From the NCBI RefSeq assembly GCF_000004075.3, contig NC_026655.2, positions 3,472,001 through 3,536,000 of the forward strand: DNA of 64,000 nt, read 5' to 3'. A model generated the notes under the pieces. That model was not told the origin of the DNA and did not search any database. It worked only from the letters and a program-made list of their open reading frames with translations. A program made the position numbers and the translations under genes. Of this stretch, positions 1-64,000 are shown piece by piece (within the stretch, counting starts at the first letter, position 1; each line of letters starts with the position of its first letter). The DNA comes from Cucumis sativus. Taxonomy: Eukaryota > Streptophyta > Magnoliopsida > Cucurbitales > Cucurbitaceae.

Positions 1-1921
1 CTTTTGATGCAATCGGCGCTCATGGCGTCCCTTACTGCTCTCTTCCTTTTGGGAAGACAAACTGAAGAGATTGTTTTGGCAGACAACACCTTTTTCACCA
101 GCAGTTTCCACTTCGCATCCTCTTTTTCAACATTCTCTTGCTTCATTTTTTGTTTGAATTGTCTGCCAAACCAAACCCAATAACGGTTAAAAAAAACAAA
201 AAACTTGCAAAATCATCATTGGGTCTCCCCAACAACTGCAACAATAATCCATCATTGACTCAAACACGCTCAAGTAAAAAGGGCGAATTTTGATTCATTC
301 GGCTTTTGGAAAAAGGCATCCCCGCCTAAGACCTTTTTCCTTTTCTTTTCTTTGAAAAACCAGCCGTAGACTTTCCTAGAAGCCCATCCCCAACAATATT
401 TAATAGGAAATTGGGATGCTTTTCTTTTTTTTTTTTTGGTTTTGATCGATTCCTTTTACGCATGTCTAGTTATGAGTCAATAAACGCTCAACAATGAAAC
501 AGTCAAAGTCAAAGTCAAATCAAAGTTTGTTAAAAGATGGGATGGGTGGGTTTTTTTTGTTCATGTATGTAAAACGGGATGAATTTAGGTATGAGATGGA
601 TGGCATAAGAAAAGAGGGGTATTGAGAACGAACCTGCAAAGAGGGACTTTGCAAGCATCGGATTGGTGGCAGATGGAGGCATGCAAGCGTAGAAGCTGCC
701 ACATTCGTTTGCACCGCCAGCAAGCTCCTCCGTGGACTCTGTTCTCACACGTTGCAAAGTGCTTAATCAGAAGTTGAACTCCACGACACGTAGAGTATTT
801 AGAACATGGCTGCTTCTTTGTGGGTACCACGTCCAGCGGCCCAACGTTTGTGCACCCTTCTTTACAGATGTGCTCTAAACACTCCATTGCGTCGCTTAGC
901 TGAAGATAAACCCTCTGCTCTTTCCTCTGCCTTCTGCATCTCTTTTTCCTCTGCACATAAATGCAAACAATGAATAATTGAATTGATGTTGTGTCTTGAT
1001 GTGAACAAGGAAAGAACTAGTGGAATGAATAGCTAAAAAAATACCAATTCGGATTCATCCATGAACTGCAGAATTTGAAGCTCGAGCCAAGAGTCGTGTT
1101 TTTGCAGGAATTTCCAGCCTTCCGTTTTCTCAACGGCCTTGAAGTGGGTGGACACCATTTTCATACAGCTGAGTGAGAGATCCGGTGCATCGCACATTCT
1201 TGCGAGTTGGAGTATATCGATAACGCTATGGATGGACAAGTTTCTAGCCAAGTGCTTAGTGCATCGCTGCTTCAAATGTGGAACAAGGTAAACGTGTGAT
1301 AGCGCCAAAAGATGAATTCCATATTTCTTTAGATATTCTTCAGGGCACCTAAATGCAACGCCGACAAATTTAGACTTACTCCGCCTACCAAGACTGACTG
1401 CTTACCAAAATTAAAAACTGACTAATTCTAATTACAAATTGCCAATTGCATACTGACCTAGATGTGTAGAGGAATTGAACGAACGAAACGACTGCCTCAC
1501 ACGGAACTCCAAGCATTTGAATCACTTTCTCGGAGCTCCTGTGCTTTCGCGGTTGCTCGATCATGTTTTCCAACACCGATGAAACCGAGGCCTGTAATTG
1601 AAATCAACAAACTCAGATCCCCCAATCCAATGCAAAATCAAGAAAATCGCACCCAATAACCCCAATCCGTTTGGTCTAACGACAATTAACCAACACTCTA
1701 AAGGCGAGAACTTGTTCAAATTTCAATTAATTCGAGAGATTTAAGAAAAGACCAAGATAAAGAAGTACCAGTACGGTAGAATGCGCAGGTATACGAAGTC
1801 CACCGGAGGTAACGATATGAATGTCAGACTCCGGCATCTCCTGGAAATCCGATTTGCGATCCTTGACAGGGGAGGCGAGAAAATGGGGGTGGATTTCGGA
1901 AGGAAGATGAAGGGCTTCCAT
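1..1921 (-). CDS. BTB/POZ and TAZ zinc-finger protein (BT family), C-terminus cut by window edge
   Basis: A nuclear scaffold of the BT1-BT5 family, which pairs with CUL3 ubiquitin ligases and binds calmodulin through its C-terminus (family knowledge). Exons on the minus strand: 1921-1769, 1591-1458, 1348-1045, 950-634 and 162-1, all with GT-AG borders and continuous frame. The BTB domain starts near residue 32 (SGGLRIPAHSTVLASVSSVL) and runs through exons 2 and 3. The TAZ finger fills exon 4, with Cys/His spaced as in CLEHICKEGC, HFATCENR, CWRCKRMWQLLRLH and CKVPLC. The last exon gives the basic C-terminal helix (EDAKWKLLVKKVLSAKTISS) where calmodulin binding is known. About 356 residues are visible; Arabidopsis members have about 365-380, so only a few are missing. 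The start is the first Met ahead of the BTB, followed upstream by a pyrimidine-rich leader and a TATA box. Which BT paralogue this is remains open. Confidence 0.93.
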
Positions 1922-1925
1922 GAGA

Positions 1926-1952
1926 GAGATGGAGATGGAGATGGAGATGGAG
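1926..1952. repeat. GGAGAT hexamer microsatellite in BT-gene leader
   Basis: Four to five head-to-tail copies of GGAGAT lie directly upstream of the BT start codon. On the sense (minus) strand this is a CTCCAT-rich pyrimidine tract typical of plant 5' leaders. It contains no ATG on the sense strand, so it adds no upstream start. Confidence 0.8.
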
Positions 1953-2037
1953 AAAAATAATTGAGTGTTGTTGGTGTGAGGAAGAGAAGTATGAGAGAAA
2001 GAAAGAGAGGTGGGTCTTGGTTGGCAGCATTGAGTTA

Positions 2038-2051
2038 ATTATATATATAGG
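2038..2051 (-). promoter_or_regulatory. probable TATA box of the BT gene
   Basis: The minus strand reads CCTATATATATAATTAAC. It lies about 120 bases upstream of the BT ATG, which would put the transcription start near 2010 and give a leader of about 90 bases. The position is inferred from spacing only. Confidence 0.45.
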
Positions 2052-2239
2052 CGGCGAGGGAAAGAGAAATTTAGAAAGTGGAGGAGTGGCACACGAAGAC
2101 GAAGAAGGCAAGGAGTCAGATGGGATGGGAGATGAGGTGGAAACACGCGCGAGAAAAAAAGGCACGTAAGGGAAAGGAGTGGGCTCCCAGACTCCCAATC
2201 GGACCCGGAGAATGGTCCCAGTCAGACTCGGAGAATGGT

Positions 2240-3430
2240 CCAGGTTCCAGATGATTGCAAATTACAACATATGTTAAACACAGCATTTATTGCCAATTTA
2301 CTAAATTATTTGCACGCCAATATTTAGGAGAAGAATTCAATCTACGCGTTTCTTTGTTTCTTTGCCACCTGTCAATTACTCCAAATTTCCCTTTTCTTCT
2401 AATCTTATTTATTTTAATTTGCATTCTTATTTTCTTAAATTTTTAATTCTTAATACTAAAAGTATAACCTTATTGATTTTTTTTTTTTACCATTTTGATT
2501 TTTCTTTTAAACTTTCAAATATATTAAAACTGCATTTAAAAACTATATCAATTGTATTGGAGTGTTATAGCATGTTTAAAAGTTGCATCTAAACATTAAA
2601 AATTATATATGAGTAATACACGTTTATAGGAGATTTGGAATAAAATAAAATATATTTGATTTTTTCCATTTCAAAATGATTCTTATATTTTTTTATCAAG
2701 TCAAATTATAATATTATTAAAAAAATTTAAAATTAAATGCAAGGGTTTTAGATTTCATCAAATAATGTATATTCATGAATTAGTGTTTTTTTTCTTCTAT
2801 CGTGATAGATCCCAATAGAATTTGAAATTATGTGGCTATATTTTATAAATATCTTTAGAAGTGTGTCATTTACAATAGATCTTATTAATATATTAGTTTT
2901 AAGATACAAATTTATCATTTAACAATATTTTTTATTACAATCATTAAATTGATACAAAATCTAAAACTCAATACAAAACAAATTGACAAGTTTGTGAACT
3001 AAGATAATAGCACTATTCTTTTAAGTATAAGAGTTATTTTCTTGTTTTAAAAAAAAGAACAAATTATCAAATATATTATTATAAACTATGTATATATATA
3101 TATATGTTAGAGATGGTTTTAATGATTATCCAGAAGCATTGAATTGAAATTGATGACATAATCAAATAACAAACATTAAGTAATGGTAAAAGTATAGAAT
3201 CCAAAGTAGATAATTTAATTTAAAAAAGAAATGTAGAAAAAAATCCAATAAAGTCTAAAAGTGCTCAAATGGATTTACATTTAATATGGAAAAGTAATAC
3301 ATCAAAAGTTTCAACATGGATTAAAGAACAGAAAAGAAATATATATATAGAAAGAAAAGGTTAATTTACTCCTTCAAAACTTGAAGGTGATAGAGAAGGG
3401 TGCAAGGGAGAAATGTTACATCCAAAGGCA
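2240..3430. other. AT-rich intergenic DNA with dispersed-repeat fragments
   Basis: No gene seen. The stretch is very AT-rich. It holds fragments that recur elsewhere in the window: bases 2693-2755 resemble 6113-6175, and 2801-2900 resemble 48980-49105. These are probably old non-autonomous transposon or repeat relics. Confidence 0.5.
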
Positions 3431-3439
3431 ATTAAGCCT

Positions 3440-3690
3440 AGAAAAATCCACGTAGGCCCTACTTTTTTGGAATCTAATTTAGCAAATATCTTATTACAAA
3501 AGGGGTGATCTTTTTAGTCCTACGTGGAGAGGATAAACCAACTCAAGCTGAAGGGAAAAGGCCATGTATGCTTAAAATGACCTTTGGAGTTCAGAAGAAA
3601 CGCTTATTCCTCGTCCTACGTGTACATTGTCTTAATCCCTTTTCCATCTCACCAGCATATAGCCTTTACCACGTGGCATACCACTTGGTC
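3440..3690. promoter_or_regulatory. cluster of ACGT-core elements (ABRE/G-box-like)
   Basis: Four ACGT cores fall in about 230 bases: CCACGTAGG near 3450, CTACGTGG near 3520, CTACGTGT near 3617 and CCACGTGGC near 3669. The last is a full G-box/ABRE. No gene start was found beside the cluster, so it may be a remote enhancer, the promoter of an unrecognised transcript, or chance. Confidence 0.3.
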
Positions 3691-3920
3691 ATACACAAAA
3701 GGAAAGGATGTCACATAGACATGACACATAAACATTCTTTTATTTTCTACTTGCAATAAATTAAAGAATGGGTTTTATGGTTTAGGATTAGGATGAGATT
3801 TTGTTTTGACAAAATGTTGGTCTTTGAGATATTAATTTTGTTCAAGTGGTGCCCTAAGGCCTTTTTTTTAAACCCTTTTTGCTTCGCAAATCATTAAGAA
3901 AAAAAAACCCCACATTTTGT

Positions 3921-3941
3921 CATATATATATATATATATTG
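3921..3941. repeat. (TA)n microsatellite
   Basis: An uninterrupted TA dinucleotide tract of about 19 bases in AT-rich spacer. Confidence 0.9.
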
Positions 3942-4099
3942 TTATTGTTACTTACCTTTTCTATGTTATATTCTTCTAAAAATGTTTCATATTATATATT
4001 ATTAACTTAAAGGGTAGTTATTTATAACTTTTACTTCACAATTAACTCATTATTTTGTTAAGTCACAAATTAATATAATAATTATAACTAAAATATAGG

Positions 4100-4630
4100 A
4101 AAATTGTATTGGTTTAAGACAGTAAAGTACACCCATTGTTAGTTTAAAGAAACCTATACCCATACCCTAATCTACTTGGCTTGGCTTTAAATACTTTGTG
4201 CCCATTGGTATTTTGGTTATGGAAAACTTTCCTTTAATCCCAATCCCTAGCAACTGGATTCTTGCCGTCTCTGCCTTTGATCAGGCTGCTGCTTTCTTGG
4301 CCGATCGTTTGAAGTTTGGAGGGACATGAGGTTTCCGCGGTCAAATGCCCTTCAAAGTTTGTACTCTTTTAAAATAAGGGGGCAGGGTTTTCCATAGGAG
4401 GTTGGTTTGGTTGTTTCTGCTTCACTCAAAACTTGGTTCAAAGATGGGTTAGAAGAAGAAGGTAGGGGAGGTCAGAAGGGTCATATTTTGCAGAAGGATT
4501 TGATTTGGAAGGCTTTTGGAAATGGAAATTTAAAGGAAAGAATAAATGGGTTTCTCTCTCTGCATTTTTAGATTGAAAACAATTATGAAGAGGTAGGGGT
4601 TTTAGTAGCTACGCATGAATAAACTTCCAT
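4100..4630. other. less AT-rich island without a recognised gene
   Basis: This stretch has more balanced composition than its flanks. On the plus strand it holds a short ORF from 4219 (MENFPLIPIPSNWILAVSAF..., 36 codons, stop TGA near 4328) and several purine-rich, G-rich runs. No known domain is seen. It could be an exon of an unknown transcript or a decayed gene fragment. Confidence 0.25.
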
Positions 4631-6220
4631 AACATGTAACATGAAACTGCAATGTAATTCCATATTTTATTTGGACTTTTATCAATTTTTGTGAACAAAA
4701 ATTATTTTTAAAATTGATAATAACATAGGTTGTGGGTAAGAGATTAATAATTATAATAAACTAGTGCATAAAAACACAACTAAATTAACCATAAAATAAT
4801 CCTATTTTTCCTCCTTAAACTTCGATTCAAAATTAAATTACATAGAAAAATGTTACATTTTAATTTATACAAAATAATTATTCCTAAGGTTTGAGGTTTG
4901 TTCCTCCACCTCACATGGGTAAAAAGAAAGGTTACATTTTATCTTTTTCCTTTTCAATTTAAAATTAATGTTTTGTTATTCCTCCTATTTTCCATCATCA
5001 TTTGACAGTATTTTCTAATAATATATTTTTTTCCAATCTTATTGTAACTATATAATAATTTTGAAACTTATGTTTAATTCAATAAGTTGGGTTTTTAATA
5101 CGTTAGCCGTTAGCAATTATTCAGTAGAAAATAAGTCATCATATATAAAGGACATTATTGTTTAATAACCTTTAAATTTAAAAATAAAAAAAAAGCAAGT
5201 AAATAAGTGAACTAGATTTGATACATGTGACTTAGGTATAATAATTAAAATAAACATATTATATAATACGTATGTTTTTCTGGAAGAGAGATACGACTTT
5301 AGGTATATAATACGTAATGATATTTAATATATGAATTTTATTTGTTAATTATTTATATTTTTAGTAATTTGATTTATAAATGAAGAAATATTATTTCAAT
5401 TTGAAGTATTTTAATATAAGTTGGATTTTTTTTGGTTAAAAAGTTAACTGTCCTATGAAGTGTAAATTTTAAAAAACAATTGTCATACAAAAGGTAGAAT
5501 CATTTAAAATTTTATTGATATGAGATTGAAATTATGGGAAAGAATATAACAAGAACACATGTAGGTAAAATGAAGATTCTCTATTTTTTAAAAAATGCAT
5601 TTCATTAATAAAATGGTATATAGGGTTTAGGGTTTTAGTTCAATTGGAAGATGTCGTATATATGGACTATCCCACTCAATATCTAGAATTCTTGAAATTC
5701 GAGATGAAAATGTTATTGGTTAAAGTGCAATATTTTTCATAAAATGGTTGTGCATCAATCCATATAATAACCGAATATGGCTATTTTTGATCATTTTGAA
5801 AAGAATTTTTAACTTCATATCAGATATGTTTTTGTATAATATTTCTCTTCACAATTTATACTTTTATTGTAAGAAATTGCCAGAATTTAGTGGAGAAAAA
5901 TGAAAGAATAACATAGTAATACAAGAAAAAACAAGTCCAATAAAAATGTAAACCCAAAGAACTACTAATAAATTTAAATATTTGGAAATGTGTCAGTAGT
6001 TGCTAATTGAATTCCCCTTCATTTAATGGTTGTTTTATTTGACACAATGTATGTATTTCTCAACAAAATTTAAGCTTAATGCCCTAATGCTTTAATTTTT
6101 TGTTAAATTATTTTAACAAGTCAAATTATAATATTATTTAAAAAATTAATAATGAAAGGCAAGAATTTTATATTTTATATTTTATTATTTATTAAATAAA
6201 ACTTTTAAAAATGATTAGGT
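4630..6220. other. AT-rich intergenic DNA
   Basis: I see no gene, RNA or complete mobile element here. The only recognisable structure is the copy at 6113-6175 of a short dispersed repeat also present at 2693-2755. Confidence 0.5.
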
Positions 6221-6300
6221 TAAAGATTTCTTCCTGCCGCGTGCCTTTTCCTCACGCGCCCTTTCCTCTCTTCTCACATCTCCTTCCTCTCCTCGCCGTC

Positions 6301-6364
6301 CCTCTTCGCGGTTAGTCTATCTTTTCCGTTCGTTCGTTCGTCCCTTCCTCTTTGCGGTTAGTCT
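6301..6364. repeat. 46-bp duplication in a CT-rich, exon-like segment
   Basis: The 18-base string at 6301-6318 (cctcttcgcggttagtct) recurs at 6347-6364 with one change, a period of 46. Between them is a CGTT tetramer run. The pyrimidine-rich character followed by GCG|GTTAGTC looks like a plant leader exon meeting a 5' splice site, but no downstream coding exon was found. Confidence 0.6.
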
Positions 6365-6380
6365 TTCTCTTTTATTCTGT

Positions 6381-6675
6381 AATCTTTATGTCTTGGTTTT
6401 TGAGTGCTTCCAATGGAAAGAAATCTATATATGTTTCTAGTACATTATTTTCTCCTATTACTTCCTAATCTTTATGTCTTGGTTGTTTGGGTGGTTCGAA
6501 TAGAAATAAATCTATATATATTTCTGGTACATTATTCTCTCCTATTTACTTGGTAATATTTATGTCTTGGTTATTTGGGTTCTTCGAAGGGAATAAATCT
6601 ATATAGATTTCTGGTACATTATTCTCTCCTATTACTTCCTAATCTTTATGTCTTGGTTGTTTGGTTTTACTGTAT
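6381..6675. repeat. tandem minisatellite, 86-88 bp unit, about 3.4 copies
   Basis: Units start at 6381, 6467, 6555 and 6641, each opening with aatcttta(t)gtcttgg or a close variant. They carry in order a tttgggt-type segment, aaatctatatat, gtacattatt and ctcctatta. Spacing is 86, 88 and 86 bases; the fourth unit is partial and runs into the (TA)n tract at 6697. Copies differ at scattered positions, so the array is not very recent. Confidence 0.88.
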
Positions 6676-6696
6676 GTTTGTATTTGCTTTGAGATA

Positions 6697-6719
6697 TTAT
6701 ATATATATATATATATATT
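6697..6719. repeat. (TA)n microsatellite
   Basis: A TA tract of about 22 bases directly after the minisatellite array. Confidence 0.9.
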
Positions 6720-7783
6720 ATTTGAATGATCTCCTCCAAAAATGGAAAAATATGAATGATCTAATAGTTATAACTAAAACTTGTCGTATATTATAATTAA
6801 AGGAAAATGGGAATTTATAATCAGAATTTATAGAGCAAACACTCCCGAAAAAAGGATGATGTTAAAATTAATTGGTGTGGATAACATTGTTCGTTGGCTT
6901 GGCTACGGTTAGGTTAGGTTAGATTAGGTGTTCTCTTAGTTCATCATTTAAAATTGCTTCAAATAAAATTGCTTCAAATGAACTTCAAAGCTAAAATTTT
7001 ATTTCTACACCCTTCCTTTGGAACATCTCCAATAATAGAACACATACCTTTCTAATGAATTGACAAAGTGGAGAGTATCTCTAAACCCTTATTTCCTATG
7101 TAAGAAACCATTATTTTCTTAGGGTGTACTAAATCTAATATTATTTAGGTGCTATCTATTCTTTCCATTAAATATATATTTGCAAATTAAATATATATAT
7201 TTATATATTTTGGAATAATACTTTCCTTTTATCCACAAGCACCAAAAAAAGAAAATAAAAACATATCATTGGGATTATTTCTTTTATCTTATTCTTTCAC
7301 ATATGTACTTTATTTTGATTATTTCTATTTCCAAAATTAAGTGATAATTAGTGTATACCATTATTACACAAAAGGGAATTTTATAGCACCAAATTTCTTA
7401 GAAATCCTATTTTCCTATTTTGGAATAAGTGCAGCTCACATTATATAATTAAATAGATTGCTGCTGGGCAATTGTAGTTGCAGATACAATTGAAGCAATC
7501 CATAAGAACTAGAAAAAAGTTATTTCATGCACCGCCTCAACATATTATTGATTGTCTCATTAAGAATCCACAATTTAGACCCAAGAATCCAAGATATGAT
7601 GCAAAAATATATCATAAAAGCTTTTGAATGGGTAATATACAATGCAGAATAGGGGGAGAGAAAGATTACCCCTTTGAAGCGGAAATAGGAGTTTGTAAAT
7701 CCAACCAAAAGGTAAAAACACTTTGCATACTCTTATTAGATTAATATGTATATGTATAGTAGTTTTTCTAAACTAACATATAT
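6720..7783. other. AT-rich spacer with short duplications and an unidentified exon-like piece
   Basis: A TTAGG-type short run lies near 6910-6927 and a 15-base duplication (aaattgcttcaaat) near 6951-6980. Bases about 7485-7710 on the plus strand have more coding-like composition, with short segments such as KNPQFRPKNPRYDAKIYHKS broken by stops, flanked by TTGCAG and AAAAG|GTAAAA. I do not recognise the protein. Confidence 0.3.
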
Positions 7784-7941
7784 TATAGCCGGAACCAAAA
7801 GTCAAAATTTTGGTAGATAGGGATCCCATAAAAACTTCTTTCGAGGACTGAGCCAGACCAGGTCATTTCTTGAGAACAATATTTCTTGAGAACAATAGCT
7901 AAGGATCTGGAACCTTCATGCTGATGCTCATGATTTCGATA
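7784..7941 (+). pseudogene. psaA: nuclear insertion of plastid psaA N-terminal fragment (NUPT)
   Basis: The plus strand encodes [20 protein letters not shown] and later stretches ending LHADAHDF. This matches the N-terminus of photosystem I apoprotein A1, normally [20 protein letters not shown]...[11 protein letters not shown]. The conserved Trp codon after SFE(E) is a TGA stop here, a 16-base segment (atttcttgagaacaat) is tandemly duplicated, and about 20 bases of the normal psaA sequence are missing before the GATCTGG that precedes LHADAHDF. It covers only about the first 55 codons of the roughly 750-codon gene. It is a dead fragment of plastid DNA in the nuclear genome; the changes imply an old insertion. 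Confidence 0.9.
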
Positions 7942-9149
7942 TTAATATTTTAACGGTGTTTAACTCATATAGCCTAATTTACCGTAGGATATTACAAAAA
8001 AAACACAAATTGTTAATATTTTACACAAATGTACCAAATTGACCACAATATTACACAAAAATAGGTCCAAATTACCAATATGCCCATACAGTATTTATTT
8101 ATTGTTTTAAAATATACATAAATATTAATTATAATGAAGAGATGGTGGATCATTAAGATAGGGAAGTGATGGAACAACTTCCTCATTTTCCATATTCAAA
8201 AAAATCAAATCACAGTTTTCTCATTTTCCATATTAAAAAAAAATCAAATTCGTTTCGTATTATATCTTCTATAAAACATGCATCAACTAAAAGTATTATA
8301 TCTCACCGATAATATATAAAACTAATATAAATATAAATAAGATGAAGTATATATATAATAAATCACATATACAAAGTAGTATATATATTACGATAATATT
8401 ATAAAATTAGTATAATTGTAAATAATATATAGTATATATATAATAAAAGATCAACTTAAAAGTATTATATCTTACCGTTAATTTATAAAACTAATATAAA
8501 TGTAAACAAGAGGCGATACAAATCTCTTTTTTTTGGTTAGATTGCTTTCCTATTGATTGGATGAGAAATTTTAATCGATAGCATTTAAAGGGAAACATAT
8601 TATCTTTTGTTCTCACATTTGGAGAATGATGGTGCTGAAATTACAAGTGTTGACTCATTACCGGAAGGTTTGAGTAAAATCATGGCTTTCTTTATTTTTA
8701 TTTTTTTGAGGTAACAGAGTGAGTAATCATGTAACTACATCACGAACATTAAATATTGTTAAGGGTAACACTAATACAATCATAAGTGATTGACGAAAGT
8801 GCTTTGAAAACAAATTAGAGTTGGAGAGAATAAAGTGTGTAAACCAAACCAATGGAATACAATAGAACAATTCTATAAAAGTTAGAGAAAATCCTAAAAA
8901 GCACCGAATGACAAAGACTATTATATTGCTTTATCATTGTGTTGTTGGAGGAAACCTACATGTTTAGTACACAATGATATAATAATGTATTTACCTTCAA
9001 ATTTTCTATTTCTTGTTTAGGTTTTCAATTTGTCCCTACCTGCACTTATTCTACACTAATAAATATATCTTTCACATTTACCCTCTTTGCGTGTCCGTCA
9101 TTTCATTCTTTAAATGATCATATAGAAGAAACGGGAAGCATAGTTCGAT
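7942..9149. other. AT-rich intergenic DNA
   Basis: No gene seen. Short A-rich and ATAT-rich tracts and partly repeated phrases (for example ttctcattttccatatt twice, near 8180 and 8218; aagtattatatctcaccg and aagtattatatcttaccg near 8290 and 8460) suggest local duplication. Confidence 0.45.
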
Positions 9150-9397
9150 TTAATTCTTGGGAGGGGGTTCTGGACGACAGAGTTCAACCTCTATAACACG
9201 AATGCCATACAAAACTCGAGCTTGGAAGGTAGTCATTGGTAACTCAGGAGCTGCTCCAGCTTCTTTAACATCAAAGGTTATGTAATACAAGATACCACAT
9301 GCAGCTTGATGATTAGCCTTCACAATATTCACAACCTCATAATTTGTACTATATATATATATATATGAAATAATTAATCAAACATCATTAATTAGAC

Positions 9398-9440
<43 letters not shown>

Positions 9441-10673
9441 GGCGTAGGGCAAAATGTTATATGAACATACATGTTGATTGTTATAATGTTCAATAGCTTT
9501 TTCTGCTAATCCTTGAACCTCAGGTGTATTGTAAGGAAACATATGAACAATGTGCCCAATCAAGTCCACCTCATACAATAAAGGTGCATCAAAACCCTAT
9601 GAATGAATGTCAAATAAATAGGAATTGGAATTGAAATTTGAATGAAGATTTTAAATTAATAATGGTTAAATTTGAAAAAAAATTAGATAGCATACCTCGC
9701 TTTCCTTTTATGTGTCCAACAGTTCCGAATCCATGTCAAGGAGGTCAGAATCATCGCTAGAAAGCTGATCATTCTCCTACGGAAGTGGCGAAGAACTCAT
9801 ATTAACCTAATTAAACTACTCCTTAAACATACATATTGGTAAGCCTAAGCCCCATTTATAAATGAATGCAACAAAAAATTAAAGACGGAGATAAAAGAAT
9901 AGGCTATTTATAATGGTTGATTTTTTATCTCATCTAACTATGAATTTGAGGGTTTGATTTCCATACGACTTTAATTACAAGGAGCAGATTATGAGCAGAT
10001 TATTGAGATTCCCACAAAGCAAAATGAAAATATTTAAACCCTAACCAAATATTAGAATCGTCATAAGTTTCATGTTTAATTCACTTTAGATTTCATAGAT
10101 CAGTACATCCATTAGCGTTGGCAACAGAGCCTAGGAGGAGTGGAATTCGTCCCCGTCCCCATGGGTGAATTCATCCATCCCCAATGGGGAAACGGGGTTT
10201 AAATAGTTTTCTTCTCACGTAGAGATAAACTAAAGGTAGCATAGGTGAGAAGTAAAACTTAAAAGAAAAGGTGAATTCATCCATCCCCAATGGGGAAACG
10301 GGGTTTAAATAGTTTTCTTCTCACGTAGAGATAAACTAAAGGTAGCATAGGTGAGAAGTAAAACTTAAAAGAAAAATTGAGATCAGAAGCTTAAAAAGAA
10401 AATGGAGATAAACTAAAGCTAGAAGGGCCGATGTGAGAAAGCTCCTGAACATTATAACAACCAATATGAATGTCAAATAAATAGGAATTGGAATTTGAAT
10501 GAAGATTTGAAATTAATAATGGTAAAAATTGATAAGAAAATTAGATAGCACACCTCTCTTTCGCTTTCATGTACAGGTTCATAGTTTGGGTCCAATAGGT
10601 CCGGAGTCATATGAAGGAGGTTAGCTTTAAAAGAATCGTCATCCGAATCATACTGGAGTGCTAAAGAACTCAT
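9150..10673 (-). CDS. cystatin-like small protein, splice model unresolved (possible pseudogene)
   Basis: Three coding blocks lie on the minus strand. Block 1 (10673-10554, 40 codons) starts MSSLALQYDSDDD and ends HESERE|GT. Block 2 (9596-9471, 42 codons) reads GFDAPLLYEVDLIGHIV... to EHYNNQH|GT and joins block 1 in phase 0. Block 3 (about 9348-9150) reads NYEVVNIVKANHQAACGILY...VELCRPEPPPKN and stop. HQAACGILYYITF resembles the cystatin inhibitory loop and following strand (QxVxG then xLYY), and the helix-strand order fits the cystatin/monellin fold. The inhibitory Gln and Val are not conserved. The only AG before block 3 leaves it out of phase with block 2 by two bases, so the gene is either broken or spliced in a way I cannot see. 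A leader exon with CTC|GTAAGT near 10817 and an acceptor TTAATTAG|GTTTAT just before the ATG suggest a 5' UTR intron. Confidence 0.5.
9349..9366. repeat. (TA)n tract at a splice acceptor
   Basis: A short TA tract abuts the putative 3' splice site of the last cystatin-like exon on the minus strand (…TATATAG|). It replaces the usual pyrimidine tract. Confidence 0.85.
9400..9434. repeat. (TA)n microsatellite, about 35 bp
   Basis: A pure TA tract inside the short last intron of the cystatin-like gene. Confidence 0.92.
9696..9800 (-). pseudogene. duplicated, broken first coding exon of the cystatin-like gene
   Basis: The minus strand reads MSSSPLP then a stop, then ENDQLSSDDSDLLDMDSELLDT, a second stop, and KESE|GTATGC. 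It matches the intact exon at 10673-10554 in start context (TTAATTAG|GTTNATATGAGTTC), acidic Ser/Asp centre and 3' border. The sequence on both sides is duplicated too: 9604-9690 resembles 10465-10550, and 10031-10125 resembles 10705-10790. So a segment of about 0.87 kb was copied and this copy has two in-frame stops. Confidence 0.75.
10164..10375. repeat. perfect tandem duplication, 106 bp x 2
   Basis: Bases 10164-10269 and 10270-10375 appear identical at all 106 positions by eye. Each copy holds atccccaatggggaaacggg, a CCCCAATGGGG dyad. Identity of both copies next to much older duplications marks this as a very recent event. Confidence 0.93.
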
Positions 10674-10919
10674 ATAAACCTAATTAATTAAAGGAAGATA
10701 CTTAAACCCTAACCAAATATCAAAATAAAACCGAGGCAGTCAAGTTTTATGTTTAATTCGATCAATGCATCCAGCTAGCTTTGCATGAAATTAAAAAGAA
10801 AAAGAAGAAAAACTTACGAGGGTTTGCGAGAGAGAGACTACGTAGGGAGACGGTGTGGAAGATGAAAAAGGAAGAACGTATCAATGGGAATGAGAAGAGA
10901 AGAATGTTGTGATGTGTGG

Positions 10920-11700
10920 CTTTGAATCAACCGTTTTATTTTATTAAATTATTTATTATGTTTTCTCTTTCCTTATTATATTTTATTTCTTTGCAAAGTT
11001 AAAAGAAAGAGTTTTCTTCTTTTTATTTTTAAAAAATAAATTGAATAGGTAATTCCATCAAACCCGTAATTAGTTATCAAACAATGATTTATTTAATGTA
11101 CAACACCATGTTAAAATGAACCTAAGGTTTGATGCTAAATAATAGGAGACAAATATATATATATAAAAAATAGAGATAAATTTATTTATTTAACGATTTT
11201 AAACAAAATTTCATAGAATATTCCCATAATCAATTACTAAAAATAGTCAAATGAGATAAATTAATTTCTTAAAAATGAAATGCGCTAATTTGTCTCACAT
11301 TGAAATATTTTCGTTTGTCAAACATGTTCATATATGTGACAAATACCACAAGGTATAGGAAACTAATCCATGGAATCAAAGTTATGCATATCATTTTATT
11401 ACTACTTAGCTCGTGTATTGCATTATTATACTATAAAGTTATGATCTACCAACTAGGAACTTCAATTTATATAATTAACCACAATTTCTAGCAATACACT
11501 ATTTTGTAAATAATTTAATCGGAATCCACAAATTTAGAAGTCGAAAAAGTACTAAAAACTAAATATAAACTAGAAAAAAAGAGGTCGAAGGGAAATCAAG
11601 GGAGGTGTGGTAATAGTAATCAAATATCATTTCATTCCCACTTTTCCAGTTTATATTATTGGAACAAATAAGATTGTCTATAGCAGGTTAGATCCATTGA
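10920..11700. other. AT-rich spacer between the cystatin-like and UPF0426 genes
   Basis: No gene or repeat that I recognise. The last part, near 11600-11708, is probably 3' UTR of the minus-strand UPF0426 gene. Confidence 0.5.
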
Positions 11701-11708
11701 TGATGGGA

Positions 11709-13757
11709 TCATTCAATCTCAATCTCGGTCGGGCCATCCTCTTGTACAGATCCTTGAGTATCAACTTCCTCCCTCAGTCCAGCTGATTCCACTGTCTTCT
11801 TAACCCATTCCTTTAGTGGATCTTCGTTCAAATCAAGCCTTAAAAGTCCCGCAAATAGCCCACCTGCAAACGCCACTGGCTCCTACAACAAGTCAAATTA
11901 CTTTACTTTCACATCATATGTTTGATTATGAGCTACAAAAAGACATGGAAAAATTGGAGTTGGTAAAGTGAGTGTTTTCATCTAAAGAATTCATACCTCC
12001 CAGGCCCAGCTATTGGAAGCCTCAACATCTAATTCTATATAGTTCAGAAGGAACCATGCCAAAAGAGAATCCTAATGCATTGGTTACAGTTTGAACTGGG
12101 CTTGCCTATTTAGTTATAAATGATGAAAAACCAATAAACACTCAAACATTCAGTCTCAACAAGTGATTGGGACTGATTCAATTCTATGGAAATGTAAACA
12201 GTCTTTACTTTTCATTTCAGCAGTCTCTATAGCAGTAAAATTTTTGTAAAACAACCAACAGTATGGGCTTGTTTGCATTGTGTAAGCACTTTATCCAAAC
12301 ACATCCAGTATCCTCACAACTGAACCTGGTGCCAAATAGTTAGTTAAAAGATACCAGAGTGTGAAAGTGAGTGCACCATGGTGACAACGACGAGCCTTAG
12401 AGATGAGATGTTAATACAGTAAGCTTTCTAGCAACTTTCAATCTTACTAAATAACAAGGCAAGAATCAGCGAACTAAATGTGTTGAAGCACCAATACTGG
12501 ATTCTTTCAGCCAGAACAGGACTCATCAATCTAGAGGGAATCCATTGGAACATTTCCTACTTAGAGACATGGATGGAAAGAATTTGAATAACAACCAAGC
12601 AGTGTAGCGACACAATTGAGGGGAAAATCTGAGCAGGGGCCGGTGTACGGTGAAATGAGTTTCCAGTCTTTTGTATGGTATGAAATTATGAATCAGGTAG
12701 AACTTTATAAGAGGAGGTTTTTTCTCGGAGATAAGTAGCTAGAGTGGCGTACACCTTTTGGATTAATCTGTGAATGCTCTGTCACTGAGGTAGCAGGAAA
12801 CAAAGAAACCAATCCAACAACTGTCTTATTAACTTCTTCCTCTAGAATTTTGGTTCTACAAGGTAACCAATATAGATTCATAAATGTGAAGAACATGGTT
12901 TCAAACTTTAAAGGATTTGTGAAAGTGAAGCAACTTAAAGATATCCTCTAGTTAGAAAATACTAAATTGCCAAAATTTCCATTGCAAGTGTGCATTACTC
13001 CCTGCCGAAGTTCTCTATTGCTTAAAGTTTACAAATCATAAACATCTTTATGCAATTTTCTGAACAAATAACCTTCCAGATCATAAAGGGATATAATTTT
13101 TCTCCTTTGAAGTTAGTTCGAGGTTATTATTGGCAGATCAAAAAAGCTGACTCAACTGTCCGACATAGTTCTAATACTTTCAACATGACATGACTAGAAA
13201 AAAAATTTAGATTCATGCATCCATCTATCCCAACTCGCACTTGTAGACCAAATTTGTAATTCTACTTGAAGATAATCAGTCTTTTAAGTGCTATGGGAAT
13301 ACAATGGGAAATTAATCGAATCCTCCATATTTTGAACATACTTAGAAATCAAGACCTTAATCCAGGAAGAAACTAAGCGAATGAACACAACAGCCAAAAC
13401 CCAGGAAGGGTTTTTGATGTACGAGTTAATGGGATACCTTAAGAGCTTCTTTGAGAACAGGATCCCCAACTGGGTTGAAGAAAAAAGCGGAGATGCCATT
13501 CGTAGAATTGTTGGAGCCGAGACGAAAAAAGCTACTGCGCACAGGTTTCTTGGATGATAAAATGGAATTATGATTCCGTCCCTTTAATTTCCCCATTTCT
13601 CCAAACTTCAATAGAATCAAAGAAGAAAATCGAAAACATCGGAGAAGAGACATAAGAAGCAAATATAATAGAAAAGAGCGAAAGCAATTGAAGAGTGTAG
13701 AAATGGGCATACCAGAACGCTGGCAGTAGAAGAGGAGTGAAGAAGAAGAGCGGCCAT
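11709..13757 (-). CDS. UPF0426 chloroplast protein (At1g28150-like)
   Basis: A small conserved plant protein of unknown biochemical role; the Arabidopsis member is annotated as chloroplastic and, as I recall, associated with plastoglobules. Exons: 13757-13713, 13605-13438 and 11882-11709; all junctions are phase 0 and the protein is 128 residues. The N-terminus (MAALLLHSSSTASVLF, then basic and Ser-rich to about residue 48) looks like a plastid transit peptide. The conserved core is FFFNPVGDPVLKEALK joined across the long 1.56-kb intron to EPVAFAGGLFAGLLRLDLNE, then DPLKEWVKKTVESAGL. The C-terminus is acidic and ends TEIEIE. The 3' border of exon 1 (CTG|GTATGC) and the acceptor TTGAAG|TTTGGAG are my choice; another AG five bases later is possible but would break the frame. 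Confidence 0.87.
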
Positions 13758-13807
13758 GGGTTAATCTCTGATGATGCTAATGGAACAGAGCTGCTTGTGA
13801 TTGATTG

Positions 13808-13842
13808 AAGGATGGAAGAAGAAGAAGAAGAAGAAGAAGATA
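13808..13842. repeat. (GAA)n trinucleotide run upstream of UPF0426 gene
   Basis: Eight or more GAA/GAAGAAG triplets about 60 bases upstream of the UPF0426 ATG. On the sense strand this is a (TTC)n pyrimidine tract, probably in the leader or core promoter. Confidence 0.8.
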
Positions 13843-13859
13843 TTTGCGTTGGAATTAAG

Positions 13860-14474
13860 GTAATGGCTTCAATTCGTCATCATTTCTTCTTACAATTGAC
13901 CAAACATTTCGAGAAACAACCACATGCCCGTAGTGTTCTTTCTACATTAGATTTAATTCCACACATCCACCGATGAAAATATATACGATAAAGAAAAAAA
14001 AAGAAGAAAAAAAAGCCTCAATTTTCCCAGCCACCCTTTTGTCGGAAATAATTTCCAAACAAATACCCAAATATTTTTCCATTGTCTATGTCAAAATTAA
14101 AATCAAATCATATAAAAAGAGTGAAATAAAAATTCAACTTAATCTGATATTTGAAAGCTATTTCGAAAATTTGTCAAACGTAAACCACTTTTTAAGATGG
14201 TTAGAAGTTAGAAGAATATTCTTGAGTGGAGAAGAATAAAAAAAAAAGTATTTTTAAGCCTTTCAAGTACCTAAACTACTATCTATCAAATATACATTCC
14301 ATCAGAACTTCAATAGAGCAACAACTAATTTCATTAACTCAGCAAGGTTTAACTCGAACAGTTAATTACAGTCTTCAAAATTTAGAACAAAATGAGGATC
14401 CCTTCAAAACTCCTAAAAGTTACATTTGATATTACACCCTGAACTATCTTACATTGAACCCTACAGACATTCTT
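13860..14474. other. AT-rich spacer
   Basis: No gene seen. The end near 14475 is likely 3' UTR of the next minus-strand gene. Confidence 0.5.
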
Positions 14475-17289
14475 TCATTCGTCCTCATCATCATCAGAGC
14501 TAGCATATGCCAAACCTAGTAAACTCTTGACTGGATTTTCAGCTTCTGTCTCTCCTTCAGTTTTGTTTGTTTTCACTAACGGCTTCTCTTTCACCTTTTC
14601 ATTGTCATTGTCATGCTTCGGATTTGATAAATCTGCTTGATTTGAAACTCTGGGTCTTTTGGGTTTAACTTCCACTACTCTTTTCAATAGATCTTGCTGT
14701 CTGCAATCCAGAAACCATTGATCACATATAAAATGAGCGAAGTACACACGCAATCGGCCTGATCCAATAGAAAACATTAAGCGTAGTGGGTATGCAACCA
14801 TAAGTGGTAAAATGCAGACAGAAACCTGATTCCACTCTTTGGTTTTGGCTCAACACGAAGGGCCAAGGGAACAGATGCGGGTGCAGAATCAGCCAAACTA
14901 GCAGCTTTGTATTGATTTTGTTAAGGAAATGACACAGTAAAACGAGGGGTTGAGAGATTATTTTATCTAAGAGGAGAGAACTTTTAGAAGGAAAAAGGAA
15001 GTCACCATAGCTACTTTGAATCCCTAATCAACATGAGAGTATCTTTAATTTCCATCACTACAAGTTTTCATAATGAAAAAAGGATATCTTGAATGCTGCA
15101 AAGGCTCGTTTCTCAGTGCGTCTAAGGAGGCGCTCTGCATCCTCCTCTGCTTCCATCTGCTCCTTAAGATAGAGCAAATCATCACTGTCCAGGGCTGCAA
15201 ACTCCAAACTCGAGTTAAAATTAAGAATCCAAAACTAGTATCAAGAATTGTTAGAGGATGCACAAACAAACAAAGAGACAGAGACAGAGAGTGTTACCGC
15301 CTCGTCCATGAAGGTAACCTCCACGTTCTCCTGCAACCTCCTGCATCTGCTTGTATCAGCCACCCGGTAAGAAAAGCCAAGATCCCTGCCAGGGCATGTT
15401 ATTAGAAAACTTTCCTGAGAATTTCACAAGAGAAACCAAAGAACTTGAAAACCAAGTACAACAAATATTACACTACTAACAAGGCATAAGTAGAAAATGT
15501 GGGAAACCTGCAGATAACCTAATTCTACTGGGAATGTGATTTTTTTTTTATATAAAAGGCCACTTCTTCCGGAAATGAAATGGTTTTCTTGACAAGTACA
15601 GATACAACTTAGGCTAGTTCTCGCCTTCATTGAAACAAAATATTCGTCTCCTTGTGAAAGTGAGTACAAAAATGATTAAAAGAGAGGAACTCTTGCAAAG
15701 AACCAAGGCTAAAAATTAAAATTTAAATCTAGGTCACCTGGATATATTGGTTATCTGTATCTATAAATTCAACAACTCGTGACTCTAAACAGCTTGGGAA
15801 AATTAACAAAAGTATCAATACTGCAGATACAGCTGATGATCAGGGAATCAATTGCTTGGAACAGGGATCCATACCACTAAACCAACCTTTAGGTCACGCT
15901 TGAGATAACCCTGTTCATACTTAGAAATAGATTTGGGATTTGACCTTCTTTGTAAGATGTAATCAGCACACGAGAACAAGCACATGGAAATTTAAAGCTC
16001 AAGCTGGCTCTACCAAAAGCAGTCAGCTGTTAAGTTTTCAATGTTCTATTTATGAGACATTTAAAAATAAAACATTCCAAGTTTAAGAAATGCTGGCAAA
16101 TCAGAGAAGCATGGAAGCTCTATCCAGAATGCCAATCTTCCTATCCAAATCTATCACTGTCAAAGAAAGTCAAGAAATAGACAACAATAAACAGAACGAG
16201 GCAACAAAAGTTTAATAACAATTTCTTAAATCAGCAAATAACAAGGGATAATAAGCAATATATAGTCATTTACGGTCCCATAGGTTGGCCATATCATAAA
16301 TAATGGATTATATAACTCTCTCAGATCAAATTCATTGTAAATTCCTACACTACAAAGATAGCGTTTTTTAATTCTTTCTTTCCTTTTTACATCTATATTT
16401 TTGGAGCCCTAATTCTACGTTCATGACCCACCTCGGAAATCATCAGAGAGGCTTAGCAGTTAGCCCACCCAATGCTAGCTCCAAGAGATGGTTTAACACT
16501 TTCTTGAGTTTTTCATGAAGACCTAAGTTGAAAACTTGGAAGTTGAGTGATATAACGTACTCATAGAAATCAACTGTTCAAGAAATCCAAAGAAGATGAG
16601 TGCAACTTCATATTTGCCAAACTTAAGAAAGTAGGGGGACATTGAGTAAATACACAAATCACAAGTAAATTACTGCATTAAAAAAACAATAAATTGCAGT
16701 TTTACGCAAAAGGAGGGATTTATTGGATCAATTCGTTTGTGCTGTGTCTTCTTATTACGATCGTATAGAAAGAATAAGAATGCCGCCAACAGTAATGAAC
16801 ATCATCAAGCTGATAGTCAATTTCCTCCAATTTTTTCTATGCAATCGATGCAGCGTCTTATTACAACCAGTAAGAGTGTTATTAAGAAAACAAACTCTTA
16901 AGAAATTCTCAAGTTACACCTTGAGATTGCTCAGTCCAATTAGGAAAAACGTTAACTCAATAAACCAACAAATGATTATACGATGAACAAAGAAAGATAG
17001 AGAAGCTAAATAAAAGGAAACTTATTGATGAAGAAAGAAACACGAAAAAAGTTGGCTTAGGCAAAATTGCGCTAACCTTCGCAACCATCCGTTGAAAGGT
17101 AATATCTTCATCGTCAATCTTATCTTTCCCTTTACCCCATTTCTTGTCTGCAATTATAAGAGCAATGGGAATGGGGGGTCAGAAAAACACAAAATAAGAA
17201 TAAGAATCAAAGGCCCAGTAAGATAATTAAATGTGGAAACCTTTTGGGTCTGAGAGATTGGTGTATTCACGAACTTCTTTCCCAGCCAT
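14475..17289 (-). CDS. FAM192A/NIP30 (Fyv6 N-terminal domain) homologue
   Basis: A nuclear protein whose animal relative (PSME3IP1/PIP30) binds the proteasome activator PA28-gamma; yeast Fyv6 is a splicing factor. The plant role is not established. Exons: 17289-17241, 17147-17077, 15346-15298, 15194-15088, 14908-14826 and 14700-14475, giving 194 residues. Visible blocks: MAGKEVREYTNLSDPK, DKKWGKGKDKIDDEDITFQR, MQEVAGERGGYLHGRGALDS, a coiled charged helix (LYLKEQMEAEEDAERLLRRT), then KAASLADSAPASVPLALRVE, a Lys-rich middle (LLKRVVEVKPKRPRV) and a C-terminus with LLGLAYASSDDDEDE, which matches the family's short acidic tail. The fourth intron is of AT-AC type (see separate entry); all others are GT-AG. 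Intron 2 is long (1.73 kb). Confidence 0.88.
14909..15087 (-). other. U12-type AT-AC intron in the FAM192A-like gene
   Basis: On the minus strand exon 4 ends TTCAAG and the intron opens ATATCCTTTTT (15087-15077), the textbook U12 5' splice site. It closes AATCAATAC (ending at 14909). A consensus U12 branch site TTCCTTAAC lies at plus 14920-14928, about 11 bases before the acceptor, in the narrow range that U12 introns use. Splicing joins AAFK to KAASLAD in frame. No GT-AG alternative fits: reading on gives ISFFHYENL and a stop. Length is 179 bases. Confidence 0.93.
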
Positions 17290-17488
17290 AGCTATGAATC
17301 TGGATTGCTTCCCTATAAACTAGAAATCAAGAGGAAACCCCTTTGGCAGGCTCCCTCCCTGCTTCACCCTTGGCGCCTAGAGAGATTGACCAGCGAAACA
17401 GAAACCAAAAATCACTGGAGATTGCGTTTGCGTTCGTGTGCGAGAAGCGAAGCAAACAAGCAATGAATCTTCGAGAAGGGTAATTTGG

Positions 17489-17535
17489 ATTTGGGCTCTA
17501 CGGCCCAAATCATCGGGCTTTTCAGGTGAAAGCCC
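17489..17535. promoter_or_regulatory. two adjacent dyads with GGGC/GCCC arms (site II-like) in promoter
   Basis: The first dyad is ATTTGGGC at 17489-17496 and its exact inverse GCCCAAAT at 17503-17510. The second is GGGCTTT at 17515-17521 and AAAGCCC at 17529-17535. They lie about 200-250 bases upstream of the minus-strand ATG at 17289. TGGGC(T/C) elements (site II) are known targets of class I TCP factors in housekeeping promoters; the function here is inferred. Confidence 0.6.
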
Positions 17536-17559
17536 TTACAAATTTAACTTTATTTTCTC

Positions 17560-18880
17560 TCAATATTATTTTTTATTAGCAACAATTCCCCTATTTTATT
17601 TTTCATTCTTCTTAATTTTTTTGTTGACCAAAAATTAAAAAGAAAAAATAGTTTTTAAAAACCATTTTTTAGTTTTAAAATTTTAATTGTGATGATTCAA
17701 AATTAGTCATTTAATATTGCTCTAATAGGGACAACTTTAATTTAAATTCACCACGAAAAATATTAAGGTTTTAAATTATAAATCATGATCACACTAATAC
17801 ATCATTTATCATGTTGAATTCTCCAAGTATTATTGATCAATAACTAATTGATATAGAATACGTATATATTCATAATATCTCATATAACTAAATGGCTAAA
17901 GGATTTTAGAAAGTATATTCATCTACACTAACATTACTTAGGACTTCATTTACACCTTGAAAGAAGAAAACAATAATTCACTTTTGAGTAGTACATCAAA
18001 TAATAGATAACAAAATCTATCATAGCTTTAGCCTCCTCCTAAAGTTGCTATTTGATTTAAAAAAACGTTTTTTTTTTCTAATTGTGTCTTATAAAAAGGG
18101 GTTCAAAAAATTTTAAAGATCAATATTTATACATTTATTGTACATACACTAGACCAAAGACGTATTTAAATTCTCATTAGTTAATTATAACATATTGATC
18201 TACATATCAACCGAGTATGATTGAATCATAATAAAAACACTATTAACTTTAATAAGATTAAAATACATCTAAAAAGAGAACAATAATTTTTTTTTTTTTT
18301 TACAACAAATATATGATCTCCTTTAAATTTAAAAGTGCAATGGGTTCAAAGACCTAGGAGGATATGAACATAATATATATGCATAAGAAAAATGGAATGG
18401 TGGGAAATATTGAATATTTTGAAAAGGGAAGTGGAAAGATGACACCAAATTTGGCCTTCAAATAAAATAATTAAATAGATCTCAAAATGCTGGTCACACC
18501 CCTAAGACTATGGAGGGTTTTTCCAATAGAGATTGTTGATATTATTTTTCTATCTCTAATCATAAATAAATGAAAAGGAAAAGGTGAGTTTAGAATTTTA
18601 AATGTTGTACAAATGGGAAGGGGAGAATGGCCCAAAACCCAAAAGAGATTTTATAATATTAAGACATATATATATATAAGTAAAACCCCACCACTTTGAT
18701 CTCTTCATAAAATTGGTTTTATTATTCAGTACTATATGTTAATAAAATAAAGTAAGATGGAATTTTAGTGGAGAAAGAATAGGACAACAAAGTAATGTTA
18801 TGTTTTCATGTATATATCTTCATCAAAAACATAAAACAATATATCATCAATCCAAAATTTAACGTAGTATATATATATAT
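17560..18880. other. AT-rich intergenic DNA
   Basis: No gene, RNA or repeat family recognised. A (TA)n tract ends the stretch at about 18868-18888. Confidence 0.5.
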
Positions 18881-18888
18881 ATATATCA
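18868..18888. repeat. (TA)n microsatellite
   Basis: An uninterrupted TA tract of about 21 bases at the left border of the diverged repeat array. Confidence 0.9.
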
Positions 18889-18889
18889 T

Positions 18890-21800
18890 AGAAATTTGAA
18901 AAAAATAATTCATCTTATACAAATTCTTAAAGGAAAAGGCATTCTCTCGTATTTCTCTTCTTATTTACATATATATTAATTTTCAGTTTTCATTATTCTA
19001 GAAATGTGTGTTCTCTACTCATTAAAGTTTTAATTGTAAGAGTTATAATGAGATTAATGTAATGTGTATCCTTGAATGCCAATTATATGGTAGTTTTTAT
19101 TCTTTCGTTTCTCCTATAATCATTGGCTTTCATAAATAACGTAACGACAAAGAAACGATCGTATGTGAATTTTGATGAACGTGGGATACGTTTATGATAT
19201 AAAAAGTGCATTATTGATGTAATGCATAATTATAGAATCAACTATCGATACTTTCTTTTTAGGTATATTTGTCCAACGTTGTCTACAATTAGGTAGTATG
19301 ACATTATCAAAACCGAACAAAATCTATTTAAGATTTCATGCGTCAACTTATGTAACGTAAAAGAGAAAAAGTCTACAGTACATAGGTACTCCACAAAGAT
19401 CAATATTTTCTAATGAAAATAATATTACTAGATTTTCAATGTTTGTATACTTATGACCAACATGAAACATAACTCAACTAACATAAAATATACACTTTCA
19501 ATAATCAAGAGATATTAAATAAGACGACGTTTGAAACTCATCTCCAGATATTGTTATATTAAATAATAATATATAATAACAATGCATGCATGCATACGTG
19601 TTAAAAGAGTTTCATGAATTTATGAAAGATGAGAACTTTGAATAAAAGAAAAAAGAGAAGAATTCATTGCATGAATTATGAAGCTTTTATAGAATGTGAA
19701 GAAAGCGTTACAAAAAAAAAAAGTGAAGATAAACCAATTTTATATATATATAAAAAGAAAAAAAAAACAAAGTTCTTTAAAGAAAATGGCATTCTCTCAT
19801 ATTTCTCAATCTTAATTACATCTATTAATTGTGTTAATAATTTGTTGTCAATTATGTAATCTTTTTTTTAAAAAATGAATAATTATAAAAATAAGGATGG
19901 GATAATAATCAATAAGAAATTATAAAAATTTAGAAAAAACCGTTTATAACATCTCTTTTTTTACATTAGATGATGATAATCATATGGTAATCTAACGATA
20001 ATCTGTTTTTAAATTTGTTTTACTTTTGCAATTTTAAAAATGTAAGTGAAATGAATTTTATTACTATATTTTTCTTTTTTTGCTATTTTTGCAAACTTTT
20101 CATAATTAATTACATTCATCTAGTAAGACTTATTATGTTCGAATTGATTGTGTTGATTATTTTGATTTAGTGTATAATGAATTAGTTTAATGTGAGTATG
20201 TATTAAAGTTAGGATACGATACGTTTTATATTTGTTTTTAAAAATGACGCTCATGTTATTCTCCTAATCATCAAATTTCATGAATAGCGACATAATGTAA
20301 TTAAATGCAAGTCGACAAAGATGAGATACATTTTATTTTATATAAGATATTGATATAGCATGTCGTTATAGAATCAATTAACGGTATCATTCTTTTTCAA
20401 GTATATTTGTCAAGCATTATCTGAATTTGGTAATAAGAAATTACCAAAAATGAAAAAAAAAAAGAAGATAATATACATCTATGTGATAACATGTTAACAA
20501 TAACCAGTCTAAAAATATTTTCTCATAAAACCAATAATATTTTCTCAAAATGTTTAACTAAAAACAATAGTATATGTATGTGACCCATATGAAGTTTGCC
20601 TCAACTGACATATATACTTCGGTGCTCGTAAGCTGATTTGGACACACTCACAGATATTAAACTAAAGAAGTTAGATGTTCAAATATCTACTCCAAATATT
20701 GTTGTACACTAAATAATAATATGACAGAAATGTATACGTATTAAAAGAGTACTATCGTACTATCACAATAAGTTTTCAAGTACTTACAAATAAAATTTTG
20801 AATTCAGTTTTGCATGAATTATGAAGCTTTTTTAGAAGGTAAAAAGATGGTTACACAAAACGTATAAGTGAACACAATAATTTTATGTATTAGTTTCAAA
20901 TGAAAAAGAGAAAAAAACAAATGATGTAATTGGAAGGTAATAATGAATTCAGTTATATTTTGTTTGTATATTAATTAAAAATTCATCTGAATTTTTTTTA
21001 AAAAAAATACATGAATTTAAAAGAAAGAAAGAAAATGTTTAATGGTAATTAGACATATTTTTATCTAATGAGTTTATGTTCGAATTCAAATTGATATTAT
21101 TTTGGTTTAGAGTATAATGATTTGATGTCGTCTATTATTTTCATATTCTCGATACTTAATAACTGACGAAAAAAATATGTCATATATGAGTCGATAAAAT
21201 ATGATGCACTTTATGACATAAAAGTTGAATTGACGTAACATATTATTATAATAGAAATCAACTAATGATATCGTCTCTTTTAATTTAGTGTATTTTTCGC
21301 ATCGTTCGAACTTGATGATAAAAATATTACCGAACAACGAACAAAATCTATTTAACAAACTTAAATAACATATCAATGGTAATCAATCTAAACAAGAAAA
21401 ATGATATGGTCGTTTCTCTATAACGATGTTTTCACACATGAAATTTTTTTAAATGAATGCAATAGTGTATTTGTGACAAATACGAACGTATAATTGATAT
21501 AATTAAATTAAGTATACACTTGTAACAAAAAGGTTCGTAATTAGGCGTCGAAATGTTTACCTAAACTGTGATGCATACGTTAACAATAATATGTATAGAT
21601 GTCAAGAGAGTGTGAAGGACTTTTGAAGAGTAAAGATAAGAATTTGAATAAAAGCAAAAATGGAAGGTTACGTTCACATTGCATGAATAATAATTGTGAA
21701 AAAGCATTTTTAGAAGGTGGGAAAGAAAGAGCGTTACATAAACATGTAAGTGTGCATGAAGAGATGTAATGATTTTATATAAATTAGTTTCAAATGATAA

Positions 21801-23450
21801 AAAAAACAAAAACAAACAAAAGAAAGTTAGAAAGATAATAATGAATTCAGTTATATTTTGTTTGTATATATCATAGAGACTTGAAAAATAATGCATGAAT
21901 TTGAAGACTTAAAAGAGAGAATTATGCATGAAAAATTATCTCATAAATTTGGAAAATTAGAAAAAAAGAAATATAAATCCATCTTAATTAACAATTTCTT
22001 AAATACATTCTCTCATATTTCTTTGATCACATTTACATAGTACTTTCTAACCATGTAATTGTATAAAAAAACATTTCTCTATAAGGATATTATATTTTCT
22101 CATTCAAAATTATATTTTAAAAATCAATATATAAACTAATTAAACTAATCAAGATAATTATATAATAGTAATGTGTATATGTGTTAAAAGAGGCTCACAA
22201 ACTTATGAAGAGTAGAAATAAAATAAAGTTTGAATAGAAACAAAAATGGAGAGTTCATTCCATAAAGTATGAAGCTTTTTTTCAATTAGAACGAGCGTTG
22301 CAAAAGGTAAAACATATAGATGAAAATAACTCGTTTCAAATGAAGTTAAAAAAGAATAATGAATTTTGTTATATTTTTTTTTACCTAAAAAGTTCATTTG
22401 AGAATTTGGAAAAAGAAAAATATGAAATTTAAAACAATTATATTCTCTCACGTTAAAAATTGGAAAATTTTACAAAATATCTACAACATATAACAAATTC
22501 TATCACTGATAATTATTGATATGTTATGGTGATGGAAGACTATTAATGATATAATTAAAAAAAATTTATAGCTTGAAAATATTTTAATTTCGAAAAAATT
22601 GAAAAAGAATTTATCATATTTCTTTTTAAGTAAAATACATTTTCTCATATTTCTTATCAATTTTTTAGAGTTAAATAATTAAGAAGGTGAGGATTGAATC
22701 GTTCATATTTGAGATGATCTTTACTACATTTATCTAGTGAGCTTCATATTCAAATTTACATCGATTATTTTAATTTAGACTATAATAAATAAGTGTAATA
22801 TGTGTATATGCCGGAGCTAGGATGAGAGCTTCATATTCAGAAAAAAATCAAGTTCTTTTATATCCTCAAATATAATGAATGACGACAAAGTACGAGATAC
22901 TAGTCGACAAAATGCGATACGTTTCTTGGTATAAAAGGTGAATCGATCATCCAACACATCATTATTGAATCAACGAACGATATCTTCTTTCTATGTATAC
23001 TGTCGGACGTTATCGTTGTAATAAAAACAATACCAAAAACGAACAAAATCTATCTAAGATTTTGTCCGTTGATCATTCAACGACATATGAACGGTAACCT
23101 AATTTTAAAAGAAGTATTCTCTATAAAGATATTTTCTCCAAAAAATAATAAATTTTCAATATTTAACTAACACAATACTGTATTTATGGTCAACATGAAC
23201 ATAACTCAATTGACATCAAACACCTACTGATCTTATACTGTTGAACTAAATAATAATAAAAATATATATATACACACATGTCGAAAGAGCCTCATGGACT
23301 TTTTCAGGGTAAAGATAAAAGTTTGAATAAAAGTAAATATAGAGGGTTCGTTGTATGAGTTGCCGTGAAGCTTAATTTTTTAGAAGGTGAAAAGAGTGTT
23401 ACAAAATGTAGGAGTGACGGAAGAGAATAATATAATATTAATTTTGGAAA
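18890..23450 (+). repeat. array of diverged direct repeats, modules C-A-B, about 1.1-kb unit
   Basis: Three noncoding modules recur in the same orientation. Module C (cattctctcatatttct and variants) is at about 18938, 19789, 22004 and 22633. Module A (gatac-type start, then gaatcaac, tatatttgtc, ttgt, gaacaaaatctattta) is at about 19170-19360, 20310-20500, 21180-21375 and 22890-23100. Module B (ttaaaagag, tttgaataaaag, gcatgaattatgaagctttt, tagaaggt, gttacaaaa) is at about 19596, 20730, 21590, 22171 and 23263. Between B2 and B3 a 30-base string after module B is identical at 20941-20970 and 21839-21868. No ORF is kept across copies. The family is unknown to me; it may be an old transposon amplified by tandem duplication or a decayed noncoding-RNA locus. 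Confidence 0.75.
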
Positions 23451-23459
23451 AATAAATAT

Positions 23460-24760
23460 GAAGAAAATGATTAGAGGTTGAGAAAGAAATAATGAGAGAG
23501 AGAGGAAAAAAGGGAAACTCCAAATGTTGAGAGCATGAAGAAAAGGGGAGGGGGAGTGTGAGAAGAGAGGATTTGGTTACCTTTTATTCATATTAAAATG
23601 GTTTTGATTTTTTTTTAATGAAGTAGGTCGGTTCGGTTTTTAAATTTAGTCGGAGAAATTTCGGTTTAAAATCAGACCGAACCAACCTAGTGTTCTCTAT
23701 ATAACCCAACCCATTCTTCCTCCACATTCTTCAAGTTTCATCTTTCCTTCACATTCTTTGTACTCTTCAACCTCTTCTTCTTCTTCACACTCCTTCCTTA
23801 ACTACATTGCTTCGTTGATTGTCTTTGCTTACCTCGATGCCTTTCGATATGTTTTCAGGATTTGAGGTACCTCTCACTCTTATGATGTGGTGATTGATTT
23901 TGCCACTTATTTCATGTACTTCTAATTTGATTTTCTTTTTTCTCTTGAAGTAACCTTGCAGCGGAGAAATAAAGTTGATACAATGTTGTCTAAAACGTAA
24001 GCGATTCTTTTTCTATGTGTGTACTGTTCATTTCATCCATAAGAATTCTTTTCGGATTAACAAACAACTTTCCTGGATTTTAAATCCTTAAACTTAAACA
24101 TTTTTTTTAGTATTTTATACAAGAACATGTTTCTTTTTTCTTTTAGATATGACCGTCACTATAAAAATCAATAATATAAAAATAATTCATTCGTTATAAC
24201 TTACTATATTGTTTATGCATTTGACCAAGCTATGCCCTGAAGTCGTATTTTAATTCTCAAAAACACATAAAATTAAAGCGGTGGAACTTGTTTATGAATT
24301 TTGATATTAGGAATTTAAATTAATATTGCTATATTTTGAATTCTTGTTTGGGTTCTAGTGTTTTGAATATTCTATCAGTGAATCTAATTTTAAATTGACT
24401 TCACATGTCTTATTCTATTTCAAAAAATAATTGACTTGATATATTCAAATTTTATTTGGCTATTAAACCCATTTTTTTGTTGGGAAGAAGTAAGATGTCT
24501 TATACCTTATTTAAAAAAAAAAGGATAGAAAGGAAACCAAAGGAGAAAAATGAAATTGGTTTAGATGGGAGAAATAGAGAAAGCAAGAAGAAAAGTGAGA
24601 AGCCAACGCAGAAAGAAAAACACCGTTAGCTTTGAAAGTAGAAAGTTGGAAAGGGCATTCGTAATTTGAAAACGGCGATTCTTACACGTTTACACCGCAT
24701 CGTAGGCCCCACCTTTTACACCCCCAATTCCCTTTTTCTGTTATATTCTAAAAACCAAAA
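23460..24760. other. spacer with small inverted-repeat element and CT-rich exon-like segment
   Basis: Bases about 23628-23690 carry inverted arms (ggttcggt ... accgaacc) around an AT-rich core, the form of a small MITE-like element. Downstream, 23700-23850 is strongly pyrimidine-rich (cttcttcttcttcac) and followed by TCAGGATTTGAG|GTACCT. That resembles a transcribed leader with an intron, but no coding sequence follows. Confidence 0.35.
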
Positions 24761-24839
24761 CCAATAATAATATTAATAATTTGATGAATAAAAATTAATT
24801 AAAAGTAATATTTTCGGTAATCTTAAATTTAATGGTAAT

Positions 24840-25757
24840 ACTCTCTCTCCCACACACCGAATATTTCCAGAAGCAAAAGAAAGAATCTGTAGCCACAGCC
24901 CAGAGTGGGATAGAGAAGAAGAAGCATTTGGGTCTTTGATTTTCACTAAATAAACTCCAACACCCTCCACCCACTTCACCCCCCCCTTTTCTTATCCAAT
25001 TTGTAAGCTCTACCTCTGTTTTTTTTGCTTCTTTCTTTTTTTTTCCCTTTGATTATTGTTATTTTCTTTTGCTTTGTAGTTTTAGCCTCATGCTTTTCTG
25101 GGCACCCACTCAATTTGTAATTACTGTTTACAAATTCAAAGATGAACCTCTTCTTCGCTCAATACCATAATTAGCTTCAATGGGGATTTTTATTATTATT
25201 GTTATTGTTATTATTCTTCTTTTTTGTTTATTGTGTTTTCGCTTCCAGAAATGAAGTTCTGACTTTAGATTGGCTTCAATTATGTTTTTGCATTTCTTTA
25301 TCATTGCTTTCTGCTGCAACCCTTTTCCCCTTTTCGATTATTTACTCATGCCTATGCCCGACTTGATCTGAAGATCTTGATTTTAGGTTTTGGCTATTGT
25401 TTTTTCGATTGCTCTTTCTCTCTGTAACTGTAATTGTCGTTCTTTTTTTAGATGGGCATGCACTTAATTTGTTTCTCGATCTGCTCCCGTTGCTTGCATG
25501 CACTTAGGTTTTGTTCTTAATTCAGATTGTTGGAAATTGTTCAATGAGTTTCCTTCCTATATGCATTTTTTAACAGTATGCAACGCTTTTCTTTCTTTCT
25601 TCTTCTTCTTCTTTTTCTTCCTTTTTTTTTTTTTTTTTGGCATTACCATTCATATTATTAGCTAGCCACTTAGTTGGCACTTCCATTCGCATGGAATGAT
25701 TAAGGAATTGACATTCTATTTTCATTGTTACCTGACATTGCATTTTAATACTGCTAG
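24840..25757 (+). other. leader exon and 5' UTR intron of the F-box/kelch gene
   Basis: A CT-rich leader ends at CCAATTT|GTAAGCTC (donor GT at 25003). A T-rich intron runs to an acceptor CTGCTAG ending at 25757, just before the coding exon. A 5' UTR intron is common in this plant F-box/kelch subfamily. The leader's 5' end is not visible. Confidence 0.55.
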
Positions 25758-25792
25758 TTGTGAGAGGGTCGGTTCATTTGGATCCTATAAAC

Positions 25793-27109
25793 ATGTTGGA
25801 GGGTCCATCTTATCTCATCTCGAGGGACTTGCCTAGCTCTTGCGAACAAGAGAGCAAGTGGGTTTACAATACTTTCCGTGTGATTGAGATGACGAATAAG
25901 AAGCATCACTTAGAAGATATGGAACAACCTTCAGCGAAAAAGTTATGCAAGTTGATAGACGGTGCTCATAATGAAAGGGCAGATTTAAATCTTCCAGCAA
26001 CCTTAGTTGACGATCAGGATAAGCAGCATTGCGGTGGAGACCAGTCGGATTCAGGTTCGTTGATCCACCAACTTGGTCGGGACATGTCAATTAATTGCCT
26101 CCTCTACTGCTCAAGATCAGAATATGGCTCAATTGCCTCATTGAATCGGGACTTCCGATCTCTTATTACAAGTGGTGAACTTTATAAACTACGGAGGCGG
26201 ATGGGCATCGTTGAACATTGGATTTACTTCTCCTGCAGCCTTCTTGAATGGGACGCATATGATCCAAACTCTAACCGTTGGATGCGTCTGCCTATAATGG
26301 CATCAAATGAATGTTTCATGTCATCGGATAAGGAGTCCTTGGCTGTTGGGACTGAACTTCTTGTTTTTGGGAAGGAAACGATGTCCCAAGTTATATATAG
26401 ATACAGTATTTTGAATAATACATGGTCATCTGGGATGAATATGAATACACCTAGATTTCTGTTTGGTTCCGCTAGTCTTGGCGAAGTTGCAATACTAGCT
26501 GGTGGTTGTGATCCAAAAGGGAACCTCCTGAACTCAGCCGAGCTTTATAATTCTGAGACAGGAACTTGGGTCACTCTTCCTAAAATGAACAAAGCAAGGA
26601 AAATGTGCTCTGCAGTATTTCTTGAGGGAAAGTTCTATGTGATTGGCGGAACTGGGGCAGGTAACACAACTCTTACTTGTGGTGAAGAATACGATTTGAA
26701 GACTCAGACGTGGCGTGAGATACCTAACATGTACCCGGGGCGAAATGCTGGAGATGGGGCTGGTGTGCCAGTTGCTGCAGTTGAGGCACCTCCTTTGGTT
26801 GCAGTAGTAAATGAAAATTTGTATGCTGCAGATTATGCACATAGGGAGGTGAAAAGATATGACAAGGCAAGACAATTGTGGGTGGCTGTAGGGCGATTGC
26901 CTGAGCGTGTGGTCTCAACAAATGGCTGGGGGTTGGCATTTAGGGCTTGTGGAGATCGACTAATCGTCATTGGTGGACCGAGGGCTTTAGGTGGACGTAT
27001 GATTGAGATATACTCTTGGGCCCCGGATCAAGGCCAGCTGCATTGGGGTGTGCTTGCCAGCAGGCAGTTAGGAAATTTTGTGTATAACTGTGCAGTCATG
27101 GGATGCTGA
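25793..27109 (+). CDS. F-box/kelch-repeat protein, SKIP11 type
   Basis: A likely substrate receptor of an SCF E3 ubiquitin ligase: the F-box binds SKP1/ASK and the kelch propeller binds the target (family knowledge). A single coding exon encodes 438 residues. The N-terminus MLEGPSYLISRDLPSSCEQE is the conserved opening of SKIP11 and At5g60570/At1g74510-type proteins, which fixes this ATG over the upstream in-frame GTG at 25760. The F-box is near residues 88-133 (SLIHQLGRDMSINCLLYCSR). Kelch repeats follow from about residue 150 to 420: WDAYDPNSNRWMRLP, EVAILAGGCDPKGN, KFYVIGGTGAGN and DRLIVIGGPRALGG show the paired glycines. It stops at TGA just after NCAVMGC. Identification to subfamily is secure; the exact orthologue is not. 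Confidence 0.93.
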   Translation: MLEGPSYLISRDLPSSCEQESKWVYNTFRVIEMTNKKHHLEDMEQPSAKKLCKLIDGAHNERADLNLPATLVDDQDKQHCGGDQSDSGSLIHQLGRDMSINCLLYCSRSEYGSIASLNRDFRSLITSGELYKLRRRMGIVEHWIYFSCSLLEWDAYDPNSNRWMRLPIMASNECFMSSDKESLAVGTELLVFGKETMSQVIYRYSILNNTWSSGMNMNTPRFLFGSASLGEVAILAGGCDPKGNLLNSAELYNSETGTWVTLPKMNKARKMCSAVFLEGKFYVIGGTGAGNTTLTCGEEYDLKTQTWREIPNMYPGRNAGDGAGVPVAAVEAPPLVAVVNENLYAADYAHREVKRYDKARQLWVAVGRLPERVVSTNGWGLAFRACGDRLIVIGGPRALGGRMIEIYSWAPDQGQLHWGVLASRQLGNFVYNCAVMGC

Positions 27110-27376
27110 GGCGTCCGGTATGCTTAACAACAACCCTCTGTGCTGTCTGGAGTCATTTCATAAAGGACTTCTTCATGATCCTCACTTTTCAAGGCAAGCT
27201 ATCTTTCTCTGCCTTCTGCTGCTGTGGAAATTGCGGTGATATTTAAACACAGATAGAATAGGTCCAATTGAAGAAGGTAGAATCTTTCTCTTGTTTCTAT
27301 TTATTGCTTTTATATCTCCCCTGTTTTTCCTTTACTATGAGATATTCTCATATGTCCGTATCATTTAGAACAGTCA

Positions 27377-27395
27377 AAAAAAAAAAAAAAAAATT
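27377..27395. repeat. poly-A tract
   Basis: An A run of about 19 bases some 270 bases past the F-box/kelch stop codon. It lies beyond or within the 3' UTR. Confidence 0.8.
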
Positions 27396-27399
27396 AATA

Positions 27400-28040
27400 A
27401 TCTGAAATGCTGATGCATGTTTTTAGGTTGTTTTGACTATGTGCACAAGTTCAAATCCAAATTACTGAATTGTGAAGTGAAATAATTCTGTAAAGTTCTC
27501 ATCTTTTTCCTTGAAAACAAGATCCCCTCCCCTATCCCCCCACCCCCATTGCAAGCAATTAATGTGTAAGAACCAAAAAATTGGAAAGAAAAAGTAAAAA
27601 TAATCTCTCTCTCATAATCACAGTAACTGGAATGGCATATGAGAGCTACATACTTTTGGGTTTCCACTTTTTCTGAATTTGATTGAAATGATGAGATAAA
27701 TGAATTTTAACCATGAAAGGGATCGTAAAGTTATTGAAATATTTTCCAACTGGGATCCTTTTCAGTAAGGGAGGGGGTCCTTGGCAACTAGAATCCTTAT
27801 CAAGATCCCTTCTCTCATCCTATGATTATATATATTATATAAATAAAAAATCCCTGTAGGCATTGTATCCAATCTTAACCATACAGTGAAAGCTCTGAAT
27901 GCCAATGTCAGGCCACCCAAAATTGCTCTATTTAGTCTGCATTTTCACATAATTGTTAAGTGGCCCCCAATGATGAGTTCATAAACTTCCTTACCATATT
28001 TTGATACGGAATCGGCATAGGCAATGCCATTGAGTTGGGG
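27400..28040. other. spacer downstream of the F-box/kelch gene
   Basis: No gene recognised. The composition is mixed, with a G-rich/C-rich run near 27525-27550. Confidence 0.45.
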
Positions 28041-28059
28041 TGTTTGTATATAGTATAGT

Positions 28060-28240
28060 ATAGTGAAAAAGAAGGGAGGGAAAAAGGGGAGGGAAACTGG
28101 GTTTACAGTGGCCTGCCCTTCCCCCCCGCGGACAAAGGGTCGTGGGGCGTACTTATGGGCTGAAAGAGCCCACCTGAAAGCTGAAACTGTAGCGCTGGTG
28201 CACAGCTCGTTAACCCCTTCCCTTCCCTTCCTTTCCCTTC
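28060..28240. other. GC-rich island with site II-like hairpin in AT-rich spacer
   Basis: This 180-base stretch is far richer in G+C than its surroundings (cttcccccccgcgg and ggtcgtggggcgtac). It holds a perfect short inverted repeat TGGGCT-gaaag-AGCCCA near 28155-28171 and an AGCGCTGGTGCACAGC segment. No gene or known small RNA is recognised; it may be an unannotated promoter, an enhancer or a noncoding RNA exon. Confidence 0.3.
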
Positions 28241-28300
28241 TCAATTTCTAAACTACCTGCCCTTGGCCCCTACCTTTTCTAACACTTAGATCTCTTCTGT

Positions 28301-28305
<5 letters not shown>

Positions 28306-28331
<26 letters not shown>
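28306..28331. repeat. (CT)n microsatellite
   Basis: A CT tract of about 26 bases just 3' of the GC-rich island. Confidence 0.9.
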
Positions 28332-28706
28332 TTTTAAAATATCTTTTAAATTAAGATTTGAATATGATTGAAACTCATATAACTCTCCTACTTATGGCCT
28401 TTCTAACCATGGAAATATGGTCCCATAAATTAAAAAAAGAAAAACAGAAAAGTGCTTCAAATCAACTCAATCAGGTGGGGGAGATAAAGAGAGAAAAAAA
28501 AAAAAAGGAGGGAGAGGGAGGGAGAGAGATTCTTTGTAATATCATTATTTGCTCAACAACTGACAACCGTTGTTGTCTATATATGAATGAACAACAATAA
28601 TAATGATAAATTAATATTCTTTTGCTTATTATTATTGCTTTCATTTGCTTTTCAAGAATATATACACACACAAACACACATAGGGAAATAAATTTGATTT
28701 CCATTA

Positions 28707-28752
28707 AAGAAAGAAAAGAAAAAAAAGAAAAAGAAAAAGAAAAAGAAAAAGA
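28707..28752. repeat. (GAAAAA)n-type purine tract
   Basis: A run of AAAAAG-like repeats, all purine, about 46 bases. Confidence 0.85.
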
Positions 28753-28759
28753 AGGATTT

Positions 28760-31700
28760 AAATGAGGGGTTTGAACTTGAAGTGGGTGCGTGAGTGGTGA
28801 GGTAGTGATTATTTATTTTGGAAGGCAGAGAACAGAGTAAGTCCCTTTGATTGAGTTTCAGTTTTGTGGGGTAGGCTGCCCTGAAAATTAGTGCAAAACA
28901 TCCAAAGAGGTTTGGTAAATTAGGACTGAAATACATTACAATTATTGAATTTACATTACAAATGCCAATGTCAGATTATACTTTCTTTTTATTTTTTTGG
29001 TCACTGGGCCCTCTCCCCATTAACACAGGATGCCCCATTCACAGCTCAGTGGCCTTTCTTTTCTATTTTTCATTTCTTTTTCCACTAAACTTAAATCTCT
29101 TTTTAATTACTATACACATATATACATATATACATATATACATGCATATTATATAGATTTATTTGTCTAGTATGCTTTACGAAAATTTTGATCCTTTTAA
29201 ATGTTCTGTTTTGAGTATTTTGAATCATGTTTTTACGTTTGCTTCGTTGGCTATGGAGATATTCACGTGCCCCCATCTTTCTTATTCAATTCATCCCTTA
29301 GCTCCTTAACTATATTTATTAGTTACTAATAACATATGTGAAAAATTAATTTTGGTGTGACAATATCTATTTCTTTTCTATATAAAAAAAGAAATTATTT
29401 CTACAATAAAACTATATATTATCATGTTTTAGAAAAAGAGAACCTTTCTTTTTCCTCTCTTTCCTCTCTCTTTTTTCCTTCCTTCTCCTCCTCTTCAATG
29501 GCTGCCCACAAGACACAAATAACCCTTGGTTGCTTGCATTTTTGTAGGGATTAAGAGTGATTTTTGAAGATGAAGTAAAGTTTAAGAGTGAAATTATTAG
29601 TTCACATGCGAATTTATTCAAATTTCAAAGACCAAAACAATATGTATATATTTTTTTTTCTGGGGTTCTTTTAATACATTCACATGCCTAATTACAATAG
29701 GTAATGGACCAATATAATATGTACATAAATATAGTACTAAATTGGCATTGGCAATTAGAGTCTTAGCGTCGCCATATGACACATAGAAACAAATTAAAAT
29801 CATCATCTCTTTCTTTTTTTCTTTTTTATCTGTTCTTTTTTGTAGAATAATTTAACAGTTTATTTGTTTGTAAAAATGTGAACTAAATTTCAAGAAATTA
29901 CTTCCAAGTGTATACAATAATGAGAAGAGTAAACACAGATGTACTTGAAAACTTAAAAAAAGAAATAGACTATGTAAAGTTATGATACTAATAAATGATG
30001 AATTGGGTGTGATGTAGTTAACTACTAAGTACTGATCTCCGAGTAGCTATTTCCTCACTAATATGTACCAAAGAGCTAAGGTACAACATTGAAACACACA
30101 AAATTAATTATAATGTTGACACATATGAAACATACAATATGATAAGAGTACCAAACGTAATTTAATATATCAAAATTAATTACGAACATTAAATGTTTAT
30201 ATATGTATATTTCAATTTTTATTATATTATGTAATTGTTGAACTTAAAAGAAATCAAAATATTGAATTAAATGTCTGATTATTTTCAACTCCACATATTA
30301 GAAGAAAAGAAAAAAAGAAATTGATGTTCATTGTGAGTATGCAACTGAACAACTCAGTACTTCTTAAGGCTAAACCTACTACATCGTCCTTGGCTGCAAA
30401 ATACTCTCTCTATATACATATGTTTACATTTATTTTCTAAAATAGACGAAGGGTAAACTATTTTTGGTGACTCATTATATAATAATCAAGTAATGAATAT
30501 GGATGTATAGCTACTGAGTAACACATACTTTGAGATTGGTAATTGTATACAGTAGACAATAGAGTAGCAGGAACGACTTAAGTAGTACTCAATCAATATG
30601 GACAAATTAACCAAAAAGTGATTAACGTACATGGCACATGGACTTGATGAAATAGAAAGCCCATGAACATGCATAACAACGAACAATCTTGTCTTTGTAA
30701 GTGAACTCTTATCTTACAATTAAGTTACCTAATTTTTTTCAATTTAAAATACGATATGAATTCTAAATTAACATGTCAAGAAAAAAGGGAACAATAATTT
30801 ACATGTATGGGAAAGAAAGAACAAAGTGTCGATATCAAAATTTAAATGAGAGAAAAAAAACACACACTAGCATTCACCTACGTGACAACAAAGTAAATTT
30901 GTATTTTTGGAGGAGCGAAAATTTGTGAACTAAAATAACATAGACTCTAGTTCTAAAGTTAGAGTCGAGGAAAGGTACGAACAAGAAAAAGTTAGAAATT
31001 AAAAATAATCTATAGTTTACCTATTTTTCTTGGAATTAAAAAAATGAGACGATATAGATGTTTTCTTACTCTACATAAGTTAGGACTAAGAAGAGAAGTA
31101 GAAAGACAAAAAGGTGGTGGAAGGAGAGGCGAAATGGCCATTGAAGGAGATAACGATTTGGTTTCAAAGATTTCATTTAGATTTGAAGTTGAAGGAAGAA
31201 CTCAAATAACCCTTAGCTCTAACTCTTTCACTTTGTAAAATTGTTTGTTTCACACTGCTACTTTTCTGACACTTTCTTTTTTCTTTTTTGTACCATTCTC
31301 TCTCTCTCTCTCTCTCACCCAACAACAAAAAAAAGAAGAAAAAACCTTATCGCTATTAGAACAGAAACAAACATGATTGGACTTTTAATTCTTGGAAAGG
31401 CAACATTAATAAAACTTAAGAATAATCTACATAAAATTTAAAGAGTTGGTCTGTCTATAAATATGTTTTGTAATGGAAAATCATTTGATTTGTCGCTGAA
31501 ATTGAGCACATAGATTAGATAATAGATATACATAGGAATACAATATTCCCTCACAAGACACAAAGTTTGGAAAGAAACAACGAATGTGGTTTGGTATTGG
31601 TATTAAAAAAGATGGTTAGTTGGGAAATTTTCAATTAAGATTTTTGGAGACCAAAGAAGGAGAAGAAGAAGTGGTAAGTAAAGGAACGACATATGCGAAG

Positions 31701-31900
31701 GGATCTTCTGGTAGAAACGACAGTTGTTGGATTGTCGTAAGCTGATGGTGTTTGATTGTGGGACTTTTTACTGTTCATATTGTAAGAAAATGGGCCAACC
31801 CTGATTGGAACTTTCTCTTCTTCTACCCTTTTTAAAACCTCATTCTTCCCCCTTCCTAAAAGCTAAAACGCTAAAACACAAACACCATTTCCCTTTTTGT
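28760..31900. other. gene-poor AT-rich spacer
   Basis: No gene supported. A CT-rich stretch near 29440-29500 leads to a short ORF (MAAHKTQITLGCLHFCRD). Another small ORF at 31044-31238 has a charged N-terminus and the segment EVEGRTQITLSSNSF. Neither shows a known domain. A (CT)n tract lies at 31297-31316. The last part, 31700-31900, is the promoter of the PRE-type gene. Confidence 0.4.
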
Positions 31901-31927
31901 TCTCTCCAACTTTGCTTCTTTTCATTC

Positions 31928-32259
31928 ATGGCTTCCTCCAAATTAGGTGATGATGAGCTTAAAAATCTTGTCTCCAAATTGCAAACTTTGCTCCCTCAAC
32001 TCAACCATAAGCCCCACAACTCCTCTGAGGTACTTAGTTTCGTTGCCCTCTACTTAATTTCTTCTTTAACTTAAACTTAAACTTAACTTAACTTCTTATA
32101 TGTGAATAGGTATCGGCGGGGGAGATATTGAAGGAGACGTGTGATTATATAAAGAAGTTGCAAAGGGAAGTGGATGACTTAAGTGAGAGGCTATGGAAGC
32201 AGCTGGATTCAATGGGTATTGACTTTGAAATGGTTAAAGATCTTCTAAGTTTTACTTAA
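31928..32259 (+). CDS. PRE/ILI-type atypical HLH protein (non-DNA-binding)
   Basis: A small helix-loop-helix factor of the PACLOBUTRAZOL RESISTANCE family, which promotes cell elongation downstream of gibberellin and brassinosteroid by titrating inhibitory bHLH proteins such as IBH1 (family knowledge). Exons 31928-32029 and 32110-32259 join in phase 0 (SSE|VSA) to give 83 residues. Helix 1 is [16 protein letters not shown], the loop NHKPHNSSE and helix 2 [20 protein letters not shown], followed by [16 protein letters not shown]. There is no basic region before helix 1 ([13 protein letters not shown]), so DNA contact is not expected. PRE1-type members have about 92 residues with a Ser/Arg-rich N-terminus; this one is shorter there. 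It is near-certain as a family member; the paralogue is not assigned. Confidence 0.93.
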
Positions 32260-34060
32260 TTAGTCTCAGTTATTGTATGTGTTTGTATTTTGAAACTGAT
32301 GAGTTTGGTCTCTTCATCGTTACCAAACAACCGACAGTTGAGAGAGAAAAAGGGTTGTGGATTCTATAATATATATATATATATAGATATTTCTATTTCT
32401 CCATATCCTTCTTGTATATGTGTGTGTATATGTATATATGTGTTGGTCTCATGTTGGATATTCAATTCTATGCCTTTAGTTGAAAAAAGATCAAAAGAAT
32501 AATAACAATCAATGTAGAGGTAAAAGGTGGTGAACTCTTTTAAATTTGGACAAAAATATCAGTTTTGGTCTCTAAATCTTTAGTCTATTTTGTGTTATAT
32601 ATGTTTTAGATTTGGGTTTAAAAACCATTACTTGAATTTTATTTGAGTGTCATCAAGATTTTACACTGTTATTTCATTGATTTCTAGTCACTAATAAAAT
32701 TAGTGCTACCATATTTGAAAACTTAAAAATCAAACTCAAGACAAAAATGAAGAAATGAAACCCAAACATAAACAACACTTAGAAAAACCAGAAGGATACA
32801 ATTTCCATCTAAACTTTCAACATATGCATACCCAAAAATGGAGGAGATATGTTCTAAAAGTTTTAACTTTTAGAGGTAAATAATGAATAAGGAATTTGAG
32901 ATTAGAATTATTACTTCTTCGTCAAAGTTGAGAGATAAGGGCATGGTTTATATATTAGTTGAGATGATATAAACCCTAAAGCATACCATAGCATAGCATG
33001 CATCTGTTTTATATCTTATTTACACTTTACACCACCTTTTTTGGATTTTATTTGATACCCATCATTGGTTTATTTCAAAGTGGAATCAATGTGCAAATTG
33101 AGGGCCTTGTATATATTTGAAGACTAAAATGCTAACATATTTTGTTTATTAAATGTGTAACGAGAAACATGCAACCAATGTTAAATCATCGGAAATTTGA
33201 TAAACTTCCAAAAACAAAAAGGGCTTTGAAGGACCATTGGTGTTTAAAGAGAACAAACTACAAACCCAACCACTTTCTTCTTTATAAATAAATAAATAAC
33301 AAGTCACCACAAATTGAATTTTGAAAGTATGATGATAGAAATATTGAAGTTCTGTGTTATACAAATAATTACAACATAATATAACATTTAAAAATAATTT
33401 TGAGATCATGCAACCTTTTTCATTGTACGACTTGTATCAATTTATTAAAAAAATGATTTGAGTTAAAATTGAAATTAGAAAAAGTATCACGTTGTAAGTG
33501 ATCCATTCTTTGTCAACATTTAACATGCAAAACTATAGAATTATGTATAATAAAAACGGTAAGATTAAGCAAATGTAACTCATTAAATATTTTTTTTAAT
33601 TTTTTTTCGAAATAGAGAAGAATAAAATAAAACATTCATGATATTTTTGATAATTTGTTGGTATCCAAGAAAAAACAAAAAGATTATCACTTATTTACAA
33701 ATCTTGGTCAAAATGATCAAAATCATGAGCTAAAGATCGTAACCCTTAAAAAGTTATAATGCCATTTAATTCAATCCCCATTTCATTCCACATAGGGAAT
33801 GAATGAATTCAAGTTTTCTCATGTCATTAGTACATGAATAATTATATGCTCATGTTCATAATACAAAGAATAGATTGCATTGCAAATTTGAGCATTTCAT
33901 TGTTAGAGAAGCAAGACTAAAATTTGTCAAATAAATACAATTTCCAAAGTATCAACAAGGACTATTTATTTTTTCTTTTCATTGAGGGAATTAAAAGAAA
34001 AACAAACAAACAAAGGGGTATTTGTATTGAACATGATGATGATGATGATGATTACATTTT
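32260..34060. other. AT-rich spacer
   Basis: 3' UTR of the PRE-type gene, then no recognised gene. A short TATA-type microsatellite is at about 32370-32386, and an (ATG)n run of about 20 bases at 34034-34054 lies just past the stop of the next minus-strand gene. Confidence 0.5.
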
Positions 34061-34071
34061 AAAAATAAAAA

Positions 34072-34830
34072 TTAGTGAAGTGGCATATTAAATTTGTCAA
34101 GAATGACGTGGATGTTAGCCACGATGGCCAAGCTGTTGCTTACGTATTCTATGGACTTTTTCATCCTCCTCTTCACCTCTTCAAACGACGTCGCATCCAT
34201 CTCCTCCACTCCCTCCAAACAGCTTTCCTCATTCGTCATCGCACTGCTCATCCACGTCTGAATGTTCCCGATCTTACTCTCCGTCAACGTCTTCTCCCCG
34301 GAACCGCCTCTCATTTCTGCTACCGAATCATTGACTTGGCTAATTGCGTCTTCGATTTGGCTCTGGCAGTCCTTCAAAGCTGCTGCTGCTCCTCCGTCGC
34401 CCTCTCCACCTACGCTTTTTAGCCATCGGGACATATTGGAGAGCTCGTTTAGGGAAACTTGGAGAGAGAGGTTTAAAATGAGTTCGGGGTCGGGTTGGGG
34501 AGAGGAATTGAGAGAAAAGATTGAGGTGAAGCAGGAATTAGGGTAACGAGTTACGTTGCAGACGATGCTGATTGTGTGGGCAGCGTTATTAGATGATGAT
34601 TTGTTGTCGGGGGTGGAGTTGTGGATGTAGACTCCGACGATCAGACTGATGATTAGAGCGGTGAGGAGGAGGGCGGAGATGGCGGCGGCGAAGCGGAGTA
34701 GGAGAGAAAAATTGTGGTTGGTGGGGAATTTGGAGTTTGGTTTGGAGGGGGGTGGGGGAATTTGATGTTCGAGGTCGAGGTTGAGGTGAGTGAGTTTGCC
34801 ATAGCCTTTGAGAGCATTGATTTGATCCAT
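34072..34830 (-). CDS. membrane-anchored pectin methylesterase inhibitor (PMEI) domain protein, PME pro-region-like
   Basis: A PMEI-domain protein expected in the secretory pathway or wall, where such domains block pectin methylesterase or guide its export. A single exon encodes 252 residues. A cytosolic stretch with a Pro run (HQIPPPPSK) is followed by a hydrophobic anchor near residues 43-68 (FSLLLRFAAAISALLLTALI). The PMEI domain runs from about residue 86 to 245 with the four conserved Cys: ISIVCNVTRYPNSC, LKDC and NEESC. The end, SNSLAIVANIHVILDKFNMP, looks like the end of the pro-region of type I PMEs, just before their RRLL processing site, but a stop follows and no pectinesterase catalytic sequence is found downstream. 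So it is either a stand-alone PMEI or a PME that lost its enzyme half. The start ATG is the first one before the Pro-rich segment; an in-frame upstream extension exists but has no supporting start. Confidence 0.88.
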   Translation of the reverse strand: MDQINALKGYGKLTHLNLDLEHQIPPPPSKPNSKFPTNHNFSLLLRFAAAISALLLTALIISLIVGVYIHNSTPDNKSSSNNAAHTISIVCNVTRYPNSCFTSIFSLNSSPQPDPELILNLSLQVSLNELSNMSRWLKSVGGEGDGGAAAALKDCQSQIEDAISQVNDSVAEMRGGSGEKTLTESKIGNIQTWMSSAMTNEESCLEGVEEMDATSFEEVKRRMKKSIEYVSNSLAIVANIHVILDKFNMPLH

Positions 34831-34867
34831 GATTTTACAAATTGATCGGTTTCTGTTCAAATTTAGA

Positions 34868-34939
34868 GAAGGAAGGAAGGAAGGAAGGAAGTTCGTTCCT
34901 TTCAAGTTTGCGAAGGGAAAGGGAAAGGGAAAGGGAAAG
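34868..34939. repeat. (GGAA)n and (GGGAAA)n tracts in PMEI leader
   Basis: About five GGAA units lie at 34868-34890 and four GGGAAA units at 34914-34939. On the sense strand of the PMEI-like gene they are pure pyrimidine (TTCC)n and (TTTCCC)n within 120 bases of the ATG. Confidence 0.88.
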
Positions 34940-35039
34940 TCAAAGATAAACCCACAGTTTTCATTTATTGTACACATCAACGTGTGGGGATTTGATTTTT
35001 CAATGAGATGGTTAAGATTTGGGCTGAGTTGCCACTAAA

Positions 35040-37050
35040 TAAAAGCCCAACCAAATGCAAACAATACTACCCATTTTAGCTTAGCAATCAAGTCTAAGAA
35101 ATAGTTCATCATCATGCAAACTATATACTGCATTATGGAAGAACATAAAAAGGGAAAAGAAATGCAAAAACTGATCAACTAAAAAGAAAAAGTATAATTG
35201 GAAGTAAATAGAAGGAATTAGCTCCCAAGAGTGTTGTTTTGCCATTACATCTCATTCTCTACCCACAAGATTGGACTCAACATCCAATCAATCTTTCTTG
35301 TCTGTACAATAAAGGTTCTATCAATCCCTCTCAATTCTTTGGCTCCATATCAACCAAACCTATACAACCTTTGTTATCTTCTAGTCTTCCAACCCCTTTT
35401 CTGTTACTCAAAATCTCTAATGTTTCCTAACTATCTAACCATAAATAAACAAAAACAAAAAAACTCTTTCTTTTTTTATCCAGTTTTTAAGTTTTGACTT
35501 CGTTTCTTAAGTTACTAGTAAAGAAAAAGAAATATATGAGTGAAAATAGTGTTTAAAGTCTCTATTATTTAAGAATTAAATTAAATTTATAGGTCAAAAC
35601 AATTCTCTTATTTTTCTCCCCTACATATGGATCTTACTAAGGTTATGCCAAATGCCAACCAATAGAAGAAGGGGATAATTGGATGTGCTTATTGATATCA
35701 AGTGTATATATACACACACACACACATATATAATAATATAAACATACATATATAATAATATAAAGAATAGTTTTTGTCATTTTATTTAAAAGAGGAAAAA
35801 GAAAAACAATAAATGGCATATACCAACCTCACCACACCCATTGCCCATTATAACTCTTTCTTTAAGCCCTTTCCATTCCATTTGGACAAAGAACATTTGC
35901 TCCCCCACTTGCCTTTTCTTCTCCTTTATAATAATATGATTACTCAACAAATTAAAATTTTTAATTAAGGCAAAAGAATAACCAAATTCAAAGCAATATA
36001 TCATGCCACCTGTCAATTTGGACTTATTTACACTATTTTTATTAGTTAAATAATCCAAATATATAAAAGTTGTGAACCACATTAATTTGGCTCCTATGGA
36101 CCATCTAAAAGAATCACTTTTTGATAAAAAGAAAGATTAATGACACTTCTTTAAACATGCCAACTTCTTCCTTAACTGACCACAACGAATTAAGAAAAGG
36201 CAGATTCTCTTAATTTTCTTTTTTAATACTTAACCCATATATTACTTGTTATGATAACATATGACAATATAACTTTACCATAAGTCAAAGTTATTATATT
36301 TATAAACTAAAAAAGTACATTCTTTTGTTAAAGAAAAACTAAAACTGCTTATACCCATCAAAGTCTATGTGTAGTACAACAACGTTAAGAAGTTAGTTTA
36401 TCGTTTGAAGGAGGAAATTTTTAATTTGTTCTGTGCAAGAAGAAATTTAAAATGGATAACAAAATCCCATTTGTATTTTGTCATTATACAAATATTTAAT
36501 TCGATCCTATTCCTAATGGATTTGTATTCAATATATTTGGAAGGAATTCGATTTTTTGTCGGTGGTCAGTTGTTTTTTTTTTTTTCTATTGGGAGGTGAC
36601 ACAGAGAGAAAAATGGAACCGTACGATTCTTTCTTTGTTTTCTTGTTTTGAAAGACTAATTATTCGTTGATTTGATGAAAATGAGATCGGAGGCTAAAAA
36701 GGAAGGGAATTTACGTTTTAATGTTGATGAGTTGGGGTTTAAAGGAATGGTTAATGAAGATGGTAGTTTTTTGTTTTGTCTAACGCTAATTTGTGGTGCG
36801 TGAGGAACAGTGAATTCCCTCCACCGTTCAATTTCACCTTCCGTTTCGAAAGAATATGTTAAAAATCTTTTAAATGTTCTGTTTTTTGTTTTTCTTTTCT
36901 TAAAAAAGATTAAAATTTTGTTTAAACTAAGCAGCGTTTCCCCCTTAATATCCGGCCATAAGCCGCCTCTTCCTTAATGCCGTCCTTCGTTTCCAGTTTA
37001 TTTTAACATTTCTTTGTTCTTCCCTCTTTCTCCATTTTTTGTTTCTTTCC
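35040..37050. other. intergenic DNA and EB1 promoter
   Basis: No gene recognised. A CA/TA microsatellite lies near 35704-35730. The stretch from about 36940 is C/T-rich (gcagcgtttccccc, ccgcctcttcc) and is probably the EB1 core promoter and leader. Confidence 0.45.
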
Positions 37051-37092
37051 CCCTTCTTATGATTTGGGTTTTCTGGGAACTGCTTTTCAACT

Positions 37093-39480
37093 ATGGCTTC
37101 CAATATTGGAATGATGGACAGTGCTTACTTTGTCGGTAGGAATGAAATTTTGACATGGATCAACAATTGCCTTCAACTCAATCTCTCTCGCATTGAAGAG
37201 GTTTCTTTCTTTTCTTTTTTTCAAATACCCTTTTTCAACTTTTTGTTGTTGGGGAAATGTTTGTATTGTAATGTCTGATATGGGTTTTTTCTGTTTGTGC
37301 ATTTGAGTTTCTCTTCGGTCCCCTCTTTCCTTTTGGAGAAAGGGAGGTTGTGTTTTCTAATTTCTCCATCTTTTTCTTTGTGATTATTCATTGTTCATGA
37401 TGGCGAAATGTTATTATAGACATTGTTTTATAGAAATGTTTGGAAAAAAGGAATTAATGTTTGCTCTTACCTTGAAACATTTCCTAAGAATGTTGTTTAG
37501 TTGCTTTCTTTCAGGTTTTGGTTGAGGAAATAGAGGTTTACAGGCAATGGCAAACTATGCCATATGATAGTGATTTGGATTTTTCATAATTTTTTTGTGT
37601 TAAATCTCACATTATCCTTTTGCATTCTAGTGATTTTGGACCCAATTACTTCTTAAGTTGAGGATTGACTAGTTCCTTGTCAATTTGAAGCATGTCATTC
37701 GAACCATGGAAGGCAAGCGGTTTTTTTCTAATCTTAGTTTACAAATCTTAAAATCTATAGTAACTAGAAGTAGTTACGGGAATTGGATTAAGTAATAGAA
37801 ATTAAAGCAAACGAACTGTTTACGATATGCTCATACTGCGATTATCGACATGAGAGATTCTTTGAATAGCTTTCTCATATTGTTATGTCCAGCTACATTT
37901 GTTCAACCCATAAGCGTTTTTTCAGTTATATGGAAGTCATTTCCCTCTATCCTGGTTTTCTTCTTGTTCTCTTTCCAACCATTATAAGTTATTATGCTTA
38001 TCTCAGTATGACGGTATCCCTTTTCCCATGTTTGTTGTTCTGCCTAGGCTGCTTCCGGGGCTGTGCAGTGTCAGATGATTGATATGACCTACCCAGGAGC
38101 TGTCCCAATGCATAAGGTTAGTTATCTCTTATCCATCTAGTTTCAATTGTCATCTGCTTTGGATTGGAGAATTGTTAACTGCTACTGTATGATACTGACT
38201 TGCGCCTTGGATGCATGTAAAAGGTCAATTTTGATGCAAAAACTGAGTACGATATGATCCAAAATTACAAGGTTCTTCAGGATGTATTCAATAAGTTGAA
38301 AATTGAAAAGGTATGTAACCCAATGGTCTGCCTAAATCTCAGCATGCTTAGTGAAATGGATGGTGTTTTTTTAAAGCCTATTTCTCATGATTGTTAGCTA
38401 AACGGATGTTCGTTCCTTTAATGGTATACTGAAATCTCTGATGTTATTTGTGGCAGCACATTGAAGTCAACAGGCTTGTAAAAGGTAGACCTTTGGATAA
38501 CTTGGAATTCTTGCAATGGCTGAAACGCTACTGTGATTCAGTTAATGGTGGCATAATGAATGAGTATGCTAAATTTATCATTATTTATTTGCCTCTCGAG
38601 TATTGGATTATAAACAGTGTCTTCTTTCGATTTTGTCCTCAACTTTTTCTTGAATGTCACAACAGGAACTATAATCCCGTGGAGCGAAGATGTAAGGGAG
38701 GAAAGGGTGGGGCCACAATGAAGGGTTGCCAGAAGGCTGCTAAATCACTGCAAACACATAATATGCATAGCCATGGCTCTGGCGATTCAGTTGAACCAAG
38801 TAAAAGCTTTACTCATCTTGTTCAAGTAGTTTTTTTCATTGAGAACAGCCATTGATTAAGCTATTTGATGCTGTATCAAACCAGGATCCAAGCCAGGGAA
38901 GAATGGCGTAACAGGCGGTACAAATTCTTCGACAGAAATCCAAGCTTTGTCCAAGGAGGTAGGATGCAAAATAATTTCTGCTTTATTCTTTGTTCTCAAG
39001 GACCGCTCCAACTTTTTACTTCCCTTTCTCCTCCAATTGATATTCCATTTGACTCTCCCTCTTTCTTACAAGTTGTTGCTCTTTTTGTTGCATTTTTTTT
39101 CTTGTGTTCAGATTACAGAGCTGAAAATGTCTGTAGATCTTTTGGAAAAAGAAAGAGACTTTTATTTTGCAAAATTGAGGGACATAGAAATCTTTTGTCA
39201 GATGTCTGAATTAGAAGATCTCCCGGTAAGAAATCCATGGATATAGAGAAAAACCTTCAGGATGATTGACTAGAAAACGATTCTTTGTCAGAACTATCAA
39301 CTTTCAAAGAGTACATCGATAATTGTATGGTTAATAATTGTACGTCTGATGCAGATGACAGCAGCAATCAAGATGATTTTGTATGCAGCAGACGCGAAGG
39401 AATCAGCACTAACTGAGGCGCAAGAGTACATATACCAGTCACAGAATAGGAGTGACGTTGAAAATGAAAATGAAGAGTAA
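37093..39480 (+). CDS. EB1: microtubule plus-end tracking protein EB1 (EB1A/EB1B type)
   Basis: It binds growing microtubule plus ends through its calponin-homology domain and recruits partners through its coiled-coil EBH domain. Exons: 37093-37200, 38048-38116, 38224-38310, 38457-38563, 38666-38799, 38885-38958, 39112-39225 and 39355-39480; 272 residues, all junctions in frame. The CH domain covers about residues 14-115 ([57 protein letters not shown]). A basic Ser/Gly linker follows ([15 protein letters not shown]). The EBH coiled coil runs from about residue 190 ([33 protein letters not shown]). The C-terminus is acidic ([11 protein letters not shown]) and lacks the EEY/F motif of animal EB1, as in plant EB1A/B. 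Confidence 0.96.
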
Positions 39481-40029
39481 ATTCGAAGTTTCAAACAAAT
39501 TTGAGCCTGTAGATTGAACAAGAAAAAGCTGGAGCATTGCCAAGCAATTCCACAGCTATCACTCATCATCATCATCATCCATCACTTAATGATATCTAAT
39601 GCATAGAATTCTTAATTCTTAGACCTAAATAATCCTTGTCTGTGCTGTACTAATGATCAAGATTGTTAACTGGATATCAACCGTTGGGGTTTTGTAATAA
39701 CAACAGATGCTCAACATCAGCTTTCCTTAAATTCTTTTTTATTGTTTGAGAAAATGTTGCAGTTTCTTAATGTATCTAATTGTGTTGAGTGAACTTCGAT
39801 AAATGACTACACTTTCTCTTCATGTTTATTTGAATTTGCTTTGATATTACAAAAAGACGACCAAAAAACAGAACAAATTTGGATAAAACATCTACAACAA
39901 TGAACAGAGACTAGTTTTTCACAGACCCAAAAAAGAAAAAACACAAAAAAGGAGAAAACTTTCAGCTTTGTTTGATTTCCACTCTTATTCTAATCCGAAG
40001 TAGTCAGTTGAATTCGAGTGGCATCAGTT
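39481..40029. other. convergent 3' ends of EB1 and HVA22-like genes
   Basis: The plus-strand EB1 and minus-strand HVA22-like stop codons face each other across about 550 bases. This must hold both 3' UTRs and polyadenylation regions. A short (ATC)n run is at about 39561-39580. Confidence 0.7.
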
Positions 40030-40938
40030 TCAATATCCATAGTCATCTGCATAACCATAATAACTGCTACTATTTCTCCTGTGCACTTCGGCCTGTAGAA
40101 GTAGAACATAATAAATAAGCTTTGTGAATTGAAGGGAGAAGCTCAAAGTAACAAAAATATTCATCCTCACATTGTCGAGCATGTATTGAAGTTCACCAGT
40201 TCCATGTTCCTGAATGTACTTCTCCGCAGCAGTGATAATGTCCTCACGTTTGTTCAAAGGATCCTTCCCTTTAGGAACATACCAAACGTTAACTCTCTGT
40301 TGGTTCACCATTAGAGGTCTTAAGTAATGCTCGTACACATACGAAGCTCCATTAAAGCCTGATAACCAACACAGCACAACCAGCTTCAAATAAGGCCATA
40401 TTGGAATCCTGCCATGGAAAAGTTTCTGTTAACAGATCAAATTCAAAGCAATTGGAAAAGAAGTAACCCCATTAACGCCTACCATTCAAGAACCTTGGCA
40501 AAGGTCAGCTCGAAGAGAGTAATCATGGAGTGTAAAACCCAATAAGTAAGCCATTGCTGATCATCGACTTGAGATTTGGTCTCTATGGCTCTGATTGAGG
40601 CATATCTACCAAGAAAAAGAAAAAAAAATGAAAAAAAGCCCAAAACCAATATTCAAAACGATTGAATTCAGCCCAATTGACCAACAAATTTTGATGGATT
40701 AGAGTGAAAAAGAAACTTACAGAGGATAGACAAGACCGACAACAGGGCTGCAAATCAAATAATGACAATGTATCAATATATGGGAGCATTAACAAACTAA
40801 TTCCCCATTATGGGATTTTTTTTTTCCTTTTAAAAAAGCAAACTAAAAAAAGCAACATAGAGAGTCGGTGAGATACCCAGCAAGAACATCGAAGTTTTTA
40901 AGAACAACTTTAAAGAAATTTCCAGCCCCAGATCCCAT
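40030..40938 (-). CDS. HVA22-like protein (TB2/DP1/REEP family)
   Basis: An ER membrane-shaping protein of the REEP/Yop1p family; plant HVA22s respond to ABA and stress and affect vesicle traffic (family knowledge). Exons: 40938-40877, 40747-40721, 40605-40483, 40408-40171 and 40092-40030; 170 residues. The TB2/DP1/HVA22 domain covers about residues 17-115: NFDVLAGPVVGLVYPLYASI, then SQVDDQQWLTYWVLHSMITL, WIPIWPYLKLVVLCWLSGFN, and the hallmark ASYVYEHYLRPLMVNQQ. Next are NVWYVPKGKD and a helix EDIITAAEKYIQEHGTGELQ. The tail is Tyr/Asp-rich and ends YADDYGY, as in HVA22A. One exon is only 27 bases long. Two paired hydrophobic hairpins are expected from the domain. Confidence 0.95.
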
Positions 40939-40939
40939 C

Positions 40940-43850
40940 TTTGGGTCAATGTATCAATTATCTTCAAAACCCAGAATCCCAAAACGAAAGAACGAAGAGA
41001 AAAAGAGCTCGTTCTTCCAAAATCCTTCACTTTATCTTTTCTTATCCTTCCTCTAGATGTCAAGCTCGAAAAGCGGTGCAGCTGTGTGCGTGTTAAACGA
41101 AAAAGAGTAACAAGTGTCATCGAAAGTAAGAAAAGATAAAAAAGCAGAGGAATCAATTCCAAGGGATAGCATCGAAAGTTGGAGTCGGTGGAAGGGAAAT
41201 CAAAAGGTGTAATTAACAAAATCACAAGTCTAATCAGATAGTAACACATACAAAGATAGGATAGTTAAGAAGAGAAGCAGAATGAAAAAGGGTATAGAAT
41301 TGAAGATTGGTTAAATGAAGTGAATCATCATCGTACTGAAACTGACAGAGAGATGTTAGGAAGAGAATAAGCAAAGAAATTTGTCGTGAAAACTGAAAAG
41401 GGTCCACGTAGCTTTAGAAAATAACGTGTTGAAGCTTGAAAGTATAACGGTGTCCTCTGGTAGCAGAGAAGGAAGCGATTCGGATTAAGAGAATTGATTT
41501 GGTTAATGAAGTGGAAACAGAGTGGGGACAGAGTCAGGTGAGAAAAACCTGCAAGTGATAAGGTGTGGACACAACAAGACGATCCCACCATTTTTTCAGA
41601 GACAGAGTTTTTGAATCATTGATGCAGTAAAAAGATGGCAACGAATCTAAAGGGAGAGTGTTTGGGAGATTGGAGTGAATGGCTCAACATATTAACTATC
41701 ATAAACCATTTAGAACACTACTCTGCTCATTACCATTACCATTCAATCATCACATCTCTCAAGACTCTCCCTCCTCATTCCTATCTTTCTTTGAACAAAC
41801 TAGTTTTAAGCATATAATCTCCCAACTTTCGATCTTCTATCTCTCCGATCAAAATTGAGTTAGCTTCAACTCTTTTAAATGATAATAAACAGAGTTTCAT
41901 TTCGCAACACCTAATTTCATATTCATAATTATAATACAATAAATATTTTTGTTTTGTTTTCTTCTAATCATTTTAAAAAAATATTTCTTTTTTTTGTCAA
42001 TTTAACATAATTTTAAAATTTGTGTTTAGTTGTAAATTTGAACAACACTGCTTTTAAAACAAGTATACTAAATACGTTTTTGAATAATCGATGGTATAAT
42101 TAGAAAATTACTAAGTACTTAAATAATAGCTAAGGAAAGGTTGCATATTTGAAAGTTTGATTCTAATTTGTTTAATTGTATAAAATATGTTTGATATTGT
42201 ATTTACACATCATGAAACTACTTGTCTACTAAATATTAGTTGGGAATAAAAATATTATTAAGTTTATTTATAACATGTTTTACATTAAAACAATTTGTAT
42301 AATTATTAATTTGGAAAATACTTTGTATAAGTATTGACCTTGTAATATTACATGTATTAGTTTTAAAAAGGATAATTGTATTAAAAGATATAAAAAAATT
42401 AGAAAAAAACCATTCATAGCATTTTTTTTTCATATTCTAAATTTGACAAATATGCTATTTTTACAATTTTGAAAATGTGAGTCATATCGACTATTTTTTT
42501 TAAGTATATTTACAAACTTCTCTTTTAAAAATTGGATTGAGTGAAATAACATGACCTATTTCTAAATGTTTTACTTTTTAAAAAAATATAATTTGCCATT
42601 TTAAACTTAAAATTCAAACTCTAGTTTAATATATATATATATATATATATATACAAAGGTTGTGTTTAGAATAAGTATTATTTGGATATCCCAAAAACTT
42701 AAAAAAAAAAAACTTTCAAAATCAGAATTAAAATTGACATATTTGCTTAAATGAAGTAATTAACTAATTTAAACAAATTAGTATAGATGCGTTAATTCTT
42801 TTAAAATGAAGGTGATATACCACCGAAGGTTAAAGTATTTTTGGAATAAGTTGCTTTCTTTTTTGAGTTGAACAAGAGGGAAAGTAGCAAACATTCAAAA
42901 CTCTAACAACTCAATCAAGGACAACATATTTATGACTAAACCAATAATAGAATTAAATGTGGTGAAGTTAAGTAGTTGTTTGTGTTTAAAAGAGAAATAT
43001 ATGCATTCCAAAGTGCATGATTATATGTTGCATTTTACGTCAAAGAAATATTTATGAAGATGTAACATGATGTACTTTGGATTTAAGTGATGAATTGATT
43101 TATTTTTCAATCAAGGAATTGGACGACTTTGCTTTTGTTGAGATTATATATTCTAATCAATTGACTTAATTATACTTAAGTGATGACCGTGAATACACTG
43201 TCTATATCAGTAATAATTTTATTCTCATCTTAATTTTCCATCCATTCTAACTAGCTAAATTCATTTTTATAGAAAGACAATTATTAACCATTAAAGAAAT
43301 ATTTAACTTTGAGTATATGTCGAGTTTCAATTAATTAATACAATTTACTATTAGAAAAAAGAATGACTCAAAAACTTAGGGAGATTTTATGCACCAAGAA
43401 CTAAATTAAAAACAAGTTTTGACCAAGAGTACTGCATGAACAAAAATGAAACATCTTCATTCTAAATCTAATATTTATGTGACAACAAGAAGGTAACTTA
43501 ATCTAAGCATGGTTGATTGATTTAATTGATCATGAAAAAATTAACACATACTTAACATGTATCCAAAAGTTGATTAAGAAACAAATAATGGAGATTATTA
43601 AAAGTTTTCTTTTTCCTTTTTTGGTATATATATATGTGTGTGTGTGTGTGGTGTCATGTAATAGTAAAAAGAGAAGATGAAAACAATAAATTGAAAAATA
43701 ATATTGATAGGAAGATTGTTATAAGAGATGAAGAGAATGATATATGTCTGTCTAACCTCATGACGTCTCAGACTATATATATATATATATAATATATATA
43801 TATATATATGAAGAAATTAATTAGTAGGCAAAGCCAATAGCCAACATATA
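40940..43850. other. HVA22-like promoter and AT-rich spacer
   Basis: The first 600 bases are the likely leader and promoter of the HVA22-like gene. Beyond 41820 the DNA is AT-rich with no gene. Bases 42400-42535 resemble 19930-20100 (aaaaaaccattcatagcat and gaaaaaaccgtttataacat), a dispersed repeat. (TA)n tracts lie at 42629-42653 and 43774-43809, and a GT run near 43636-43650. Confidence 0.5.
43774..43809. repeat. (TA)n microsatellite, interrupted once
   Basis: A TA tract of about 35 bases with one AA phase break, just downstream of the TCP stop codon. Confidence 0.9.
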
Positions 43851-43854
43851 ATAA

Positions 43855-45689
43855 TTACGAGACGCCGGTGTCCGGCGCTGCCCCATGCGGTGGATTTTGG
43901 GTGGCATAGATATTCAAGTGTCCATTATGATCATCATCATCATCATCATGATCGTTGTTCAAGTTTCCACGTCGTGCAGCTCCGGCAGTGGGTCCCAAAG
44001 AGAGTGGCTTTCCTGGGAGGAGCGTCAATGGAGCAGGGCCGCCGAGAATATTATTCGACAAACGTAAGCCACCGGAGGGTGAGGGTTGTCCTGATCTGAA
44101 TAAAGAGCCGTCTTGATTAGCCGACTGAAGCCTCCATAAAGGGTCAACTCCGCTGGCGAGTAATTGGTTGTTGGGGTCGGAAAGCATCCAAAAGTTTGCC
44201 GGAATAGTAGTGGGGGGGACTACTCCGGTGGTGGTGGATTGGTGAAGATGGTACTGATGATCTTCTTTTGGTAATTGTGTCGTAATTTGAACCATATTAT
44301 TCATTGCTTCAGAGTTGAATCCCATCACTGAACAACTTTAATCATATTCCATTAGCCCTAATTAACTTCTCCCTTTCAATTATGCATTTACACACTTTGT
44401 TTATATAATATATATATATAGCTCAATCATTTCATGGGAATAATACATAATAGTAAGCCAAATGAAGGAAGGTCATGAGACATCATTCTTTTTATATACT
44501 TCATCTTCTTAGCCCTAATTTTTCTTTCTAATTATTTGTTAGTGAAATAAAGATCCCATTTTTGTTTTTCATGGATCTTGATTCTTGAGTGAGAGAGGAA
44601 GGAAAAATACCCTTTTGTTTATCTAGTCCTATTTGATAAATTAGTATAACCATTTTGATTTTAGAAATTGTTTTCTTCCACAATTAATTACTCATGGCTT
44701 TCATTTTTGTTATATAATATATAAACAGCTAAAATTTTCAGCCAATTTTAAGAAATAAGTTTCAAAAAATTACTTTATTTTTTTAGTTTTCACAAAAATT
44801 GGTTTTGATTTTCAAAAACACTCTTGAAATTTAGATACAACAAAATACATAGTAGATCTTAATGATATTTATAGACTTAGTTTTCAAAAACTAACTAGTA
44901 ATCAAATGGTATTGGTATGCTGTAGTTTTATTTTTGAAATTAAGTGTATAAGATTTGTTCATTCCTACTCTTCACAAATGTTTCGATATTGAAGTAAAGA
45001 TTTGAAAACTGGAAAAAAGAACAAACTAATTAAAAATCAAATGGTTATTTCTTAGAGACTTTTTTTTTTTTTTTTTTTAGCTACAAACCAAGAACATCTT
45101 AACCTTGCAACTCAATATTGGAAAGAATTTAAATTTAACTCTAATGGGAAAGATTTAGAAAGAGAAAAAAAACCCAAGAGGACTTCTTAAAATGAACATT
45201 TGAAAGGATGTGTTATGGAAATGAATGATATATAGATATTTTAAAAGGTGTGTTCAGCCTACCTCCCGGGTGATAATAAGAAGAGGATCTTAGTTGAGAT
45301 GGTAAAGAAATGCTTGTAGCCGATCTTCTTAACGACGTATTAAGAGAGTTGAAGTTAGCCGGTATGGTTCCAGTTCCCGTTGCGGCGATAACAGCAGGCT
45401 CAGCCTGCTGAAGAAGCCATTCGATCGTTTCGCCATCGGACTTGTGGCCAAGCTCACGAGTGAGCTGAAAAACTCTAGCAGCACAAAGAGCAGGCATTCG
45501 GGTGCGTCGGCCTCGACCATCGACTTTGGTGTGGCGATCCTTAGTAGAAGTCCTCTTAGGGGAGGGCTTCTTAGAGACGATCTCAAGAGGAGGTTGAGGA
45601 TCATATTCTTTCTTCTCTAGCAATTGAAGAGGGAAAGAAGCGTTTGAGCGATGGTTTTGGTGATAGTGAAGTTGGTCATTTCCTTCCAT
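43855..45689 (-). CDS. class I TCP transcription factor
   Basis: A plant growth and cell-division regulator that binds GTGGGNCC/TGGGCC-type sites. Exons 45689-45263 and 44327-43855 are joined by a 935-base intron (HPG|VMGFN), giving 299 residues. The TCP domain is at about residues 49-103: [40 protein letters not shown] and [20 protein letters not shown]. The basic region lacks the four extra residues of class II, so it is class I (PCF). The conserved TIPANF follows the domain. The C-terminal exon has [11 protein letters not shown], a Gly/Pro/Ser-rich part, [11 protein letters not shown] and an Asp-rich stretch ([14 protein letters not shown]). Most class I genes have no intron in the coding region, so this intron is notable. 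The 3' border CCGGGAG|GTAGGC and acceptor TTGTTCAG|TGATGG preserve the frame. Confidence 0.93.
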
Positions 45690-46880
45690 GAGTACTCAAA
45701 ACGAATCTCTCTCTTAAATTGAATATTTGGTGGGTCTCAAATAATGTGAGGATGAGGAGTTGGAGAGAAAATAAATAAAATGGGTTTGGTTTTGGAATGG
45801 GGAGTAATATTATACACACATATATATAATGGGGTTTGAAAGAAAAAGAAAAAGAATAAAAGAAAAGAAAGAAATGAAGTGAATTATAGGGTTGCTATTA
45901 TTGTGGGTTGTACAGCCCCATTGGTTCAGAGTCCACGTGAAATGGGGCTTTTTATGATGTAATTTATAAAGACAATGGTGCCCAAGGGGTGGGGCTCTCA
46001 ACTTCAGGTCAAAATTACTTTGATACTCTCAACAAATACACGTAGTCAAATAATATAGTAATTGACATGTAGTATAATTCTCTTTTCTTAACGTCATGTT
46101 CATGTTCCTACTTACATAAATTTCTTATGCTAAAAAAAACTTTAAAGAATTAATAGAACATATAATCAACCAGAAAAAAAACGTAGTGAGTTTGATTCTT
46201 CTTCTATTGTGTGGGTCAAATTCAATGTTAACTTATCATTTTTGTTAGGAACAATGAATCTTTAGACATATTCTCATATTAATTGTATGATATTATTTGT
46301 TTTAGACAAAATTTTCACGTTGTCCTCTTTTATCGAGCCAATATATAGGATGAGGACGGGTTTAGTCGCATTTTCAACGATTTGGTTTGCCCTTTTCCTT
46401 TTTCTTCTCTGCATCTATGTTGGGAATTTGAGGATTTTTTTCCTTCCACCTTATCTAAATGAGACCCATTTCCCTTCTACTATAACTTAAATTACTTTTT
46501 TTTTTCCTTGTTTGTTGAAAGTCTTAGTAGACAAAACTTAGTTGAAATATAAAGTGAGATTCAGGTTTTACTTGAAGTGGTTGATTTATGATAAATTGTC
46601 AATAAAAAAGAAAAGGCTGCTCCATTCAAAAGTGCTGTCTCTATCTCTTTCTTTAATTTCTCTCTTACCCTTTCAAACTTTTTCATGAATGTAATTCACA
46701 AAGATGTATGCGAGTAGGGTTCATATATTCCCCTTTTACCATCATTTTCAATGTAAATTTATCTTTTCATAATTCAGACACTTACCCCACACACAATATG
46801 TGTGTGTATATATATATATATAAGCTAGTGATTATAATTGAAACACAGTAGGAATTACAATAAGATAGTTAACTAACTAT
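45690..46880. other. TCP promoter and spacer
   Basis: A TATA-type tract lies near 45820-45832. No further gene is seen. A (TA)n run at 46806-46822 lies just beyond the dioxygenase stop codon. Confidence 0.5.
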
Positions 46881-46890
46881 GGAGAATAAT

Positions 46891-48260
46891 TTAGGTAGTA
46901 GAATAGTAAGAAATGTTGATGATATCTTGAGGGTTAGAGGGAGGGTGAGTTTTGTTTCTCAATCTTAATTGAAGGTACTCCTTGTAGATGAAAGATTTGT
47001 AGTTTGGTGGTTGGTCAATGTGGGTAGTGAAATGTGGCAATGGCTGCACCAGTTTGTCTCCTCCAATGTTGTAGAAAAATGCATAAGAATGACGCTCTCT
47101 CCCTTCCTGTCTCACCACCCGATGGCTTGCGCTCTTATACCTATCGTTGCTCAATACCTTACCCACATATGTATATGAATTTTAATTATATTGTCTTACT
47201 CACAACAACAAACACATAATCATATAAATTATTGTGAATAGAAATATAGAACGGAAATGGAAAGTAAAGGAAACCTGAATGACATCTCCAACGTTGATAA
47301 CAAGAGTATTTTGGTTGGGAATAATTGGGATCCATTGATGATCTTCTGTTTTAACCTCAAGGCCTCCAACTTCATCTTGAAACAACAAAGTGATGAAATT
47401 CACATCCTTATGTTCTCTAAGTCCAACATTTTCAATCTCACTTGCATTTGGATATCTGAATGTCGACATTAAATCCCATTTCCTGTCGTTATTGTATTCA
47501 CTTAGGAAGTTTGGTGGAAGCCCTAAGCATTCGTTTATAATATTTTCTATTACTGAAGCTGTCTTCACAAAACACGAGAATAACTCCTCCACTACTTCCC
47601 TGCAATTACATACAAAAGAATGATTCAGTAATAGTATATATAGAGTCTATCAGTTATAGAGGTTTGTTACTGATATAACAAATTTAGAGAAAATGAACAT
47701 AAACATCAAAACCAAAAAGCAAAGAGAATATAATGATTATGAAATATGGAGAGTATATATAAAATTGATGAGTCTGAATGAAAACATACAATTACGGATA
47801 TAATATATAGCAAAAGAGAGAGTAAAAGTAAAAGCTAAGAGAGAAGAAATTAAAACCTAAAGCCTTGAGGATGGGAAGGGAAGACATTGAAGGTTGAATG
47901 AGGAGGAAACATCATAAAGAATTCATTTTTATCAGGAGAGTGGTCCGGCTGGCGGCCATAACCAGCCGGCATAGGAGCTCCGGGGAGAGGGCTTGCCTGA
48001 AGTTTACGATCCAAAGGGTATCCAAAAAACTGATTTGATAACAAAAGTGCTTTTTGCATAAGGTGAAGTGGAACACCATGGTTCACTACTTGAAAAAAAC
48101 CAAACTCAGAACAAGCTTTTCCAATTATTTCAATTGCAGCTGCCTTCTTCTTCTTTTGATCATCATCATCATCATCGTATGAATATGATCCTTGATCTAA
48201 TTCTTTCAAAAATGGAGAAAGATCAGCTGTGGGGATCGTTATTTCTTCTTTATTCACCAT
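46891..48260 (-). CDS. 2-oxoglutarate/Fe(II)-dependent dioxygenase (DOXC type), copy 1
   Basis: A soluble oxygenase that would use Fe(II), 2-oxoglutarate and O2 on a small-molecule substrate; the substrate cannot be told from sequence. Exons: 48260-47857, 47599-47275 and 47157-46891, 331 residues. The N-terminal DIOX_N region has GKACSEFGFFQVVNHGVPLH. The catalytic double-stranded helix has the iron ligands H-x-D in REHKDVNFITLLFQDEVGG and the second His in YKSASHRVVRQ, plus the 2-oxoglutarate Arg and Ser in ERHSYAFF. An Asp run then Lys run (YDDDDDDQKKKK, about residues 28-39) is unusual. The neighbour at 49687-50915 has the same three-exon structure and phases, so the two arose by tandem duplication. 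Confidence 0.92.
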
Positions 48261-48269
48261 TTTAATTAA

Positions 48270-49658
48270 TTCATTCCTATGTTTTCTGATGGCTTTGGAT
48301 CATCTAAATTTATATATATGATATATGGCACTTGCAAGAAAAAAAAATAATTATACACACCACTTGCATATTACCAACTAGTAGACTCTCTCTATATATA
48401 TAAATTATGATGTTAATTTATTATTGTTATTGTGACACTTGACCCTTCACACTTTGTATTTAACGTCAAATTCATAATATATATATATAGTTAAATAAAT
48501 AAATCTAATGACTATCCATCGTTCCAATTTTTTTTATGGGGATTTGTTTTGGTGCCAATTTGCCTTTGTTTTTCATGTTTGGGAGTTTGGGATTATGACA
48601 AAAGATTATACTTTTATTTTTTATTTATTCTAAATTTTCCCTTTTCTTTTTTTCTTTTTTAACAAATTCATCCCATGTTCGTTTTTTATCTAGAGCTAGT
48701 AAAAATAAAAAAGAAAATTATGATAATAGGATTTATATCATTACATTGTCTAAATTACAAATGAACAACTATCTAATAGCCTTTTGATAGTCGTATGATA
48801 TCACTAATTTTGTTATATTCGCATTATGCAAAAAAAATGGTTGTCATGAGTTATTTTTTTTCTAAATGTTTTTATCTTAAAATTTTTTTTTAGATAAGTT
48901 GTTTTCAAATTTAACAAAACGAATTAAAACATTTACAAAATACAGTAAAATTTCTCCCATTTATGTTAGAAGAATGATATCATTGATAGACTCATAGATG
49001 TGCTTCTTCAATGGGTGTCTACAAATTAATATTATTGTTATAGATTTTGAAATTTTTCTAAATTTATAAATATCTTCGACAATTTTGTCATTTACAAGAA
49101 TTTATTTAAATCAATTCATTTAAAAACTAACTAGATAGACCCAAGTTCTCTACTTGATCATCTTGGTGTTTGATTGTTGAAAAAAGGGGTCTAAGTTACA
49201 ATAAGTCTTGGTGTGCTCTAGAGAAAAAGTTTTGGGTTTAGATAAATAAGAAAAAGACAAATCTAGATCATGTAAAACTATTGAAGGAAATGAATGATCT
49301 TTGAAGAATGCGAACAGATTGGTATGAGTGATTGTTTCTAGTTTGAAGTAAAGAGGTGAAGTGTCATCTTTTGTGAATGTAAGGAAGTGGTAGGTGAAGT
49401 GTCATCTTTTGTGAACGTAAGGAAGAGGTGTATCTAAGGAATGCAGGGTGAAAGATGTAACAATTTGAACATTTTATTTTTCTCTCTTCATACAATCGTG
49501 ATACAAAGAGAGAACATAATGTAGGATGACCAAATAAGAACATTCCAAAACGAAGTAAAGGACTTCCCCAAGTACACAAGACAGTAAAAGAAAGAAACAG
49601 ACACAGCAAAAGCACTTAGCTAAATTTGTACTACATTTCTTTTTCCCTGTGGTTCGGT

Positions 49659-49680
<22 letters not shown>
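48270..49680. other. spacer between the two dioxygenase genes
   Basis: No gene seen. Bases 48978-49105 carry a dispersed-repeat fragment (tttataaatatcttcgacaa, gtcatttacaa) that resembles 2801-2900. A local 23-base duplication (ggtgaagtgtcatcttttgtga) is near 49352-49374 and 49392-49414. Confidence 0.5.

Positions 49681-49686
<6 letters not shown>
49658..49686. repeat. (TA)n microsatellite at the 3' end of dioxygenase copy 2
   Basis: A TA tract of about 29 bases directly abuts the stop codon of the minus-strand gene. Confidence 0.9.
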
Positions 49687-49689
<3 letters not shown>

Positions 49690-50915
49690 ACTGATCTCAT
49701 AATGTGTGATACGAATCTCATCTTCCACTCTAGAAGGTGGATGAGTTTTGTTCTTCAATCTCAAGGCTTGGTAATCTTTGAACTGAAATCCTTTGTATTT
49801 TGGTTTCTCTCCAATTTCTTCAGTGAACTGTGGCAATGGCTCAACCCATTTGTCTCCATGCAAATTATGGAAGAATGCATAAGAAAATCTCTCTTTTCCC
49901 TTTTGTCTCACAACTCTATGTGTTGCACTCTTGAATTTCTTGTTGCTCAGCACCTAATTACACCAAAACCCCACTTGATATCAGACATCCAAAAGCAGAC
50001 CACGATTCAGAATAAAGTTTGAAATTTTTTTACCTGAATTACATCTCCAATGTTGACTACTATGGCTCCTTCAACAGGAACCACTGGAATCCATTCCCCA
50101 TCTTTCCTTACTTGAAGGCCCCCAGTATCATCTTGGAATACCAAAGTAATACAGTTTCCATCTTCATGGTGAGTGAGTCCATTTTCACCTTCTTCAGTTG
50201 CAGAGAAGTAGTAAAGAGTTGTCATGAAATCCCAGCTTCTGTCATTGTTGTATTGTTTCAGAAAATCAGGAGGAAGCCCCAAACTTTCATTGACAATGCT
50301 CTCTAGAAGCAAGCAAACCTTGCTTAGTTTCTTGAACATTTCCTCCAACAGTTCCCTATAAACAATTTCAATGTCATGAATCAAAAGGCTTTTAACATGA
50401 AACTTTTACTTTTGTCTCCTTAGAATTGTACAACATATAGAACAGATCCTGTTCAAGTAAAAGTCATAAAAGAGAACTTTTACTTAAAAATCAAAGGGAT
50501 GCAAAAGGAAAACTTACTTGAACTGTGGTGGCTCTTGAGGGTAAATATTGTAGTTAGATCCAGGAGGAAACACAAGAACATATTCATTCTTGTCGACACA
50601 ATTTTTCTTCTGCTTGTTGAAACCAGCAAGAAGAGGTGCTCCTGGCTTGGAGCTATATTTGAGTTTTATATCATCAGGGTAATGGAAAAAAGTTCTTGAC
50701 AGTTCCAAAGCTTCTTCAAGAAACTCAATGGGGACTCCATGATTTACAATTTGGAAGAAGCCATAGCTAGAACAAGCTTGGTATATGGTTTCAAAGGCCT
50801 TCTTTTTGGCTTCAGTTTCATTTTGTGCGGAGAAAACAGAAAGGTCCACAGTTGGAATGCCTGTGTCTTTAGCCATGTCAAAGTGAAATGTGAAAGTTTG
50901 GTTCTTTAGGTCCAT
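49687..50915 (-). CDS. 2-oxoglutarate/Fe(II)-dependent dioxygenase (DOXC type), copy 2
   Basis: Exons: 50915-50518, 50355-50034 and 49953-49687, 328 residues; junction phases equal those of copy 1. Key features: IYQACSSYGFFQIVNHGVPI, iron ligands in THHEDGNCITLVFQDDTGG and FKSATHRVVRQ, and the 2-oxoglutarate-binding Arg/Ser in ERFSYAFF. The C-terminus RLKNKTHPPSRVEDEIRITH parallels RLRNKTHPPSNPQDIINISY of copy 1. The first Met gives a 13-residue leader before MAKDTGIPTVDLS; the second Met (50876) aligns better with the start of copy 1 (MVNKEEITIPTADLS) and may be the true start. The substrate is unknown. All catalytic residues are present, so it should be active. Confidence 0.92.
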
Positions 50916-50929
50916 TTTTTATACCAAAC

Positions 50930-52190
50930 AAAAAGGCTGTCAAATATGGAAAATGACACATGGAATCCATGCTCTTGGTCAATTCAGAGAGATTTTGGAA
51001 GCGTTTCTTCTTCATCTTGCTAAATTTGCTTCAACCTAATTCAATATTTATTTCATTACGTAAATGTCTTCCAAACCAAAAAAGAGAAAACAATCAAAGC
51101 TTGGGATAACCATCTTAATTCCCATTTGCAGTTTCAACACCAAGTTGAGAATAGGATAAAGATTCAAAATTCTACGGAAAATTTATTGTTTTAATCGCGT
51201 GCCATAGTAGAAATTTACTTGATAAGACATTAAACTTTTTATCAAGAAAAGTGTACTGTCTAGCTACTTAAAGAGAAGATATCCTTTATAAGCAAAGACT
51301 AATATCTCCAACAATATAAGATCTTTTGATTGAAACCAAAAGTAAATGATATTATTTCATTGTAGAGATGTTTAGAAAATGTTTGTCATATTTGAAAAAG
51401 AATTAAGATAAGCACATCAGAGTTAGAAGAGATTCCCTAAAAGACATGGTTTTGTCAAGTAGTATCTGGATAACATTTCCAATCCTTCACGTGTAAAATA
51501 ATAATAGACATGAAATTTGATTCCGCAAAGTAAATAAACATGGAGAAAAAGACATGAAATAAGCGTCGACACTTGACCTCTTCTTCTCGAGGACTTCAAT
51601 CATATTAAATACTTAAATGAATGCATGACTGCTCTAACTTTCTGTTTGTTTGTTTGTTTTCTCTCTCTTTTTATGTTTTTTTTATTGAGTAAACTTCATC
51701 ACCAAATAATGAAATTTCTGCTTGGACAAAAAATTTCTGATTCAGAGACAATTATAAATTATATGTGTATGTATATGTACATTTTAAACCAGTCCATCTT
51801 CATCTCCTACTTTGTGTAGTATTTTCTGTTATATTTATATAATCTTTTGTATAAAACTAATTATCAAAAACAATTTCAAAGACCTTGTAAACTGGTATCA
51901 TATATGTATTTATGGCACTCGTTACAATTTAGTTGCAACATTTATTTTGTCTATATCTTATTACAATTACTTCTTTTTTAATGATACACTCATTACTACA
52001 ATTTACTTGGAACATTTAATGTGTCTTGTTGGGCAATGAGCATGTAAGTCGTTTGGCTTGAGATTAAACCTGATTCCTGAACTTTAAAATCCCTTGAGAT
52101 TCAAAAGCTGATGTATGAACTCTACATTCAACAGAAAAAAACTTTTGCATTAAATGTTTGATATGACAAAAAAAAGAAGCAAGAACTAAA
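50930..52190. other. AT-rich spacer, promoter of dioxygenase copy 2
   Basis: No gene, RNA or repeat recognised. Confidence 0.5.
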
Positions 52191-52199
52191 CTAAAACTT

Positions 52200-52690
52200 G
52201 GAAGCAGATTGTGTCCGACGAACGCTCAAGATGTACAAAGTACTCGCTCTGGCTTTGGTTCAGGAACACCAGCCATGGCAGAACAGAAGCAAAGGTCACC
52301 ATTAGCAGTGAAGCTTTGAGAGGGATGGCAATGGTAATTAGTAACACAATTAATAACATATGCATTAAGGGGGAGTCCAAAATAACTTTACACATCAAAA
52401 TACTTTCTCCAATGTTAGCATTAGAACAAAACATAAGATTAAAAAACCATAAATATCCTCAACAACCTATATATTAGAGAGTAATTTACGCAACGAGGAA
52501 GGAGAAAAGGAAAGGGCTCCTAGGGAGAAAGTAGAGTCGAGTCGAAATGCCTGACCAACTGAACTTACAAACCGTTACCCTACCACGACTGCAAGGCTAC
52601 CACAAGAAACGATTCTCCTTTACCAACTGATACTTGAGCAACTATTACAGAAATGAGCCATTTGAAGAGATGCATTAAACTTCACTAGTC
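52200..52690. other. probable 3' UTR or downstream region of the NRP gene
   Basis: The composition is less AT-rich than the spacer. Bases 52186-52434 on the minus strand have an open frame with a hydrophobic segment (MLLIVLLITIAIPLKASLLM), but nothing supports translation. Confidence 0.35.
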
Positions 52691-52693
52691 ATC

Positions 52694-55600
52694 TTAGTCA
52701 TCATCCTCATCATCACCAGCATCATTGTCATCATCTTGATCGTCATCATCATCATCTGAGTCGTCATCTTCTTTTCCCTGCAAAGAAGAAATAACAAAAA
52801 CACAAAACTATTATCTTGGTGAAGATAGCAAGGGATAAACAAACACACAAATGATTACAGAAACAGCCATCTATTGAACTATCCAACGACCAAACACAAC
52901 GAATTGACTGCCTTAATCAGGGGTTTAAAAAAGGCCCGTAAATTTGTTTTTCTTCACCTCTTCATTAGATTCGTCTTCATCCAATTCATCTTCATCAGCC
53001 TCCTGTATATCACAGTACAGTAACAGTTACAAAAAATAGTAAACGTAGCTAACATTAATTAAGTACAATTTCAGCTTGTGAGCTGAGAAGAGGAAAACCT
53101 ATGGAGCATAAGGAACATACATTATTGAAGTAGGATAAAGGGTTAGGCCATAAATCCTCCTTGATAATTTCCGCAACCTGCAACCCAGAGAAAATTTCAA
53201 AACATAGCTTTTTACTTTGAAGTGAAAAGGGTATCTCATCATAAAGATTACAGTATTCATCTTTTTTTAAGTGAGAAAATTTCTTTTCTGGTCAGCAACG
53301 TAAACATCTGCCTCTGAGTGATGCAAATGACATAAAAAATGAACTTTTGTGGGGTGATGTAAATGTGCAATATGTTTTCATCATACCTCATCATGGAAGT
53401 CATCAATATCTTTCTGTTCTGTATCGCTGAACCAGCTAAAAAAGCTGCACCCAAAACAGGAAAAAGAGTCCTATCAGTGAGGTCAAATGAATTATTTTCC
53501 TTTTAACGAAAGTTATAGGCATTTTCTTCATTTCATACATAGGAGGTATGACACTAGGAAATGCATTTTTGAAAATAAGATCATAGCTGTGAGTATATGA
53601 CATCAGACTAACACTTGAGACAGTCAATTTGAATCTCTTGATGTCCATTGAATCTGAAATCTGATTAAAAAGACAATTGGAAAGACAACGAAAGAAGAGG
53701 TGATGAGAGAAAATAGCACACCATCTAAATTATGACTACGACATAGATTTTGCCCCTCCCACCTATTCCTCTCTCTGTGTTCCTCTCATAGCTCAGTCAG
53801 TGAGTTCCCCATCTCTAACTGTTTATACTTCATTTCTCAGTTATCTCCTCTATCAGCAACTAGATGTTTCTTTTCCTCTCTTTGTACCTCCTCTCAAAGT
53901 TTTAATCATTTAACCACAGGATAACCAAGTAATTTAAGGTACTTGGATCCTCCCTCCCTTGGAACTTGATCAATTTTGCCTTCCTCTGTTTCCTTTCCAC
54001 TACCTCTATCTTTTACTAAATACCATAAAAAATTCCCTAACTAATTACTTATATATCTCCTAATAACATTCATACCAGCCTCTTGAGGTGTACAAAATAA
54101 CAAAGAAGGATTCGTAAGACGCAAGAGAGAAGAGAAGGTGCCCAAGTTATTTATGGTCAGGATGTTCTGAAAATAGTTGGTTATCTTGTACATGGTCAGA
54201 TGCAGTGAGAAAGACGATGTTCTTTCGACTAGTGGTTAGGAAAGAATGGAGAGGTAGGGAGCTCTAAATCTCTCTAATTAAAAATAGAAAGAGTTCTATC
54301 ATTACGTTATTTTATTAAGCATCTTTCCTTTTTGTTCTTTGCTCTACTCATTTTCAAAGGATTATATGATTCTAAAGTCTGAAATTATTTTCATGAAATG
54401 CAAGAAAGCTATTCTCTATGCATAGCAATTCCATCTATTGAATTCTAATAACACCAAAAAATTGAGAATAAAGTCAGACTCGGCTTAGAAAGTTGCCAAT
54501 CAAATAGTAGGGAAGTAACATTTTCTAAAATTTAGGCACTGTCTCACATTTGACCGTAAGAGTTATCATTGCCTTCTCCATTATAAAATGTCTCTTAAGG
54601 TCACCCTTTTATAACACTGATCATAATCTACCATTGCATGAGTTTTGACTCAAATACCCAAACTGAATCACTGGTATTGCATCATAAGTGAACACAAATT
54701 TGTATAACAAACAAACTAGCATAAATTAGATAGTCTAGTGACGGTGCTTTCACAATTAACAAATAACCAATAATATAAAACATAAAAAATAAATGAAGTT
54801 CCTAAATGGTGATTATTGATAAACAGGTTTAACAACCAACCTTTCCTCGGCCTGAGGTCGTTTGTTCCCTTTCTTCTCGTGGTTAAACCCATTAGGTAAA
54901 CCCTGTAGATATGCAGAGTACAGTAAACAGTTAGTGAAAATAATTTGACTAACTAATACAAGCATATTTTAGAAAGGAGAGAAAAAAATCTCTCACCATT
55001 CCTTCTTTCCATTTTATCGATGTAGCATTGATTTTCCTTGTTCCTTCATCAAGAAAGGTGAAGGTCTTCGTCAGCTTTGTATCTTCAAAATAAGGGTTGG
55101 TGTTGAAGTTCTGTAGAAACAAAGAAACAAAATAAATACTCCTAAAGAAATAGAATGTAAGAGACACAAAGGACAAGAAATCACTAAAGAAAAAAAAATA
55201 AAAGCAAAATGAAGGAACATAACAGAAAAGGAGCAAGTTAGGGCAATGATTCAAACTCACAAAAGTAATTGAGTAACCCGATTTGACATCTTTAAAATCT
55301 TCCACTTCCAGGGAGGTGAGATGTTTGAATATCTAACAAAAGCAAAATGACCAACAACAATTTTATGGGCATTTGCACAGAAGATACTAAAACAAGATTA
55401 TGAGAATTCAAAATCAGCTTCACTATTAAAATTCGGTATTTTACTTGCAATTTCATTTATTATTTTGAAAACTCAAAAATATAAAACGAGGGAGACAAAC
55501 CAAACCTTCTGGTCCTCTTCGGTCAAAAGTTCACAAAGAGCAGGATGGCTCAAGAACTGCAAGTTGAGGAAGAAACAGTTATTTTTATCACAGGACACAG

Positions 55601-56631
55601 GGAGGACGAATCAGTGATGAAACTCATCAGCATGACAAGAAGTTCATAACCAGTTCAAAGATGACAGATTTGAGAAGGAAATACAAACCGCTGTTAACCA
55701 GAAGTCAGGAATTGATTTGATGATCTCATTCCGCTTGTCATAGACAGGTTTTCGTACTTCATTGTACTTCTGTTCCACTTCCAATACTTTATCACTGGCC
55801 TCCTCGTTGATCTTGAATATCAAAGCAAATAAACAACATGATCATAAAGCAGCAGTTATCTCAAACTTACTGGAAAAAAGTAATTACCGGTATAATACAC
55901 GTCGTTCTTAATTGAGCAGTGATACTATACAATTAAATGTACACCCTATAAAAAAGATAGCAACTTTGCACAGTAATTCAAAGTTAGAGGCAGACTTCAT
56001 AATTGCTTGGTCCCAGGAACAGTGAAGTCGCAAAGTGTAATTCAAGATTAACATTTATCGTAACGCGATTCATTTCATCCAGGTAACATGGGATGTAAAA
56101 CTATCAAATAAGTTGTCAGCGATATTTTAGAATTAGATTATAAATCACACAAAGAACTAAGCCAGTCAACCTTAATGAATTTAAGAACGAACAAACAGAT
56201 TTCCCAAGAGCAGGTAAAAGAAATTAAACGTCGGAAATGACGTTCTTCAACAAAACTAAAAAAAAGCCTTAAGCTTTGGGTAACAATTGAAGTAGATTTA
56301 GAAAACAATGTGAACCCAATTCCGTTCAGCTCGGGACAAGCTCAACTGAGCACCCAAAAAAAAAAAAAATGATAGATCACAAGGTAACATTTTTTTGTCT
56401 CGGGTTCATTGATCTCCTGGTAAACATTAAACAGAAAGAGCCGAGGGCCGCAAAAAAATTATAAGAGCGAGAGAGTTAAAGAAGCATTGAATGAATGAGT
56501 ACCTTCTCGAGCTCGTCTTGAATTTCCTGCAACTTCTCGATCGACATAACGAGTTTCTCATCGATGACCTCAGAATTGTCGTCTTCGGGCTTTTCAGAGA
56601 GCTTGGCCTTCTTGCCCTTATCAGTAATCAT
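52694..56631 (-). CDS. NRP: NAP1-related histone chaperone (SET/NRP1/NRP2)
   Basis: A nuclear chaperone of the SET/NAP family that binds histones H2A/H2B and chromatin; in Arabidopsis NRP1 and NRP2 act in root cell division and DNA repair. Ten exons: 56631-56503, 55811-55689, 55556-55506, 55332-55261, 55110-54997, 54902-54841, 53444-53387, 53177-53121, 53002-52958 and 52777-52694; 264 residues, all in frame. The N-terminal dimerisation helix is [20 protein letters not shown] through [12 protein letters not shown]. The NAP core has [65 protein letters not shown]-type [28 protein letters not shown] and [13 protein letters not shown]. The tail is almost purely acidic ([20 protein letters not shown]). 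It lacks a Cys-terminal prenylation box, as expected for NRPs rather than NAP1s. Confidence 0.96.
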
Positions 56632-56739
56632 CTCGGCGTTGTGGGGGAAGAAGCGGTAAAACCCAGAAGAAGAGTGTCTCTAAAACCCTTTTGCTTTCTT
56701 TCTCTTCGTTGGGGACTCTCTTGAGATTATTTCTCAAAT

Positions 56740-58880
56740 GAGACAGAGCTCTCAACTTAGGGTTTTTCGGAGTTTAAATCTGCTACAATTACACTATCTT
56801 GCGTCCACTCTTTCCAACCAATTATTTTCCGCCACGTAATCATTCTTACCACTAAAGTCAAACATTTTCCCTTTTTAGTTTTAGATTAGGAATTCTACAT
56901 CTCTTTTCAATCCAACTTCATTTTCATCAAATTAACACATTCAATACACACAAACTCACTTCAATTTATCTCGAGAGAGGTTATCGGTGTGAGCATAGTA
57001 TTTCTTCGTATAGTGCGATCCGTAAGTTCACTATTTATAGAGAGCTAAAATGATTAGTCAAAATTTGGAACATCGGTTTTTTTTAGCATTTCTATCTTTA
57101 GAGAATATCGCATTTGATATCCTTTTCGCAAGGTGACGATATTTTGTTATCTTAATTTTGAGCCATGTGTTTAGGACTTACCTTAGATAACTATATTGGA
57201 CACTTTTACCTATAACAATAACATTACAAACTTAAGTATAGAGATTTGAATAATCAACTTCTATATACTATCCATTGTTGTCTTACTTGTTTCAAATCAA
57301 TTTCTCGTTTTTATTAAAATAGTGATTATAGTATAAACTAATTACATCTCAATGTTTCAAATAACTCTTTATCTCCACGCAACATTAACTATCTTTGTTC
57401 TATTGTGTACTTTGATTTGTATAATTATATAATACGTGACCATAGTTTAACTAGTTATATGTGACTAACGATGAACAACTAACGCAAAGATAAAAGTGAA
57501 TGTACACAAAAATGTCTCCTCAAGAGCCCACCATCTAGTTCAATGATAAGTTCATCTAACATCAACTATCGTCAACATGCACAAGTTCTTCAATTCTCTC
57601 CCTAACTTCTTTCATTGTGTTTAACGACACTTTTATCTACAATGGCTACTAAGCCACTTCGTAGGTCAGTTGATCTAATATTGATTAAACCATAAGCTCT
57701 TTTTATGAATAATCTAAACAATAATATAGACCACTTATGTTACATCTCACTTAGTAGCATACTGTTTTTTAAGTCCAATAATGGCCAGGGTGGAGGAGAA
57801 TGGAAGATGAGACCATTATAAGATTGGAAAATGTACAAACAGAAAGTATTGCTGTTTCTCTCTTAAGCCCATGATTTTTAGTAGAGCCCAACTTCATTGT
57901 TTAGTGGCACAAACCCAATTGACTGATATCAGCACGTTTCATATTTGAGTCCAGCTGCTACTCATTCATAGATCATTATTTCTTGAATTTTTTAAATTTG
58001 AACTTTTGTCAATGAGCCACTTAGAAGTTAGATATAGCTGATACGTTAGTTACCAAACAAAGACAACTCTTTATTCCTTATCCTTCCAACTACACAAATA
58101 AATTGTATAAACTCAGATTGAGATATAATATGATTGATTGATATATACTTACAGAAATGGAGATTTAAGCATGAAGGGGAAAGGGAGGTAGAGGCCTCAG
58201 CATCCTACCATTTTAAATGGTTGAAGTGAAGCCACTAATCACTATCTACAATTCTTTTTAGCTTACAGATGTGATATTAATCCAACCTTCAATTTAGTCC
58301 TCTTCACTACATTCCTCCCTGGACCATGGCCTTCAATATTGTTATTCAATAACAAGAGGCTCAAACTTTTAGCTTTTTCTTTTTAATTTTAATTAATTTA
58401 ATGCTCTCCCTCTCTCTCTCTCTCATGTGCATTTATAACTTATTTTACCTACTTTTTTGTATTACTTCTTTGTCACATCATGCACATGGATTTATAAACT
58501 CTCATCTCCATGTACTACTTTTATTTATAGATGAAATTTTAAGTTATGTGACATATTCTTGCTTGGAAAGTGTGTTAGCATCCAAACATGTGAAATTCAT
58601 ATTTTTTGTATACAGTAAACTTGCTCCTTCAGTGGCAAACATGACATATTCTCTATGGACCAATCCCAAGTTCCTAATTTTGTTTCAGTAAGTGTTGTCA
58701 TTCATCTATAAACAATGCTTCGTTAATAGCTTTCCCCACTAATATTCCTTTTCAACAGAACCATTCTAAAAAAGGCCTCATCTTTTTTACTTAAGACCCC
58801 AATAAATTCACTACCCATATGTCAAAATCACTGCTTTTTCCTCATCAAAGTTTGATGAATGACCTCGACTGATTGAATTG
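56740..58880. other. NRP promoter and AT-rich spacer
   Basis: The first 200 bases are the NRP leader and promoter. Beyond this no gene is seen. A short CT microsatellite is at about 58405-58421. Confidence 0.5.
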
Positions 58881-59300
58881 GAGGAACATGAACGAAAATG
58901 GCTAGATATGAAGTAAGTTTTAATGTGTAGGAAAGTGGTGGAAGCAGCTGTTAGATGAATGCTTTGTTATCCAAACAAGTCAGCAATGGATCAATCTTGT
59001 CATGCCTGCCATATGCTTTGATCACATAGCTTTTCAGGTATATGTTTCTGATGTTGTACAATATTATGTTTAGTTATTATCCAATAGTTTGATTTGCTGT
59101 GTTGATCATGGATTTGATACAATCTTGTGGATGCAGTGTTTACTAGATTTCCAACCCAGTTTCTGTGGAGTGAAAGGGAAGGAAAAGACCAATGGGATCC
59201 ACCATAGCAGTAAGATGGTTGCAGAATTTAATGCTGCCAACCCAACTTGTTCCAGCTTATATTTTTCTCTGTACCACCACTTAATTACCTGAAAGTGTCC
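58880..59300 (+). ncRNA. possible spliced noncoding transcript (weak)
   Basis: A less AT-rich segment shows an exon-like stretch to TTTTCAG|GTATATG (near 59038) and an acceptor-like GTGGATGCAG|TGTTTAC near 59138, followed by another exon-like stretch to about 59290. No long ORF crosses the junction. It could be a noncoding RNA or the decayed end of a gene; there is no homology evidence. Confidence 0.2.
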
Positions 59301-60290
59301 ACTCCACTGCCCATTCAAATTTTCTCATCTTAAAGTATAAGTACAGGGTAGTTTTTTTTCTTTAATTTTGATGTTACATGTCACAAGGGTCTTGTCCCTA
59401 ACTCTATATTTGTCACTTAAGCGGGATCTCATTAGTTTTTCCAACAGGGATTCTTCATTTGTTCAAGAATTTGTGAGAGTTTAAGTATTAGTTAACAACT
59501 CACTTAAGAATTTGATTATGTAAGTACCATGCTTCTTGTTCTCATCCATTTTAACTGCCATTTCTTATGGTGCTTTGTTTTCAATCTTTCATAAGATTTT
59601 TTTTATAGAGCAAAAAGATCTCAAGGGGAATTCTTTTTTCCACTTGGACATAAATTCTGAGATCAGATTTATTCGTGAAATATATATTGTAATTACCCCA
59701 TACAGACATAACGATTCTGTCATGTCGGATGTGTGTATATAAAGCTTAACGACACATATCTTGAAGCAACAAGCAGTAGTTAGAGACATAATTTCAAAGA
59801 TGTGTTGCTCTGTTAGGCAAGCAAAACCTGTAGGGCCTTCACTTTCTTTTTTTTTTCTTTTTTGGAAAAATAATGAAGCTACATGGCCACCTTAAAAGGC
59901 CATGGCCTTGTTCCAAAAGTATCTTTGAAACTAAAAAACGAAACATTGAAGACCAAAATGGCTGTTAATCAATGAATCATAAACAAAAACCAGAACAGCA
60001 ACTCAGAAATTTGTTGCCATGTAAATGTTCCTCTTTGACCTTACTGACTTTGCAAATCAAGATTGTCTCATTTTCAAAGGCTAGATCACGTGATTATCCA
60101 TTATGCATAAACTAAAAGGGTGCAAAGTAGGAAGCATCATTTGATGGACAAATCCCAGTCTTCCATCCACATGTTTCAATTTTACTGCACACTCAAAGAA
60201 ATAATAGTGCCATTTAACACTGAGATAATGGCAGTTTTGTGTAAGCAGAAACATAATCTTGACAGGGAATCTTAATCTTCCACAATAATC
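59300..60290. other. spacer and 3' UTR of the PKS gene
   Basis: No gene recognised. The part nearest 60295 is likely 3' UTR of the minus-strand PKS gene. Confidence 0.5.
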
Positions 60291-60295
60291 TGAGC

Positions 60296-61588
60296 TCAGC
60301 CTGTTGCATTAGTAGCGATCATGGTCGAGTCCAATCTTGGGAAACGTCTAGAATCAGAATTCAACTTCTCAATATTTCTGTATGAAGTTTCAGCTATGCT
60401 AACTGCCTTATAACTTTTACAGCCTAACAGTCCACTATGGTGACTTTTATGCAAATCCTTCTCCAGTTGTGTGGTTTTAGTCCTGGCTGTGACTTTCTTT
60501 TCATCATAGTCTGCAACAGATGAGAAATCAGCTGCACTAGCGGTGACTGCACTCCATTCAATACTGGCTTCACTTGGCTCATAAGCTGTCATGGAGCTTG
60601 ATATAACATCCGAAGTATTTCTTGTGAATGGCTTTCCATTGATTCCAGATATGTTTTCGATCTCGAACAGATCGGAACTTGCATCGCTCCCTATATCTTC
60701 AATCATTTGATCGCTTCTTGGAGCAGTTTGAGTGGCCTTAGCTTTTGGAATGGCATCCCATTTTAGAACAGACAATTTCTTCTCTAGATTCTTAGCCACC
60801 AAGTCTTTCTTATCCAACTTGTTTGAGCCAAATACTTCAATGGATTTTCTTGGATCTTCATCCTGAATCTTTGAAAGATTTTGCAATTGAGAGTTTGAAA
60901 TTGGAAATACCAACTCCTCTTCTCTTGTTGTCACACCAGAAATTGAACTTTTTGGTTTGTGTTTCACCATAGTAGCTGTTTGAAACTTCATTCTACCATC
61001 CATGATGATATGATTTTGTTCATTCCTGGTAGCTTCTTTTTTGACATCATTCCCTTGCAATCCTTTTTGTCCTTGAAAATTCCTATGGACAAGAATAGAC
61101 TTTTTATCAGAACAAGACCTGTTGCAGGTAAGGCTAACCAACAGGCTTCTTCCTTTTGTCTTGTTTTGGATGTTTTGAGATGAATTTCTCAAAAAACTTG
61201 GAAATAAAGCAGCTTGGCTATTCCAACTTGATTCAGAAGTCACACTTGAAGTTCCTGATCTGCTCTTTTGTCTCCTATATTGCACATCAGGTCGTTGTTC
61301 TTTCTTCTTTGCATAGTTGCTACCACAATTCTCAACAACTCTTGTGCTTTCATCTTCCAGTTTCATGCCATAGTACCTTTCAGCTCTGAAAACTCCAATC
61401 TCCTCTTCTGAACTTGCCGTCTTCTTCATGTTTTTAGAACACAAAGCCTTTTGGTTCGAACTGGTAGCATAAGGAAGTTGCTGCTGTTCAGATTTCACAG
61501 GAGGATTCTTCTGTAGAAATTTGTCTTCATTTGGTGTAGGATATGAAGACAAAACATTGGGAGGATGGGCTTTGCATTCACTTTCCAT
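60296..61588 (-). CDS. phytochrome kinase substrate (PKS) family protein
   Basis: A plasma membrane-associated signalling protein that binds phytochromes and phototropins and acts in phototropism and leaf positioning (family knowledge). A single exon encodes 430 residues; PKS1 and PKS4 of Arabidopsis are similar in size. Family motifs are visible in order: SSEEEIGVFRAERYYGMK near residue 60, TSSVTSESSWNSQAALF near 115, SLLVSLTCNRSCSDKKSILV near 150, KWDAIPKA near 280, SDASSDLFEIENISG near 300 and YEPSEASIEWSAVTASAAD near 335. Outside these the protein is Ser/Lys-rich and likely disordered. The start is the first Met, MESECKAHPPNVLSSYPTPN, preceded by an in-frame stop upstream in the leader. 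Which PKS paralogue is not resolved. Confidence 0.93.
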   Translation of the reverse strand: MESECKAHPPNVLSSYPTPNEDKFLQKNPPVKSEQQQLPYATSSNQKALCSKNMKKTASSEEEIGVFRAERYYGMKLEDESTRVVENCGSNYAKKKEQRPDVQYRRQKSRSGTSSVTSESSWNSQAALFPSFLRNSSQNIQNKTKGRSLLVSLTCNRSCSDKKSILVHRNFQGQKGLQGNDVKKEATRNEQNHIIMDGRMKFQTATMVKHKPKSSISGVTTREEELVFPISNSQLQNLSKIQDEDPRKSIEVFGSNKLDKKDLVAKNLEKKLSVLKWDAIPKAKATQTAPRSDQMIEDIGSDASSDLFEIENISGINGKPFTRNTSDVISSSMTAYEPSEASIEWSAVTASAADFSSVADYDEKKVTARTKTTQLEKDLHKSHHSGLLGCKSYKAVSIAETSYRNIEKLNSDSRRFPRLDSTMIATNATG

Positions 61589-61599
61589 AGTTCACACGA

Positions 61600-62650
61600 A
61601 AACCAGGTATGACCTTGAAGGATTTAGATGGATCAAGGAGTTGAAAGAAAAGACTACCCGAGGGGGAGAAGAGAGCACACCACACAGAATGAAGGGGAGA
61701 GAAGCTGGTGGGAAGAACAGAAACAAACAAGAAACAAGTACAGAATGAAGAGAAGCGTGGCAAGTTTGGAAACCCCTTCCCATCTTATTAAGTAGGCTTC
61801 AAAGGATTGGATCATAGACAACAAAAAAAGTAAAGTTAAAAAAAGAAAAAAAAACTGAAGGGCCCTACTATACTACTTGATTTGACTTTCATCAAACACC
61901 CATTAATCATTAATTATAGTAGATATAGTTGTGTAAACTAAAAGATTACTTCAACTGTGTCAGATGAGCTTTTATAAACAGAAACACTATAATGCATGAA
62001 AATCCATATCATTGTTGAAACTATTGACTTGAAAACTAAAAAGTTTGTTGTCCTCAATTCTATGCTTAAAAGCCACATGGTACAGGCTCTTTTATTTTCC
62101 TAATGTATTGCAGAACCATTAAATCTACCACCTTGTTTTTCAATTTTTGTTCTTCTGGAAAGACCATATGGAAATAGAATAGTATTACCTCTAGTGTATG
62201 ACTCTCAATTTTGTTTCACATGCATACAAACGTTGGAAAAAGAATAAAAAGACAAACAACATTTCGATGCCATTATAGTGGCAAATTCTTGAATTAAAAG
62301 TGTAGAGTCCTACAATAGGTTTTCTTTTTTCAACAGAAGCATCAAACATTGTTGGGAATACATAATTTATTAACAAAAAACTGTCGGCTGGGATGTAAAA
62401 TGTGGAACTCTCGGAGGTAAAAAGGAAAGGGTAAAAGAACACAATGTATATGAGGCGTAAAGGACAAAAGAGATATCCTGCTGTGAAAAGTTTTACACCG
62501 AGATCAGGCTACTAGTAAAATTGAACACGAGACTTAGAAGTTAGCTAAGTAGTTACGCTTCAACCAGCAAAGAACATTCATAATTGTCTTCTAATAGCTG
62601 CTGCCTATGATTCATAAAAGGCCCCCTTCCAAGCTTTCCTATTGAATAAC
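61600..62650. other. PKS promoter, spacer and 3' UTR of the ASC-1-like gene
   Basis: The region near 61600-61790 is the PKS leader and core promoter. No gene is seen to 62650. Confidence 0.5.
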
Positions 62651-62653
62651 GTT

Positions 62654-64000
62654 TCAAACACTTTCCATCATAAGATGCTTCAATTCATTGCTATCATGCT
62701 GCACCCTTCCAGTAATTTCCAGACAAATGCCTTTTTTGCCAACGGCTTTGTTTGAGTTTCTGTCTTTGGTGGATTTCTCTCTGGGGCCTGGATCTAAAAA
62801 GACAGGATGTATTTGAAGAGATGGATTTGGTTTAATTCTATTCACTTCTCTTTCATCTGCTGGCCGCATGATATTGGTGTGTGATTCAAGTTCAGAAGAA
62901 TCATCTTCATTCAAAAGAACCTACAGAAGATTAAATTCATTAAGCTAAAAACAAGAAGATAAGAGAGAAAAATGGAGAATGAGATTTCAATATTTCCAGA
63001 AAAAATCAAAAGATCAAATCTTCCAAAATCCTAAGCAATAACAATGTGCAGAGAGGGATACTCGAGAAGCTAACTTTCCAATGATATATTTGAGGGCAAG
63101 GAACGGTGGTCTATCCATATGCTGTTGGTTAGAACTAAAACATAGTTAAATAAAGAGGATTACCTTGCGGCCAACCAAGTCAAAGGTTACAACCACTTTG
63201 TTTCGTTTAGCTCGTTCAGCCTCTTCAATCTCCTCTTGTTTCTTTTTCAAAAGCTCCTTTTCCTTAAACCAAAAAAAAAAAAAAAATGGTCAGTCTAATC
63301 TGTAGTACAAAATTAGAGAATCCATTGACTGATGCTGCACCAAATTGACATACCTCATTAGACAACCAGCTATTGCCCTCAATCTGGTAATAATCACTTT
63401 GATCATCGATTACAGATGTTCTTGCAGCAGAGTTTCTGTCATATTCAACTAACCTTTTTGCATAAGCTTCAGCTGCTGCTTCAGCATCTGAAAGTGGGGT
63501 AAAACCTTCATCCATACCAGCATACGTGCTCCCTTCTCTCAGCACAAGGGATCCACAAAAACTGCATGGGCCTTCTCCCTCTTGTTCACATACAATCTTG
63601 CCACATGATAGACAATTGCTCACTAATCTATGACGACGAGCTTGGCATGAACATGGTTTTCCTTGCTGGAACACAATTGATCCTTTGGCAGCTTCAGCCA
63701 GAGAAACAACTTTGGTAGCCTTCTTCTTTCTAGAAGAACTTTGATTCCCTTTGCCAGATGATGAATTGCGAGTATCTGATGAAACCTGGCTTTCCACGTT
63801 ACTAGAGGTAGTAGCCTTCTTTGGTTCTATCTCTTTACTGGAGATAGAAATGGTTTTTGGTGTTTTAACAGGTTTCTTGGATCCGCCAAAAGAAACTTCA
63901 TGGGAGGGTGGTTTGACATAGGTATGTAAGGTTGAAGTTGGAACATCCAACGTTTTGCTGCAGAGGTCAGAATGACCTCGCAGCCGCAAATACTCATTTA
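62654..64000 (-). CDS. ASC-1/TRIP4-like transcription cointegrator, N-terminus beyond window
   Basis: A homologue of activating signal cointegrator 1, which in animals forms a complex with ASCC1-3 and acts in transcription and in ribosome quality control. Visible exons: 64000-63354 (open at the window edge), 63262-63164 and 62920-62654. The C2HC5 zinc finger is in the first: GKPCSCQARRHRLVSNCLSC, GKIVCEQEGEGPCSFCGSLV. Before it is a Lys/Ser-rich linker with KGSIVFQQ; after it FTPLSDAEAAAEAYAKRLVE and a helix EKELLKKKQEEIEEAERAKR. The C-terminal exon has VTFDLVGRKVLLNEDDSSEL, NPSLQIHPVFLDPGPREK and CLEITGRVQHDSNELKHL, ending MMESV. No ASCH domain is visible; plant homologues may have it or not. 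The 5' exons lie outside the window, so length and start are unknown. Confidence 0.9.

Follow-up and report, generated by a model that had tools for sequence, protein, structure and literature searches.

A predicted U12-type AT-AC intron in a small single-copy gene of Cucumis sativus, and its possible distant resemblance to FAM192A

In the genome of Cucumis sativus, a stretch of 64,000 nucleotides (hereafter, the window) carries on its minus strand a small split gene, one intron of which appears to begin with AT and to end with AC. Two questions are raised by this locus, namely, whether this intron belongs to the class handled by the minor spliceosome, and which protein the gene encodes, the first-pass annotation having read it as plant FAM192A/NIP30. 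As judged from its sequence, the locus very probably harbours an ordinary AT-AC intron of the U12 type, which would be removed by the minor spliceosome, in a single-copy plant gene that is not the FAM192A orthologue. The features discussed below are collected in Table 1.

Table 1. Positions in the window of the predicted gene, its AT-AC intron and neighbouring genes.
Feature	Position	Strand	Basis and remarks
Exon 1 (coding part from ATG), 49 nt	17241..17289	minus	gene model
Exon 2, 71 nt	17077..17147	minus	gene model
Exon 3, 49 nt	15298..15346	minus	gene model
Exon 4, 107 nt, encodes ALDSDDLLYLKEQ...AAFK	15088..15194	minus	gene model; sub-threshold similarity to the end of PF10187
Putative U12-type AT-AC intron (intron 4 of 5)	14909..15087	minus	179 nt, phase 0
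5' splice site ATATCCTTTTT	15077..15087	minus	sequence; complementary to the genome's own U11
In-frame TAG if the intron is retained	15058..15060	minus	sequence; open frame 15058..15234
Branch site TTCCTTAAC	14920..14928	minus	sequence; pairs with the genome's U12
3' splice site AC	14909..14910	minus	sequence
Exon 5, 83 nt, KAASLADSAP...	14826..14908	minus	gene model
Exon 6, 226 nt including TGA stop, acidic C-terminus GLAYASSDDDEDE	14475..14700	minus	gene model
Kelch-repeat protein	25760-27109	plus	Pfam
PMEI-domain protein	34072-34980	minus	Pfam
TCP transcription factor	45213-45689	minus	Pfam
2OG-Fe(II) oxygenase and DIOX_N pieces	47200-47592, 50514-50915	minus	Pfam
C2HC5 zinc finger, TRIP4 type	63264-63989	minus	Pfam

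The six-exon model is open throughout and yields a product of 194 residues; its last two exons are supported by a single genome, and the four introns other than the AT-AC one are GT-AG. When the genome (226.6 Mb, 88 contigs) was searched with this protein, six matches were obtained at E<=10, one per exon and all at the gene's own locus, and neither a retrocopy nor a paralogue was found elsewhere in the same genome at this threshold. The full-length protein retrieved nothing at E<=10 from the PDB, nor from Pfam, where the HMMER filters discard most weak matches, and it had no match in NCBIfam, a result of little weight given that this database was built for bacterial and archaeal proteins. Pattern searches yielded 53 matches in bacterial and archaeal genomes and six in viral contigs, with no relative among them, and no name for the gene was found in any plant. 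On this sequence evidence, the gene is a single-copy nuclear plant gene predicted to encode a small, charged and uncharacterised protein.

Read on the minus strand, the intron starts with ATATCCTTTTTTCA and finishes with ...CATTTCCTTAACAAAATCAATAC, and it is opened by ATATCCTT, the 5' site of U12 AT-AC introns. The U12 branch site, TTCCTTRAC, is located about 10-16 nt ahead of the 3' end of an intron; here, TTCCTTAAC stands 11 bases before the end, the terminal AC being counted in. Both the 5' site and the branch site fit the U12 consensus. Exon 4 terminates with ...GCATTCAAG and exon 5 opens with AAAGCTGCT, giving a phase 0 junction that reads AAFK/KAASL (the slash marks the join) and keeps the frame. 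The first-pass annotation had described an AT-AC intron with these signals and this in-frame junction, and in both respects it was right. By its sequence elements, the intron is thus assigned to the U12-type AT-AC introns, an already known kind. The same annotation had warned that a gene caller accepting only GT-AG introns would mis-model the gene, and this is indeed what the frame implies, the tenth codon of the retained intron (TAG, 15060..15058) being a stop preceded by nine intron-encoded codons. For annotation practice, the lesson is that a model restricted to GT-AG or GC-AG introns would truncate or mis-join this gene.

With regard to chance, the strict motif pair (ATATCCTT...TTCCTTRAC...AC) occurs at one place on the two strands of the window, which is this intron, and it was absent from 3.84 Mb of simulated sequence (one strand). 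A loosened pair (ATATCC, TCCTTRA) recovered the same single place in the window and 43 places in the simulated 3.84 Mb, about the chance rate, so that the full motifs are what counts. According to a Markov estimate assuming introns of roughly 60-500 nt, strict pairs are expected by chance about 0.0002 times on the gene's strand, 0.008 times in the window and about 30 times in the genome. The AT-AC reading is strengthened by this pair being unique in the window and unexpected there by chance. Genome-wide, the strict pattern with gap lengths near those of this intron is barely above the reversed control (five matches, at four distinct places, vs one), and the 11-base 5' site shows no enrichment when taken by itself (701 places vs 728 in the reversed control). 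Motif matches by themselves therefore prove no intron, and the coding frame carries most of the proof. Following in silico splicing of the four places, only the window intron and C4:3510383-3510552 (on contig C4) stayed open, for tens of codons. At the window junction, an unused second frame is open for longer than the one used (68 + 62 codons vs 49 + 43), and openness alone is consequently no proof. The place on contig C4 represents a second candidate U12-type AT-AC intron (ATATCCTTTAG...TTCCTTGAC...AC), where one frame remains open across the join, over 22 codons on its 5' side and 70 on its 3' side.

Other ways of joining exons 4 and 5 were enumerated with the outer exon ends fixed, introns of at least 60 nt and the whole frame open. 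This gave 38 frame-keeping joins, namely, 2 GT-AG, 14 GC-AG, 12 AT-AC and 10 AT-AG. An ATATCC 5' site is used by three of them; the two besides the join described above terminate in AG, at 60 and 72 nt downstream and far from the branch motif, and were rejected. We consider it very unlikely that the true intron is of the GT-AG or GC-AG type, or that the frame ends at the TAG, with the AT-AC signals being coincidental. Such a reading can draw on the two GT-AG and 14 GC-AG combinations, which leave the frame open, and on the number of chance AT-AC motif pairs expected at genome scale over a wide length range (one in the reversed control). However, both GT-AG joins depend on poor donors (CTT/GTAGTG and GTA/GTGATG) and on one common acceptor, CAAAGCTGCTAG, which is devoid of a pyrimidine tract. 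The AT-AC match, in turn, is placed exactly where a phase-preserving join is required. Processing of the AT-AC intron by the major spliceosome has a precedent in human SCN4A intron 21, as described in the accessible part of PMC2831892, but is highly unlikely here, where the 5' site and the branch site both match the U12 consensus.

The same genome carries genes for minor-spliceosome snRNAs: genome searches located a U12 gene on contig C5 (90.4 bits), a U11 gene on contig C2 (76.6 bits) and 12 U6atac matches, of which the best two scored 100.7 and 91 bits. These two are the strong U6atac-like places (>90 bits), the ten weaker ones (33-62 bits) being perhaps pseudogenes. No U4atac was found in the genome, a result that says little since the same search was empty in every control genome, and Rfam returned no match on the window at the gathering score. 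In U11, a run of 8 pairs, 7 of them Watson-Crick, is formed with ATCCTTTT at the 5' site, whereas the remaining four introns of the gene allow runs of 4-6. For U6atac, the margin is slight, with 7 pairs at the AT-AC intron vs 5-6 at the others. In U12, TAAGGAAA pairs with TTTCCTTA of the branch site through 8 Watson-Crick bases, and intron 2 of the gene also offers U12 a run of 9 pairs close to the acceptor, 8 of them Watson-Crick, so that pairing with U12 or U6atac alone does not discriminate. Counted against the AT-AC reading are the unspecific U12 pairing, together with phase 0, the 14 GC-AG joins, the open second frame and the narrow genome-wide margin of the motif pair over its control. 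Intron 2 (17076..15347, minus strand, 1730 nt, GT-AG) contains TTTTCTTAC shortly before its acceptor, a motif resembling a U12 branch site, but this intron has no U12-type 5' site.

Minor introns are bound by U11/U12 at the 5' site and the branch site, U6atac subsequently occupies the 5' site, and excision is carried out by the minor spliceosome. Applied to this gene, U11/U12 would recognise the two sites of the AT-AC intron, U6atac would replace U11 at the 5' site, and AAFK would be joined to KAASL by the minor spliceosome. Were the intron retained, translation would run through nine codons of it and then stop, with 232 nt left to the junction of exons 5 and 6. A stop this far upstream of an exon junction is, as a rule, taken to predict nonsense-mediated decay; the retained-intron transcript would likely be a target of this pathway, or would otherwise encode a truncated protein of 101 residues. 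Because a retained intron meets a stop, the output of the gene would depend on minor-spliceosome activity, as in other minor-intron genes. In human cells, limiting U6atac is reported to let minor introns act as switches (PMC3728624, part of the text), and AT-AN introns reportedly require CENATAC, while the AT-AC introns of Arabidopsis require DROL1 (PMC11039992, in the sections available). Genes of the DIM1 family were located at three places in the genome, with close copies on contigs C5 and C2 and a divergent one on contig C7 (C7:15231635-15232042); the sequence of the latter is compatible with a candidate DROL1/TXNL4B-like gene. With the sequence elements and the frame in place and the U11, U12 and U6atac genes present, we infer that the intron is actually spliced, that its retention leads to decay, and that its removal depends on the AT-AC-specific factors DROL1/TXNL4B and CENATAC.

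How rare such an intron is depends on the class to which it is compared. AT-AC accounts for about 0.06% of splice-site pairs in plants (PMC6310983, available part), and for 13-26% of the U12-type introns of maize, rice, soybean and Arabidopsis (Table 2 of PMC7367187, a source seen in excerpt). AT-AC is, in other words, a common subtype inside a rare intron class, and the first-pass statement that they form only a small part of the minor-spliceosome introns is overstated in view of these four plants. Phase 0 is less usual for minor introns, at about 22% according to the accessible text of PMC10639083. In other respects, the intron resembles the known U12 AT-AC introns of plants and animals, with which it shares the 5' site, the branch site and the AC end, and no mechanistic difference was found. 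An intron of SMYD2, ATATCCTTTA...TTTCCTTGAC...AGCAC, as given in the part of PMC7367187 consulted, has similar signals. As in these known cases, a single minor intron lies among GT-AG introns. CBP20 (PMC5932401, in part) is likewise a small gene with a single U12 intron, for which conservation across land plants has been reported, whereas the window intron is known from one genome. In a literature search for minor introns of cucumber, none of the papers among the matches listed contains 'Cucumis sativus', and the word 'Cucumis' is absent from the available portions of PMC10639083, PMC6310983 and PMC7367187.

As to the identity of the protein, the FAM192A/NIP30 name is not borne out. The N-terminal FVSE motif, or hook, is reported to be conserved in Fyv6, the yeast member of the family (PMC11651659, partial text). 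This motif is absent from the 194-residue translation and present in a gene of contig C5, which was found by searching the genome with a stretch of plant FAM192A. The C5 gene (C5:14174001-14182500, seven coding exons in our model) encodes, when spliced from the DNA, a protein of 213 residues that matches PF10187 at E 5.5e-16 (59.1 bits), and its residues 1-103 match the PSME3-interacting protein (PDB 7w59, chain X) at E 1.4e-5. Its six introns are all GT-AG, and none of them starts with RTATCC. The window protein has no match to this human FAM192A chain at E<=10, and a BLASTP comparison with residues 1-103 of the C5 protein gave E 8.7. Against the curated PF10187 cut-off of 20.2 bits, the full-length window protein has no match and its best fragment reaches 15.0 bits, where the C5 protein serves as the positive control. 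A direct PF10187 search of the genome missed even the true C5 gene, probably because its domain is split between exons, and is given no weight.

It is extremely unlikely, on these grounds, that the window gene is the plant FAM192A/NIP30 orthologue, with a minor intron in the gene of a second-step splicing factor; its residues 57-92 do match weakly the end of PF10187, but a clear FAM192A lies elsewhere in the genome, and orthology was discarded in view of this separate gene and the absent full-length matches. Since the window gene is not FAM192A, the link that the first-pass annotation had drawn between a minor intron and a splicing-factor gene loses its basis, and no literature linking NIP30 with a U12 intron was found. 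More generally, a family name read from a short charged stretch can mislead when the true member resides elsewhere in the genome.

A genuine, though very remote, similarity may nevertheless underlie the FAM192A name. The window gene might have diverged from a common ancestor with FAM192A/Fyv6 very long ago and have kept the end of the domain and the acidic tail, which we regard as possible, if doubtful; the two genes would then have a phase-0 intron in common, AT-AC and U12-type here, GT-AG and U2-type in FAM192A. When the translation of exons 1-4 is scanned, its residues 57-92 match positions 69-104 of the 104 in PF10187 at E 0.029, and the match persists at E 0.041 with the intron-encoded tail and at E 0.054 with 18 further residues. 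None of 18 block-shuffled controls (18 scanned out of 19 generated, local composition preserved) matches PF10187. However, all three matches lie under the curated cut-off, the full-length protein and a 93-residue fragment have none (3 of 5 versions match), and 3 of the 18 shuffles match some unrelated family at E 0.02-0.12, so that such E values are easily reached by chance. The position of the AT-AC intron, after K92, is the same codon boundary as that of FAM192A intron 5 after Q103 (1636 nt, GT-AG), both being phase 0 in the Pfam register. This is an independent hint, as such an agreement would arise by chance with a probability of about 0.03, but no further introns of the two genes coincide.

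Pairwise alignment of the two proteins is similarly divided. The local score of 73 is reached by 0.2% of 2000 whole-sequence shuffles, the global score of 87 by none of 2000, and, for the part around exon 4 that aligns without gaps, the score is equalled by 1% of 400 block shuffles. When the shuffling is confined to blocks of 6-30 residues, however, 4-26% of the shuffles attain the local score and 3-21% the global one. The probability assigned by hhalign is 0.6%, and the BLASTP value and the missing PDB match mentioned above also speak against a relationship. A KPK/KPQ stretch occurs in each protein, as does an acidic terminus containing GL.Y. FAM192A/PSME3IP1/NIP30 and Fyv6 thus resemble the window protein at most in a 36-residue stretch at the end of the domain, in their acidic C-terminus and, at the gene level, in the position of a single phase-0 intron, and differ from it by the FVSE motif and by the lack of significant full-length similarity. 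It appears rather unlikely from these comparisons that the window gene represents an overlooked paralogue of ancient origin and of the FAM192A/Fyv6 type, in which an ancestral phase-0 intron common to both is AT-AC here and GT-AG in FAM192A. If it did, a family of second-step splicing factors would contain two paralogues that differ naturally in the class of one intron, and a failure of minor splicing would truncate the window protein directly behind the helix common to both. The two genes would also provide a paired case of intron-class conversion, a process discussed in the available parts of PMC7367187 and PMC2831892.

Elsewhere in the window, a Pfam scan of eight reading frames gave a match for six, and the corresponding genes or gene pieces, from the Kelch-repeat protein to the TRIP4-type zinc finger, are those listed in Table 1.
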